A DNA stretch of 52,327 bases. It comes from Pseudidiomarina piscicola (lineage in GTDB: Bacteria; Pseudomonadota; Gammaproteobacteria; Enterobacterales; Alteromonadaceae). Below, in pieces: positions 1 through 52,327 of the stretch. Location: contig NZ_CADCXY010000009.1 in assembly GCF_902806985.1 (NCBI RefSeq), positions 1 to 52,327 of the forward strand, written 5' to 3'. Positions within the stretch are counted from its first letter, which is position 1, and the number at the start of each line of letters is the position of its first letter. Below the pieces are notes generated by a model. It was given only the letters and a program-made list of their open reading frames with translations. It did no database searches and had not been told where the DNA came from. The position numbers and the translations under genes are program-made.

Positions 1-69
1 TAGTGAAACGCTTCAGCGCCGATGGTAGTGTGGGGCTTCCCCATGTGAGAGTAGGACACCGCCAGGCTT
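1..69 (+). rRNA. rrf: 5S ribosomal RNA, 3' part only
   Basis: The first 69 bases match the 3' half of gammaproteobacterial 5S rRNA: the GCGCCGATGGTAGTGTGGGG block, the CCCCATGTGAGAGTAGG block, and the closing GCCAGGCTT that pairs with the missing 5' end. The 5' part lies outside the window. A strong terminator follows, so this is the last gene of an rRNA operon read on the + strand. The exact 3' end is uncertain by a few bases. Confidence 0.95.
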
Positions 70-82
70 TAATTTAGAAGAG

Positions 83-113
83 GCCCTCAGCTAACGCTGA
101 GGGCTTTTTTTTT
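83..113 (+). terminator. Rho-independent terminator of the rRNA operon
   Basis: A perfect 9-bp stem (GCCCTCAGC at 83-91 with GCTGAGGGC at 96-104) encloses a TAAC loop and is followed at once by nine T residues. It lies 14 bases after the 5S end and should stop transcription of the rRNA operon before the repeat array and the convergent tamB gene. Confidence 0.93.
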
Positions 114-120
114 GTGGAAA

Positions 121-560
121 CAAAAGAGCGTTGGTCGTGCGTTCGGCTGCGCCTCACTGTTCGTTGGTCGTACGCTGCGCTGTTCGTTGTTCGTTGTTCG
201 TTGTTCGTACGTTCGGCTCGCGCCTCACTGTTCGTCGTTTGAAAAAACGCAAAGACACGAGCGATGTTCGCTGTTCGCTGTTTGAAAAAGATAAAACAAA
301 CATCGCTCTTAATCTTTTGCCCTAACGAACATCCAACATCAAACATCGAACATCGCTCTTCGTCTTTGTCCCTAACGAACATCGAACATCAAACATCGAA
401 CATCGCTTTCGTGTTTGGCCCTAACGAACATCAAACAGCTAACATCAAACAGCGCTTTTCGTCTTTGCGAGCAGCGCGAAGCGCGTACGAACAACGAACA
501 GCGCAGCGTACGACCAACGCTCTTCGCTCTACAGCGTACGACCAACGCTCTTCGTCCTCG
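121..560. repeat. Palindromic heptamer-repeat array between the rRNA operon and tamB
   Basis: This 440-base stretch is built almost entirely of short degenerate repeats with a period of about 7 bases. The left side is rich in TTGTTCG-type units (four in a row near 180-209) and the right side in CGAACAA and AACATCG-type units, so the two halves are imperfect reverse complements. Exact arms include 32 bp at 162-193 matching the reverse complement of 488-519, and a 10-bp pair at 259-268 and 299-308. Open reading frames occur in several frames but only translate the repeats. It is not CRISPR, because there are no unique spacers. I recall similar heptamer arrays from intergenic DNA of other phyla. 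Function is unknown; a large cruciform or transcript hairpin is an inference. Confidence 0.9.
321..469. repeat. Three tandem units of about 50 bp inside the array
   Basis: Three consecutive units begin with CCTAACGAACATC at 321, 371 and 420 and end in a TCGTCTTTG-like stretch; they are 50, 49 and 50 bases long. Each contains three or four AACATC-type heptamers followed by a CGCT-pyrimidine segment. A partial unit precedes them at about 295-320. The regular unit length suggests spread by tandem duplication. Confidence 0.85.
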
Positions 561-564
561 GCCC

Positions 565-3500
565 TTACTCCTTTTCAAACGTATAAAATATATCCCCGCC
601 TTGGGACTTGGTGCTGGTCATCGTTTCAATTAATAGACGCTCTGTCAGTTGATACCGGACTAAGAACGTATTGGTACTATCGAGCAGGCCGATACCGTAT
701 TTTACGTAGAGCTTAGGTGACAAATATTTACCGATATAAAACGAAGTTTCGCGGGTTGCTGAGTTTGAGTCGATACCGAATTCATCGAAGCCAAAGGTAT
801 CTTGTAATGACTCACCGATAGCTTCTGTCCCTTTCGCCCCCAACATTAATAACGCTTGAAGTTGGAGATCGCCAGAACCTGTGCTTGCGGCTGACTGCAT
901 GCTTCGACCGAGTAACAAATATGACAGTACTTCCGAATCGGGCATCGCAGGTGTCGAGAAGAGGTTGAAACTTGGTTCGGTTAAGGTTCCTCCAACTTGT
1001 GCGCCAACACTGACATTACGTGCCGCTGTGGTGTTGTTGATCTCGCGTTTGACCCGTAGGTTCAGTCCCGGGTTGCTAATATCGCCGCCATTATAAATGA
1101 AAGCGCCGCGGTCGATGGCCAGTTCCTGGCCGTAGATAGTGTATAAACCCTCGGTGACATTGATGCTACCAACGCCTGTTAAGGGGCGTCGTGGTTGCTC
1201 AACGACTTCGAGGCTACCGGCAAGCTTGCCTTCAAAGCCATAGGCGTTGACACTTACATTATCACTGAGATTCACTCGTACGGCCGCCTGTACCTTAAGC
1301 CCGCCTAAGGTGTTGCTGCTGCCAGCAACGGCCTCACCGTTTTTAGTCACCACCACGTCTGGTGAACGTGCGACCGCATTTTCAAACTCAGGTGCGGTGA
1401 TTTGGGCATAAGGAACGTCAACGGTACCCGCAATATCAATGAGCTGATCTTTTAGGTGGATACGAATATTCGGGCTCACATCGACAGTTGCTATCGGCAT
1501 CTGTAGCGCTCTGAAATTTTGTCCTTCAATCGCTAAGAAAGCTTCCTGTTCGAGGGGAATTGCTAAGCCCTCTAATAGCAACCAACCCTGGTCGCCCGAC
1601 CGCGCTTGGCCTTCTATTTGCAGTTCACCTTGAGTGTCAGGGGCATCAATTAGAGCAAGGCGCACCTCATTGAAAACTAGGTTTGTTTGTGCGAAACCAA
1701 CGGTTTCGGCATAGACCTCCATGTCACCTTCTAATGTCGGTGCGGCCATGGTGCCCTGTAATTGCAAAGATGCGGTCGCTCGACCACCCTCATAGCGAAG
1801 GCCTGGTAAAACCCAATCTAGCATTGCCAGATCGTCGAGTTGAAAGATCAATTCGCCTTGGATATCTTGCGCACCATACAAATCGCTGACTTTTACTTCA
1901 CCGATCAGTCCACCTTGCCCGTCGGTAAGTGTCCCATCAAGGGTGGCATAGATTTGATTAGGGTCACCCTTTGCGATAAGTTGCCATTGCTCGAGTTGTG
2001 TCTTCATGTCTTGGTCAAGGGCAAAGAACGTCGTGTCGTCACTGGACACTTGCGCATTAATAGCTACCAACTTAAAACTTTGTCGATCGAGCTTGGCGTG
2101 GGCCTCCACATCAACGGTGCCAGCGATACGTTGTGCGACATCTTGCTTGCGTAAGCGGTTAAGTAACCACAATGAAAGCTGTTTGCCGGTGATAGACATG
2201 GACACCTTGTCTGCATCCGCTTCAAGTCGTTGGCAAATGGCCCCAAGTCGATCGCCATCATGGTGAAGGCAAAGATCAGTGTTCGTGAGTTGCCAACCAT
2301 AGCTTTGTTTGGCGAATTCGAACTGACTCATTTCTGACGTCGACCAACTGCCGATACTCTCGGTCGTTACCGCTAAGGTTTCGACATTTAGCTTGAGCAG
2401 ATTAAGCTGTTCATTGGCGTCAAGTGAGAAGTTAAGCGTTAAACTTTCCAGCTCCGTAACAGCTGCAGGTAGCAATGGCAGCTCTTCGAGTGCGCCAAGA
2501 CGAAGTTCGCCAGTAACACGTTGGTCGCCAGCTGTAGAGCCATTCAATTGCAGGCGTGATTCACCAATAGCTAAGGTTAAGCCATCGGCGGTTAGTACAT
2601 TTTCAGTAAAAAACAGCCCGCCAGCTAACTCAATGTCGGTGCGTTGAGCGTCTGTTTCGACGACTGCAGTACCGTCTTTAATATCAAGTCGTAATTCAAG
2701 CTTAGGTGACCATGCGAGTTCGGCTGTCGCAGTGAATGTTAGCTCTTCTGAGTTGGCTTTTAAGGTAGATAAAGACACCTTATTAAGGTTGCCCGTGCCG
2801 TTTGTCACGAGTTCGGCGCGACGTTCCCTATCGGTCTCGGTGTTTGCGTAAAGCAGCTGATTTATCATTTCAAATTGGTAAGCGTCGGGGGTTCCTTCAA
2901 GGTCGATGACGCCTTCGACCAATTCTAAGGTTTCAGTTTCTGCCCGTTGTGCGAGTTGTGTTAGGTCTAAATCACGATAACTAGCTGTCAGGTCAAAAGG
3001 GCTTGATGCGTAGTCGGTTGCGAAATTGCGGTGGCGCCATTTACCATTAAGTTGCAGGATGCCTTGCTTGGCGCCTATACCACTTAATTCCAGCTTAGAA
3101 ATAACCGCTTGTTCTGAAGTGACACTCACCTCGGCCGACAGTTTCGTGGACTCATTCACCAAGCTTTGCAGTTGCGGTACGTTCTGTTCAATAAGCCCAC
3201 TAAATAACGTGAGCGGTAAGCGTTCAAGATCCAATTCGGCGCGCCATTGTAATTGGGCTAACGGTGCAGTAACCGTGGCCGTTAAGCGCTGGGTAGGCGT
3301 TTGCGCCGTGGTGAACTCACTAGTCACTTGCAGTGGGCGACCTGAAAGCTCACCGCCGATAGTTAAATTGCCATCAATACGACGCGCATTGACCGCATGG
3401 TAATCGACCGCTAATTGGTAATCAGCTTGGAGCTCAATTGCGTAATTATCGGTCGTCGTGATCTGTCCAGACCCATGCAGCAGTGACTGTTCGCGAGTCA

Positions 3501-4035
3501 CCCTAAAATTTTCGATCTGAAGTTGCATCGCACGCCAATCGATTGTGGTTTGAAAAGTTGAAACTATTCTCTGTGGTGATGCTTCGGTTGACGCAGCAAG
3601 CCACACCTCCGAAATACTCAATTGCTTAACGTAAACGCCAATAGGTAACTCGAGGTGAGGGAGCTCGATGGAACTATCTGGATCTGTGCTAGGTGCTGCC
3701 TTGCGCGTGATCTGAACCTGCTGTAGTGAAAGACGGTCAACGGTCAGTTCGTTATTGAATAGATCGAACGGACGCCAACGAATTTCCGCTTGCTTAATGG
3801 CCACTTCTAGCCCTTCACTATCGACCACAACACCAGTTAATTCGAGATTGTCGATCAACCGTCCGCTTAAGGTGTCGTACCGAACCTCTGTGCTATTAGC
3901 GTCTAATGCCCAGTTCAGGGCGACATCTAGGGTCCACTTAGAGCCTGTGGTAGTGCCCACTAGTGCGAGTACTAGTAAAGGCACAATCACAAATAAGGCA
4001 ACAATAGTTATTGCTAGTCCTTTTAACCACTTCAT
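565..4035 (-). CDS. tamB: TamB, inner-membrane-anchored outer-membrane assembly protein
   Basis: TamB spans the periplasm and works with TamA to insert autotransporters and other barrel proteins and, in later work, to move phospholipid to the outer membrane. The product (1156 residues from the chosen start) has one N-terminal membrane helix just after MKWLKGL, a long beta-rich body and the conserved C-terminal TamB (DUF490) domain, ending in the typical YTFEK-like barrel signal. I chose the ATG at 4035 because it overlaps the tamA stop as ATGA, the usual coupling; an upstream ATG at 4068 would add 11 residues. The gene ends beside the repeat array. Length fits the family (E. coli about 1259). 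Confidence 0.94.
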   Translation of the reverse strand: MKWLKGLAITIVALFVIVPLLVLALVGTTTGSKWTLDVALNWALDANSTEVRYDTLSGRLIDNLELTGVVVDSEGLEVAIKQAEIRWRPFDLFNNELTVDRLSLQQVQITRKAAPSTDPDSSIELPHLELPIGVYVKQLSISEVWLAASTEASPQRIVSTFQTTIDWRAMQLQIENFRVTREQSLLHGSGQITTTDNYAIELQADYQLAVDYHAVNARRIDGNLTIGGELSGRPLQVTSEFTTAQTPTQRLTATVTAPLAQLQWRAELDLERLPLTLFSGLIEQNVPQLQSLVNESTKLSAEVSVTSEQAVISKLELSGIGAKQGILQLNGKWRHRNFATDYASSPFDLTASYRDLDLTQLAQRAETETLELVEGVIDLEGTPDAYQFEMINQLLYANTETDRERRAELVTNGTGNLNKVSLSTLKANSEELTFTATAELAWSPKLELRLDIKDGTAVVETDAQRTDIELAGGLFFTENVLTADGLTLAIGESRLQLNGSTAGDQRVTGELRLGALEELPLLPAAVTELESLTLNFSLDANEQLNLLKLNVETLAVTTESIGSWSTSEMSQFEFAKQSYGWQLTNTDLCLHHDGDRLGAICQRLEADADKVSMSITGKQLSLWLLNRLRKQDVAQRIAGTVDVEAHAKLDRQSFKLVAINAQVSSDDTTFFALDQDMKTQLEQWQLIAKGDPNQIYATLDGTLTDGQGGLIGEVKVSDLYGAQDIQGELIFQLDDLAMLDWVLPGLRYEGGRATASLQLQGTMAAPTLEGDMEVYAETVGFAQTNLVFNEVRLALIDAPDTQGELQIEGQARSGDQGWLLLEGLAIPLEQEAFLAIEGQNFRALQMPIATVDVSPNIRIHLKDQLIDIAGTVDVPYAQITAPEFENAVARSPDVVVTKNGEAVAGSSNTLGGLKVQAAVRVNLSDNVSVNAYGFEGKLAGSLEVVEQPRRPLTGVGSINVTEGLYTIYGQELAIDRGAFIYNGGDISNPGLNLRVKREINNTTAARNVSVGAQVGGTLTEPSFNLFSTPAMPDSEVLSYLLLGRSMQSAASTGSGDLQLQALLMLGAKGTEAIGESLQDTFGFDEFGIDSNSATRETSFYIGKYLSPKLYVKYGIGLLDSTNTFLVRYQLTERLLIETMTSTKSQGGDIFYTFEKE

Positions 4036-5807
4036 AAATCGGGCCCTATGGTTAAATGAAGACGCCAAGGCTTATCGGGTTCGTCAATCGCTTGAGCGAC
4101 ATCGAGTCGAACAGGACCGATCGGCGATAGCCATCGAGCACCTATGCCGATGGTTTTCTTCAACGGCATTGACCACTCCATTCCGGTATTACCAAAATCT
4201 GAGAAAATCGCTACACGCCACTGCGGCGCCACCAAATAATCGAATTCGGCACTGGTGATAGCCAAGTAACGCCCACCTGTCACGACGCCCTCGGCATTTT
4301 CTGGTCCTAGTTGTTGATAGGCGTAACCGCGCACACTGTGATCACCGCCGGCAAAAAAACGTAATGAAGGAGGTAGTTGGGAAAAATCGCCGGCACTTAT
4401 AGCCCCTACTTCTGCGCGTGCAAGAAAGCGCCATTTCTGAGTCAGAGAGTAAACCGTTTTACCGCTTAAGGTAAGCGAGACAAAACTAGTGTCCGATAAC
4501 ACCGCATCACTGGCCGCCTGAATGCGTGCGCTCACGCGGTAGCCGTTATCAATTAAATTACGGTTGTCATTATCAAGCTCGGACGAGACCAAACTGAATT
4601 CGGCGCTCGGCACGAAAAAGCCCGAACCTTGCTTTGGTGCGGAGCCAAATTGATAGTCTTCTCGTTGATAGGCTAATTGATAGGTGCGTTGCCATGAATC
4701 GTAATGTCGGGAGTCGCGCAGACTGGTCCGATAGAGTGTTGAGTCGATATCCTCATAAGTGCGATCAAGAATTTCACCAGTTATGCTGTATTGATCTCGA
4801 GAAGGGTTCTTGCCAGGAATGATATAGTCAACGAAGCCGGTATTTTGAACTTCTGATAGACGCACAATACTGCTAAGTTTATGCCCTCGATCGTTCACCC
4901 AGCGCCGATCAAAGCCTAGTGTGAGCCGTGCGCCTGTGTCGGTTCCATAACCTGGCCCAATTTGATAGTAATCGCGCTCATTGGCCGTCACACGTACGGA
5001 AATTGGTACGCTTTGCTGTTCTGCTTGGCTCCACAGCGGTGCCACTTCGACACTCTCAAAGTAATCGGTGCTGGCTAGGGCAACCTGCAAATCAAGTAAG
5101 TCGCGGGTATGGAACTCTTCGCCTTTCTCAAAGTGAAAATAGCGAGCCAGGAAATCACTATCTAGATGATTACAGCAAATTGAAATATCACCAAATTTAT
5201 ACCTTTGCCCACTATCAAAATGCAGCACGATAGACGCGGTTTTGTCGCCCAACTCAACGTTTACTTCTTGTTTGTTAAAGCTGGCGTCATAGTAACCTCG
5301 CTCGGCAGCTAAGCTGCGCAACATACTTTTGCTACGTTCATAGTTGCTATGGCGAAGTGGCTGCCCTTCATTAATCGGCAGTTGTCCTCGCAAACGCTTA
5401 AAAGTAGGGTCTTGCTGCGCTGCGCCAGTGAGATCAAGGTCGATGCTAGCAATAGTGGTAAGTGGGCCGGGCTCAATTTCGTAGCGTACCGTAATCTGTT
5501 GGTCGTTGGTGTCGATGCTATGACTGACTTTGCTATGGTAGTAGCCAAATGGCTCTAGGGCCTGAGCAATTGAGTTGTCGCCACGGCGCGCTAAGAACCT
5601 AAGACGGAAAGAAGCAGGTGCTGGTTTACCATTGTACTGCAGCAGTTCTAAATAACTGCGCACATTTGCGGCAAGCTCGCCCTCGACGCCCTCAATGACG
5701 ACATTTAGCCGCGTTGTTTGCGCTTGCGGCTGTTGCGCTGCCAGCGGTTGCCAAACTGGAACACAGACGATTAGCAGTAGCAGCCATGTCAATCGGCTTA
5801 ACGTCAT
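4032..5807 (-). CDS. tamA: TamA, outer-membrane Omp85-family assembly barrel
   Basis: TamA is the outer-membrane half of the translocation and assembly module. The 591-residue product has a signal peptide (about residues 1-24), three POTRA-like domains in the N-terminal half and a 16-strand Omp85 barrel. The motif SVRGYAYQQLGPEN near residue 490 is the conserved RGY/F element of strand-connecting loop 6. The gene is first in a two-gene operon and overlaps tamB by 4 bases. AGAAAGG lies directly before the ATG and is a plausible, slightly close, ribosome binding site. Confidence 0.95.
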   Translation of the reverse strand: MTLSRLTWLLLLIVCVPVWQPLAAQQPQAQTTRLNVVIEGVEGELAANVRSYLELLQYNGKPAPASFRLRFLARRGDNSIAQALEPFGYYHSKVSHSIDTNDQQITVRYEIEPGPLTTIASIDLDLTGAAQQDPTFKRLRGQLPINEGQPLRHSNYERSKSMLRSLAAERGYYDASFNKQEVNVELGDKTASIVLHFDSGQRYKFGDISICCNHLDSDFLARYFHFEKGEEFHTRDLLDLQVALASTDYFESVEVAPLWSQAEQQSVPISVRVTANERDYYQIGPGYGTDTGARLTLGFDRRWVNDRGHKLSSIVRLSEVQNTGFVDYIIPGKNPSRDQYSITGEILDRTYEDIDSTLYRTSLRDSRHYDSWQRTYQLAYQREDYQFGSAPKQGSGFFVPSAEFSLVSSELDNDNRNLIDNGYRVSARIQAASDAVLSDTSFVSLTLSGKTVYSLTQKWRFLARAEVGAISAGDFSQLPPSLRFFAGGDHSVRGYAYQQLGPENAEGVVTGGRYLAITSAEFDYLVAPQWRVAIFSDFGNTGMEWSMPLKKTIGIGARWLSPIGPVRLDVAQAIDEPDKPWRLHLTIGPDL

Positions 5808-5924
5808 CCTTTCTTCCCTACCTGTTAGCAGCGATAAAACTGAGTGTTATCTTGAGTATATCAAAGCAAACAAGATAAATCGGTGAAAAAAGCGGCAAGT
5901 AAACGTTAAAGCTCTATAAAAGAC

Positions 5925-5952
5925 TTGCCACCCTGCAAGCTGCCAGTATAAT
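5925..5952 (+). promoter_or_regulatory. Sigma70 promoter of tRNA-Trp
   Basis: TTGCCA at 5925-5930 and a consensus TATAAT at 5947-5952 are separated by 16 bases. A G/C-rich discriminator (CGGGG) follows, as in growth-rate-controlled stable RNA promoters. Transcription would start near 5959, about ten bases before the tRNA. Confidence 0.75.
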
Positions 5953-5968
5953 TCGGGGTCTACGTTGC

Positions 5969-6045
5969 AGGGGTGTAGTTCCAATTGGTAGAACAGCGGT
6001 CTCCAAAACCGACGGTTGGGGGTTCGAATCCCTCCACCCCTGCCA
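5969..6045 (+). tRNA. tRNA-Trp (anticodon CCA)
   Basis: The 77-base sequence closely follows E. coli tRNA-Trp: acceptor stem AGGGGTG / CACCCCT, T-arm GGTTCGAATCC, encoded CCA end, and anticodon CCA at 6003-6005 in the loop CTCCAAA. It stands alone. No terminator is visible between it and holD, which starts 37 bases later. Confidence 0.97.
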
Positions 6046-6082
6046 CTTCCAAGTTTCCGCAAAATTAGCTAAGCTGCTTTTC

Positions 6083-6490
6083 ATGACTGAATCATCTAAA
6101 CCATCGACTGCTAATGATGGCTCTCAGCTTTGGAATGAGTCTCAGCGCCATGCCATGGCAGCGCTGGAATTACCCATGTGGCAGACTTCTAGTGAACTCA
6201 CAGATACGGCCTCAAGCTCAGCGTCGGACGCTGCGTTTTATTATAAGCTCGAAAGTTGGTTGTTGGTATCAAGCACACCTTTACCAGAGCCGTTAAGCCC
6301 TTGGCAACAAGATATTTTGCGCAGCTTAGCCCCCGAGCAACCCGCACGACCGACCGAAGTGTCTGCCACCGTAGCTGCCGAAGCAACAAGCACCATGATG
6401 CAACTTGATCTTGATGACATTTTTAAAGAGCATCCCAGCGCTGAAGCTAAACGCGCATTGTGGTCGCGCCTTTGCATGTCGAATGATTAA
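6083..6490 (+). CDS. holD: DNA polymerase III psi subunit HolD
   Basis: Psi links the clamp loader to single-stranded DNA-binding protein through the chi subunit. This 135-residue protein is divergent, like all HolD proteins. It keeps an N-terminal chi-binding segment of the type ALELPMW and a C-terminal KRALWSRLC helix that resembles RAALWQQIC of E. coli HolD. Position supports the call: it overlaps rimI by 8 bases, as holD-rimI pairs do in enterics and Alteromonadales. No clear Shine-Dalgarno precedes the ATG. Confidence 0.82.
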   Translation: MTESSKPSTANDGSQLWNESQRHAMAALELPMWQTSSELTDTASSSASDAAFYYKLESWLLVSSTPLPEPLSPWQQDILRSLAPEQPARPTEVSATVAAEATSTMMQLDLDDIFKEHPSAEAKRALWSRLCMSND

Positions 6491-6920
6491 GCTACTGCAT
6501 TCCTATCACACCGAGCTTTATCGTATTGAAACCTCGAGTCATGCGGGACCTTGGAGTGAGGCTCTGCTGCAAGACTGTTTTGGTGACGGCTATGAGGTTT
6601 ATGGTTGGCTTGATCAGCAACAAAAGCTGTTGGCATTTTATATTATTCAGCGGGTACTTGATGAAATAACACTGATGAATATTGCTGTTATGCCTGAAGC
6701 GCAAGGCGCGGGTATTGGCCGCCACTTGCTGGAACATTTACAGGCTACTGCAAGCACTGAAAATGCAACTCTGTGGCTTGAAGTGCGCGCTTCAAACGAA
6801 CGCGCGCTGAAGCTGTATCAACTGAATGGCTTTGCCGAAGTAGGGCGCCGCCGGGGCTATTATGCGCGAGGGGCTGAGCGCGAAGACGCAGTTATTATGC
6901 GGTGGTCTGGCAAACCTTAG
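6483..6920 (+). CDS. rimI: Ribosomal protein S18 alanine N-acetyltransferase RimI
   Basis: RimI transfers an acetyl group from acetyl-CoA to the N-terminal alanine of ribosomal protein S18. The 145-residue product is a single GNAT domain with the acetyl-CoA loop QGAGIGRHLL and the C-terminal YQLNGFAEVGRRRGYY block diagnostic of RimI. The ATG at 6483 gives the start MIKLLHSY and overlaps holD by 8 bases; an upstream in-frame start at 6405 would add residues unlike the family. It converges on the regulator at 6924 with a 3-base gap. Confidence 0.92.
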   Translation: MIKLLHSYHTELYRIETSSHAGPWSEALLQDCFGDGYEVYGWLDQQQKLLAFYIIQRVLDEITLMNIAVMPEAQGAGIGRHLLEHLQATASTENATLWLEVRASNERALKLYQLNGFAEVGRRRGYYARGAEREDAVIMRWSGKP

Positions 6921-6923
6921 CGG

Positions 6924-7235
6924 CTAAAAGTCAGGACAGAACTTGTTCTTAAGTAACTGCATAAATTGCAGGGTATCTTGATCTTGAATTGAATAATAAA
7001 TGGTTTGTGCTTCTTTACGAAATTTTACCAACCCTTGCTGCCGCAAAACGGCCAAATGCTGTGAAAAAGCCGACGCACTGAGCGGGAAATGACGATTTAA
7101 CTTGCCCACGCTTTGTTCGCCATTGGCAAGATGGCAAAGGATCTGAAGCCGATGCTCATTCGCAATCGAACGTAAAAACACTGCGGCACTTTTCGCTTCA
7201 TCTTGTTCCATTTCGGCAATGCTATGCGTTGACAT
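6924..7235 (-). CDS. ArsR/SmtB-family repressor, BigR/SqrR/YgaV-like
   Basis: The 103-residue protein is a winged helix-turn-helix of the ArsR family: LRSIANEHRLQILCHL is the typical opening, then the recognition helix around SASAFSQHLAVLRQQGLV. The two cysteines, Cys34 and Cys100 (NKFCPDF), are 66 residues apart, the same spacing as the persulfide-sensing pair of SqrR (Cys41/Cys107). The CxC metal site of classical ArsR is absent. I infer a sulfide/persulfide-responsive repressor like E. coli YgaV or BigR. No sulfur gene is adjacent; it is divergent from cdd, so its targets are elsewhere or it mainly regulates itself. Confidence 0.8.
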   Translation of the reverse strand: MSTHSIAEMEQDEAKSAAVFLRSIANEHRLQILCHLANGEQSVGKLNRHFPLSASAFSQHLAVLRQQGLVKFRKEAQTIYYSIQDQDTLQFMQLLKNKFCPDF

Positions 7236-7272
7236 TCAAAGTTCCTATTTTTCTAATCACAACACGATCTGT

Positions 7273-7290
7273 GGTAATTCTAATACTACC
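7273..7290. promoter_or_regulatory. Possible operator dyad between the regulator and cdd
   Basis: GGTAATTCTAATACTACC is an imperfect 18-bp palindrome (GGTA and TACC outer arms, A/T-rich centre) in the 167-bp divergent spacer. ArsR proteins bind such sites near their own start. The assignment rests only on symmetry and position. Confidence 0.25.
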
Positions 7291-7402
7291 TCGAGCGATA
7301 ATATTAACATAGCTCAACGAAATACGGTTAATACCGAGGCTCACTTGGATTCAAGTTTTTAAAAGAGTAAGCTAACCTCCCATAAGCTAAGAATACTATA
7401 GT

Positions 7403-7834
7403 ATGAGTAAACAAACCGACAACATTGAACACCTTCGCCAACACGCGAAGCTAGCGAGTGAAAAGGCCCATGCCCCCTATAGTAACTTTAAAGTAGGTGC
7501 GGCAATTCGTATGCATAACGGCGATGTCATTACTGGCTGTAACGTCGAGAATGTGTCTTACGGTTTATCAAACTGCGCCGAACGCACAGCTATTTTTAGC
7601 GCTATTGCGCAGGGCTACTCGGCTGCTGACATGGCCACGGTGGTGGTGTATACCCCAAGTGATCAAACGTACGCCCCGTGCGGAGCATGCCGACAAGTAC
7701 TCGCTGAGTTCCTGCCTGCCGATGCCGTAGTGTCATCCACCAGTGAGGGGGCAGCTCGACACTGGCGTGTCGGTGAACTACTCCCCGACGCCTTTGAGTT
7801 CGATGTTGAAGCCTATCGGAAAAAGACCCTATGA
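7403..7834 (+). CDS. cdd: Cytidine deaminase
   Basis: This enzyme hydrolyses cytidine and deoxycytidine to uridine and deoxyuridine, feeding the deo salvage pathway. The 143-residue product is the short, homotetrameric type. Zinc ligands are Cys58 (in NCAERTA), Cys93 and Cys96 (in PCGACRQ), and Glu60 is the proton shuttle. It is first in the operon and overlaps deoC by 4 bases (ATGA). The 20 bases before the ATG hold no recognisable Shine-Dalgarno. Confidence 0.96.
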   Translation: MSKQTDNIEHLRQHAKLASEKAHAPYSNFKVGAAIRMHNGDVITGCNVENVSYGLSNCAERTAIFSAIAQGYSAADMATVVVYTPSDQTYAPCGACRQVLAEFLPADAVVSSTSEGAARHWRVGELLPDAFEFDVEAYRKKTL

Positions 7835-8607
7835 TAGATATAACAACCGCCGCGAAACTCGGCATTCAGCTGATGGACTTAACCTCGCTGAACCTTGATG
7901 ATACCCCTGCAAAAATCTCCGAGCTTTGTACGACCGCAAAAACTGACTACGGTCAGCCTGCAGCTTTATGTGTTTACCCGGAACATGTTGCGTGGGCGAA
8001 ATATCAATGTTCGCAGCGTGGTCTTGCCACGATGAAAGTGGCCACGGTAACCAATTTCCCTGCTGGCTATGACGATATCGAACGTGCCTTGGAAGAAACC
8101 CAACGTGCGATCAGTGCTGGGGCAGATGAGGTTGACGTAGTGATGCCTTACCGTGCTTTTTTACAGGGCGATCGGCAACTGGCTAAAGAACTGATTACAA
8201 ATTGTAAAGGCATTGTGGGTGACGCCAAAGGGTTAAAGGTTATTTTGGAAACGGGGGTGCTTGAGCAACCGAAGCTCATTCGCGACGCTAGCTTGCTGGC
8301 GATTGACGCCGGGGCTGACTTCATCAAAACATCCACCGGTAAGGTGCCTGTGAATGCGACACTGGGGGCTGCCAAAGAAATGCTGAGCGCGATTAAAGAA
8401 ACCGGTGGACGTTGCGGATTTAAAGCGGCAGGTGGCGTGAGAACGGCGACCGACGCACAAGCCTACTTACAACTTGCAGAATCCATTTTAGGGCGAGACT
8501 ATTTATCCGCAACAACGTTTCGCTTTGGTGCCAGTGGGTTATTGACCAACTTACAGCAGACGCTGGCAGGAGAATCATCAATGAATCAATCAGGGACGAG
8601 CTATTAA
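7831..8607 (+). CDS. deoC: Deoxyribose-phosphate aldolase
   Basis: DeoC splits 2-deoxyribose 5-phosphate into acetaldehyde and glyceraldehyde 3-phosphate, the last step of deoxynucleoside breakdown. The 258-residue TIM barrel keeps the Schiff-base lysine Lys166 in DFIKTSTGK, the second active-site lysine Lys198 in GFKAAGGVR, and Asp102. The start overlaps the cdd stop; the stop overlaps the deoA start (TAATG), so translation of the three genes is likely coupled. Confidence 0.97.
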
Positions 8608-9944
8608 TGTTATTGCCACAAGAAATTATCCGAAAAAAACGTGATGGCGAAGCACTGCTGGAAGCGGAAATAGCGTTTTTTGTTCAAGGTATCACCGACC
8701 ATTCCATTTCAGAGAGTCAAATTTCGGCGCTGGCTATGGCAGTTTTCTTTAACGGTATGACCATGCAAGAACGGGTCTATCTAACGGAAGCCATGCGCGA
8801 CTCCGGTCAAGTGTTGCACTGGGCTGATCTTAACCTTGATGGACCTATCTTGGATAAGCATTCAACCGGTGGTGTCGGCGATGTTGTAAGTTTAATGCTT
8901 GGTCCTATTATTGCGGCCTGCGGTGGTTATGTGCCGATGATCTCTGGTCGTGGCCTCGGACACACCGGCGGCACTTTAGATAAAATGAGCAGCATTCCGA
9001 ATTATCAGGCACTGCCCAGCGATCATCAGTTTCGCCAAGTCGTGCAAGATGTTGGGGTTGCGATTATAGGTCAAACTGGAAGTCTAGCACCGGCAGATAA
9101 ACGCTTCTATGCGACCCGAGACGTAACCGCAACGGTTGAATCTATTCCACTGATCACCGCATCGATTCTATCGAAAAAACTTGCTGCAGGGCTCGATGGT
9201 TTGGTGCTTGATGTTAAAGCGGGAAATGGCGCGATCATGCCTAATGTTGCGGCTGCCGAAGAACTCGCCAATAGTTTGGTACAAGTGTCGCAAGGGGCAG
9301 GTTTAGCAACCAGCGCGCTAATTACAGATATGAATCAAGTGTTGGCCTATTCCGCGGGCAACGCGGTAGAAGTTCGCGAAGCTATTCGTTATTTACGTGG
9401 TGACGCGCGCGCCCCACAACTGCATCAGGTCACGGTTGCATTGGCGGCAGAAATGTTGGTGCTTGGCCGCCTGGCTGATAGTGTTGAAGCGGCCCGTGAA
9501 AAGGTAGAGCAAGTGCTGGCGAACGGTAGCGCGGCCGAGAAATTTGGTCAAATGGTAGCGGCGTTAGAAGGACCTAAAGATATCCTTGAAAACTATCAGT
9601 CGCATTTACCCTTGGCATCCGTTGCTGCTCCGGTATTTGCTTCGGCAGAACAGCTTGAACAGGGCCAATTTGTTGAACATATTGATACCCGCCAAGTTGG
9701 CATGTCGGTGGTCGCCCTTGGTGGTGGCCGTCGTCGTAGTGAAGACACACTCGACTATAGTGTTGGCCTAGATAACGTGATTGGTTTGGCAACACCCGTT
9801 GATGAGCAAACGCCATTGGCAACGGTGTATGCTGCCGACCAAGAAAGTTGGCAGGCTGCGGCCGCAACAGTTCGCTCAGCCTTTAAGTTAAGCTCGGAAC
9901 CAACCAAGATTCCTACCGCGGTTCATAAACGCATCGGAGGATAA
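8607..9944 (+). CDS. deoA: Thymidine phosphorylase
   Basis: DeoA converts thymidine (and deoxyuridine) plus phosphate to base and 2-deoxyribose 1-phosphate. The 445-residue product carries the family signature in [19 protein letters not shown] and the phosphate-binding KHSTGGVGD segment. Length matches E. coli DeoA (440). The ATG overlaps the deoC stop codon by one base. Confidence 0.97.
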
Positions 9945-9948
9945 TGAG

Positions 9949-11175
9949 ATGGCACGTGCAGTTGTAGTGGTATTAGATTCGTTTGGTGTCGGTGCGGCAG
10001 ATGACGCAGATAAATTTGGTGACGTCGGCGCCGATACCTTTGGTCATATTGCTGAGTACTGCGCGGCGGGCAAAGCCGAGCAGGGTCGTAGTGGCCCATT
10101 AAAGCTACCCAACCTCGTGAAGCTTGGCTTAGCAGAGGTAAGTCGCGGTGCAACGGGGCGCTATCCCGCTGGTTTTTCGGCGGAGCCAAATTGCATTGGG
10201 CGTTACGGCTGGGCGCAAGAGTTGTCGTCGGGCAAAGACACACCGTCAGGGCATTGGGAAATGGCCGGAGTTCCGGTGACGTTCGATTGGGGATACTTCC
10301 TTGATAAAGAAAACTCTTTTCCGGCTGAATTATTGCAACAAATGATCACGCAAATGGCGTTGCCCGGTTACCTTGGCAATTGTCATGCCTCTGGTACCGA
10401 AATCATTGAACGCCTGGGGCAAGAGCACTGTGACACCGGCAAGCCAATCGTCTATACCTCGGCGGACTCGGTATTTCAAATTGCTTGCCATGAAGAGTCG
10501 TTCGGCTTGCAGCGTCTGTACCAACTATGTGAATGCGTACGCGAGCTGCTCGAGCCTTATAATATTGGTCGGGTCATTGCACGACCGTTTCGCGGTTCAA
10601 AGGCAAGCGGTTTTGAACGCACTGCGAATCGCCGTGACTACGCTGTACCACCCCCTGCAGCAACGGTATTAGATGAGTTAAAAGCTGCCGGTGGAACCGT
10701 GGTTAGCATTGGCAAGATCGCTGATATTTTTGCGCACCAAGGCATTTCAGAGTCGCACAAAGCTGACGGGTTAGAGGCCCTCGTTGATAAAACATTAGAA
10801 GCACTGTCGACAGCACCAAATAGAAGTCTCATTTTTACCAACCTAGTCGATTTCGACACGCTGTACGGCCACCGTCGCGATGTCGCGGGCTACGCCCGAG
10901 CACTCGAGCAGTTTGATCAGCGATTACCTGAGCTGATGTCGAACTTAGCTGAAGATGACGTACTTATTTTGAGTGCCGACCATGGGTGTGATCCAACTTG
11001 GCACGGCACCGAGCATACGCGCGAATTTGTGCCGGTTTTAATGTACGGTAAAAATTTGCCGGCGGCAGCTTTAGGACAACGCAAGACCTTTGCTGATATA
11101 GGTCAAACCATTGCCGAGCTGTTGGAGTTAGAATCTTTGGAGTACGGCACATCGATGCTCCCAAAGAAATTCTAA
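9949..11175 (+). CDS. deoB: Phosphopentomutase
   Basis: DeoB interconverts (deoxy)ribose 1-phosphate and 5-phosphate, linking the phosphorylases to DeoC. The 408-residue protein belongs to the alkaline phosphatase superfamily: [11 protein letters not shown] at the N terminus supplies the first metal aspartate, and [19 protein letters not shown] near the C terminus supplies the rest of the two-manganese site. GGAGG sits 8 bases before the ATG, and deoA ends 4 bases upstream. Confidence 0.97.
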
Positions 11176-11197
11176 GTTAAGTTTAAGGACCACGACA

Positions 11198-11905
11198 TTG
11201 GCAACGCCACATATTAACGCCCCCAAGGACGCTTTCGCTGCGACCTGTTTGCTGCCCGGAGACCCTTTGCGGGCGAAGTTTATTGCAGAAAACTTTTTTG
11301 ATGATGCTGTGTGTGTGAACGACGTTCGCAATATGCTGGGTTATACCGGCAGTTATAAAGGGCAGCCGATGTCCGTAATGGGCACCGGCATGGGGATGCC
11401 GTCCTGTGTTCTGTACAGCACTGAGCTGATGGAACATTACGGTGTGCAACGACTGGTGCGTGTTGGCAGTTGTGGTGCTATTCAAGCAGCGTTAAAGCTT
11501 AAAGATATCGTGCTGGCGCACAGTGCGAGCACTGACTCGAGCATGAACCGTCTACGCTTCGCTGGTATGGACTACAGCGCAGCGGCATCGCCTAGGTTGC
11601 TGCAAAAAGTACTTAATCACGTTGATGACAAGAAGATCCCAGTGGCTGTGGGCCAGGTGTTCTCGACCGACAACTTCTATGGCGCACCAGACCACCAATT
11701 AGCCTTGTTACAAGAGGTTGGAATTCTAGCGGTCGAAATGGAGGCCGCGGGACTTTACGCTGCTGCAGCGAGGTTTAAAGCTCAAGCACTGACCGTACTT
11801 ACGGTCTCCGATAATTTAGTTACGAACACCCAGCTTGATTCAAAAGAACGCGAAGCAGGGTTTTCGATGATGATAGAACTCACCTTAAATGCGCTGGTGA
11901 GTTAA
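11198..11905 (+). CDS. deoD: Purine nucleoside phosphorylase, DeoD type
   Basis: DeoD cleaves purine (deoxy)nucleosides with phosphate to the free base and (deoxy)ribose 1-phosphate. The 235-residue hexameric-type enzyme matches E. coli DeoD from the first residues (MATPHINA, then LPGDPLRAKFIA). The start codon is TTG at 11198: the family N terminus begins exactly there, with AAGGA upstream. The last 40 bases are repeated exactly at 13060-13099, downstream of an inserted ompW cassette. The gene itself is complete. Confidence 0.96.
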   Translation: MATPHINAPKDAFAATCLLPGDPLRAKFIAENFFDDAVCVNDVRNMLGYTGSYKGQPMSVMGTGMGMPSCVLYSTELMEHYGVQRLVRVGSCGAIQAALKLKDIVLAHSASTDSSMNRLRFAGMDYSAAASPRLLQKVLNHVDDKKIPVAVGQVFSTDNFYGAPDHQLALLQEVGILAVEMEAAGLYAAAARFKAQALTVLTVSDNLVTNTQLDSKEREAGFSMMIELTLNALVS

Positions 11906-11907
11906 CC
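11868..11907. repeat. 40-bp direct repeat, copy 1 (deoD 3' end)
   Basis: These 40 bases, ending just after the deoD stop codon, are identical to 13060-13099. The two copies enclose 1152 bases holding ompW and a small membrane protein gene. Identity stops sharply on both sides. Confidence 0.95.
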
Positions 11908-12059
11908 TTTCGGGTTCCAAATCATTTCTACTTATCCCCCAAGCTGTCGCTGCCATCAACAGTCGCGACACATTCAACCTATGGATATTCGCATTATTTC
12001 GATTGCGTAGCACATGCGTTGAAAATTGCGTAACTTTTTATACATACCCCGAGTAAAGC

Positions 12060-12100
12060 TTGATCTCTATCAATGTTTTAACTCTATAACCACATAAAAT
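12060..12100 (+). promoter_or_regulatory. FNR-type class II promoter of ompW
   Basis: TTGATCTCTATCAA at 12060-12073 is a perfect FNR/Anr consensus palindrome (TTGAT-N4-ATCAA). A TAAAAT -10 element lies at 12095-12100. A start site near 12107 puts the box centre about 41 bases upstream, the position for class II activation by FNR. AAGGAG at 12115-12120 then serves the ATG at 12127. FNR control of ompW is known in E. coli, which supports the reading. Confidence 0.8.
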
Positions 12101-12126
12101 GTAGGGGAATAACTAAGGAGTGCTGT

Positions 12127-12831
12127 ATGAAAACCTCAATGATTATAAGTGGCTTGTTAATTTCTGGCTTCATTTCCCCTATGGCTATTGCCGCAGATCA
12201 GTTTTCCGTGAATGTCGGTGCTATTGGTGTTATGCCGAACGATGATAGCGCATCATTACCGGTAATTGAATCTTTAGCCGGCCTAACTAGCGGTAGCACA
12301 GGTGTTACCGTCGACAACAATACACAATTGGGTATTACTTTTGACTATAGCTTCACGCCAAACTGGAGTTTGGAGTTAATTGCAGCAACCCCGTTTAAGC
12401 ATGAAATTCATGGTACGGGTGCAATCGAGGGGCTAAAAGTCGGCGAAACCAAACAGCTTCCACCAACTTTATTGGCGCAATATCACTTTACTTTAGAAAG
12501 CGATGTTATTGACCCATTTGTCGGTTTTGGTGTGAACTACACCACGTTTTTTGAAGAAAAAGTAAGCCCTGAACTCGGTAGTGTTTTGACTGACCTTGCA
12601 GTAATTACTGCAAATGACGATGTTGAACTTGCACTATCAAATAGCTGGGGTTTTGCTTTACAAGCGGGCGTAAACGTTAAGCTGAGTGACAACTGGGGAC
12701 TAAATCTAATGATTAGCCGTATGGCGATTGATACAGTTGCGGATGTTCGTATCAACGGTGCGACGGCAGAATCTATTGCTGTTGACATTGATCCTACGGT
12801 TGCCATGTTCGGTCTTCGTTATAGCTTCTAA
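12127..12831 (+). CDS. ompW: OmpW-family outer membrane protein
   Basis: OmpW is an eight-stranded outer-membrane barrel with a hydrophobic channel, commonly induced under low oxygen. The 234-residue product has a signal peptide ending near AIAADQF, alternating beta strands such as LGITFDYSFTPNWSLELIAATP, the family block PPTLLAQYHF, the segment DPFVGFGVNYTTFF, and a terminal aromatic residue (LRYSF). It is preceded by an FNR-type promoter and followed after 11 bases by a small membrane protein gene. Both lie inside the 40-bp direct repeats. Confidence 0.93.
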   Translation: MKTSMIISGLLISGFISPMAIAADQFSVNVGAIGVMPNDDSASLPVIESLAGLTSGSTGVTVDNNTQLGITFDYSFTPNWSLELIAATPFKHEIHGTGAIEGLKVGETKQLPPTLLAQYHFTLESDVIDPFVGFGVNYTTFFEEKVSPELGSVLTDLAVITANDDVELALSNSWGFALQAGVNVKLSDNWGLNLMISRMAIDTVADVRINGATAESIAVDIDPTVAMFGLRYSF

Positions 12832-12842
12832 GGAGGCAGGCT

Positions 12843-12971
12843 ATGCAATTGCTTAAAGAGTTTATCTCTGATCCAGTTATCTTTTTTTCATTTACTGGAC
12901 TAGCGGTACTGATGGGTATTTGCACGTTTTACGTGATTTACTTCTTAAAGAAAGCAAACGAAAAAAAGTAA
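12843..12971 (+). CDS. Small single-helix membrane protein, DUF3149-like
   Basis: A 42-residue frame starts MQLLKEFISDP and continues with one hydrophobic helix (about residues 12-34) and a basic tail KKANEKK. A strong TAAGGAGG sequence overlaps the ompW stop and stands at proper spacing from this ATG, which argues strongly that it is translated. Length and layout (a short amphipathic start, D-P, one helix, KK-rich end) resemble DUF3149 proteins of Alteromonadales; I assign that from memory. It is probably co-expressed with ompW under FNR control. Function unknown. Confidence 0.8.
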   Translation: MQLLKEFISDPVIFFSFTGLAVLMGICTFYVIYFLKKANEKK

Positions 12972-12978
12972 CCTAAAA

Positions 12979-13044
12979 CAAGCTGGTTTCCGTGTTTGAC
13001 TCAGCATTTAAAAAACGAGTATTAGCAGATTCGGTACCAGCTTG
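12979..13044. repeat. Inverted repeat at the right end of the ompW cassette
   Basis: CAAGCTGGT at 12979-12987 is the exact reverse complement of ACCAGCTTG at 13036-13044, with 48 bases between. It sits after the small membrane protein gene and 15 bases before the second 40-bp repeat. It may help end transcription or mark the cassette boundary. Confidence 0.5.
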
Positions 13045-13059
13045 CTAGGCATCTTTCTT

Positions 13060-13099
13060 TGATGATAGAACTCACCTTAAATGCGCTGGTGAGTTAACC
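13060..13099. repeat. 40-bp direct repeat, copy 2 (orphan deoD 3' end)
   Basis: This is an exact copy of the last 38 coding and stop-codon bases of deoD plus two more, here without the rest of the gene. Only this copy is followed by CACCAGCGC, which completes a hairpin with the repeat's own GCGCTGGTG. That suggests this is the original junction downstream of deoD, and that copy 1 restored the gene end when the ompW segment arrived. Confidence 0.93.
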
Positions 13100-13108
13100 C
13101 ACCAGCGC
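13083..13108. terminator. Hairpin between the ompW cassette and the subtilase gene
   Basis: GCGCTGGTG at 13083-13091 and CACCAGCGC at 13100-13108 form a perfect 9-bp stem with an 8-base loop. No good T-run follows on either strand, so it is a weak or factor-assisted terminator at best. It lies 7 bases beyond the stop codon of the convergent subtilase gene. Confidence 0.5.
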
Positions 13109-13115
13109 TCCTTGC

Positions 13116-15578
13116 TTAGTTACCAATGCGCGGCAACAACTGCGTCAGATCTCGAGCTAATTCAGCCCGGGTGACACTTTGGTCTGGACCGAACGAGGCG
13201 GTAAACTTAGGTGTCAGGTCGAAAGGACCTTGCACGACGTCAAGTTCAACTTGCGCAAGACCCATGTTGAGTGCCAGTTGAACATGACCACGCTTGGTTG
13301 CCGGAATGGCAAGACTATCTTCGATCTCAATCACTTGGTCGAACCGAGTTACCGTTAACGGTTGCTGAGGATCAAAGGCCGCGGCTTGTTGCTGTAACCC
13401 TAGCGCTTGCACGAGTGCATAGGCGACATCAACGCGAGAGACCGATTGATTGGCACCAAACCAACGTGCAGAGCTTGGCGACATTAACGGTGCAGTCGCT
13501 GCTGCTCCACCTAGTAGTGCGCCGTCATTCGCCGTCGCTGCGTTGGCAAAGGCTGCATGGCTCGCATGGGTGTCGAAGTAGAGAGACTCTGAACCTTGTT
13601 GTGCTTGGCGCAACAAGCCACTTAGGCTTAAGGCGTCGGCAAGTTCGATTTTGGTGGCCGCCGCATCAGGCGAGAAACCGCCATTGCGCGCATCCATCAG
13701 CCGCTCGTTGATAGCGAGCTCAATAAAGCCACGCGCTGGGTGACCGGCGGTATCATCGATGCCTGAAATACCCGCAGATTTCACCGTGCGAATCGAAACT
13801 TCGGTTGGAAGAGGTAAGCCAATACCGTTAGTGACACCTAGTGGGTCTAATGACAGGCCGCTAACAGAGCCAATACCACGAGCGTAGACCTTCCACGTAC
13901 CAGCGACGGCTGGCGCCGTTACACCGACCGAGGAACCCAGTACCGGTAGCCCAATTCCTGAGCCATAACGATTGCCGTTCGGATCCTCTAAAACAAATGC
14001 CGTGCCTGACTCAATTTGCGCACTGGCAAGCACCAAAGTAGCGTCTTGGTCAACGGTGAAGGTTTCAGCTGCGGTGTCGCCAACAGGGAAGTACTCAACA
14101 GTGCGGGTAAAGCTATCGCCATCGGTGAGTTCAACATTAGCGTTGAAGGTGCGGTTTTGTTTTACCGTATCACCGAACAGCGTTGGGCTCTCGAGGGCCG
14201 CTTTGACCGCTGCGTGGGCATTAATATAACCGGCACCCGCTTCCCAAGAGTCGCGACCTGGCATGACCGTCGCGGTGTCTTGAATGATTTGCTTAACTTC
14301 CTGCCATTGTAGGTTGGGGTTGGCTTCTAAGATTAAGGCAACGACACCTGAAACATGAGGAGCAGCCATCGAGGTACCGCTGGAGATGGTATAGTAAGCT
14401 AGTTGTTCCGGCGGAATCTCCTCGGAGTCTTGTTGTGCACTCAAGCCACCTAAGCTCGACAGTGAGGCGCGAGCAGAAATAATATCAACTCCTGGTGCCG
14501 TGATTGTCGGGCGGTCTTCCCAGGTATAGGTTTCACCGTCCACTTCAACTTCGCCTGACTTGCCATCGACACCACGCGAACTGAAATCCGCTAATTTGCC
14601 GCTTTTATCACCTGCGGCAACGGTAATAACCCACGGTGCTTTTTTAAAGTTACCGGTGATGGTCGATTCGCCTGGGCCTGAATTACCTGCCGAGAAAACA
14701 GTGATCACACCATTGTCAGCGAGCTTTTTGGTGGCCACGTTGGTCGGATCATCGGGGTTAAAATCGGTTCCTACATCGCCGGTGTTACCGAACGAATTTG
14801 AAATCACACGAATGTTATAGGTAAATTGATTATGAAGGGCGTAATCAAAGCCACCTAAAGTGTCGAGAATAAACAGACCAGCACCTGAGCCATAGCCAAT
14901 TAAAGAAGCTCCTGGCGCCACGCCGGTGTGTTCTCCGTTACTCATACTACCGCTACCACCAACGGTGCCAGCAACATGCGTACCATGGCCACCCAGAATA
15001 TCTGTATTCGCTACATTTTCCTGGTACGTAATAGGTAGCATACCACTGAGGCTGTTCAGGTTTACCTGAGCTAATACGTTCTGTACCACGTGCTGCGGGT
15101 ACATTAAGTCACCGTGTGTCCCATCAACACCAGAGTCATTGATGACAACGCCGATACCGCGGCCGGAAAAGGGAATACCATTGTTACGTAGGTCTTTATC
15201 GGCTCGAAGGTTTTGTACGCCGGTAATAGCCGTGGCATCGCCGTTTTCTAACGAAAGCGGGTCATTATGCCAAACTGAGCGAACATCTTCGCGTTGATAA
15301 ATGGTTTCGATTTGAGCGCGAGTTGCTAGTACACCAGCCATAGGTAATTCTTGCATCACCACGCCGTTAAGCCCGAGCTGTGCCAAAAATTCGACTTGGC
15401 TTGCCGAGGGAGCTTCGCTCTGATCAAAGGTAACGATCACGGGATGTAACGTTGCATCATCGGCGGCACTTACGATTGAACGTAGGTCTGGGTCAAAGGT
15501 TTTCGCTATACCCACTGTTGACGATAGTGAGAATGCTAATGCGAGTGTAATACTTGAAAGCTTTGTTTTGGTCATCAT
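13116..15578 (-). CDS. Secreted subtilisin-like serine protease (S8) with SLH-like C-terminal repeats
   Basis: The 820-residue product has a signal peptide (to about residue 25), an inhibitor I9-like propeptide, and an S8 domain with the catalytic triad Asp148 (INDSGVDGTH), His198 (GGHGTHVAG) and Ser403 (SGTSMAAPH), plus the oxyanion Asn299 (SAGNSG). A beta-rich region about 490-600 follows. The last 200 residues resemble three S-layer homology repeats, for example FIELAINERLMDARNGGFSP and VTRAELARDL. AGGA stands 8 bases before the first ATG of MMTKT. Likely an exported or surface-attached nutrient protease. Confidence 0.92.
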   Translation of the reverse strand: MMTKTKLSSITLALAFSLSSTVGIAKTFDPDLRSIVSAADDATLHPVIVTFDQSEAPSASQVEFLAQLGLNGVVMQELPMAGVLATRAQIETIYQREDVRSVWHNDPLSLENGDATAITGVQNLRADKDLRNNGIPFSGRGIGVVINDSGVDGTHGDLMYPQHVVQNVLAQVNLNSLSGMLPITYQENVANTDILGGHGTHVAGTVGGSGSMSNGEHTGVAPGASLIGYGSGAGLFILDTLGGFDYALHNQFTYNIRVISNSFGNTGDVGTDFNPDDPTNVATKKLADNGVITVFSAGNSGPGESTITGNFKKAPWVITVAAGDKSGKLADFSSRGVDGKSGEVEVDGETYTWEDRPTITAPGVDIISARASLSSLGGLSAQQDSEEIPPEQLAYYTISSGTSMAAPHVSGVVALILEANPNLQWQEVKQIIQDTATVMPGRDSWEAGAGYINAHAAVKAALESPTLFGDTVKQNRTFNANVELTDGDSFTRTVEYFPVGDTAAETFTVDQDATLVLASAQIESGTAFVLEDPNGNRYGSGIGLPVLGSSVGVTAPAVAGTWKVYARGIGSVSGLSLDPLGVTNGIGLPLPTEVSIRTVKSAGISGIDDTAGHPARGFIELAINERLMDARNGGFSPDAAATKIELADALSLSGLLRQAQQGSESLYFDTHASHAAFANAATANDGALLGGAAATAPLMSPSSARWFGANQSVSRVDVAYALVQALGLQQQAAAFDPQQPLTVTRFDQVIEIEDSLAIPATKRGHVQLALNMGLAQVELDVVQGPFDLTPKFTASFGPDQSVTRAELARDLTQLLPRIGN

Positions 15579-15866
15579 AGTTGCAGTCCTGTATCAGTTA
15601 TTTTTGTTGGCGATATCAGACTGCCATGAGCTCAGGTGGCAAATATATAGGGGTAATCCCTCTTATTGCTCGAAACAAAAAGCTAAAAGAAGTAATGGTT
15701 GCGCGATTTATAATGTTTAGTCAATTTGCTAGAATAGAGGAATCATTTTTACAGTTATTAATAATGGTTTTTCTAGCTGTAACGCTTGTCGGGCTGTTTC
15801 AAAGTCAGGGCGTAGAGTTAACTTATATTGTGTACAAACCGTTGTACCACATGGGAATTTAAATAC
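15579..15866. other. 288-bp spacer between divergent subtilase and prfC
   Basis: No convincing gene lies here; a 93-codon frame on the + strand lacks a ribosome binding site and resembles nothing I know. GTACAA at 15832-15837 and TTGTAC at 15842-15847 form a dyad with a 4-base loop, 20 bases before prfC, which could be an operator or leader hairpin. Promoters for both genes must be here but none is clear. Confidence 0.5.
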
Positions 15867-17456
15867 ATGGCAAACGCCGATTTTCTTAATCAAATCAATA
15901 AGCGAAGAACTTTCGCAATCATATCGCACCCTGATGCGGGTAAAACAACGATTACTGAGAAAGTGCTCTTGCACGGGCAACGTTTGCAAAAAGCAGGTAC
16001 TGTAAAAGGTAAAAAGTCTGGTCAGCATGCAAAGTCGGACTGGATGGAAATGGAAAAAGAGCGCGGCATCTCGGTGACGACCTCGGTGATGCAGTTCCCC
16101 TACCATGATGCGTTAGTTAACTTACTCGATACTCCGGGGCACGAAGACTTTTCGGAAGATACTTACCGGACCCTGACCGCGGTGGATTCGTGTTTAATGG
16201 TGATTGACGGTGCTAAAGGTGTCGAAGACCGAACCATTAAACTGATGGAAGTAACTCGCCTGCGGGATACGCCAATCATTACTTTCATGAACAAACTTGA
16301 CCGCGATATTCGCGACCCGCTTGAACTGCTTGATGAAGTGGAAAGCGTGCTCAATATCATGTGTGCGCCGATAACTTGGCCTATTGGTTCGGGTAAAAAC
16401 TTTAAAGGTGTTTACCACCTGCTCAACGATGAAGTCATTCTGTATAAAACCGGCCAGGGCCATCGAATTCAAGAGCGCGAAGTTGTTAAAGGCCTCGATA
16501 ACCCAGAGCTCGACGCTAAGTTAGGTGGCTACGCTGACGAATTACGAGAGCAAATAGAGTTGGTACAAGGCGCCTCGAACGAATTTGATCTAGAGATGTT
16601 TTTGGCGGGAGAATTAACGCCGGTCTACTTCGGTACAGCGCTGGGTAACTTTGGCGTTGACCACATGCTAGATGGTCTTGTTGATTGGGCACCAAAGCCT
16701 CTACCACGCGAAACGGACACCGGCGAAGCTGTGGTGGCCGCGCGCGAGGAGTTCTCTGGTTTCGTGTTTAAAATTCAAGCAAACATGGACCCCAAGCATC
16801 GCGACCGCGTTGCCTTCATGCGAATTGTGTCAGGCAAGTACCAAAAAGGCATGAAGATGCATCAAGTACGCTTAGCTAAAGGTGTGCGCATTGCGGATGC
16901 GTTAACGTTCTTAGCTGGCGATCGTGAGCATGTTGAGGAAGCTTACCCGGGCGACATCATAGGTTTGCATAATCATGGCACCATTCAAATTGGTGATACT
17001 TTTACCGCTGGCGAAAAATTTAAATTTAGTGGCATACCAAACTTCGCCCCAGAATTGTTCCGTCGTATTCGGCTTAAAGATCCACTGAAGCAAAAGCAGC
17101 TGTTAAAGGGCCTTGTGCAGCTATCTGAAGAGGGTGCGGTGCAAGTATTCCGCCCGTTAGCGAACAATGATCTGATTGTCGGCGCCGTCGGGGTATTGCA
17201 GTTTGACGTGGTGGTACATCGCTTAAAATCTGAATACAACGTCGATGCCGTGTATGAAAATATCAACGTGGCGACAGCGCGTTGGGTATCGTCAGATAGT
17301 GAGCAGAAGCTTGATGAATTTCGCCGCAAGGCAGAAGTTAACTTGGCCCTTGATGGCGGTGATAACTTAACTTACATTGCGCCGACCATGGTTAATTTGA
17401 ACCTCGCCACAGAGCGGTATCCAGACATTGATTTCCATCACACCCGGGAACACTAA
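15867..17456 (+). CDS. prfC: Peptide chain release factor 3
   Basis: RF3 is the GTPase that removes RF1 or RF2 from the ribosome after termination. The product has G1 in HPDAGKTT, switch residues around [10 protein letters not shown]3 in [14 protein letters not shown] and G4 in MNKLDR, followed by translation-factor domains II and III. From the ATG at 15867 it is 529 residues, the same as E. coli RF3, and begins [18 protein letters not shown]; an in-frame start at 15828 would add unrelated residues. No strong Shine-Dalgarno is visible. Confidence 0.97.
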
Positions 17457-17471
17457 CTTGCCGAGGCCGTT

Positions 17472-18269
17472 ATGAATACCAACCTCTTTGATAGTCATTG
17501 TCATCTTGATTTTGAGAGTTTTGATGATGACCGAGAAGAGGTTGTAAAACGAGCCTATGCCAAGGGCGTGCATGCGATTCTTGTTCCTGGCACCCGCCGA
17601 AAAACACCAAAGATTAGTTCTGATAAAATAAGTAAGGTCGCACTTTATTATGCGGTGGGGCTGCACCCCTATTTTATTGATGAGCATCAAAGTGACGATA
17701 TAGCTTGGGTACAGCAGCAGCTTGAGACTCATGCAAATTATTGGGTCGGTGAGATTGGCCTCGATCGTACCTGTCACCAATGGGATAAACAGTGCGAGCT
17801 ATTTGAGCAACAAGTAAAGCTGGCGAAAAACTATCAACGCCCTGTAATACTTCATCACCGTAAGTCGCAGAGCGATTTACTCGGTATTTTAGCGCCTTAC
17901 CTTGATGAATTGCCTCAGTTTAAAGGTATTCTACATGCCTTTAGTGGAAGCCCAGAACAGGCACAGGATTGGGTTGATAAAGGCTTTAAGCTTGGGGTAG
18001 GCGGAACCATTACCTATGCGCGGGCAAAGAAAACGCGAGCGGCAATTCAAGCCGTGCCGTTAAGTGCTTTGTTGCTGGAAACTGACGCGCCGGATATGCC
18101 GCTGCAGGGCTTTCAGGGAAAGCGTAATGAACCGGCACAAATTGCCGAGGTGCTGAGTGCGTTAATAGCGTTGCGTAGCGAGAGTGCTGCACAGGTTACC
18201 GAGCAACTTTGGCGTAATAGCCAAACCGCTATTCAGGCGCTCGCCAGCGTCGATAGCGCCACTTGTTAA
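17472..18269 (+). CDS. yjjV: TatD-family metal-dependent hydrolase, YjjV type
   Basis: The 265-residue protein is a TatD-family TIM barrel, probably a metal-dependent nuclease or phosphoesterase. Metal-binding motifs are DSHCHLDF at the N terminus, GEIGLD, VILHHRKS, HAFSGS and LLETDAPDMPLQGFQG. The stretch GVGGTITYARAKKTR closely matches E. coli YjjV. It starts 15 bases after prfC and is probably in its operon. Its 3' end overlaps the convergent ytjB gene by 41 bases. Confidence 0.9.
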   Translation: MNTNLFDSHCHLDFESFDDDREEVVKRAYAKGVHAILVPGTRRKTPKISSDKISKVALYYAVGLHPYFIDEHQSDDIAWVQQQLETHANYWVGEIGLDRTCHQWDKQCELFEQQVKLAKNYQRPVILHHRKSQSDLLGILAPYLDELPQFKGILHAFSGSPEQAQDWVDKGFKLGVGGTITYARAKKTRAAIQAVPLSALLLETDAPDMPLQGFQGKRNEPAQIAEVLSALIALRSESAAQVTEQLWRNSQTAIQALASVDSATC

Positions 18270-18792
18270 ACGTTAAAGTCATTAGCACGCCCGCTAAAAT
18301 AGCGAAAACAAGTAAAAATTGTCCGTAGTAACTTAGATATTCGTGCACAGAAATGGGTTCTGCAAGCAGCATTGGCTGATTGATGGCAATGTGCAAATAG
18401 CCATGAATGAGCTCTTCTTCGCGAACCTCTTCAACCAAAACAAACACTTTTTCGGCGCGGGCGGAAGGTGGCTCAGCACTTACTAAGGCACGACCGTAGT
18501 TGTCATAAATGGCGCTGTAATCAATAAGTGGATGCTGGGCTAAGTTATCAACCAACGTCTGCAGTTTAGCAACGTCATTTTCTATCAGCCAATAGCGGGC
18601 CTCGTTAGCTGCCTGTGCTGCAGTTAACTCAATAAGTTGCTGGCTATGTGACTGTAACTCAGCCAAACTCGTTTCCTGCATGGTACTCCAGAGGTTTTCG
18701 ATCAAGATGATCAGGAGCACTGCCACAAGCAGTCTACGGCCGCGGCGATAGACAAGTTTAGTGATATTGATAAGATGTTGCGCTGTCGTCAT
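18229..18792 (-). CDS. ytjB: YtjB/AhpA-family (Smp) membrane protein
   Basis: The 187-residue protein has a membrane helix near residues 20-40, a periplasmic region of about 110 residues rich in charged helices, and a second helix near 155-175. This layout and the position divergent from serB match E. coli YtjB (formerly Smp), whose role is unclear. Sequence similarity is from memory and context. The stop codon lies inside the end of yjjV. Confidence 0.75.
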   Translation of the reverse strand: MTTAQHLINITKLVYRRGRRLLVAVLLIILIENLWSTMQETSLAELQSHSQQLIELTAAQAANEARYWLIENDVAKLQTLVDNLAQHPLIDYSAIYDNYGRALVSAEPPSARAEKVFVLVEEVREEELIHGYLHIAINQPMLLAEPISVHEYLSYYGQFLLVFAILAGVLMTLTFNKWRYRRWRAPE

Positions 18793-18833
18793 AACAAAAC
18801 TATACGCTGTGCAACCCTACAAGAGCAACACTA

Positions 18834-19511
18834 ATGGTAACGATAGATACGCCTGGCATCGTAATATTCGATATGGACTCGACGCTAATCACCATCGAAT
18901 GTATTGATGAACTGGCGGCATTACGAGGCAAAAAACAGCAGGTGAGCGCGATTACCGAGGCCGCCATGCGTGGTGAACTTGATTTCGCGGCAAGCTTGCG
19001 CGAGCGGGTAAAGGTGTTAAACGGCGTGTCTGCAACTGAGATGCAGCAGCTGTTTGAACCTTTACCTCTAGCGGTGGGGGCGCGCCAACTGATTCAATGG
19101 TTTAAGCAGCACGGCTGGCGCACAGCTTTAGTGTCAGGCGGTTTCACATGGTTTAGTGAGCGCGTCGCTGACGCTTTACAATTAGATGCGCATAGAGCCA
19201 ATCAATTGCATTGGCAGGGTTCCCAGTTAAACGGTGAGTTAAGCGGTGAGTTAAGCGGCCCCATAGTGGATGCCCAAGCCAAGGCGGATTATTTATGCGA
19301 GCTGGCAACACGCTGGTCGATTCCATTGAGTAATACCATTGCTGTAGGGGATGGCGCCAATGACCAGCTGATGCTAGCTGCTGCCGAACTTGGGGTCGCC
19401 TACTGCGCCAAACCGATGCTGCGCGAACAGGCCGATTGGTGTATTGATGAACCAGACTTGATGCAGCTAGCAAAGCGCTTAGACGCCATCAACAACAACG
19501 AGAAGAGCTAA
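18834..19511 (+). CDS. serB: Phosphoserine phosphatase, short form
   Basis: SerB removes phosphate from L-phosphoserine in the last step of serine synthesis. The HAD motifs are FDMDSTLI (nucleophile Asp13, acid Asp15), LVSGGFTWF, and GDGANDQLML. At 225 residues it lacks the N-terminal ACT-like domain of E. coli SerB (322 residues). GDGANDQ has Gln where SerB usually has Leu. A 12-bp tandem duplication at 19233-19256 repeats GELS. It starts a five-gene run with radA two bases downstream. Confidence 0.92.
   Translation: MVTIDTPGIVIFDMDSTLITIECIDELAALRGKKQQVSAITEAAMRGELDFAASLRERVKVLNGVSATEMQQLFEPLPLAVGARQLIQWFKQHGWRTALVSGGFTWFSERVADALQLDAHRANQLHWQGSQLNGELSGELSGPIVDAQAKADYLCELATRWSIPLSNTIAVGDGANDQLMLAAAELGVAYCAKPMLREQADWCIDEPDLMQLAKRLDAINNNEKS
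19233..19256. repeat. 12-bp tandem duplication inside serB
   Basis: GGTGAGTTAAGC occurs twice in a row, in frame, adding four residues (GELS twice) to a surface loop before the GPIVDAQAKA segment. It keeps the frame open. Confidence 0.85.
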
Positions 19512-19512
19512 A

Positions 19513-20874
19513 ATGGCAAAAGCAAAAACTGCGTATGTATGTAATGAATGTGGTGCTGACTTTGTACGCTGGCTGGGACAGTGTACCGAATGTAAGGCTT
19601 GGAACTCGTTAACTGAAGTTCGTCTCGCCAGCGCAAAAACCGTCAGTGTCGAACGAAGAGGCTTTGCCGGTTCAACACAGGCGCAAGTGCAAACCTTGGC
19701 CGAGGTCGACTTACAAGATTTGCCGCGCTTTAGTAGTACGTACAAGGAGTTCGATCGAGTGCTTGGCGGCGGTATTGTGCCCGGTTCAGCGATACTCATT
19801 GGTGGCTCACCTGGCGCTGGTAAAAGTACCTTGTTACTGCAGACAATGTGCCAACTTGCCGGGCAAATGAAAACGCTTTACGTAACCGGTGAGGAGTCGT
19901 TGCAGCAAGTCGCGCTGCGTGCGCAAAGGCTTGGTTTGCCAACTGATAAGCTTCGCATGCTGGCCGAGACGTCGGTGGAAACGATTTGTGATTTAGCGAA
20001 CAAAGAGCAACCCAAAGTAATGGTGATCGACTCGATTCAGGTGATGCACTTGGCAGACATACAGTCAGCTCCGGGCAGTGTGTCACAAGTGAGAGAGTCG
20101 GCTGCTTATTTAACCCGTTATGCCAAGCAAAAAGGGGTCGCTATCATCATGGTAGGTCATGTGACGAAAGATGGTGCACTGGCCGGCCCTAAAGTGCTTG
20201 AGCACTGTATCGATGCATCGATTTTACTAGAAGGTACGGCTGATTCTCGCTTTCGCACTTTGCGCGGCAACAAAAACCGCTTTGGACCCGCCAATGAGCT
20301 TGGCGTGTTCGCAATGACCGGTCAGGGTTTGAAAGAGGTTAGCAACCCCTCGGCAATCTTCTTACAACGCGGCGAAGAGCATGGTAACGGCTCTGTGGTG
20401 ATGGTGATTTGGGAAGGGACGCGTCCTTTGTTGGTCGAGCTACAAGCGCTCGTCGACGCCAGTCAACTGGCGAGTCCGCGGCGTGTTGCTGTGGGTACCG
20501 AAGCAACACGTTTGGCGATGCTACTCGCTGTATTGCATCGTCATGGTGGTTTACACATGTCCGACCAAGATGTTTTCGTTAACGTGGTCGGCGGGGTTCG
20601 CGTCACTGAGACAGGGGCTGACTTAGCCTTGTTGCTTGCCATCGTTTCAAGTTTTAAAGAACAGCCTCTGCCGCGCGACTTAATCGTGTTCGGCGAAGTC
20701 GGCTTAGCCGGTGAAATACGCCCGGTACAAAACGGTCAAGCTCGTTTAAATGAAGCCGCGAAACATGGCTTTACTCGGGCCATTGTCGCCGCTGGGAATA
20801 GACCTAAAGACCCGATTGAAGGTATGCAGGTGACCGCTGTAAAAAATTTACAGCAGGCGCTAGAGGCAATTTAG
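19513..20874 (+). CDS. radA: DNA repair protein RadA (Sms)
   Basis: RadA is a RecA-like helicase that extends recombination intermediates. The 453-residue product has an N-terminal zinc finger (Cys10, Cys13, Cys24, Cys27), a Walker A motif GGSPGAGKST at 97-106, the RadA-specific KNRFG at 254-258, and a C-terminal Lon-like domain. It follows serB directly, as in E. coli, and ends one base before the btuF-like gene. Confidence 0.97.
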   Translation: MAKAKTAYVCNECGADFVRWLGQCTECKAWNSLTEVRLASAKTVSVERRGFAGSTQAQVQTLAEVDLQDLPRFSSTYKEFDRVLGGGIVPGSAILIGGSPGAGKSTLLLQTMCQLAGQMKTLYVTGEESLQQVALRAQRLGLPTDKLRMLAETSVETICDLANKEQPKVMVIDSIQVMHLADIQSAPGSVSQVRESAAYLTRYAKQKGVAIIMVGHVTKDGALAGPKVLEHCIDASILLEGTADSRFRTLRGNKNRFGPANELGVFAMTGQGLKEVSNPSAIFLQRGEEHGNGSVVMVIWEGTRPLLVELQALVDASQLASPRRVAVGTEATRLAMLLAVLHRHGGLHMSDQDVFVNVVGGVRVTETGADLALLLAIVSSFKEQPLPRDLIVFGEVGLAGEIRPVQNGQARLNEAAKHGFTRAIVAAGNRPKDPIEGMQVTAVKNLQQALEAI

Positions 20875-20875
20875 C

Positions 20876-21637
20876 GTGCGCTTTCTATGGCTGATTCTGT
20901 TGTTACTGGGGCCATCCGCACAGGCTTCGCAAGCCCAGCGGCTGGTGAGCATCAACCCGTGTTTTGACAACTGGCTACCGCAGTGGGTTGGCCAGCCATG
21001 GCATATTGTGCCGTCGACGGCACATGGCGACAGGCTAGAACAGATTATTGCGCTTCGGCCAACACGGGTGCTGGCGGGGAGTTTTGTTGGGCGGCAACTG
21101 CGGCTGGCGTTAACAGAACGTACAGCCGTCTCAACGTTACCCTACGTGACGCATTGGCAACAATGGCGCGAGGCGGTGAATACGCTAGGCCAAACGCTTG
21201 GCCAAGCGCCCCAGGCGCGGCGCTGGCTGTTGAGCCAAGAGCAACAAATGGCGCAGCTTGAGCTACAGGGGCTAGGTGAAACCTTGGTGTTAATGCCCAA
21301 TGGTTATACCTGGGGTGAACAAAGTTGGGTTCACCAATTGTTAACTCAGCAGAGCGTAAGCTTGTCGCCCCTCGCAGGATCACAAGATCTGGTCCGATTG
21401 AACCTTGAGCAGGTGTTACAAAGTCAGCCCGACACGGTTATTTTAGAAGGCTTTTCGACGCGTTACGCGCGTGCCCATGATTGGCTCTGGCATGACGGCC
21501 TGCAAGGGTGGTTAACCGACCGTCGAGTGATTGAAATTAACGCCAAGCTTGCGGGGTGTTCTACGGTACGAGCGCTTGATTACCTGCAGCAACTACAAAG
21601 TCATTTAGCGAGGGAGCACGGCAATGCTGCGCCATAG
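20876..21637 (+). CDS. Periplasmic substrate-binding protein of a BtuF/FhuD-type ABC importer
   Basis: The 253-residue product starts at GTG 20876, one base after the radA stop, and has a signal peptide (about residues 1-18). It is a helical-backbone class III binding protein: RLVSINPCFDNWL opens the first lobe and TRVLAGSF marks the metal-chelate fold. The next two genes supply permease and ATPase. The substrate could be cobalamin, haem or a siderophore; nothing here decides it, and no cobalamin riboswitch is present. Confidence 0.82.
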   Translation: MRFLWLILLLLGPSAQASQAQRLVSINPCFDNWLPQWVGQPWHIVPSTAHGDRLEQIIALRPTRVLAGSFVGRQLRLALTERTAVSTLPYVTHWQQWREAVNTLGQTLGQAPQARRWLLSQEQQMAQLELQGLGETLVLMPNGYTWGEQSWVHQLLTQQSVSLSPLAGSQDLVRLNLEQVLQSQPDTVILEGFSTRYARAHDWLWHDGLQGWLTDRRVIEINAKLAGCSTVRALDYLQQLQSHLAREHGNAAP

Positions 21638-22574
21638 CGTGCTATTAATCTTCAGCACTTTACTGCTGCTAGTTATTCATACTTTTATGGGTAGTAGTGG
21701 TTGGGGCTATCAGCATCTAGGGGATGCTGCAGCCGTTATCTTGTTTGATATTCGCCTACCACGTGCTGTCTTGGCAATGCTCAATGGTATTGCCCTAGGT
21801 GTCGCCGGAGCGGTTTTACAAGTGATATTTCGGAACCCATTGGCAGAGCCTGGAATTACCGGTGTCGCTGGCGGCAGTGCGTTAGCCATTGTGGTGGTGC
21901 TCTATTCGGGCTTGAGTCTACCTATTAGCGGTGCGCTGCCGCTTATAGGTATGTTTGGCGGGCTCGTTAGTTTAGCGGCGTTATGGCTCATTGCTGGCAG
22001 ACATACAAGCGGTTTACGGTTAATTTTAGCAGGTGTCGCAGTGGCATCGTTTAGCGGAGCGCTGCTCTCTTTAGTGCTTAATCTGGCACCGAATCCTTTC
22101 GCTTATTTAGAGTGGAGTCTATGGCTGCTTGGTTCAGTTGCCAACCGCGGCTGGGAGCAGGTGTACCTGTTGCTACCAAGCATGGCTGTGGCCTTCGCAT
22201 TACTGTATTGGCAGCGTCACTTTATTCGGGCGCATATTTTTGATCCGCAAACCTTGGCGAGTCTTGGCTTTCGCCAAAATTGGTCGCTGTGGTGGGTGCT
22301 AGCAGGGGTGACACTACTGGTTTCCGCCTCTGTGGTGACTGCTGGCGTCATTAGTTTTATTGGCTTATTGGCCCCCCATTTAGCGCGCTTGCTAGGTGAA
22401 CATCGACCGCCCCAATTGATGCTGTTGAGTGGGCTCGGTGGTGGTGCTCTGTTGCTATTGATCGACGCCGTGGTGAAGTTGATACCGACCACAGTCGAGC
22501 TGCAACTAGGCGTTGTAGCTGCCTTTATTGGCGCTCCCTGGTTAGTTATCTTACTTATGAGGCAAACGCGATGA
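21624..22574 (+). CDS. btuC: FecCD/BtuC-family ABC importer permease
   Basis: The 316-residue inner-membrane protein has about nine to ten hydrophobic segments and the family blocks IRLPRAVLAMLNGIALGVAG, RNPLAEPGITGVAGG and FIGLLAPHLARLLGEH, the last being the loop that contacts the ATPase. It overlaps the binding-protein gene by 14 bases and the ATPase gene by 4. The btuC name reflects family, not proven cobalamin transport. Confidence 0.9.
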   Translation: MLRHSVLLIFSTLLLLVIHTFMGSSGWGYQHLGDAAAVILFDIRLPRAVLAMLNGIALGVAGAVLQVIFRNPLAEPGITGVAGGSALAIVVVLYSGLSLPISGALPLIGMFGGLVSLAALWLIAGRHTSGLRLILAGVAVASFSGALLSLVLNLAPNPFAYLEWSLWLLGSVANRGWEQVYLLLPSMAVAFALLYWQRHFIRAHIFDPQTLASLGFRQNWSLWWVLAGVTLLVSASVVTAGVISFIGLLAPHLARLLGEHRPPQLMLLSGLGGGALLLLIDAVVKLIPTTVELQLGVVAAFIGAPWLVILLMRQTR

Positions 22575-23326
22575 CCACGCTAGATGTCCGTCAGTTAAGT
22601 CACTCGACACGATTACGCGAGGTAAGCTTTTCAGCGAATAACGGCCAGTTGGTAGGGGTTATCGGTGCAAATGGAGCAGGTAAGTCAACGCTTTTACAGT
22701 TACTTTGTGGCGTGGTACCGGCTGACTCCGGTACGGTTTGGTACCAAGGCGATAATTTATTGCAAACACCTATGCTAGAACGGCGCCAACTGCATGGTTA
22801 TCTACCACAAAACCCGCTCGTTGAGACAGATGTTTCAGTAACGCACTTTCTGCAAGCGGGCTTGGTTAATTTGAAAATAAAACAGCCCGCCAGCGAACTT
22901 GCGCGCGTGGTCGACAGTATGCAACTCGAACCGTTAATGGGGCGCCCGGTGACACAATTGTCAGGTGGAGAGCAACGACGCGTTCATCTGGCCAGAGCTT
23001 TATTAGGTAACCAGCCGTGGCTGATTTGCGATGAGCCGACCGCCAGCCTCGATCTCTATTACCAGTTACAGGTCATGGAGGTGCTTAAAGCCCAAGCAAC
23101 ACAAGGTAAACTGGTAACGATTGCGCTACACGACTTAGGGTTAGCTGCACGTTTTTGCGACCGGTTACTGTTGCTAAACCAGGCCGAGTTATTAGCCCAA
23201 GGCACACCCGCCGAGGTTCTCAGTGATGAAAACCTCGCCCAGGCTTATGGCATAAAAGCTCGCTGGCTTTGTACCGATGAAGGAGTGAGTTTGTTGCCGA
23301 GCTTATTAACGTCTACCTCAAACTAA
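22571..23326 (+). CDS. btuD: BtuD/FecE-type ABC importer ATPase
   Basis: The 251-residue ATPase carries Walker A GANGAGKST (32-40), Q-loop Gln80, signature LSGGEQ (130-135), Walker B running into DEPTAS (154-159) and the H-loop in IALHDLG. It completes the binding protein-permease-ATPase set and overlaps the permease gene as ATGA. Its stop codon shares a CTAA overlap with the convergent protease gene. Confidence 0.92.
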   Translation: MTTLDVRQLSHSTRLREVSFSANNGQLVGVIGANGAGKSTLLQLLCGVVPADSGTVWYQGDNLLQTPMLERRQLHGYLPQNPLVETDVSVTHFLQAGLVNLKIKQPASELARVVDSMQLEPLMGRPVTQLSGGEQRRVHLARALLGNQPWLICDEPTASLDLYYQLQVMEVLKAQATQGKLVTIALHDLGLAARFCDRLLLLNQAELLAQGTPAEVLSDENLAQAYGIKARWLCTDEGVSLLPSLLTSTSN

Positions 23327-24642
23327 TGTTCGCTCGCCCATTGCTGTAACAACGGGTGGCCTTGCTTGGTTAATCTTGTGCGTGTGTGCAAAGCTGTGGC
23401 GCCCGCTGTGGTGCAACTGCCGGAACTGATGTAAACCTTTGCTTCATCGAGCAGTGGGTCGCCCGCAGCTCCCCAGTCTGCAACGAGTGTATCCATTGCG
23501 GTGCAGTGCGGCTCGATACCGTCGAAGTAGCGGCCTTCACCCGCGGCATTCACCGTTTCAAAGTTAATCACGAAACTACGCTTATCGCAGAACGGGTCGG
23601 GTGATTGTCCTACGGGTTTGCCACAAGTTGTTTGTCCCACAACCACCACTTCCACAAAGGGGCTTAGGCCGTTAATAATAAGCTCAGAAGATGAACAGCT
23701 CGACCCTGTCGTGAGCACAAACACACGATTTAAGTCTAATTGCTGTACCCCCTCAATGAGTTCAAACACGGACGTGTAATTGTTTTCGCTATTTTTATCG
23801 TTGAACACTAGGGACACAAACGGCTGACCGATCACATTATTGCCCGCAGCTTGAGTGGCTGCTTGGTTTGCGTATCGAATCAATCCGCCGCCGTTATAGC
23901 GTAGATCAATCACTAGCTCGTCAACCCCCACAAGGGCATCATAAGCTTCATTCAAGTCGGCACCGGTGCGGTCGATAAAGCTATTTAAAACATAATAGCC
24001 AACCTCACGTTCTGCTACTTGAAACCGCTCAACAGCCAATACAGTATTGGTTTCGACCTCGACTTTACTAATGACGGCGTTGAATTGCTGGCCATCAGGG
24101 CGTTGCCAGGTAAATTCGGCTGTAACGCCGACGTCGGCCGACCCCAGCGCCTGATTGTAACTGTTATTGGCGATGAGCGTTGCAACGGGAACACCGTCGA
24201 TGGCGACGATTTCGTCGGCACGTTGCAGTCCCGCGGTTGCTGCGGGCGAGTCATTGAACACATAGTTGATGAAGACCCGATTGCCGTTGATGCGTGTCGA
24301 GAAGCCGAAACCAATATACTGCGCGTTAACAAAGCGTTGCTGATATTCTTGTTCCGTAAGAATATAGCTAAAGCGGTCTTCATCACTGCGAATTGCGGCC
24401 AATAAGTCATTTACAGAAGCATAACTATCGGGGTCCACCGAGCTTGGAATATCTTCGTACCAAAAATAATTTTCACGCATATAATCCAGAAAATAGCGGT
24501 TTTGGTCGGTCACTGAGCAACTGGTCACCGTATCGTTGCCACCGGTCGACTCGTTGTCACTGCCGCCACAGCCTGTCAGCGCGAGACAACACAGTACTAT
24601 AGGGAATAACTTACGGGGAATGGCGGTGATTTTGCGTAACAT
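23323..24642 (-). CDS. S41-family (C-terminal processing type) protease, lipoprotein
   Basis: The 439-residue product has a lipoprotein signal with lipobox LTGC (Cys25), so it is anchored to a membrane in the cell envelope. A PDZ-like domain (about 110-195; VFNDSPAATAGLQRADEIVAI) precedes the S41 core: DLRYNGGG (247-253), SSCSSSE with probable nucleophile Ser319, and GQTTCGKPVG with probable lysine Lys342. The four or more extra cysteines may form disulfides. Substrate unknown. Confidence 0.9.
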   Translation of the reverse strand: MLRKITAIPRKLFPIVLCCLALTGCGGSDNESTGGNDTVTSCSVTDQNRYFLDYMRENYFWYEDIPSSVDPDSYASVNDLLAAIRSDEDRFSYILTEQEYQQRFVNAQYIGFGFSTRINGNRVFINYVFNDSPAATAGLQRADEIVAIDGVPVATLIANNSYNQALGSADVGVTAEFTWQRPDGQQFNAVISKVEVETNTVLAVERFQVAEREVGYYVLNSFIDRTGADLNEAYDALVGVDELVIDLRYNGGGLIRYANQAATQAAGNNVIGQPFVSLVFNDKNSENNYTSVFELIEGVQQLDLNRVFVLTTGSSCSSSELIINGLSPFVEVVVVGQTTCGKPVGQSPDPFCDKRSFVINFETVNAAGEGRYFDGIEPHCTAMDTLVADWGAAGDPLLDEAKVYISSGSCTTAGATALHTRTRLTKQGHPLLQQWASEH

Positions 24643-24787
24643 GGCATAACCTCGAATGGTGACCTAGCACAATGTTATATTCGCTCTGTGCCACCAAGTC
24701 CAGTCTTGTGCATTTCTCTAGTGACGGCATCGATAAATTTTGGCAAACTGCCCACTTCATTTCATCAAGGTTGCGCGAGTAGTAGTT

Positions 24788-25804
24788 ATGACAGCAGTAA
24801 TGATTGATCTGCAGGGAACTGAGCTTACAAGTGAAGAGCGTGAATTGTTGGCTCACCCCGCAGTGGGTGGTGTCATCTATTTTTCCAGGAACTTTGCACA
24901 AATTGACCAATTGCACGAACTGGTGCGACAAACTCGCGCTGCTGCACGCAACCCGTTAATCCTCGCCGTCGATCACGAAGGGGGAAGAGTACAGCGCTTT
25001 CGTGAAGGTTTCTCTAAGATTCCCGCTATGGCGGAAATAACAGCGCACGCAGAAACCATGGCTGAGGCCCAGCATTGTGCTCAAGAGTTAGGGTGGCTAA
25101 TGGCGAGTGAAGTGCTGGCGATGGATATTGACCTTAGTTTCGCGCCAGTGGTTGATGTGAATGGCATCAGTGAAGTGATTGGCGACCGTGCGTTTGCGAC
25201 GACAAGCGCGGATGTCACGCGACTCGCCAGGGGCTTTATTAAGGGCATGCACCAAGCCGGAATGAAGGCGACGGGCAAGCACTTCCCTGGACACGGTTCG
25301 GTACAAGCTGACTCGCATATCGCGATGCCTGTTGATAACCGGTCTTGGGAGGAGATCTTGCGAACCGATCTGCCGCCTTTTATAGAGTTAGCCACTTGCC
25401 TTGATGCGGTGATGCCGGCACACGTTATTTACCCCGCAGTGGATGATCAGCCTGCAGGCTTTTCGGAGCGCTGGTTGCAGCACGTGTTGCGAGCACAGCT
25501 TGGGTTCAAAGGGGTGATTTTTAGTGACGATCTAGCAATGGCGGCAGCAACCGCTGCTGGAACCATGCCTGAGCGCGCAGAAGCAGCGCTGCAGGCAGGT
25601 TGCGACATGGTCTTAGCATGCAATGAACGTAGCGGTGCAATCGCAGTTTTAGAAGCGCTCGAGGCGCGCTATGTCAATGTGGAAAGGCCAACCAACCGCT
25701 GCTATGAACAGCTGGCAAAGTGCGCCGCAATGGGCTGGCAAACACTTAAAAACCACCCACGCTGGCACCAGTCTCAGAGCCTGTTAGAGCGCTATTCTAG
25801 CTAA
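24788..25804 (+). CDS. nagZ: Beta-N-acetylhexosaminidase NagZ
   Basis: NagZ is a cytoplasmic family-3 glycosidase that removes N-acetylglucosamine from anhydromuropeptides in cell-wall recycling. The 338-residue product has the motif KHFPGHG (164-170), the catalytic His177 in DSH, and the nucleophile in FSDDLAM (247-248). The ATG at 24788 gives [13 protein letters not shown], aligning with E. coli MGPVMLDVEGYEL; a longer frame from 24740 is rejected. It converges on queC with a CTAA overlap. Confidence 0.95.
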
Positions 25805-26460
25805 TCTTCGTAGGCTAATGGGTCACGACAGTGGTTTGCTGCGAACGCTTCAAGCCGCTCAACACAGGCACTACATTTGCCACAAGCCTTGTCGCGACCG
25901 TTGTAACAGGTCCAAGTGTCACTGTAATCGAGGTTCATAGATAGGCCATCGGCAAGAATCCCTGCCTTATCGCTGTCGAGGTAGGGGACCGCGATGTCGA
26001 TCGGTTCATAATTCGCGATTTGACTCACTTCGTTCATACGCTTCACAAACTCTGGTCGGCAGTCAGGGTAGATCGCATGATCACCTGAGTGGGCGCCGTA
26101 GTACACTGCACTCGCCTCAAGCGATACTGCATAGCCAATCGCCAACGATAACAAAATCATATTGCGGTTCGGTACGACGGTCGACTTCATCGAGTCTTCT
26201 TGGTACTCACCTTCAGGAATAGCAATTTCGGTTGAGGTCAACGAACTGCCTGCTAACAGCGAGTTGATAGATGTAATATCAACTATTTTGTGCGGTACGC
26301 CAAGCTTTGCGGTTGCTTGCGCCGCAACTTCGAGCTCTTTCACGTGACGTTGTCCGTAATTGAACGACAAGGCATACACGTCATGTCCATCGCGCAGGGC
26401 ACGGTTAAGAACTGTGAATGAATCCATTCCACCAGAATAAATAACGACAACTTTGGCCAT
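25801..26460 (-). CDS. queC: 7-cyano-7-deazaguanine (preQ0) synthase
   Basis: QueC converts carboxydeazaguanine to preQ0 with ATP and ammonia, on the way to queuosine in tRNA. The 219-residue protein has the PP-loop YSGGMDS (8-14) and four zinc cysteines, Cys185, Cys193, Cys196 and Cys199, in the C-terminal block. It is divergent from queE across 78 bases. I see no preQ1 riboswitch in that spacer. Confidence 0.96.
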
Positions 26461-26538
26461 AATAGAGCTCCATGATTACTGCTTTTTTCGCTACCGACTT
26501 GCGGTACAATAGTAGGCTATAGTTTACCGCAAAATAGG

Positions 26539-27225
26539 ATGAATCCCATTACTACTCTTTATCCAGTTAATGAATTATTTGAAACCATTCAGGGTGAAGG
26601 CATGTACACCGGAACACCTGCAATATTCTTGCGCTTGCAAGGTTGCCCTGTAGGTTGTCCGTGGTGCGATACGCAACACACTTGGGAAACGTCTGAGGAT
26701 GCCAAGGTAAGCGCGCAACAGATGTTGGCGAAAACGTCTGCGACAGCGCAGTGGGCAGAGCTGACTGCAGCGCAGCTACTCGAGCTTTTTCAACAGCAAA
26801 ACTTTAATGCCAAGCATGTTGTTATTACAGGCGGTGAACCAGCGATGTTCGATCTGCGCGAGCTTGGCCAAACCTTGGAGCAGGCCGGTTATCGATTACA
26901 GATCGAGACCAGTGGCACCTTTGAGCTAAAGTTGACCGAGAATACTTGGGTCACTGTTTCGCCCAAATTAGATATGCCCGGTGGCTACTTAGTCCGCCCG
27001 GACTGTATGAAAAGAGCGAACGAAATCAAATACCCAGTGGCGATGCAAAAGCATATTGATGCGTTAGATAACCTCCTACGCCGCTGTCCGCCACGGGCAG
27101 ATGCATTGATTGCTTTGCAGCCTATTTCTCAGCGCCCGCGAGCAACCGAACTGGCTATAAAAGTTTGTATTGAGCGCAATTGGCGGCTCTCAGTACAACT
27201 TCATAAGTATCTTAATATCGAATAG
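26539..27225 (+). CDS. queE: 7-carboxy-7-deazaguanine synthase
   Basis: QueE is a radical SAM enzyme that contracts carboxytetrahydropterin to carboxydeazaguanine, the substrate of QueC. The cluster cysteines are Cys36, Cys40 and Cys43 in GCPVGCPWC, with NELFETIQGEG before and CDTQHTWE after, as in E. coli QueE. At 228 residues the length is normal. Only a short AGG lies before the ATG. The divergent queC makes this a two-step queuosine unit. Confidence 0.95.
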   Translation: MNPITTLYPVNELFETIQGEGMYTGTPAIFLRLQGCPVGCPWCDTQHTWETSEDAKVSAQQMLAKTSATAQWAELTAAQLLELFQQQNFNAKHVVITGGEPAMFDLRELGQTLEQAGYRLQIETSGTFELKLTENTWVTVSPKLDMPGGYLVRPDCMKRANEIKYPVAMQKHIDALDNLLRRCPPRADALIALQPISQRPRATELAIKVCIERNWRLSVQLHKYLNIE

Positions 27226-27242
27226 GTTATCTCTGCCTCGCC

Positions 27243-27270
27243 TTAGCAGCGCGTTTCTTTGCGTTATAGT
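27243..27270 (+). promoter_or_regulatory. Possible promoter of the Tad pilus locus
   Basis: TTAGCA at 27243-27248 and TATAGT at 27265-27270, 16 bases apart, lie about 50 bases before the flp gene. The -35 is weak. It is the best candidate in the 93-bp spacer after queE. Confidence 0.35.
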
Positions 27271-27318
27271 TTTTAAGCGAACTCAGTCGCTCGATAAAAC
27301 TTTTCGCAAGGAGGCGTT

Positions 27319-27597
27319 ATGCAACAGGGAAGTTTTCTTTTCTACCATCGCGGTCAAGGCATGACCGAATACATCATTATCGTGGCGTTAATTGCCGTGG
27401 CTGCAATTGGCGTGTATTCACTGCTTGGCAAAACCGTACGTAACCAGGTTTCTGGGATCGCCCATGAAGTAAGTGGGCAAAGCTCTTCTCAGCAATTGAA
27501 CCAAGCGCGCTCAGCTGCGCGGCGATCGGGCACCGTGGCACGTCAAGAAGTGACTCTTGGCAACTACGATGAAGCGACCGAGTCGGGGCAGAACTAA
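27319..27597 (+). CDS. flp: Flp-type pilin
   Basis: The 92-residue product has a class IVb prepilin leader: HRG ends at residue 12, cleavage before QGMTEY puts Glu at +5 and Tyr at +6, the Flp signature. A hydrophobic helix (about 18-40) follows, then a charged, Ser/Gln-rich tail. The mature protein would be 80 residues, rather longer than typical Flp. AAGGAGG before the ATG is strong, as expected for a major subunit. First gene of the locus, overlapping the next by one base (TAATG). Confidence 0.88.
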   Translation: MQQGSFLFYHRGQGMTEYIIIVALIAVAAIGVYSLLGKTVRNQVSGIAHEVSGQSSSQQLNQARSAARRSGTVARQEVTLGNYDEATESGQN

Positions 27598-28790
27598 TGC
27601 GCCAGCATGGTTACACCAGCGCTTGGATGCTACCTGTTATTGCTGCGCTACTGGCCCTAACAGTGGGGGTTATGAGTGTCAGTCGGCAAGTTCGTTCAAC
27701 CTGGTACGAACAAAATGTTGCCGATAACATGGCGCTATCTGCGGCGACATTAATGGCGAGGGAGCTAAACCTGCTGGCGCTAATAAACCGTGCGCTACTG
27801 GCGAATCAATTGACATTGGCACAGTTGAGCGGGGTGTATAGCTGGTACCTGATGATGCAAGATGTCGCTGAACGCAGTGCCCTTGCCGCAACTTGGATCC
27901 CCTATTTAAATGCCATCACACGGCAAATTTCACAAGCGGTGCGACACGTCGAAAGGCCATTAACAACCCTGTTACGCGGTGCCGTTTATGTTCAGCAAGC
28001 GATGAACACTGCACTGCGTGCCACGCAGTGGTTTGCGCGCGTTACCTTTAGTCTTGAAATTCCTCGCAGTCTCACCAACGTTGCCAACCTCCACAGGTTA
28101 CAAGAACCTCGTTGGCAGGTATTACATGCACCTGGTTTAGTACCCGTTCCTTGGCTCTGGTGGAGCTATATTCCGCCACAACACTCAGGCGCTGATGGCG
28201 GTCTGGCTAAACAACTTATGTTAGCAAGTCTAGACGGCTTTAGCCGCCGGCGAAGCTATCGCTGGTTCACTGCACTACAAGTGAGTGTCAGAAAAGCGGG
28301 AGGTGCGCGCTTGCAAGTCGATAAGCGAGGTGCGTGGCACTGGCAATCGATGGATACGGTCGCGGTGCATCTGGCGGGGTTACTTGATTCAGAGGAACTG
28401 CCCTGGGGGGATGGTTTAGGCTACAACGGCAGTAAAGTGAAATCGTATCGCCCGCAAGAGTTTGGTGACTCGGGACAAATCAATCCAACCACCACAAAAT
28501 GGGCGCGAGCTCAGCAACATCGCTTAAGCTCCATCGCCGAGCGATTTAGCTATTTTAACCGTGCTGAGTTGCAACCCGATGACTGGCCTCAAGTTATCGT
28601 AACCTTAAACGGTGTAACCGCAAAAGCGGGTGTGTTCTTTTCGCGACCGACACAACTTTTCCCTCGCTCTGATAAGCAACCGGAACAGGCAAACTTGTTT
28701 AATGCATTATGGGAGCCGCGGCTCATGAGTTTGTCGGTGAGTGAGAAGGTGTTGCTAGCTAGCTTACCAGGGGGTTCACGAAATGACTAA
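27597..28790 (+). CDS. TadG-like pilus assembly protein
   Basis: The 397-residue product has one N-terminal membrane helix (about residues 9-28) and a large, presumably periplasmic body. Size, topology and position between flp and tadE match TadG-like proteins of Tad loci. I see no von Willebrand-type metal site. It overlaps the next gene by 8 bases. Sequence similarity is weak, so the call rests on layout and context. Confidence 0.65.
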   Translation: MRQHGYTSAWMLPVIAALLALTVGVMSVSRQVRSTWYEQNVADNMALSAATLMARELNLLALINRALLANQLTLAQLSGVYSWYLMMQDVAERSALAATWIPYLNAITRQISQAVRHVERPLTTLLRGAVYVQQAMNTALRATQWFARVTFSLEIPRSLTNVANLHRLQEPRWQVLHAPGLVPVPWLWWSYIPPQHSGADGGLAKQLMLASLDGFSRRRSYRWFTALQVSVRKAGGARLQVDKRGAWHWQSMDTVAVHLAGLLDSEELPWGDGLGYNGSKVKSYRPQEFGDSGQINPTTTKWARAQQHRLSSIAERFSYFNRAELQPDDWPQVIVTLNGVTAKAGVFFSRPTQLFPRSDKQPEQANLFNALWEPRLMSLSVSEKVLLASLPGGSRND

Positions 28791-29316
28791 GCAAAATGGC
28801 CAAGCGATCATTGAAAGTATCGCCGTGATCATGCTTTTGGCGGTGCTATTGACGCTCATCAAAGATGTTATTGAGCCGACCAATAGCGCTCAGCAGCGAC
28901 GTATTGATAATAGCCGAGCGCTGATGATGCAAGTATTACCGGAAGATGCCTTAGCGCAATCTGATGACTATGCATTTGCCGAACGGGCCAAAGTGGTGCT
29001 GGCACCTCTAAAACTGCTGTCAGAGTTAGACCTATCGCACGACAACCTCCGCATACTCAGCGAAAGCGATAATTACGTAGCAATGGCGCAAATACAAGAT
29101 GCTTGGCAACCCGCGCACACCGAAGACTTAGACCAACGCCCCGCAAATCTGACGCCGTTTGCTCAGCTAGACAAACTAGGAATAGCCAACCTTCAGCGTT
29201 TAGTGAGTTGGCTGCACTTTAGCGAGGAGTTTGCGCCGGATGAGCTGCGCTGGGGTTGGAGTAACAATGAAGCTACGCCAACAGCGGTGCTTTGCAGACA
29301 GAGCAACAGTTGCTGA
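28783..29316 (+). CDS. TadE-like pseudopilin
   Basis: The 177-residue protein begins MTKQNGQAIIES, a short prepilin leader: cleavage after Gly6 puts Glu at +5. One hydrophobic helix follows, then a soluble domain of about 145 residues ending in Cys-Arg-Gln-Ser-Asn-Ser-Cys. This is the TadE pattern. It overlaps its neighbours on both sides. Confidence 0.7.
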   Translation: MTKQNGQAIIESIAVIMLLAVLLTLIKDVIEPTNSAQQRRIDNSRALMMQVLPEDALAQSDDYAFAERAKVVLAPLKLLSELDLSHDNLRILSESDNYVAMAQIQDAWQPAHTEDLDQRPANLTPFAQLDKLGIANLQRLVSWLHFSEEFAPDELRWGWSNNEATPTAVLCRQSNSC

Positions 29317-29819
29317 TGTTGGATCTTCCCCTTAATTGGCAGGGAGAGCTTTTGTCCACCCAAGGGCCACAGCAAATTTGGCGTATTGAAAGGCCGGCAT
29401 TGCCTGATTTAGCGGTGCTGGGGTGTCAGGTCGAAGAGCTACCAGCGGTCGGCTTTTGGTGTGAGCACCGAGGGGTAATGTGGCTGCTGCAAAGCCAAGG
29501 CGAAGAAATTTGGCTAACGCGTGTCTCGATGGTGGCAAATACCGCCCAACAAAGCGCTCATAACTGGCGTGGTAGGCAACTACAAAGTGTTAAGGATCGT
29601 GGCCAGCAATTAAATATTTATTGGAGTCAGCAGCATCCGCAGCAGCTGTATCAATTTGTTCAATTTCGTTATTTGAGCCGACGACCTCGGCTCTTGGAGT
29701 TAAGCCATGGACGGTTTTACCTATCACTGCAACGACCTATCGAAGAGCTTTTCTTGTACGTTCAGAATGGCTCGACCCTGGTTCTCTCGGCACTACCAAA
29801 TGGGCCAAGCGAGCGTTGA
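29316..29819 (+). CDS. Unrecognised protein of the Tad locus
   Basis: I do not recognise this 167-residue protein. It is rich in Trp, Gln and Leu, shows no signal peptide or membrane helix, and looks beta-rich with alternating strands. I start it at the ATG at 29316, which overlaps the preceding stop as TGATG; a TTG at 29292 is possible. Its 3' end overlaps the next small pilin-like gene by 53 bases. Position in a tightly packed operon argues for a real product tied to pilus assembly. Confidence 0.65.
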   Translation: MLDLPLNWQGELLSTQGPQQIWRIERPALPDLAVLGCQVEELPAVGFWCEHRGVMWLLQSQGEEIWLTRVSMVANTAQQSAHNWRGRQLQSVKDRGQQLNIYWSQQHPQQLYQFVQFRYLSRRPRLLELSHGRFYLSLQRPIEELFLYVQNGSTLVLSALPNGPSER

Positions 29820-29979
29820 AGTCGTGCTTATTAGCTTGGCTTTATTACTTATTGTTGTGGTACCCGTAACCACCAACGACCAAACACTTTTGCGCTGGTT
29901 AAGCCATATGGTGGCCAGTTGGATGCTCCTGTATAACGCTATTTGGCAGCAGTTTCTTTGGCATCCATGGGCGCATTAA
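29767..29979 (+). CDS. Small TadE-like pseudopilin
   Basis: The 70-residue frame from the ATG at 29767 reads MARPWFSRHYQMGQASVEVV: a prepilin leader with cleavage after Gly13 and Glu at +5, then one hydrophobic helix and a short Trp-rich tail. It starts inside the preceding gene. No Shine-Dalgarno is evident, so translation is probably coupled; ATGs at 29707 and 29800 are alternatives. Confidence 0.65.
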   Translation: MARPWFSRHYQMGQASVEVVLISLALLLIVVVPVTTNDQTLLRWLSHMVASWMLLYNAIWQQFLWHPWAH

Positions 29980-29982
29980 ACC

Positions 29983-30723
29983 ATGTCTCTTAGATTCAAA
30001 CTTAAATGGAAAATAGGTCTTCTCCTGTTATTAGTGCTGGCGCTCGTGGGGGCGAGCTATCAGCTTATGTCGGTTTATGTGCAGCAACAATCACAACGGC
30101 TTGAGCAACAGCGCCAGGCCGATATGGAATGGGTGCTGGTGTTTCAAACGGATCTAGAGAAGGGGCATACGGTGACGCTTGATGATCTCCAGCAACGCAA
30201 GTATCCGCCTGGCTATATCAGTGAAGACTGGTTGCGTCCGCAAGATGCGATGGCGATTGTGGGAACCACGACTCAACACTTCGTAAGCAGCGGCGAGCCG
30301 GTAACTTTAAGTAGTCTTGAACAAGCTCGACGCGCCTCATTTAGCGATATTCTTGCGCCCGGCGAATATGCAGTGACGGCCACGATAAGTATTGATCAAA
30401 TTCATCATGGACTTATTGCGATAGGTAATAGAGTAAGTTTGGTAGGGGTCACGCATCGCTTTGGTGAGAGTGCCTCCTCGCGCTTTACAGCTATTCGCAA
30501 CGTAGAGGTTTTAGCCATCGATAATGCCACGGAAGCCGCATGGCACCAAGGCCTAGCCAGTACTCTTACGTTTCGCTTCACGGCGCAACAGGCCCAGCAG
30601 TTTGAAGCGCTTAGAAACGGCGGGTATGCGGTTTGGTTACAGCAGCCAGAGCATCACTATGTCGACGTAGCAAATGCATCGCCAGTTAGAATTCACCGCA
30701 TCAACAATGGAGGCCAAGAGTAA
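29983..30723 (+). CDS. cpaB: CpaB/RcpC-type Flp pilus assembly protein (SAF domain)
   Basis: The 246-residue product has an N-terminal membrane helix, an SAF domain (about 45-110, with VLVFQTDLEKGHTVTLDDL and the following YPPGYI), and a C-terminal RcpC/CpaB region including GLIAIGNRVSLVGV. CpaB proteins lie in the periplasm and support the secretin. The stop overlaps the secretin start as TAATG. Confidence 0.88.
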   Translation: MSLRFKLKWKIGLLLLLVLALVGASYQLMSVYVQQQSQRLEQQRQADMEWVLVFQTDLEKGHTVTLDDLQQRKYPPGYISEDWLRPQDAMAIVGTTTQHFVSSGEPVTLSSLEQARRASFSDILAPGEYAVTATISIDQIHHGLIAIGNRVSLVGVTHRFGESASSRFTAIRNVEVLAIDNATEAAWHQGLASTLTFRFTAQQAQQFEALRNGGYAVWLQQPEHHYVDVANASPVRIHRINNGGQE

Positions 30724-31937
30724 TGATGAGGCAATTATTAGTGGTACTCGTGTTGTTAGCAAACGTCGCAACGGCAAGTGAGCAGATGGCGTCGGTGATA
30801 GCAGTAAATGAGTCGCTGGTGCTACGTATAGAGGCAGTTGATGACGTGGTGTTCACGAACCCAGAGGTGGTTGGGTTCCAATACCTTGAAAGTGGCTCCA
30901 TGGTGATAACTGGCAAGTTAGAGGGCACTACCGAGGTGCTGGTATTCGCCAACAATAGCGTCGTTGAACGTCACTTCATTCAGGTCAACGCGTTACCTGA
31001 CCAACGACTTAAGTTCGAGTTGTTGGCATTGCAGCGCCGCTTCCCACAACTGCAAATTGAACACCATGGTCGTTTGGTCACGCTATCGGGGCAAGTCGAT
31101 CATCATTATAAAAATGAGATTGATGAGCTGCTGGTTCGCTATCAGCAGCTGGCGTCGCAAGTTGAATTTATCGGTGCTGATGAACAACCAATGGTGGTCA
31201 TTGAAGTTAAAATTGCAGAGGTAAAGCGCTCTTCGTCACGGCATTTAGGCGTTCGCTGGCCCGCACATATCAACGGGCCTCTAGTCGAAAATGCTGGACA
31301 ATGGCTGCATCTGCCAGTCAGTGCTCAATCCACCATCGATGTCATGGAGCGGGAAGGACATGCAAGACTGCTTGCCACTCCGACGTTGACCGCTATTAGT
31401 GGCGGTGAGGCCGACTTCCTCGTCGGTGGTGAGTTTCCGGTACCTCAAGTATTGGCTCAAGGGTTACAAGATGTGAGCTTTCGCCCCTACGGAATTCAAC
31501 TGAAAGTCGCACCTCAAATTCTTGCCAGCGGAGAAATACAAGCCCACCTCGTTGCTGAGCTAAGCTCTATTGACCCGGCGACTGCGGTGAATGGTATTCC
31601 TGGCTTACTAACCCGTAAAGTTGCTTCCACGCTCGTGATACCAGCCGGAGAAACGCTTGTCTTGTCCGGACTAATACAGCATGAGCAGTCTCAACAAGCG
31701 GATAGATTCCCCGGACTACATAAATTACCCATCATTGGCCCGCTATTTGCGTCAGAACAATTTCGTAAAGCTGAAACAGACTTGGTTGTGTTAGTGACCC
31801 CGCGGTTAGCAGCAGCCACCGAACAACGTCGTGAGCGCAGCGAAAATGCCGTACAGCAACTACAACGATTTCGTCAGCGTGTAGGGTGCGTTGGGCTGTT
31901 GGAGCCCTTTGTTAGCGAGGCACTTAAAGATGATTAA
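30723..31937 (+). CDS. cpaC: Tad pilus secretin (CpaC/RcpA)
   Basis: The 404-residue outer-membrane channel has a signal peptide (about 1-19), an N-terminal pilus/secretin N1-type domain with a BON-like stretch, and the C-terminal secretin domain with LLATPTLTAISGGEADFLVG, GGEFPVPQV and VLSGLIQHEQ. It is somewhat short for the family. It overlaps the ATPase gene by 8 bases. Confidence 0.9.
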   Translation: MMRQLLVVLVLLANVATASEQMASVIAVNESLVLRIEAVDDVVFTNPEVVGFQYLESGSMVITGKLEGTTEVLVFANNSVVERHFIQVNALPDQRLKFELLALQRRFPQLQIEHHGRLVTLSGQVDHHYKNEIDELLVRYQQLASQVEFIGADEQPMVVIEVKIAEVKRSSSRHLGVRWPAHINGPLVENAGQWLHLPVSAQSTIDVMEREGHARLLATPTLTAISGGEADFLVGGEFPVPQVLAQGLQDVSFRPYGIQLKVAPQILASGEIQAHLVAELSSIDPATAVNGIPGLLTRKVASTLVIPAGETLVLSGLIQHEQSQQADRFPGLHKLPIIGPLFASEQFRKAETDLVVLVTPRLAAATEQRRERSENAVQQLQRFRQRVGCVGLLEPFVSEALKDD

Positions 31938-33117
31938 TAAGGCAGCGTTGACGCAGTTTCTAAAAGCCCAAATTCAGCGAGCGACGTTACAAGAAGATCT
32001 GGGGAGCCTTAACAAGTTACGTACTTATGCCGAACAGTTATTGCAAGCGCATGTGCGGCAACAGCAGGGCGGGCAGGCGACTGCCGCGCAACTACAACTG
32101 ATCAATGAAGTGGTTGACGATTGTATGGGGTTTGGCCCCATTAGTCCGCTGCTGGGGGATGACCGTATAAGTGAAATCATGGTCAATCACTTTAACTCAG
32201 TATTTATTGAGCGTGAGGGCCAGCTCGAGCCAACCTCCATCCGCTTTAAGAGTGAAGAAGAGTTACTGCAAGTTATCGAACGTATTGTGTTGCCACTTGG
32301 GCGTCGTATCGACAGTGCCCAACCTATGGTAGATGCGCGCTTACCCGATGGCTCTCGTGTTAATGCGGTTATCGCACCGTTAGCGCTGCGTGGTGCCTGC
32401 CTAACGATTCGAAAGTTCGCGCGAAAGGCGCTTACCTTTACCGACCTTCTAGAGCACAAGGCAATTAGCTCCGCCGCTGCTAGTTACTTAAAACAAATGG
32501 TTCAGGCTCGTAAAAATGTACTGATCGTCGGCGGAACAGGAACCGGTAAAACGACTTTATTGAATTTACTAGCCAGTGAAGTTCCTGAAAATCAGCGAAT
32601 TATAACGATTGAAGGTGCCGCTGAACTTAAATTGCAGCATGCCAATCTGATAGCGCTTGAGGCTAGGCCGGCGAATGCCGAAGGGCGCGGCCTTGTGTCG
32701 ATACGAGAACTGTTAATTAATGCATTGCGTATGCGGCCCGACCGAATCGTGGTGGGAGAGTGCCGTGGCGCCGAAGCGCTAGACATGCTTCAGGCAATGA
32801 ATACAGGGCATGAAGGTTCATTGACGACCTTGCATGCGAATAGTCCGCGCGAGGCGTTACAGCGGTTAGAGGTAATGGTAATGCTGGCAGGGTTCGATAT
32901 GCCGATGCATGCGATTCGCCAGCAAATAGCCAGTGCCATCCAGGTTATTGTACAAATTTCTCGGTGCTCTGATGGGCGACGAGTGATTACCGCAATAAGT
33001 GAAGTACTCGGGCTTGAAAGCCTTACTTATCAACTTAGCCCGCTGTTTGAGTGGCAAAACCAAGCACTTGAAAAGACCGGCGTTTGCTCAGAGTGGGGTG
33101 ATCTCCATGGAGATTGA
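31930..33117 (+). CDS. tadA: Tad pilus assembly ATPase TadA/CpaF
   Basis: This is the cytoplasmic motor of the system. The 395-residue product has Walker A GGTGTGKTTL (201-210), the Walker B region DRIVVGECRGAEALDMLQA and the histidine box TTLHANSPREAL. The ATG at 31930 gives MINKAALTQF; a frame from 31891 adds unlikely residues. It lacks the longer N-terminal extension of some TadA proteins. It overlaps tadB by 11 bases. Confidence 0.95.
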   Translation: MINKAALTQFLKAQIQRATLQEDLGSLNKLRTYAEQLLQAHVRQQQGGQATAAQLQLINEVVDDCMGFGPISPLLGDDRISEIMVNHFNSVFIEREGQLEPTSIRFKSEEELLQVIERIVLPLGRRIDSAQPMVDARLPDGSRVNAVIAPLALRGACLTIRKFARKALTFTDLLEHKAISSAAASYLKQMVQARKNVLIVGGTGTGKTTLLNLLASEVPENQRIITIEGAAELKLQHANLIALEARPANAEGRGLVSIRELLINALRMRPDRIVVGECRGAEALDMLQAMNTGHEGSLTTLHANSPREALQRLEVMVMLAGFDMPMHAIRQQIASAIQVIVQISRCSDGRRVITAISEVLGLESLTYQLSPLFEWQNQALEKTGVCSEWGDLHGD

Positions 33118-33970
33118 ACTATGGCAGCTATTGGCCCTATTGGGGTTAACTTTTTTTGCCTCGTTCGGCTTAATCTGGGCTCTCTCAAGTCAGTCGCTTG
33201 GTGACCTTAAGAGACAGTTGCAACGGGACACTGAAGTGTCGATGGCGGCGTTTCTAATATTTCTTCCCGCGCAAACCTTTTGGTTGTTGGTTGGCAGTAC
33301 CGCAGTTCCGATTGGTTTGGTTGCCTATATCATTTTGGCAAAGTGGTGGTGGGCATTGATCGCGGCGCTTTGCTATCTAGCTTGTCTACCATGGTTACGT
33401 GCGGTGCTGCTCAGGCAGCGTCGGCAAAAGTTAGAACAGCAATTACCCGGAGCATTACAGTTGTTGGCTAGTAGTTTAAATGCAGGATTAAGCTTGTTGC
33501 CGGCACTCGACCTAGCCGCTCGTCAGTTAAGCCCACCGTTGAAAACAGAATTTCGCCTGCTCGTTCAGCGCCAACGAACGGGTGACAGTTTAGCCTTAGC
33601 GCTAAGTGATATTTACCGGCGCTCACCCTCAGCATTGGTAAGATTTTTCACCTTCGCGCTCGAAACGGGTAACAAGTATGGCGGCCAACAAGTGCAAATG
33701 CTGGAACGGATGGCCCGTGCTATGCAGCAACAGCACTATGCGAAACAACGGATGCTCAGCCTTTCAGCTCAGGCTCGGTTACAAGGTAAAATTATGTTTG
33801 TGTTACCCATCGGATTGTTCTTTGCTATCGGCGAAGTACAACAAGACACTAAGGTACTGCTGCTAACAACAACCTCAGGTCAACTGCTGTTACTTTTGTG
33901 TGCATGTCTGATGTTGATTGGCGTGTTGTTAACTCGCCGTCTAATGGGGCGTTTTAACGATGACGTATGA
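33107..33970 (+). CDS. tadB: Tad inner-membrane platform protein TadB
   Basis: The 287-residue protein has two N-terminal helices, a third near residue 85, the cytoplasmic T2SSF domain (LEQQLPGALQLLASSLNAG, the usual entry) and two C-terminal helices. It forms the pilus platform with TadC. The ATG at 33107 gives MEIELWQLLAL; the frame opening at 32999 is internal to tadA. It overlaps tadC by 11 bases. Confidence 0.9.
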   Translation: MEIELWQLLALLGLTFFASFGLIWALSSQSLGDLKRQLQRDTEVSMAAFLIFLPAQTFWLLVGSTAVPIGLVAYIILAKWWWALIAALCYLACLPWLRAVLLRQRRQKLEQQLPGALQLLASSLNAGLSLLPALDLAARQLSPPLKTEFRLLVQRQRTGDSLALALSDIYRRSPSALVRFFTFALETGNKYGGQQVQMLERMARAMQQQHYAKQRMLSLSAQARLQGKIMFVLPIGLFFAIGEVQQDTKVLLLTTTSGQLLLLLCACLMLIGVLLTRRLMGRFNDDV

Positions 33971-34745
33971 CTGGCGAATTGTGGTGCTATTGATCTGCGT
34001 CGCTGTGATAACGCTCATGCTGTTGCTGCTCATCGTTACTGTGTTGGCAACACCGATGCGCAACCAAATGAAGCGTTTACTGGAGCGTCTCCCGTCAACC
34101 TGGCACAAGCTGCTTTATGCTTACGCTCGCCGGCACGATGCTTTAGCTGAGCCAGAGGACACCTTGTTGCAGCAAGGGGCAGGGCTATTGGTGGTGATTA
34201 TCTGCTGGTGTCTCCCAATTCCTGTGCTGGTTGATGTGCTGCTCGCTGTCACGGTGTTGTTCTACGTTTTACAACAAAGGAATACGTACCGAATGCAACA
34301 ACGTCGATTCGCTCAACAATGGCCGGCGTGCCTAGATATGTTGGCGATGTTACTGCAGGCGGGGTTGTCCTTTCGGGCCGCATTACATGCGCTGGCGAGT
34401 TTAAACTCTGAGGCAATAGCCTTACAGCAATTGCGTATGCTGCACCAACAAGTGCAAGCAGGTATTTCATTGGAAGAGGGGCTCGATGAACTGGCTCTGC
34501 GAATACCTCATCCATTCATGAAGAATTTTATTGCTGCGGTGATGCAAGCAAGAGTCACCGGAGGCACGTTAGCCGCCACACTAAGTGGGCAAGCTGAACA
34601 AGCGCGGAGCGAGCAGCAACTTGAAGCAGAAAAGTTAGCTCAGGAAATAGGCGTTAAGTTGTTACTGCCCTTGGTGAGTTGTTTTTTCCCGGTTACTTTT
34701 TTGCTCATTCTTGGGCCGATATTTATAGGTTTTACTCAAAACTAG
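33960..34745 (+). CDS. tadC: Tad inner-membrane platform protein TadC
   Basis: The 261-residue protein has an N-terminal helix, a paired helix near 75-105, a T2SSF domain (WPACLDMLAMLLQAGLSFRA, GGTLAATLSGQAEQARSEQ) and a C-terminal hydrophobic hairpin. It is the partner of TadB. DUF192 and other genes follow after 12 bases. Confidence 0.9.
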   Translation: MTYDWRIVVLLICVAVITLMLLLLIVTVLATPMRNQMKRLLERLPSTWHKLLYAYARRHDALAEPEDTLLQQGAGLLVVIICWCLPIPVLVDVLLAVTVLFYVLQQRNTYRMQQRRFAQQWPACLDMLAMLLQAGLSFRAALHALASLNSEAIALQQLRMLHQQVQAGISLEEGLDELALRIPHPFMKNFIAAVMQARVTGGTLAATLSGQAEQARSEQQLEAEKLAQEIGVKLLLPLVSCFFPVTFLLILGPIFIGFTQN

Positions 34746-34757
34746 CAAGGAGATGTG

Positions 34758-35132
34758 ATGAAACAGGGACGTTTTATTTTACAGCCTGAGCGCTTTTGTA
34801 TTTGGCGTGAGGTCAAAGTTCTAAACAGCTTCCCGCAACGCTTAGTGGGTATGTTAATGCAACATGGTTTGCCACGCGGGCAAGCTTACTGGTTTCCGAG
34901 TTGCGCCGCTGTCCATAGTTGGGGGATGCATTTTGCCATGGATATCGTTGGCCTAGATGCCCAACAGAGGATTGTCGAAGTACGGCGCAATGTTCAGCCG
35001 GGGGGCATGGTGCGCTTACGCGGTACTCGTTCAGTGATTGAGTGTGAATCTGGCTTTCCCTACCCATTAGAACACTGGTGCGGGCGCCGCTTAGAGTTTG
35101 AAGAAAAGGAGGTCGACTATGCCGAAGATTAA
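34758..35132 (+). CDS. DUF192-family protein
   Basis: The 124-residue protein matches the DUF192 (COG1430) pattern: a ...RLVGMLMQHGLPRGQAYWF block, then HSWGMHFAMDIVGLDAQQRI and the VQPGGM segment. The family has no settled function, though it often sits near secretion or Tad-type genes. The ATG at 34758 is 5 bases after AAGGAG; a GTG at 34755 is too close. It overlaps the next gene by 14 bases. Confidence 0.85.
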   Translation: MKQGRFILQPERFCIWREVKVLNSFPQRLVGMLMQHGLPRGQAYWFPSCAAVHSWGMHFAMDIVGLDAQQRIVEVRRNVQPGGMVRLRGTRSVIECESGFPYPLEHWCGRRLEFEEKEVDYAED

Positions 35133-35598
35133 ATTCGCATTGGCAGCGAGTGTCTTGCTCAGTGGCTGCCAGGTCACGCCACTACCGGTGCAGCACAGTG
35201 TAAATGTTGAGCAACAACGCGAAGTAGCGATGCGTGCCTACAAGCAAGGTGATTATCACTTAGCGCAGGGGCTGCTGCAAAAGCTGGCTGATGCCCCTAT
35301 CGCTGATCCGCAAGCACCATGTTTCCTCGGCGCAATCTACTACCGTCAGCATGAGTATCCGGCAGCACTCAAGAACTTTGAACGGTGTCGTCAGGCGCAG
35401 CCAGAGCAACTTGAGATTTGGTTGAACTCCGCTGCAGTGCATTTACGCATGGCCTCTGAGCTTTTACTCGCCGGGCGTAGCTATCGTCCCGTGACAGCTG
35501 ATAGCTTAGCGCCCAGCATTGAAAGCCACTACACCGAGTTGCTTAATGCTCTGATGAAGTTACAGCGGTTAGCTGAGGTCAAGGGAACACCGCTATGA
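35119..35598 (+). CDS. TadD-like TPR lipoprotein
   Basis: The 159-residue product starts MPKIKFALAASVLLSGCQV, a lipoprotein signal with lipobox LSGC. Two TPR-like repeats follow (AYKQGDYHLAQGLLQKLA and IYYRQHEYPAALKNFERC). Small TPR lipoproteins of this kind (TadD) act as pilotins for the Tad secretin. AGGAGG lies 7 bases before the ATG at 35119; the frame opening at 35098 is less likely. It overlaps the next gene by 4 bases. Confidence 0.78.
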   Translation: MPKIKFALAASVLLSGCQVTPLPVQHSVNVEQQREVAMRAYKQGDYHLAQGLLQKLADAPIADPQAPCFLGAIYYRQHEYPAALKNFERCRQAQPEQLEIWLNSAAVHLRMASELLLAGRSYRPVTADSLAPSIESHYTELLNALMKLQRLAEVKGTPL

Positions 35599-36338
35599 AA
35601 GCGTCGCAAGGCTTCGTGTTACCCATAGTCGTGCTGATGCTGACACTGCTGGCGTTAGCCTGGAGTTACCGAATCCATCCAGCAGAGCAGCTTGACAAAG
35701 AGCAGGCCGCACGAGACCGTCGCTATCACCAAACACTCCTATTTTGGCAGAAAGGTGTGATTGCCTATTCTGTTGTTAACGGTCGCGTTCCTATAAGTGC
35801 CAATGTGCTGGCGCTCTACTATGATCTAGATCTGCCGGTGGCCACAGCAAATGGTGGTGAAAGTGACCTTGGGGTTGATGGCTTTGGCTTTAGCTCAACC
35901 AGCTTAACATTACAGTTCAGTGGCTTGCCCACGTCGGCGCAGGAGCGTTTCCGCGACGCTTATGCACCTTATGTGACTGTGGACAGTTTAGGGCGCTTGA
36001 AAATACCGGTTTATAGCGTTGATGAGTGGCGTTTTACGCAAAACCTTCTACCCACACACGCGGCCTTTAGTGATCGCTTTATGGTGGATCTGAGCCTAGA
36101 AGGAAAAGCCATCACTGGAGCCACGCGGTTACTTACTGATGTCGCAAGCGAAAGCCTACAAGTAGCGGGTGCCGCGACATTCAACAGCGCGGCTATTACA
36201 CAAGGGACAGTGCACCAGTTGGTTGCCGAAGAAGCGGTAATTCAAGGAACCGACTTTGCTGAAACTCTCCGACAATTCGCTGATTTAGAACAGCAGCTCA
36301 CAAGCTGCCTAAGCGCAGGTGGCGGCTGTCACAACTAA
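35595..36338 (+). CDS. Pilin-like protein lacking Glu5, function unknown
   Basis: The 247-residue protein begins MKASQGFVLPIVVLMLTLL: a short leader that could be cut after Gly6, then a hydrophobic helix. Glu at +5 is absent (Ile), as in GspK- or PilX-type minor pilins. Polar helices follow, and the last 70 residues (SESLQVAGAATFNSAAI and on) look like beta-repeat. Two cysteines lie at the end (SCLSAGGGC). I know no named family. It closes the Tad locus and meets mrpG in a CTAA overlap. Confidence 0.65.
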   Translation: MKASQGFVLPIVVLMLTLLALAWSYRIHPAEQLDKEQAARDRRYHQTLLFWQKGVIAYSVVNGRVPISANVLALYYDLDLPVATANGGESDLGVDGFGFSSTSLTLQFSGLPTSAQERFRDAYAPYVTVDSLGRLKIPVYSVDEWRFTQNLLPTHAAFSDRFMVDLSLEGKAITGATRLLTDVASESLQVAGAATFNSAAITQGTVHQLVAEEAVIQGTDFAETLRQFADLEQQLTSCLSAGGGCHN

Positions 36339-36697
36339 CTGTCTTTGTCGGTGTACTGCTCCGGTTTTTTGCGTAGGTCTTTGGTGTTTTCGTTGAGCTC
36401 AAGCTCAAGGTGAAGGCCCGCTTTAGCCAACAAGTGCGCACTTATTGGTGCGGTTAAAAATAGAAAAATAGCGATCAATAATTCGTGTAAGCTAAAGGCG
36501 TCAGTGACGGAAAAATAGAGCATTGATCCCATCACCACGCCACCTACACCAAGGGTTGTGTTTTTGGTTGGGGCATGTAATCGAGCCATAAAATCAGGCA
36601 GCCGTAGCAGGCCTAAAGAACCAATAAAAGCGAAGCTGGCGCCGAGCACGATGAAGAAGGAAATTAAAAGGTCGGCCCATTGTGGTAAATCTGTCAT
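36335..36697 (-). CDS. mrpG: Mrp Na+(K+)/H+ antiporter subunit G
   Basis: The 120-residue product has three membrane helices and the MrpG/MnhG/PhaG blocks GLLRLPDFMARLHAPTKNTT and LGVGGVVMGSMLYF. It is the last gene of the antiporter operon. The ATG at 36697 gives MTDLPQWAD; a longer frame to 36781 runs into mrpF. The C terminus is charged and cytoplasmic. Confidence 0.93.
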   Translation of the reverse strand: MTDLPQWADLLISFFIVLGASFAFIGSLGLLRLPDFMARLHAPTKNTTLGVGGVVMGSMLYFSVTDAFSLHELLIAIFLFLTAPISAHLLAKAGLHLELELNENTKDLRKKPEQYTDKDS

Positions 36698-36710
36698 GAA
36701 TCTGTCCTCC

Positions 36711-36980
36711 TTACTCGATGATGTCGCCGCGCAACAAGAATTTAGCCGCTGCCACCGTGCCAATGAAGCCAAGCATTGCAATTAACAGCGCCGCTTCAAA
36801 GTAAGCCATGGTATTGTGCCAAATGCCAAGCAATAGCAGTAAAGCGAGTGAATTAATATAAATGGTGTCCAAGGCTAAAATTCGGTCAGGCAAATGCGGG
36901 CCGCGGATGAGCCGAAGAATATTCATCAGCAATGATAAACCGAAGAGTCCAAATGCAAACTGCAGTGCATATACTAACAT
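36711..36980 (-). CDS. mrpF: Mrp antiporter subunit F
   Basis: The 89-residue, three-helix protein shows the family core RLIRGPHLPDRILALDTIYIN and the AYFEAALLIAMLGFIGTVA helix. It overlaps mrpE by 7 bases and ends 13 bases before mrpG. Confidence 0.93.
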   Translation of the reverse strand: MLVYALQFAFGLFGLSLLMNILRLIRGPHLPDRILALDTIYINSLALLLLLGIWHNTMAYFEAALLIAMLGFIGTVAAAKFLLRGDIIE

Positions 36981-37462
36981 TGGAAGATCTCCTTTAAACG
37001 ACGCTCATAGCGTTGCTTTATTTGTTGCACCGTGGCTTCGGGGTCTTGCACATTTAAGGCGTGAATTAACAGGCTGCGTCCATCGCGACCGAGTTCAGCT
37101 GATATCGTACCCGGCGTTAAACTAATGGTGCTCGCCAAAATGGTGATCGGCACCGAGCCGGTTAAGTCTAACGGAAACTCAATGAGTGCGGGCTGTATAC
37201 GTTTACGCGGCATCAGAATAATAAGCGCAATGTCTAAGTTAGACACCACAATATCAACCAATAAGATCAGGAAGTACTGCACGGCCAGCAAAGGGCGGTG
37301 CAAGGTGGTCGGGTAGTCGCGCGCCCGCAGGGTGTACAACGGAATCAAAATAGCCAAAATGAGCCCAAGTAATGAGGTCCCAACCGAGACGTCATTTTGC
37401 AGCAGCAACCAAAAGCACAGTAAGAAAGCACTCCACCAAGGAGCAGGAATAAGCTTAGTCAT
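36974..37462 (-). CDS. mrpE: Mrp antiporter subunit E
   Basis: The 162-residue protein has N-terminal helices and the MrpE block ALIEFPLDLTGSVPITILAS, then TISLTPGTISAELGRDGRSL. The ATG at 37462 gives MTKLIPAPWW and overlaps the end of mrpD by 8 bases; the longer frame to 37558 is inside mrpD. Subunit E is needed for complex assembly and activity. Confidence 0.93.
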   Translation of the reverse strand: MTKLIPAPWWSAFLLCFWLLLQNDVSVGTSLLGLILAILIPLYTLRARDYPTTLHRPLLAVQYFLILLVDIVVSNLDIALIILMPRKRIQPALIEFPLDLTGSVPITILASTISLTPGTISAELGRDGRSLLIHALNVQDPEATVQQIKQRYERRLKEIFQC

Positions 37463-38972
37463 CACTACCTCCTGTGGGCAAAACCGAAGAAATATAGTCT
37501 GTGGGTGTCGCAAGCTGCTGGGCAACGGCGTTGGTGTAATCAGAAATCGGACTGGCAAATACCGTGATCCCTACCGCTCCTACCAACAGCAATATGACGG
37601 ATGTATGTTGCCATTTGGGGTGGGTATTCTCATTAGGTTTCCCGTCAAAAGTATGCCAGAACATGCGACTACCTGCTCGAGAAAGTGCGATCAGCATGAG
37701 AAATGTTGCCCCCAGAATAAGTGGCCATAGCCATGCAACCTGAGCGCCGGTTCGGGCGGCCTCTAAGATAAAGAGTTTACTAACGAAACCTGATAACGGC
37801 GGAATACCAATCACAGTTATAGATGCTAGGAAGAAAAGTCCGCCCAGTAAATTGTGCTGGGCCATTTTTCTACCTTTAACGATTCGTGATGCGGTTTTGC
37901 CACGCTGTTCGGCGATAAGATCCGCTAGCAAAAACAACGCGGCGGTAACGAGTGTGGAATGCACTAAATAAAATAGCATTGAGCCGATCGCATCACTGTG
38001 ACCAAGGCTCATTGTCGTCAACATAGTGCCCACCGAGACCAATACCAGATAGGCTATCACCAGTCGTAAGTCTCGACTGCCCAGCACCCCTAGCGCACCG
38101 ACTAAGATAGTGAACAGCCCCAACCACCATAGCCAACCTTGGGCTAGATTTTCGGCTTCACCGGCATCGGCACCGAAGATCATGGTGAAAACACGAATAA
38201 TTGCGTAAATACCAACCTTGGTCATGATGGCAAACAAAGCTGCCACGGTTCCTGTGGTACTTGCGTATGCTTGTGGCAGCCAGAAGTAGAGCGGTAAAAG
38301 TGCTGCTTTTAAAGCGAACACAACGAAAAGTAGCATTGCGCCAGCTCTTGCGATAGCAGCATCGTCGCCTTGCAGTAAAGCAACCTTACCGGCCATGTCG
38401 GCCATGTTTAGGGTGCCAGTAATACCGTAAAGCACCCCGAGACTAATCAGGAACAGTGCTGAACCCGTTAAATTAAGAACCACATAATGCAAGGTGGCCC
38501 GAAGCTTGAGCTTGCCGCCGCCGTGCATTAGTAGCGCATAGCTTGATATCAGTAATATCTCGAAGAAAACAAACAGGTTAAATAAGTCGCCGGTCAGGAA
38601 CGCGCCCATAATACCGAGCACTTGGAACTGATACAGAGCTTGGAAGTGAGAGCCTAAATTATCCTCGCCATGGCATGCGAAAATTAGTACCGGAAGTGCC
38701 AACACCGCTGTTAGTAGTACCATTAATGCCGACAGTTTATCAGCGACCAAGACGATGCCATAAGGCGCTTGCCAGCTGCCCAAGGCGTACACGAGAATTT
38801 CATCTTGGACGCTGATAACCAGCAATACCGCCAAAATTAGCGTCAGTGACGATGCCACCAAACCGATAATACGACGATAGAACTGTGGGTTTTCTCCCCA
38901 GGGCAGCAACTGCAACAGCGCGGCAAAAAGTGGAACTAAGATGGGCAGAATAACTAAATGGTTCGCTAGCAT
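37455..38972 (-). CDS. mrpD: Mrp antiporter subunit D
   Basis: The 505-residue membrane protein is a NuoN/NuoM-like proton channel subunit with about 14 helices. The conserved acidic residue is Glu138 in FEILLISSYALL; the conserved lysine lies in FALKAALLPLYFWLP. It overlaps the single-base junction with mrpC (its ATG at 38972 shares the mrpC stop) and mrpE by 8 bases. Confidence 0.95.
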   Translation of the reverse strand: MLANHLVILPILVPLFAALLQLLPWGENPQFYRRIIGLVASSLTLILAVLLVISVQDEILVYALGSWQAPYGIVLVADKLSALMVLLTAVLALPVLIFACHGEDNLGSHFQALYQFQVLGIMGAFLTGDLFNLFVFFEILLISSYALLMHGGGKLKLRATLHYVVLNLTGSALFLISLGVLYGITGTLNMADMAGKVALLQGDDAAIARAGAMLLFVVFALKAALLPLYFWLPQAYASTTGTVAALFAIMTKVGIYAIIRVFTMIFGADAGEAENLAQGWLWWLGLFTILVGALGVLGSRDLRLVIAYLVLVSVGTMLTTMSLGHSDAIGSMLFYLVHSTLVTAALFLLADLIAEQRGKTASRIVKGRKMAQHNLLGGLFFLASITVIGIPPLSGFVSKLFILEAARTGAQVAWLWPLILGATFLMLIALSRAGSRMFWHTFDGKPNENTHPKWQHTSVILLLVGAVGITVFASPISDYTNAVAQQLATPTDYISSVLPTGGSDD

Positions 38973-39316
38973 TACCGCTGTCCCTCTTGCTCGGCGTAAT
39001 TGGTGTCATTCACTTCATCAGAGCCGATTTCACCACGCACCCGTACCGCTAAAATAATCGAGTAGGCGGTCATCGCGAAACCGATAACTATCGCGGTAAG
39101 TACCAATGCTTGTGGCAGCGGGTCGGTACTGGTTTCGCCGACGCCGATAAGCGGTAACTCGTTAATTGCTAAGCGGCCAGTTGAAAATAAAAACAGGTTT
39201 ACTGCATACGACAACATCGTTAAGCCAATCACGATTGGAAAAGAACGTCCGCGTAAAATTAGAAACACGCTGCATGCGGTTAAAGTACCGACGGTAATGG
39301 CGTACAAAGTTTCCAT
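38972..39316 (-). CDS. mrpC: Mrp antiporter subunit C
   Basis: The 114-residue, three-helix NuoK homologue has the blocks SFPIVIGLTMLSYAVNLFLF and DPLPQALVLTAIVIGFAMTA typical of MrpC. It overlaps mrpAB by one base (TAATG) and mrpD likewise. Confidence 0.95.
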   Translation of the reverse strand: METLYAITVGTLTACSVFLILRGRSFPIVIGLTMLSYAVNLFLFSTGRLAINELPLIGVGETSTDPLPQALVLTAIVIGFAMTAYSIILAVRVRGEIGSDEVNDTNYAEQEGQR

Positions 39317-42105
39317 TAATAGCCCTCCTGACGTGGACGGTGACGGGTCGTCATTTGCCCGAAATTAGCTAATATCATCAGCGTCGCTCCAATGACCGTT
39401 AAGTAAACACCTAAGTCAAAAAGTATTGCTGTTGCCAGCTCGAATTCACCGATCAATGGCCAATGCACATGGGTGAAGGCTGAGGTGAGGAAGTTATGGT
39501 CGAATAGCCAACTGCCGACGCCGGTAAAGAGTGCGATCATCACACCGACTGAGGTTAGTGTTTGATAGTTGTAATCAAAGCGCGACTTCACCCAATCGAC
39601 ACCGTTTGCAATATACTGCAGAATCATCGCTGCCGCGGTGACTAAGCCTGCAATAAAGCCGCCACCTGGTAGATTGTGGCCGCGTAGGAAGATGTAAAAC
39701 GAGACCATGAGCGCAAGAGGCAGTATGGCTTGAGCAACGGTTTGCACCATCAGCGGGTGCTTGATGCGATGCCATGGCCGGCCATCAACGTCGCTGGATG
39801 GCATAAATGGCCGTAAGTTATTAAGTAACTTATGAATTCCCGCAGCGGCGATGGCCAGTACTGTGATTTCACCTAAGGTATCAAAGCCGCGGAAGTCGAC
39901 CAAAATGACGTTAACGACGTTGCTGCCGCCGCCACCTGAAACTGCATTTGCTAAGAAGAAATCGGAAATACTATTCAGTGGCCGAGTTAGCAGGGCGTAG
40001 TTCAACGTGCCGACAATACCGCCAATGGTACCGGCTAGCAAAACATCGCGCGCAACCCGTCGACCACTCGACGCTCGTGGAATTCTTTGCGGCATAAAAA
40101 ACAATGCGAGTATCATTAAGATAATACTGACAGCCTCAACCACCAACTGCGTCATGGCTAAGTCGGGTGCCGAAAAATGAATAAATACTAATGAAACCAC
40201 TAACCCGACGACTGACAACATCATTAACGACGTCAGCCGCTGGCGATGAAGCATTGCCGTTGCTAGGGCGGCAAGCATTAACACAATGGCGCCAATTAGG
40301 CTGATGGCATCGACTGGCAGTTGTGGTCGCCCACCGGTCAAGCCGCGAATCGCTGTGAGCTCGGGTATGACGAGTACCAACGTGAGTACTAACAATAACG
40401 CGATATAGCGCTGTAGTGACCCATTCTCAATGCGCTGCATCAGCTCATCACAAAAACGTGTGGTCGCACTAACAATGGTGGCGAACACTTCTTTGGCGTC
40501 GTGAGGGTCAAATTGACGACTAAAGGTAAGTAGCTCAGAGCGGCCTATGTAAATAACCAGACCGCCAATAAGAGCGAGCGCACTCATCAACAGCGGCATG
40601 TTGAAACCATGCCAAATAGCGATATCCAGCACCGGAACTGATTGCGTGACCGCCGCTACTGCCGGCGTCAATAGATCTGACGCGATAAGCATAGGTGCGA
40701 TGCCTATGGCTAAGCACAGCGTCGCAAAAATAATCACTGGAACCCGCATCATGAACGGTGGTTCATGTGGTTGTTTAGGTAAATCGTGAGTCGGTTCCTG
40801 GAAAAACACATCGTGCACGAAGCGCACCGAGTAAGCTACGGATAGCATTGCCCCTAAGGTGGCTAACACCGGTACAAACCACGAAAGTCCGCCGAACAAA
40901 TCTTGCTGATAAGCTTCCGCAAAAAACATTTCTTTTGATAAGAAGCCATTAAAGAACGGTATTCCGGCCATGGATGCCGCTGTGATCACCGCCAGCACCA
41001 TGGTAAAAGGCATTGCCTTCCGCAGCCCGCTTAATTTGCGCATGTCGCGACAACCCGTTTCATGATCAATAATGCCGGCGATCATGAATAGACCGGCTTT
41101 AAATGTCGCATGGTTTAAAATATGAAATAGGGCGGCGATGACCGCTCCTGTGCTGCCAAGCCCTAAGAGCATGGTTATCAGCCCTAAGTGGCTGACGGTC
41201 GAAAAGGCAAGTAATCCTTTGAGGTCGGTCTTTAGCAATGCAAAGTAGGCACCAAACAGCATGGTCGCGAGACCAGTCAGCGTGACGATAGTAAACCACT
41301 CGGTGGTGCCACCCAACACAGGAAGCAGTCGCGCCATCAAGAAGATACCAGCTTTGACCATGGTCGCTGAGTGTAAGTATGCACTTACTGGGGTTGGCGC
41401 TGCCATGGCATGTGGTAGCCAAAACTGAAATGGAAACTGGGCTGATTTGGTAAAGGCGCCGATCAGTACCAATATTAATGCTGGTAGATAGAGTTCGTGG
41501 CCTCGTATGGTGTCGGCAGCGGCAAATACAGCATCAAGCTGATAACTGCCAACGATGTTGCCGATCAGTAATAGGCCGGCAAGCAACGCAAGACCTCCGG
41601 CACCAGTAATGGCCAAGGCCATGCGAGCGCCACGGCGTGCATTACTTTGATGGAACCAGTAGCCGATCAGCAAAAATGAAGAAATACTTGTCAGCTCCCA
41701 GAAGAACCACATTAAGATCAAGTTATCGGCGGTGACGATACCTAACATTGACCCCATAAATAGCAGCAAGCAGGAGAAAAAACGTGGTGCACTGTCTTCA
41801 GTGCTCAGGTAATAGTGCGCGTAAATAATGACCAAGATGCCGATAATTAAAATTAACCCGGCAAAAAGTAACGCTAAACCATCCAGTCTAAAGCCAATAT
41901 GTAGCCCAAGCTGAGGGAGCCATTCGGCAAAAAAGTAAGCGGTTTCTCCAGCAAATACGGCGGGCGACGCCATCACTAAGAAGGTTAAACTCACAGCTGC
42001 GACCAGCGCGGTGGCAACGGTGACTTGAACGCGTGAACGCCCAGCTAGTAGTAGCGGAAGAATAGCCCCTAGAAACGGCAAGAACACGATTGCTGCTAAA
42101 TTCAT
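39316..42105 (-). CDS. mrpA: Fused Mrp antiporter subunits A and B
   Basis: The 929-residue protein joins MrpA and MrpB, as in group 2 Mrp operons (for example Vibrio and Rhizobium PhaA). The N-terminal 500 residues are NuoL-like, with Glu137 in FFWELTSISSFLL and a proton-channel lysine region in FTKSAQFPFQFWLPHAMAAP. The MrpA C-terminal extension follows. The last 140 residues are MrpB (LRGHNLPGGGFIAGLVTAAA). It opens the operon A/B-C-D-E-F-G, which exports Na+ or K+ in exchange for protons. GAGG lies upstream of the ATG. Confidence 0.95.
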   Translation of the reverse strand: MNLAAIVFLPFLGAILPLLLAGRSRVQVTVATALVAAVSLTFLVMASPAVFAGETAYFFAEWLPQLGLHIGFRLDGLALLFAGLILIIGILVIIYAHYYLSTEDSAPRFFSCLLLFMGSMLGIVTADNLILMWFFWELTSISSFLLIGYWFHQSNARRGARMALAITGAGGLALLAGLLLIGNIVGSYQLDAVFAAADTIRGHELYLPALILVLIGAFTKSAQFPFQFWLPHAMAAPTPVSAYLHSATMVKAGIFLMARLLPVLGGTTEWFTIVTLTGLATMLFGAYFALLKTDLKGLLAFSTVSHLGLITMLLGLGSTGAVIAALFHILNHATFKAGLFMIAGIIDHETGCRDMRKLSGLRKAMPFTMVLAVITAASMAGIPFFNGFLSKEMFFAEAYQQDLFGGLSWFVPVLATLGAMLSVAYSVRFVHDVFFQEPTHDLPKQPHEPPFMMRVPVIIFATLCLAIGIAPMLIASDLLTPAVAAVTQSVPVLDIAIWHGFNMPLLMSALALIGGLVIYIGRSELLTFSRQFDPHDAKEVFATIVSATTRFCDELMQRIENGSLQRYIALLLVLTLVLVIPELTAIRGLTGGRPQLPVDAISLIGAIVLMLAALATAMLHRQRLTSLMMLSVVGLVVSLVFIHFSAPDLAMTQLVVEAVSIILMILALFFMPQRIPRASSGRRVARDVLLAGTIGGIVGTLNYALLTRPLNSISDFFLANAVSGGGGSNVVNVILVDFRGFDTLGEITVLAIAAAGIHKLLNNLRPFMPSSDVDGRPWHRIKHPLMVQTVAQAILPLALMVSFYIFLRGHNLPGGGFIAGLVTAAAMILQYIANGVDWVKSRFDYNYQTLTSVGVMIALFTGVGSWLFDHNFLTSAFTHVHWPLIGEFELATAILFDLGVYLTVIGATLMILANFGQMTTRHRPRQEGY

Positions 42106-42390
42106 TTCACCTCGTCACCTTGTGATAATAGGAGTGATTTATCAATTAAATCGGTCCAACGACTTTGAATTTACCACTTCGTTCAGTCGCTTGCCAAATG
42201 ATTCGGTCGCAGGCAAAAGTGCATTTAACCGAATAAAAGAATTTCCCGAGCTCATAAATAAGTATAGCTAGCCGAAAGTTTTTAATGGTTGTGCGCACAG
42301 TTTTTTGATAGACTTAGTCTGTCTCGGAGCTAATTCATTTAGCTATCGCTCATGCGACCGAAACCCCTTCTAAGAAAATCCGAACAAGTA

Positions 42391-42419
42391 CTATCATCTG
42401 TATTTTTTATCTGTTACAA
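42391..42419 (+). promoter_or_regulatory. Probable promoter of the spc operon
   Basis: TACAAT at 42414-42419 is followed by a G/C-rich CGCCGCCC discriminator, resembling the rRNA promoter at the end of the window (TATAATTCGCCGCC). The -35 (TATCAT at 42391-42396, 17-base spacing) is poor. Transcription would start near 42426. Confidence 0.5.
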
Positions 42420-42486
42420 TTCGCCGCCCTTTTTATAAGGGAAAAATCTTTTATTCTCTATTGTTTGTTGAATTGTTTGCTAGCAT

Positions 42487-42571
42487 CTTTTCGTGAAGAA
42501 AAGTTGCAAAGAAAATGGTAAAGCAAGTTCTCGTGAATAAAGGGACGGACAACGACCCGAGAGGGTCTGTT
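42487..42571 (+). promoter_or_regulatory. spc leader with two hairpins
   Basis: CTTTTC/GAAAAG at 42487-42503 forms a 6-bp hairpin with a GTGAA loop. GACCC-GAGA-GGGTC at 42554-42567 is a perfect 5-bp stem with a GNRA-type tetraloop, extendable by AAC/GTT past a one-base bulge. The second ends about 25 bases before the rplN ATG. They could control translation or transcription of the operon; this is inference. Confidence 0.4.
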
Positions 42572-42595
42572 TAATTAATCAAGCGGAGCACTGCA

Positions 42596-42964
42596 ATGAT
42601 CCAAATGCAAACTACACTGGAAGTGGCCGATAACTCGGGCGCACGCAGCGTACAATGTATTAAGGTTCTGGGTGGCTCGCACCGCCGTTACGCGAATATC
42701 GGCGACATCATTAAAGTTTCTGTTAAAGAAGCGATTCCTCGCGGTAAAGTGAAGAAAGGTGATGTTGTTAACGCGGTGGTCGTTCGCACCAGAAAAGGCG
42801 TCCGTCGTCAAGACGGGTCAGTCATCCGTTTTGACCGCAACGCGGCTGTGTTGTTGAATAGCAACCAACAGCCTATTGGCACTCGTATCTTTGGACCAGT
42901 GACTCGTGAATTGCGCTCTGAGCAATTTATGAAGATTGTTTCTCTGGCACCAGAAGTACTGTAA
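42596..42964 (+). CDS. rplN: Ribosomal protein L14 (uL14)
   Basis: The 122-residue protein follows E. coli L14 (123) almost throughout: [47 protein letters not shown]. It binds 23S rRNA at the subunit interface. GCGGAG is a good ribosome binding site. It is first in the spc operon here, with no rpsQ or other S10-operon gene upstream. Confidence 0.98.
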
Positions 42965-42974
42965 GGAGTCAGTT

Positions 42975-43289
42975 ATGGCGGCAAAAATAAAACGTGATGA
43001 CGAAGTAGTAGTCCTGGCAGGTAAAGACAAAGGCAAGCGTGGTAAAGTGCTGAAAGTCGACACCGCTAAAAACCGTGTTTTCGTTGAAGGCGTAAACATT
43101 GTCAAGAAACACCAGAAGCCAAACCCGGCTTTAGGCGTTGCTGGCGGTGTGATTGAGCAAGAAGCCTCAGTCGACGTTTCTAACGTAGCGGTTTATAACC
43201 CAGAGACTGGTAAAGCAGATCGTGTTGGATTTAAATTTGAAGACGGCAAAAAAGTTCGTTTCTTCAAGTCTAACAACGCAATCATTTAA
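42975..43289 (+). CDS. rplX: Ribosomal protein L24 (uL24)
   Basis: The 104-residue protein has the KOW motif ([20 protein letters not shown]) and the length of E. coli L24. It initiates assembly of the large subunit. The ATG at 42975 has AAGGAG upstream; the frame from 42936 starts inside rplN. Confidence 0.98.
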
Positions 43290-43310
43290 TTTTTAATTTG
43301 GAGTTTTACG

Positions 43311-43850
43311 ATGGCGAAACTGCATGATTTTTACAAAGAATCGGTAGTTCCTGAACTGGTTAAACAGTTCGGCTACAACAGCGTCATGCAAGTCCCTCGG
43401 ATTGAAAAAATCACCCTAAACATGGGTGTTGGTGAAGCTCTGGCTGACAAAAAGATTCTCGACAACGCTGCGGCAGACCTGGAAGCAATTTCTGGTCAAC
43501 GCCCAATTAAAACCGTTGCTCGTAAATCTGTCGCTGGCTTCAAAATCCGTGAAGGCTACCCAATTGGCTGTAAAGTGACTCTGCGTGGCGAACGTATGTG
43601 GGACTTTTTGCAACGTTTAATTACGATTGCTATCCCGCGTGTTCGCGATTTCCGTGGTTTAAACCCGAAATCATTCGACGGACGTGGAAACTATAGTATG
43701 GGTGTGCGTGAGCAAATCATTTTCCCTGAAATCGACTACGACAAAGTTGACCGGGTACGTGGTTTGGATATCACTATCACTACAACTGCTGGCAATGATG
43801 ACGAAGCTCACGCTTTGCTGTCTGCCTTTAGCTTCCCGTTCAAGAAGTAA
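43311..43850 (+). CDS. rplE: Ribosomal protein L5 (uL5)
   Basis: The 179-residue protein matches E. coli L5 in length and sequence ([33 protein letters not shown]). It binds 5S rRNA. In E. coli, S8 represses the operon by binding mRNA at this start; the first codons here are very similar, but I did not confirm the fold. Confidence 0.98.
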
Positions 43851-43861
43851 GGTGTAGAGTT

Positions 43862-44167
43862 ATGGCTAAAGAAGCAATGAAAATGCGTGAGCTCAAGCGT
43901 GAAAAGCTTGCAGCGAAATACGCAGAGAAACGCATCGCACTTAAAAATGTGATCAGCGATCCGAGTACTTCGGACGAAGAGCGTTGGGAAGCCGTGCTAA
44001 AATTGCAAAGTCTTCCTCGTGATTCGAGCCCAAGCCGTCAGCGTAACCGCTGTCGAGTAACGGGCCGCCCACACGGTTTCTTACGTAAGTTCGGCATGAG
44101 CCGAATCAAAGTACGTGAGAAAGCTATGCGCGGTGAAATTCCTGGCTTGAAAAAAGCTAGCTGGTAA
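43862..44167 (+). CDS. rpsN: Ribosomal protein S14 (uS14), zinc-free form
   Basis: The 101-residue protein is the long form without the CxxC zinc motifs (one Cys only), with [20 protein letters not shown] and ending KKASW as in E. coli. It binds the 16S 3' head domain. Confidence 0.98.
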
Positions 44168-44193
44168 GCCACGAGTCACGGGAGAAAGCAAAT

Positions 44194-44586
44194 ATGAGCA
44201 TGCAAGATCCAATTGCGGATATGTTCACTCGCATCCGCAACGCTCAGGGTGCTAACAAAGTTGCCGTGCGCATGCCTGCTTCTAAACAGAAAGTGGCGAT
44301 TGCCCAAGTTCTTAAAGAAGAAGGTTATATCACGGATTTCGGCGTGTCAGGTGAAGTGAAAACTGAACTTGAAGTAACGTTGAAGTACTTTGAAGGTAAC
44401 CCTGTTATCGAATCAATTGAGCGCGTAAGTCGCCCTGGTCTGCGTATCTATAAGAAACGCAACGAACTACCTAAAGTAATGGGTGGTTTAGGTGTGGCTG
44501 TCGTCTCAACTTCTAAAGGCCTGATGACCGACCGTGCCGCTCGCAATGCGGGTCTTGGCGGTGAAGTTATCGGTTACGTAGCGTAA
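44194..44586 (+). CDS. rpsH: Ribosomal protein S8 (uS8)
   Basis: The 130-residue protein starts [18 protein letters not shown] and ends GEVIGYVA, as in E. coli S8. It is a primary 16S rRNA-binding protein and, in E. coli, the translational repressor of this operon. Confidence 0.98.
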
Positions 44587-44600
44587 CGAGGAGTTAGGAA

Positions 44601-45134
44601 ATGTCACGAGTTGCTAAAGCACCGATTGCCATTCCTGCTGGCGTTGAAGTTACGCTAAATGGTCAGGAAGTGACAATTAAAGGTGCCAAAGGCTCTATGA
44701 GCCGTGTAGTTAACAGCGCTGTTGAACTTGTTCAAGAAGACAGTGTGTTGCGTACCGTTCCTCGCGAAGGCGTTGCTAATGCAACTGCTCAAGCAGGTAC
44801 AGCACGTGCGTTACTACAAAACATGGTGGTTGGTGTTGCGCAAGGTTTTGAGCGCAAGCTGCAGTTAGTAGGTGTTGGTTACCGGGCAAATACTGCCGGT
44901 TCAAAACTAAACCTAACACTGGGCTTCTCTCATCCTGTTGCCTTCGATATTCCGGAAGGAATTACTATCGAAGTCCCAACACAAACTGAAGTAGTCGTTA
45001 AGGGTGTAGACAAGCAGTTAGTTGGCCAAGTTGCCGCTAACATTCGCGCGTACCGTAAGCCTGAGCCTTACAAAGGTAAGGGTGTACGTTATGCCGATGA
45101 GCAAGTACGCCGTAAAGAAGCCAAGAAAAAGTAA
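44601..45134 (+). CDS. rplF: Ribosomal protein L6 (uL6)
   Basis: The 177-residue protein has the two L6 domains and the C-terminal signature [13 protein letters not shown]. Length equals E. coli L6. It lies near the sarcin-ricin loop and factor-binding site. Confidence 0.98.
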
Positions 45135-45143
45135 GGTAAGACG

Positions 45144-45497
45144 ATGGACAAGAAAACAGCTCGCTTACGTCGCGCGACTCGCGCCCGTAAGAAAATGCTT
45201 GAGTTGGGTGCAAACCGCCTGGTCGTTCACCGTACACCACGGCATATTTACGCACAGCTCATTGCACCGAACGGTTCTGAAGTACTAGCAACAGCATCAA
45301 CTGTTGAAAAGTCTGTACGTGACGCGGTTAACACAACCGGTAACGTCGATGCAGCAAAAACAGTTGGTAAGCTGATCGCTGAACGAGCGATGGAAAAAGG
45401 CGTTAAGAACGTCGCTTTCGATCGCAGTGGTTTCCGTTATCACGGACGTGTCGCCGCATTGGCTGACGCTGCTCGTGAAGCTGGACTTCAGTTCTAG
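45144..45497 (+). CDS. rplR: Ribosomal protein L18 (uL18)
   Basis: The 117-residue protein ([37 protein letters not shown]) equals E. coli L18 in length and binds 5S rRNA with L5. Confidence 0.98.
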
Positions 45498-45506
45498 GAG
45501 ACGAAC

Positions 45507-46013
45507 ATGGCAAATGCAAATGTAGAAGCTCAACAAAGTGACCTGCAAGAAAAGCTGATCACAGTAAATCGTGTAGCGAAGGTTGTTAAAGGTGGTCGCA
45601 TCTTTAGCTTCACTGCACTCACTGTGGTTGGTGATGGTCAGGGTAAAGTTGGTTTCGGTTATGGTAAAGCACGTGAAGTTCCTGCTGCTATTCAAAAAGC
45701 AATGGAAAAAGCACGTCGCAACATGGTAACCGTGCAGCTGAAAGGTGAAACCTTACAGCACCCTGTTAAAGGCCGTCATTCAGGTTCACAGGTATTCATG
45801 CAACCAGCATCTGAAGGTACAGGTATCATCGCCGGTGGTGCGATGCGTGCAGTACTCGAAGTAGCCGGTGTGCACAACGTGCTGTCAAAAGCATATGGTT
45901 CAACCAACCCAATCAACGTTGTACGTGCCACTATCAAGGCACTTCACGATATGAAGTCGCCTGAGCAAGTTGCGGCTAAGCGTGGATTGCGCGTTGAAGA
46001 CATTTTGGGGTAG
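45507..46013 (+). CDS. rpsE: Ribosomal protein S5 (uS5)
   Basis: The 168-residue protein has the S5 double-stranded RNA-binding fold ([20 protein letters not shown]) and the C-terminal domain ending GLRVEDILG. It helps decoding accuracy. One residue longer than in E. coli, from an Asn/Glu-rich start. Confidence 0.98.
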
Positions 46014-46019
46014 TGAACA

Positions 46020-46202
46020 ATGGCGAATAAGACAATTAAAGTAACACAGACGCGTAGCTCAATCGGTCGTTTACCGAAGCATAAAGCTACTCTACGTGGT
46101 CTTGGTCTGCGCCGCATTGGTCACACGGTCGAGCTGGAAAATACTCCAGCCGTCCGCGGCATGGTGAACCAAGTCACTTACATGGTAAAGGTGGAGGACT
46201 AA
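46020..46202 (+). CDS. rpmD: Ribosomal protein L30 (uL30)
   Basis: The 60-residue protein has the L30 pattern [20 protein letters not shown] and [15 protein letters not shown]. Spacing to rpsE is 6 bases, with GGGGTAG overlapping the stop as a weak ribosome binding site. Confidence 0.98.
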
Positions 46203-46206
46203 TACG

Positions 46207-46641
46207 ATGTTCTTGAACTCAATCTCCCCTGCACCTGGTGCTAAAACCAGCAAGAAGCGTCTCGGACGTGGTATTGGCTCAGGCTTAGGAAAAACTGGTG
46301 GACGTGGTCATAAAGGCCAGAAGTCGCGTTCAGGCGGCTCAGTGAAACCAGGTTTCGAAGGCGGTCAAATGCCAATTCAACGTCGCTTACCGAAGTTCGG
46401 TTTTACTTCACGCAAGTCATACGTGACTGCAGAAGTTAACCTAGCTGAGATTGCGAAAGTTGCTGGCGATACTGTAAACATGGCGAGCTTGAAAGAAGCT
46501 GGTTTGATTCGCAATGACATCTTGCATGTTAAAGTGATCAAATCAGGCGAACTCAGCCGTGCTGTTTCAGTACAAGGCATTAAGGTCACCAAAGGCGCCC
46601 GCGAAGCTATTGAAGCTGCTGGCGGCAAAATCGAAGGATAG
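46207..46641 (+). CDS. rplO: Ribosomal protein L15 (uL15)
   Basis: The 144-residue protein has the glycine- and basic-rich N-terminal extension ([20 protein letters not shown]) and the L15 core [18 protein letters not shown]. It contacts 23S rRNA deep in the large subunit. Confidence 0.98.
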
Positions 46642-46646
46642 AGCAA

Positions 46647-47975
46647 ATGGCTAAACCAGGATTGGAATCTAACAGAGCTCAAGGCGGCACCTCGGAACTT
46701 AAACGACGTTTGCTGTTTGTACTCGGCGCGTTAATCGTGTTCCGTGCAGGCTCCTTTGTGCCTATTCCTGGTATTGATGCCGCTGTATTGGCTCAATTGT
46801 TTGATCAGCAAAGAGATACCATCGTTGCCATGTTTAACATGTTCAGCGGTGGTGCTCTCGAACGTGCATCGGTATTCGCTTTGGGTATCATGCCGTACAT
46901 CACTGCCTCGATTATTATGCAGTTAGCGTCGGTGGTTCACCCACGTTTAGCTGAGCTTAAGAAAGAGGGAGAGGCTGGTCGACGTAAGATTAGTCAATAC
47001 ACGCGTTGGGGTACGTTAGTACTCGCGACGTTCCAATCGATTGGTATTGCTACTGGCTTACCAAGTCTGATGCCTGGGTTGGTAATTGACCCAAGCTTCG
47101 GATTCTACTTCACAGCGGTTGTGAGCTTGGTCACAGGAACAATGTTCTTGATGTGGCTAGGTGAGCAAATCACTGAGCGTGGGATTGGTAACGGTATCTC
47201 TATTCTTATTTTCACCGGTATTGTAGCGGGCCTACCGTCGGCCATTGGTCAGACGGCAGAGCAAGCACGTCAGGGTGATTTACACTTATTGTTGTTATTG
47301 TTGATCGGTGTCATCGTATTCGCAGTGACGTATTTTGTTGTGTTTGTCGAGCGCGGCCAACGCCGCATTGTGGTAAACTACGCAAAACGTCAGCAAGGCC
47401 GTAAGGTTTTTGCAGCGCAGAGTACACACTTGCCATTGAAAGTTAATATGGCCGGTGTTATTCCACCGATTTTTGCATCGAGTATTATTTTGTTCCCAAG
47501 CACTATCGCAACTTGGTTCGGCCAAGGCGAGGGTATGGTTGCAAACTTCTTACAGGAAGTGTCGTTGACTTTGTCACCGGGACAACCCTTGTACGTAATG
47601 CTTTATGCAGCGGCAATTATCTTCTTCTGTTTCTTCTACACCGCGTTGGTATTTAACCCTCGCGAGACAGCAGATAACTTGAAGAAGTCGGGAGCGTTTA
47701 TCCCTGGTATTCGTCCAGGTGAACAAACCTCGCGTTACATCGATAAAGTAATGACCCGCTTGACTCTTGCGGGCGCGTTGTACATTACCTTTGTCTGTTT
47801 GGTTCCTGAGTTCATGATGATTGCATGGAACGTTCAGTTCTACTTTGGCGGTACATCATTATTGATTATCGTTGTAGTTATTATGGACTTTATGGCGCAG
47901 GTCCAAACTCATCTGATGTCTCATCAGTATGACTCGGTCCTCAAAAAAGCTAACCTAAAAGGCTTCGGCCGCTAA
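46647..47975 (+). CDS. secY: Protein translocase channel SecY
   Basis: SecY is the ten-helix core of the SecYEG channel. The 442-residue product has the plug region ([15 protein letters not shown]), the pore helix block [10 protein letters not shown] and the cytoplasmic loops with NFAKRQ-like ([11 protein letters not shown]) and [11 protein letters not shown]. Length matches E. coli (443). It lies between rplO and rpmJ as usual. Confidence 0.98.
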
Positions 47976-48000
47976 GGTTGGATAATTACGGAGTGTAGCA

Positions 48001-48114
48001 ATGAAAGTTCGTGCTTCCGTGAAGAAAATCTGCCGTAACTGCAAAGTTATTAAGCGCAACGGTGTTGTGCGTGTAATTTGCAGTGACCCTAAGCACAAGC
48101 AACGGCAAGGTTAA
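48001..48114 (+). CDS. rpmJ: Ribosomal protein L36 (bL36), zinc-binding form
   Basis: The 37-residue frame [20 protein letters not shown]... keeps the zinc ligands Cys11, Cys14, Cys27 and His32. It is one residue shorter than E. coli L36 (ICSDPKHK for ICSAEPKHK). GGAG lies 11 bases before the ATG. Last gene of the spc operon. Confidence 0.96.
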
Positions 48115-48128
48115 TTCGATGAAGAAGA

Positions 48129-48160
48129 CCGCGGCCTCGAAGAAGTATTCGTGGCTGCGG
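48129..48160 (+). terminator. Imperfect hairpin between rpmJ and rpsM
   Basis: The arms 48129-48141 and 48148-48160 pair over 13 positions with one G-T wobble and one T-T mismatch, closing a 6-base loop. Only CTTT follows, so full termination is unlikely. It may partly separate the spc and alpha operons or stabilise the rpmJ end. Confidence 0.4.
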
Positions 48161-48177
48161 CTTTGATATGTTTGCAA

Positions 48178-48265
48178 TCTGGCGACTGGTTGAGTATCCT
48201 AACGGGCTTTTCAACTGGTCACCCATAAATATAAGGAGACGTGTTAGTGGCCCGTATCGCTGGCA
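48178..48265 (+). promoter_or_regulatory. Alpha-operon ribosome-binding-site pseudoknot (S4 target)
   Basis: The stretch TTGAGTATCCT, then ACGGGCTTTTCA, then AAGGAG and GTGGCCCGTAT resembles the E. coli alpha leader, where S4 binds a nested pseudoknot and blocks translation of rpsM. GTTGA and TCAAC flank the conserved segment as a stem. The match is from memory of the E. coli sequence; the complete pseudoknot was not folded. Confidence 0.75.
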
Positions 48266-48603
48266 TTAACGTTCCTGACAATAAGCATGCAGTCATTGCC
48301 CTGACTGCGATTTATGGTATTGGTCGTACCCGATCACAGCATATCCTTGCTGCGGTTGGCATCGAAGAAAATACTACGATCGGCTCTTTGTCAGAAGAAA
48401 AACTGGATCTACTTCGCGAAGCAGTAGGGAAGTTCGCTGTTGAAGGCGACCTACGTCGTGAAGTATCGATGAATATTAAACGCTTGATGGATCTCGGATG
48501 TTTCCGTGGCCTTCGTCATCGTCGTGGCTTGCCTCTACGTGGACAGCGCACTAAAACTAATGCGCGCACCCGTAAAGGTCCGCGTAAACCTATTAAGAAG
48601 TAA
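48247..48603 (+). CDS. rpsM: Ribosomal protein S13 (uS13)
   Basis: The 118-residue protein starts at GTG 48247 (MARIAGINV), 8 bases after AAGGAG; an in-frame GTG at 48241 is only 2 bases from it. E. coli rpsM also uses GTG and has 118 residues. S13 forms bridges to the large subunit and ends with the basic tail [12 protein letters not shown]. First gene of the alpha operon. Confidence 0.97.
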
Positions 48604-48614
48604 GGAGTTGAGAC

Positions 48615-49004
48615 ATGGCTAAACAACCAACTCGTACTCGTAAGCGCGTTAAAAAACAAGTCGCAGATGGTATGGCTCACGTCCATGCATCTTTCAATAA
48701 CACCATTGTGACCATTACTGACCGTCAAGGTAATGCGTTGGCATGGGCAACTGCAGGTGGTTCAGGTTTCCGTGGTTCACGTAAATCTACCCCGTTTGCT
48801 GCACAGGTTGCTGCTGAACGCGCAGGAGAAATGGCGAAGGAATATGGGTTGAAAAACCTAGAAGTGTTCGTAAAGGGCCCAGGTCCTGGTCGCGAATCAT
48901 CAATTCGCGCATTGAACGCTGTAGGTTATCGCATCACGAACATTACTGATGTGACACCTATTCCTCACAACGGTTGTCGTCCGCCTAAGAAACGTCGCGT
49001 TTAG
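48615..49004 (+). CDS. rpsK: Ribosomal protein S11 (uS11)
   Basis: The 129-residue protein has [19 protein letters not shown] and the C-terminal [18 protein letters not shown], as in E. coli. It lies on the platform of the small subunit. Confidence 0.98.
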
Positions 49005-49034
49005 TAGGCGCCACACGATAGTTGGAGAAAGATC

Positions 49035-49655
49035 ATGGCTAGATATTTGGGTCCAAAACTCAAACTGAGTCGTCGCGAAGGAACAGACTTGTTCCTTAAG
49101 AGCGGCGTACGCGCGATCGATACGAAATGTAAACTCGAGAGCGCTCCGGGTCAGCACGGTGCACGTCGTGGCCGTTTGTCTGATTACGGTTTACAGTTAC
49201 GTGAAAAGCAAAAAGTACGTCGTATGTACGGTGTATTAGAAAAGCAATTCCGTAACTATTACAAAGAAGCTGCCCGTATTAAGGGCAACACTGGTGAGAA
49301 CCTGCTGCAATTGCTTGAGCAACGTTTAGATAACGTCGTTTACCGCATGGGATTCGCGTCAACGCGTGCTGAAGCCCGTCAGTTGGTCAGCCACAAAGCA
49401 GTGGTAGTGAATGGCCAAGTTGTCAACATTCCGTCGTTCAAAGTTCGTCCGGAAGATGTTGTGTCCGTTCGCGAAAAAGCGAAAAAGCAGGCGCGCATCG
49501 CTGCTGCATTGGATCTCGCAGAACAGCGTGAGAAGCCAGTGTGGGTAGAAGTAGACGGGAACAAACTGGAAGGTCAGTTTAAACGACTGCCAGAGCGTTC
49601 GGACTTGTCTGCCGAAATTAACGAACAGTTGATCGTAGAGCTTTACTCTAAGTAA
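49035..49655 (+). CDS. rpsD: Ribosomal protein S4 (uS4)
   Basis: The 206-residue protein begins [20 protein letters not shown] and has the S4 RNA-binding domain ([20 protein letters not shown]). It starts 16S assembly and, in E. coli, represses this operon through the leader upstream of rpsM, which is conserved here. Confidence 0.98.
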
Positions 49656-49680
49656 AGCTTAAGCATAAAGAGAGGACACA

Positions 49681-50670
49681 ATGCAGGGTTCTGTTACCGA
49701 ATTCCTTAAGCCAAGGCTAGTCGACATTGAACAAATTAGCCCGACTCACGCAAAAGTGACGTTGGAGCCTCTTGAGCGTGGCTTTGGTCACACGCTGGGC
49801 AACGCGTTGCGCCGTATTTTACTTTCGTCTATGCCTGGAGTGGCTGTGACTGAAGTTAAAATTGAAGGTGTTCAACACGAATACAGCAGCAAAGAGGGTG
49901 TTCAGGAAGATGTCATCGAAATTCTGCTGAACCTCAAAGGTCTAGCAGTTACCATGGAAGGTAAAGATGAAGCGATTCTGACCTTGAAAAAATCTGGAGC
50001 GGGCCCTGTCAAGGCTGGCGATATCACCCATGATGGAGATATCGAGATTGTTAACCCTGACCACCTCATCTGTACTTTAACAGGTGATACTGAGATTGAG
50101 ATGTCAATCCAAGTAGAACGTGGTCGTGGTTATGTACCAGCTTCGGCACGTCAGTCTGCTGACGATGAAGAGCGTCCGATCGGTCTTCTACTCGTCGACG
50201 CTTCTTTCAGTCCAGTTGAACGCATTGCGTACAACGTTGATTCAGCTCGTGTTGAGCAACGTACTGACTTGGACAAACTGGTTATCGACATGGAAACGAA
50301 TGGCACTCTGGATCCAGAGGAAGCTATTCGCCGTGCAGCAACAATTATGGCTGAGCAGTTAGAAGCCTTCGTTGAGCTACGCGACATGAGCGAGCCGGAA
50401 GAGAAAGAAGAGAAACCGGAATTCGATCCGATTTTATTACGTCCGGTAGACGATTTGGAATTAACTGTGCGTTCTGCGAACTGTTTGAAAGCAGAAGCTA
50501 TTCAGTACATTGGTGACTTAGTGCAGCGTACTGAGGTTGAGTTGTTGAAGACTCCTAACCTTGGTAAGAAATCGCTGACTGAGATCAAGGACGTACTTGC
50601 GTCACGTGGTTTGTCTTTGGGCATGCGCCTAGAGAATTGGCCGCCAGCAAGTCTCGTTGATCGCGACTAA
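49681..50670 (+). CDS. rpoA: RNA polymerase alpha subunit
   Basis: The 329-residue protein has the N-terminal dimerisation domain ([20 protein letters not shown]), an acidic linker near 240-250, and a C-terminal domain ([18 protein letters not shown]) essentially the same as in E. coli, including the DNA-binding residues. Length is the same as in E. coli. Confidence 0.98.
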
Positions 50671-50708
50671 GGCATCTTTTACAGAGATTTACTGAGAAGG
50701 GTATAAGT

Positions 50709-51110
50709 ATGCGCCATCGTAAAAGTGGTCGTCAACTCAACCGCAACAGCAGCCATCGCAAAGCGATGTTCAGCAACATGGCAAGCTCACTTGTGCGTCA
50801 CGAAGTGATCAAAACGACACTTCCAAAAGCAAAAGAACTGCGCCGTGTTATTGAGCCGCTGATCACTTTAGCGAAGCAAGATAGCGTTGCGAATCGCCGT
50901 TTGGCTTTCGCTCGCACTCGCGATAAAGATGTGGTTGGTAAGTTGTTCAATGAATTGGGCCCGCGTTATGAAGAACGCGCTGGTGGTTACACTCGTATTA
51001 TGAAGTGTGGCTTCCGCGCCGGAGACAACGCGCCAATGGCTTATGTTGAGCTAGTTGACCGTCCAGAAGTTGAAGCTACTGAAGCTGAAGAAGTTGCAGT
51101 AGTAGAGTAA
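50709..51110 (+). CDS. rplQ: Ribosomal protein L17 (bL17)
   Basis: The 133-residue protein starts [17 protein letters not shown] and has the L17 core [18 protein letters not shown]. The C terminus is a Glu/Ala/Val-rich tail, a few residues longer than in E. coli (127). Last gene of the alpha operon, followed by a terminator. Confidence 0.98.
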
Positions 51111-51129
51111 GTTCTCCTAGTGAGATAGT

Positions 51130-51158
51130 AAAAAGCCGCTCATTGAGCGGCTTTTTTT
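51130..51158. terminator. Bidirectional terminator after rplQ
   Basis: GCCGCTC at 51135-51141 pairs with GAGCGGC at 51145-51151; five A residues precede and seven T residues follow. It can end rplQ transcripts on the + strand and, with its A-run, those of the convergent gene at 51191 on the - strand. Confidence 0.92.
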
Positions 51159-51190
51159 GTTTGAAGGACACAGTAGCAAGTGTCGTTCGG

Positions 51191-51997
51191 TTAATTTGTG
51201 GAAGCTTTTACGGCTGTTGCAAGCTCTTGGTCATTGATGCCATGGCGCGCAGCTAAAACTTCCAGCTCTTCGTAGTTCATTCCAGCACGGTAGGCGCCAC
51301 GAATCACCGAGATAGCCTCTTGTTTCCCTGCTGCCGGGTTGGCATCGGCGTTGCTACCGCCAATCAGAGAGATCAAGTCATTGAGTGAGCTGACCAAGTA
51401 ATCGCCAACGGCCGGCAACATACTCAAGGTCGCATGCACAATACCTTCGACTTGCTCAGGTTGAGAGGTACTCGCCGACTGCATTACGCTATCTGCCATT
51501 TCAGGCTCAATGCGAATCGCAACGCGTACTAACTCTTCCACTTGGGTTGGGTTGACACGACTTGCTTCGGCAACAATTTGATCAGCGTAGGCAGGTTCAG
51601 CTTCTACCGCGATACGTACTAGTTCGGTTGCAGGTGCGATATCTAAATGCATGGCGACCGCCATGATGTCATGGGTGAAACCTGGTTCTGCATCGATGGC
51701 CGCTTTAATAATGTGTTCGTAATTCTTTGGGTAGCGTTCGAATGCGGCATGTAAAATGGGTTCGACATGCTGTGGGTAGTTACTCATAAGTACACGAACC
51801 GTACGAGTCACCGAAAAATTACGCTTGGTATAATAGCGAAACATACGGAGATAGGTATTAACGAGTCGTTCATTATCTTCGTCTACTGAGTAACCCACTC
51901 GCTCAGTTGGTGAGATACTATCTTGTATCGCCATTGCCGAAGCACTAAGCGGAAAGAGTAAGCTAGTCGCGATAATAAGCGCTGTTGTTGTTCTCAT
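51191..51997 (-). CDS. Secreted helical-repeat protein of unknown function
   Basis: I do not recognise this 268-residue protein. It has a signal peptide (cut near ASAMA, residue 22). Residues about 95-200 hold at least three 30-residue helical repeats, each with a hydrophobic helix such as ELVRIAVEAEP followed by DQIV, then an S/N-P turn; together they suggest an alpha-solenoid. A Gly/Asn/Ala-rich linker and a small C-terminal helical domain (NYEELEVLAARHGIN) follow. No catalytic motif or cysteine is seen. Likely periplasmic and protein-binding. Confidence 0.8.
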   Translation of the reverse strand: MRTTTALIIATSLLFPLSASAMAIQDSISPTERVGYSVDEDNERLVNTYLRMFRYYTKRNFSVTRTVRVLMSNYPQHVEPILHAAFERYPKNYEHIIKAAIDAEPGFTHDIMAVAMHLDIAPATELVRIAVEAEPAYADQIVAEASRVNPTQVEELVRVAIRIEPEMADSVMQSASTSQPEQVEGIVHATLSMLPAVGDYLVSSLNDLISLIGGSNADANPAAGKQEAISVIRGAYRAGMNYEELEVLAARHGINDQELATAVKASTN

Positions 51998-52170
51998 CTG
52001 TTGCGCACCTTTATTATTTTAATCTTTGTTTAGTTGCTCTGAGCTGGAATAAGCTGCGTTGCAGCGCGCTCAGTTTTCGTACATTAGCAACCATTGTAGA
52101 CAATAGATAGGTAAAAATCGTTCAATTTGATTAAAAAAAAAGCAGTCAGAACTTTTTTCGCAAAAAGATC

Positions 52171-52198
52171 TTGCACCGGCGGCCATGATCCTTATAAT
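52171..52198 (+). promoter_or_regulatory. rRNA operon promoter P1
   Basis: TTGCAC at 52171-52176 and TATAAT at 52193-52198, 16 bases apart, with an A/T-rich upstream tract and a G/C-rich CGCCGCC discriminator. This is the usual form of a growth-rate-controlled rRNA promoter; the 16S gene would lie beyond the window. Confidence 0.8.
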
Positions 52199-52283
52199 TC
52201 GCCGCCGTTGTCACCGAGGCTTAGGCCACAGCGACAGTAGCCAGCAGCGCGATGCGCTTGCAAAAAAAAGATCGAAAAGGATC

Positions 52284-52311
52284 TTGACGCTGGCACCGGA
52301 TAGCGTAGAAT
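52284..52311 (+). promoter_or_regulatory. rRNA operon promoter P2
   Basis: TTGACG at 52284-52289 and TAGAAT at 52306-52311 are again 16 bases apart. AAAAGGATCTTG before it echoes AAAAAGATCTTG before P1, so the two promoters are probably duplicates 113 bases apart. Confidence 0.78.
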
Positions 52312-52327
52312 ACGCTTCCCGCTTCAA

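Follow-up and report, generated by a model that had tools for sequence, protein, structure and literature searches.

How did an ompW gene come to lie between two perfect copies of the end of deoD in Pseudidiomarina piscicola? The window, i.e., the whole stretch of 52,327 nucleotides that was analysed, carries the deo genes on the plus strand, followed by ompW, a gene for a 42-aa DUF3149-like protein, an S8 protease gene on the minus strand, and prfC. The names deoC-deoA-deoB-deoD (plus strand) and prfC are presumptive, as they were given by reading the translations. The features that matter here are the following.

11198–11905, plus strand: deoD (purine-nucleoside phosphorylase, PNP_UDP_1), 79% and 77% amino acid identity to P. 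halophila and P. terrestris, respectively
11868–11907, plus strand: proximal copy of the 40-base repeat, consisting of 38 bases of the deoD end including the stop codon plus CC, with the left arm and loop only of the old terminator
11908–12050, no strand: left end of the insert, 143 bases, convincing match only at its own place in 78 genomes
12060–12073, plus strand: FNR-box-like palindrome TTGAT-N4-ATCAA upstream of ompW, in 9 of 9 aligned species
12127–12831, plus strand: ompW (Pfam PF03922), intact, horizontally acquired as judged from the tree and dN/dS
12843–12971, plus strand: gene for the 42-aa DUF3149-like membrane protein, after ompW in 8 aligned relatives
12972–13049, plus strand: decayed hairpin, counterpart of the pre-DUF393 hairpin in relatives, with the GGAGG of the 3' arm lost and a TTG start-like codon at 13042–13044
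13060–13099, plus strand: 40-base repeat, distal copy, which carries the ancestral deoD terminator
13083–13108, no strand: complete terminator-like hairpin (arms of 9 bp, loop of 8 bases) that separates deoD and the insert from the convergent S8 gene
13116–15578, minus strand: S8 protease gene, convergent to deoD and directly after it in 6 of 19 relatives

The repeat is exact over 40 bases (11868–11907 and 13060–13099) with 1152 bases between its copies, and the likelihood of a chance origin is negligible at an estimated 1e-15. When it is lengthened to 46 bases, two mismatches appear. The initial annotation had described a perfect 40-bp repeat of the deoD 3' end around ompW, enclosing 1152 bases with ompW and a small membrane protein gene, and both statements are borne out by the coordinates, the PF03922 match and the DUF3149-like translation. 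Its wording "last 40 bases of deoD" holds for 38 bases, which include the stop codon TAA (11903–11905 in the proximal copy), and fails for the final two, which lie beyond the gene. The other direct-repeat families of at least 24 bases in the whole window are a tandem array at 299–447 and one 30-base pair with 83% identity whose members are 20 kb apart.

Only the distal copy completes the terminator hairpin. Its 9-bp stem at 13083–13108 folds with a z of −3.45 against shuffles, whereas the proximal copy folds no better than shuffles (z 0.44), as had been claimed from the sequence. The insertion point is the border of the loop and the right arm in the deoD terminator hairpin. We compared the draft genome of P. 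piscicola (G000; 16 contigs, 2.51 Mb) with 25 relatives, which together with it make up a set of 26 species of the genus, among them P. halophila (G007), P. terrestris (G024), P. aquimaris (G002), P. homiensis (G008), and sp. CB1 (G021). The deoD gene is whole in 19 of the relatives, split over two contigs in one, and without a match in five. In none of the 19 with a whole deoD does ompW occur in the roughly 1.5 kb that follow the gene; in G017, the contig runs out after 1.3 kb. The convergent S8 gene directly follows deoD in P. halophila, P. terrestris, sp. CB1, P. aquimaris, G011, and P. homiensis, and it lies on the opposite side of deoD in G015; in the remaining relatives, deoD is followed by prfC, by cytochrome and reductase-like genes, or by others, as read from the translations.

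The two relatives nearest by deoD, P. halophila and P. terrestris, retain the empty site. In both, deoD leads through the hairpin to the S8 protease gene with no insert, and the full hairpin is intact (z −4.06 and −4.14). Because these nearest relatives keep the full hairpin there, the arrangement deoD-hairpin-S8 is ancestral and the insert came later. The empty site was a prediction of the initial annotation, and the outcome set against it, no empty site anywhere in the family, was put to the test and is not what the relatives show. The same two genomes support its further claims that the distal copy is the ancestral deoD terminator and that the ompW unit arrived after that terminator. The deoD-prfC gap as a whole (11905–15828 of the window and its counterparts) varies in gene content among Pseudidiomarina species and is, to judge by these gene orders, a spot of repeated gene gain.

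The insert contains ompW and the DUF3149 gene and no recombinase gene within its 1.15 kb, which agrees with the original description of a cassette lacking an integrase. The ompW translation matches PF03922 with an E of 1e-49, and the 42-aa protein matches DUF3149 (PF11346) with an E of 6e-4 at 19.8 bits, under the curated cut-off of 23.2. The palindrome ahead of ompW resembles an FNR box. In E. coli, ompW is known to be under FNR control (PMC4886647). The G+C content of the insert is 41.5% vs 49.4% for the window, and that of ompW alone is 43.3% vs 47–50% in five relatives. Blastn similarity to relatives is clear from about 12052 to 12943, and to 12955 in G003. For the 143 bases to the left of this, the next-best match in the 78 genomes has an E of 0.03 (91% over 23 bases), and when they were compared with the 3 kb that precede ompW in each of 8 relatives, no similarity above that of shuffles emerged.

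On its right, the insert appears to stop within a truncated DUF393 start, i.e., at an arbitrary break. Hairpin folding covered seven relatives, with P. homiensis left out (frame difference in DUF3149), and in six of them the hairpin before DUF393 has a 3' arm with GGAGG ahead of the DUF393 start; in G016, where DUF393 was not found, GGGGG stands in the hairpin instead. Alignment of the right junction (13030–13075) to relatives was not above shuffles, so it is the hairpin and where it lies that point to a DUF393 vestige, and microhomology with DUF393 remains a suggestion. The GGAGG-bearing 3' arm is an observation in its own right: it belongs to a hairpin conserved between DUF3149 and DUF393 (loci L077–L080, L082, and L083), for which translational control of DUF393 is a possible role.

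The native ompW locus of P. piscicola has been emptied. Each of the 22 relatives with ompW (of 25) has a single copy, and in P. piscicola the only match is the copy at deoD. The surroundings of ompW were fetched for 10 of the 22 relatives (L077–L086), and in eight of these (L077–L084) the gene occupies one syntenic locus whose flanking gene families are common on both sides. DUF393 is next on the right in seven of the eight syntenic loci, while L085 has DUF393 only and L086 has neither. A DNA search found DUF3149-like stretches apart from ompW in six relatives (G004, G005, G006, G019, G023, and G025); thus, DUF3149 is not always the neighbour of ompW. In P. piscicola, the flanks of the native locus are kept (851885–853253 and 853331–853741 of its contig C1) and the ompW stretch is gone: 77 bases separate the matched flanks vs 1552 in P. 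terrestris, where they hold ompW, DUF3149, and DUF393. At a distance of about 6 kb from this emptied locus, P. piscicola has a DUF393 gene (within C1 846000–864000, L096). It is divergent, with 60% identity to P. terrestris, 66% to the nearest relative (G022), and the longest branch in its tree, which would fit a foreign copy that took the place of the native DUF393 as well. We considered and rejected the idea that DUF393 travelled along with ompW; since the DUF393 of P. piscicola is divergent, the native DUF393 was apparently lost as well.

The ompW gene next to deoD and the genes beside it differ in lineage. In trees of 19 species, deoB+deoD place P. piscicola with P. halophila and P. terrestris (bootstrap/SH-aLRT support 100/99), whereas ompW places it with P. 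aquimaris, P. homiensis, and sp. CB1 (100/97). The AU test rejected both an ompW tree forced to join P. piscicola with P. halophila and P. terrestris (p-AU 0.005) and a deoB+deoD tree forced to join it with P. aquimaris, P. homiensis, and sp. CB1 (p-AU 0.0001). The long branch of P. piscicola and the lower G+C content call for some caution with the ompW tree, as both can disturb trees. DNA identity, which for these five relatives spans most of the unit, points the same way, with 77% to P. aquimaris, 77% to sp. CB1, and 75% to P. homiensis, compared with 72% to P. halophila and 71% to P. terrestris; the values for G003 and G011 are 73% and 71%, and G016 reaches 75% across a smaller portion. The dN of ompW is about 0.09–0.10 to the P. 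aquimaris group vs 0.16–0.19 to P. halophila and P. terrestris. The dS is about 2.1 to P. aquimaris and, being saturated, could not be computed for the other four, and such saturated or near-saturated values imply that the true donor lies outside the sampled set. The reading frame of ompW is undamaged, and most of the changes in it are synonymous.

With modest confidence, we lean towards a one-off, non-site-specific capture, in which an ompW unit was acquired horizontally and inserted downstream of deoD, a recipient-type target was duplicated, and the native operon was lost. The donor would be a Pseudidiomarina related to P. aquimaris or P. homiensis, which contributed a chromosomal fragment with the ompW-DUF3149 unit. 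A single insertion would have brought this fragment into the convergent gap between deoD and the S8 protease gene and duplicated 40 bases of the recipient-type deoD end, leaving deoD intact and the original terminator beyond the insert. Loss of the native ompW-DUF3149-DUF393 operon from the old locus would then have made the newcomer the sole ompW. Capture may have proceeded by template switching or break repair (e.g., staggered) at the terminator palindrome, or through a circularised fragment that had picked up a deoD end and integrated by a single crossover. We infer both this order of gain and loss and the non-site-specific nature of the capture.

The repeat itself is of the recipient type, as the deoD ends of P. 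aquimaris, sp. CB1, and P. homiensis, i.e., the sampled donor lineage only, clearly differ from it. The second copy therefore probably came from the recipient's own target or from that of a close kin. The 40-base stretch differs from that of P. halophila at 6 of 40 positions, and the two copies in P. piscicola are identical, which suggests that the event is younger than that split. The location may reflect survival more than targeting, for little harm would be expected from an insert that lies in so short a convergent gap and restores the end of deoD. As a counterpoint, no donor with matching junctions was found, and the left 143 bases are without a convincing match.

The event is of a known kind and unusually legible. 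In xenologous displacement, a gene gives way to the version of a relative that was acquired horizontally and sits at another locus. Here the gene tree conflicts with that of the backbone genes and the native locus is empty; as in xenologous displacement, the native copy was lost, a congeneric foreign copy is kept elsewhere, and its frame is intact. What sets the present case apart is the perfect target duplication of 40 bases at its junction. A precedent for such a duplication is described in PMC3240628, where clones with target duplications, 56 of 60 by PCR, were concluded to result from single-crossover integration of circles. In that system, too, recipient sequence is repeated directly on both sides of the insert and no recombinase takes part; it differs in that the repeats reported there are 109–950 bases long in 14 sequenced clones and arose by conjugation with engineered plasmids, compared with 40 bases here. 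Read as such a capture, the locus offers a snapshot of gene replacement between species, with the empty site, the emptied native site, the lineage of origin, and the repeat junctions all legible. It would show how an outer-membrane gene and its FNR-like control site were swapped for those of a relative at a different locus, and how an insertion could settle harmlessly at a gene end thanks to a short target duplication.

An integrase-made mini-island is a rather unlikely origin, although several features fit it. A tyrosine recombinase, either the element's own and since lost or one acting in trans, would have acted at the deoD 3' end, and the repeats would be attL and attR. The perfect repeat restores the gene 3' end with its stop codon, the empty site is single-copy, and the site consists of 9-bp inverted arms around an 8-base spacer (9-8-9); no integrase lies inside or beside the insert. 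The genome holds six PF00589 matches, of which the two strongest have close counterparts in 5 of 5 relatives searched and the other four are candidates, but none of the six is on the window contig, and no recombinase gene lies within the 1.15 kb. In this genome, the missing integrase is weak evidence, because a 5.4-kb cargo at tRNA-Val is also without a PF00589 match and islands without their own tyrosine integrase thus seem to occur here. The 40 bases gave 43 weak matches (E up to 20, own two places included) vs 10–23 for five shuffles in a search of about 0.88 Mb (about a third of the genome, including 13-kb stretches round four integrase matches); however, the best other match, at 26.6 bits, falls within the shuffles' best of 23.5–31.2 bits. 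The microcin H47 island (PMC3191183, PMC5426353) is described as a cargo that is bounded by direct repeats and lacks a recombinase gene of its own, and it is a precedent in that respect, but it is 13 kb long, its repeats are extensive and imperfect, and its excision has been shown, whereas this insert has 1.15 kb, perfect 40-base repeats, and is known from sequence. Islands such as SGI1 at trmE, as presented in PMC8409611, share the position at a gene 3' end and the repeat-restored gene end, and our insert differs from them in having no integrase or mobility genes. Further points against an integrase are the common syntenic locus of ompW in relatives, the absence of a second copy, the lack of a deoD or ompW relative in viral contigs by pattern-based search, and literature searches on deoD as an integration site, which listed nothing relevant. 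An extension of the idea, a minimal trans-mobilised element with attachment sites only, which targets the palindromic deoD terminator and shares a host or element recombinase with the recombinase-free cargos at tRNA-Val and between rpoS and mutS, seems to us quite improbable; a mechanism shared by several recombinase-free cargos with gene-end repeats would be testable.

Other routes fare worse against the trees and the two loci. In a move within one genome, the native ompW unit would have been relocated from the old locus to deoD, and the finding of an empty old locus and a filled new one in the same genome fits this; however, the ompW at deoD belongs to another lineage by the tree and the AU test, and its G+C content is atypical, which leaves the move disfavoured and very improbable. 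An assembly artefact might be feared in a draft of 16 contigs, but the genome offers no alternative location for ompW and the sequences on either side of the insert agree with the empty site in relatives, and we give this explanation almost no weight. Repeats of 40 bases are shorter than the usual assembly k-mers or reads, which also counts against an artefact. The initial annotation had left a choice between a tiny mobile cassette and a recombination duplication. The latter is the better half, since the single-copy ompW, the syntenic locus, the lack of a recombinase, and the arbitrary right end speak against a mobile cassette; the same unit with flanking repeats of its own was not found at other loci, ompW being single-copy in P. 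piscicola and in the 22 relatives.

Plasmid, phage, and integron origins were tried and rejected. Plasmid and phage searches with 11860–13120 gave no match, and the 40-base repeat had no exact match of 39/40 bases in viral contigs. A pattern-based search of viral contigs for relatives of deoD and ompW fitted 5 and 10 stretches, respectively, of which none was confirmed. On these searches, an origin from a plasmid, phage, or provirus was rejected. The hairpin after DUF3149 looks attC-like, and an integron cassette was rejected because this hairpin corresponds to the conserved pre-DUF393 hairpin of relatives.

Repeats around ompW in relatives are of another nature. No exact repeats of at least 22 bases and 300–8000 bases apart occur in the ten ompW loci L077–L086, and among 11 further ompW loci of overlapping species (L120–L130) one has such a repeat, that of P. 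marina (L130, 8751–15164). It is chiefly the palindrome GGTGCAGTCC with its complement, present in 5 copies in 20 kb, some of which flank ompW on both sides. The palindrome also occurs near ompW in the related L128 and L129 as well as in L085, and is absent from the window. It is a dispersed terminator-like repeat between genes and no copy of a gene end. The P. marina locus also has a 265-base repeat beyond ompW.

A survey of the P. piscicola genome for exact repeats of at least 22 bases, 300–8000 bases apart, covered C1 1–381000, 380001–761000, and 846000–864000 and the window; in four 13-kb stretches round integrase matches, repeats of at least 18 bases were sought. Besides the insert, it yielded two cargos, one 30-base pair, two pairs of tRNAs, two arrays of GAACATC, and a unit of 172 bases in near-tandem copies. 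The first cargo (C1 683591–689091, L267/L268) consists of about 5.4 kb, at both ends of which 43 bases from the 3' end of tRNA-Val are found. It comprises a gene for 517 aa that has no Pfam or PADLOC match and a PHP-AAA ATPase gene whose PADLOC matches are partial, those to Ppl and mad3 being the best; no PF00589 match lies inside, and the whole looks like an integrase-free defence-type island. The second cargo (C1 422069–428192, L254) is framed by a 26-base repeat around 6.1 kb with an RHS-repeat protein and stands between rpoS-like and mutS-like genes, named from their translations; no tRNA was found there. The 26-base repeat presumably resembles part of tRNA-Arg. The 30-base pair lies at 427719 and 429442 of contig C2, about 1 kb from an integrase match, and its translation resembles what we take to be an RHS motif. 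In the window, the array at 299–447 consists of a GAACATC-rich unit of 50 bases, repeated three times in tandem, and further GAACATC arrays occur at the start of C1 and near its base 4032. Finally, C1 39910–40390 holds three imperfect tandem copies of the 172-base unit, each with a terminator-like sequence.
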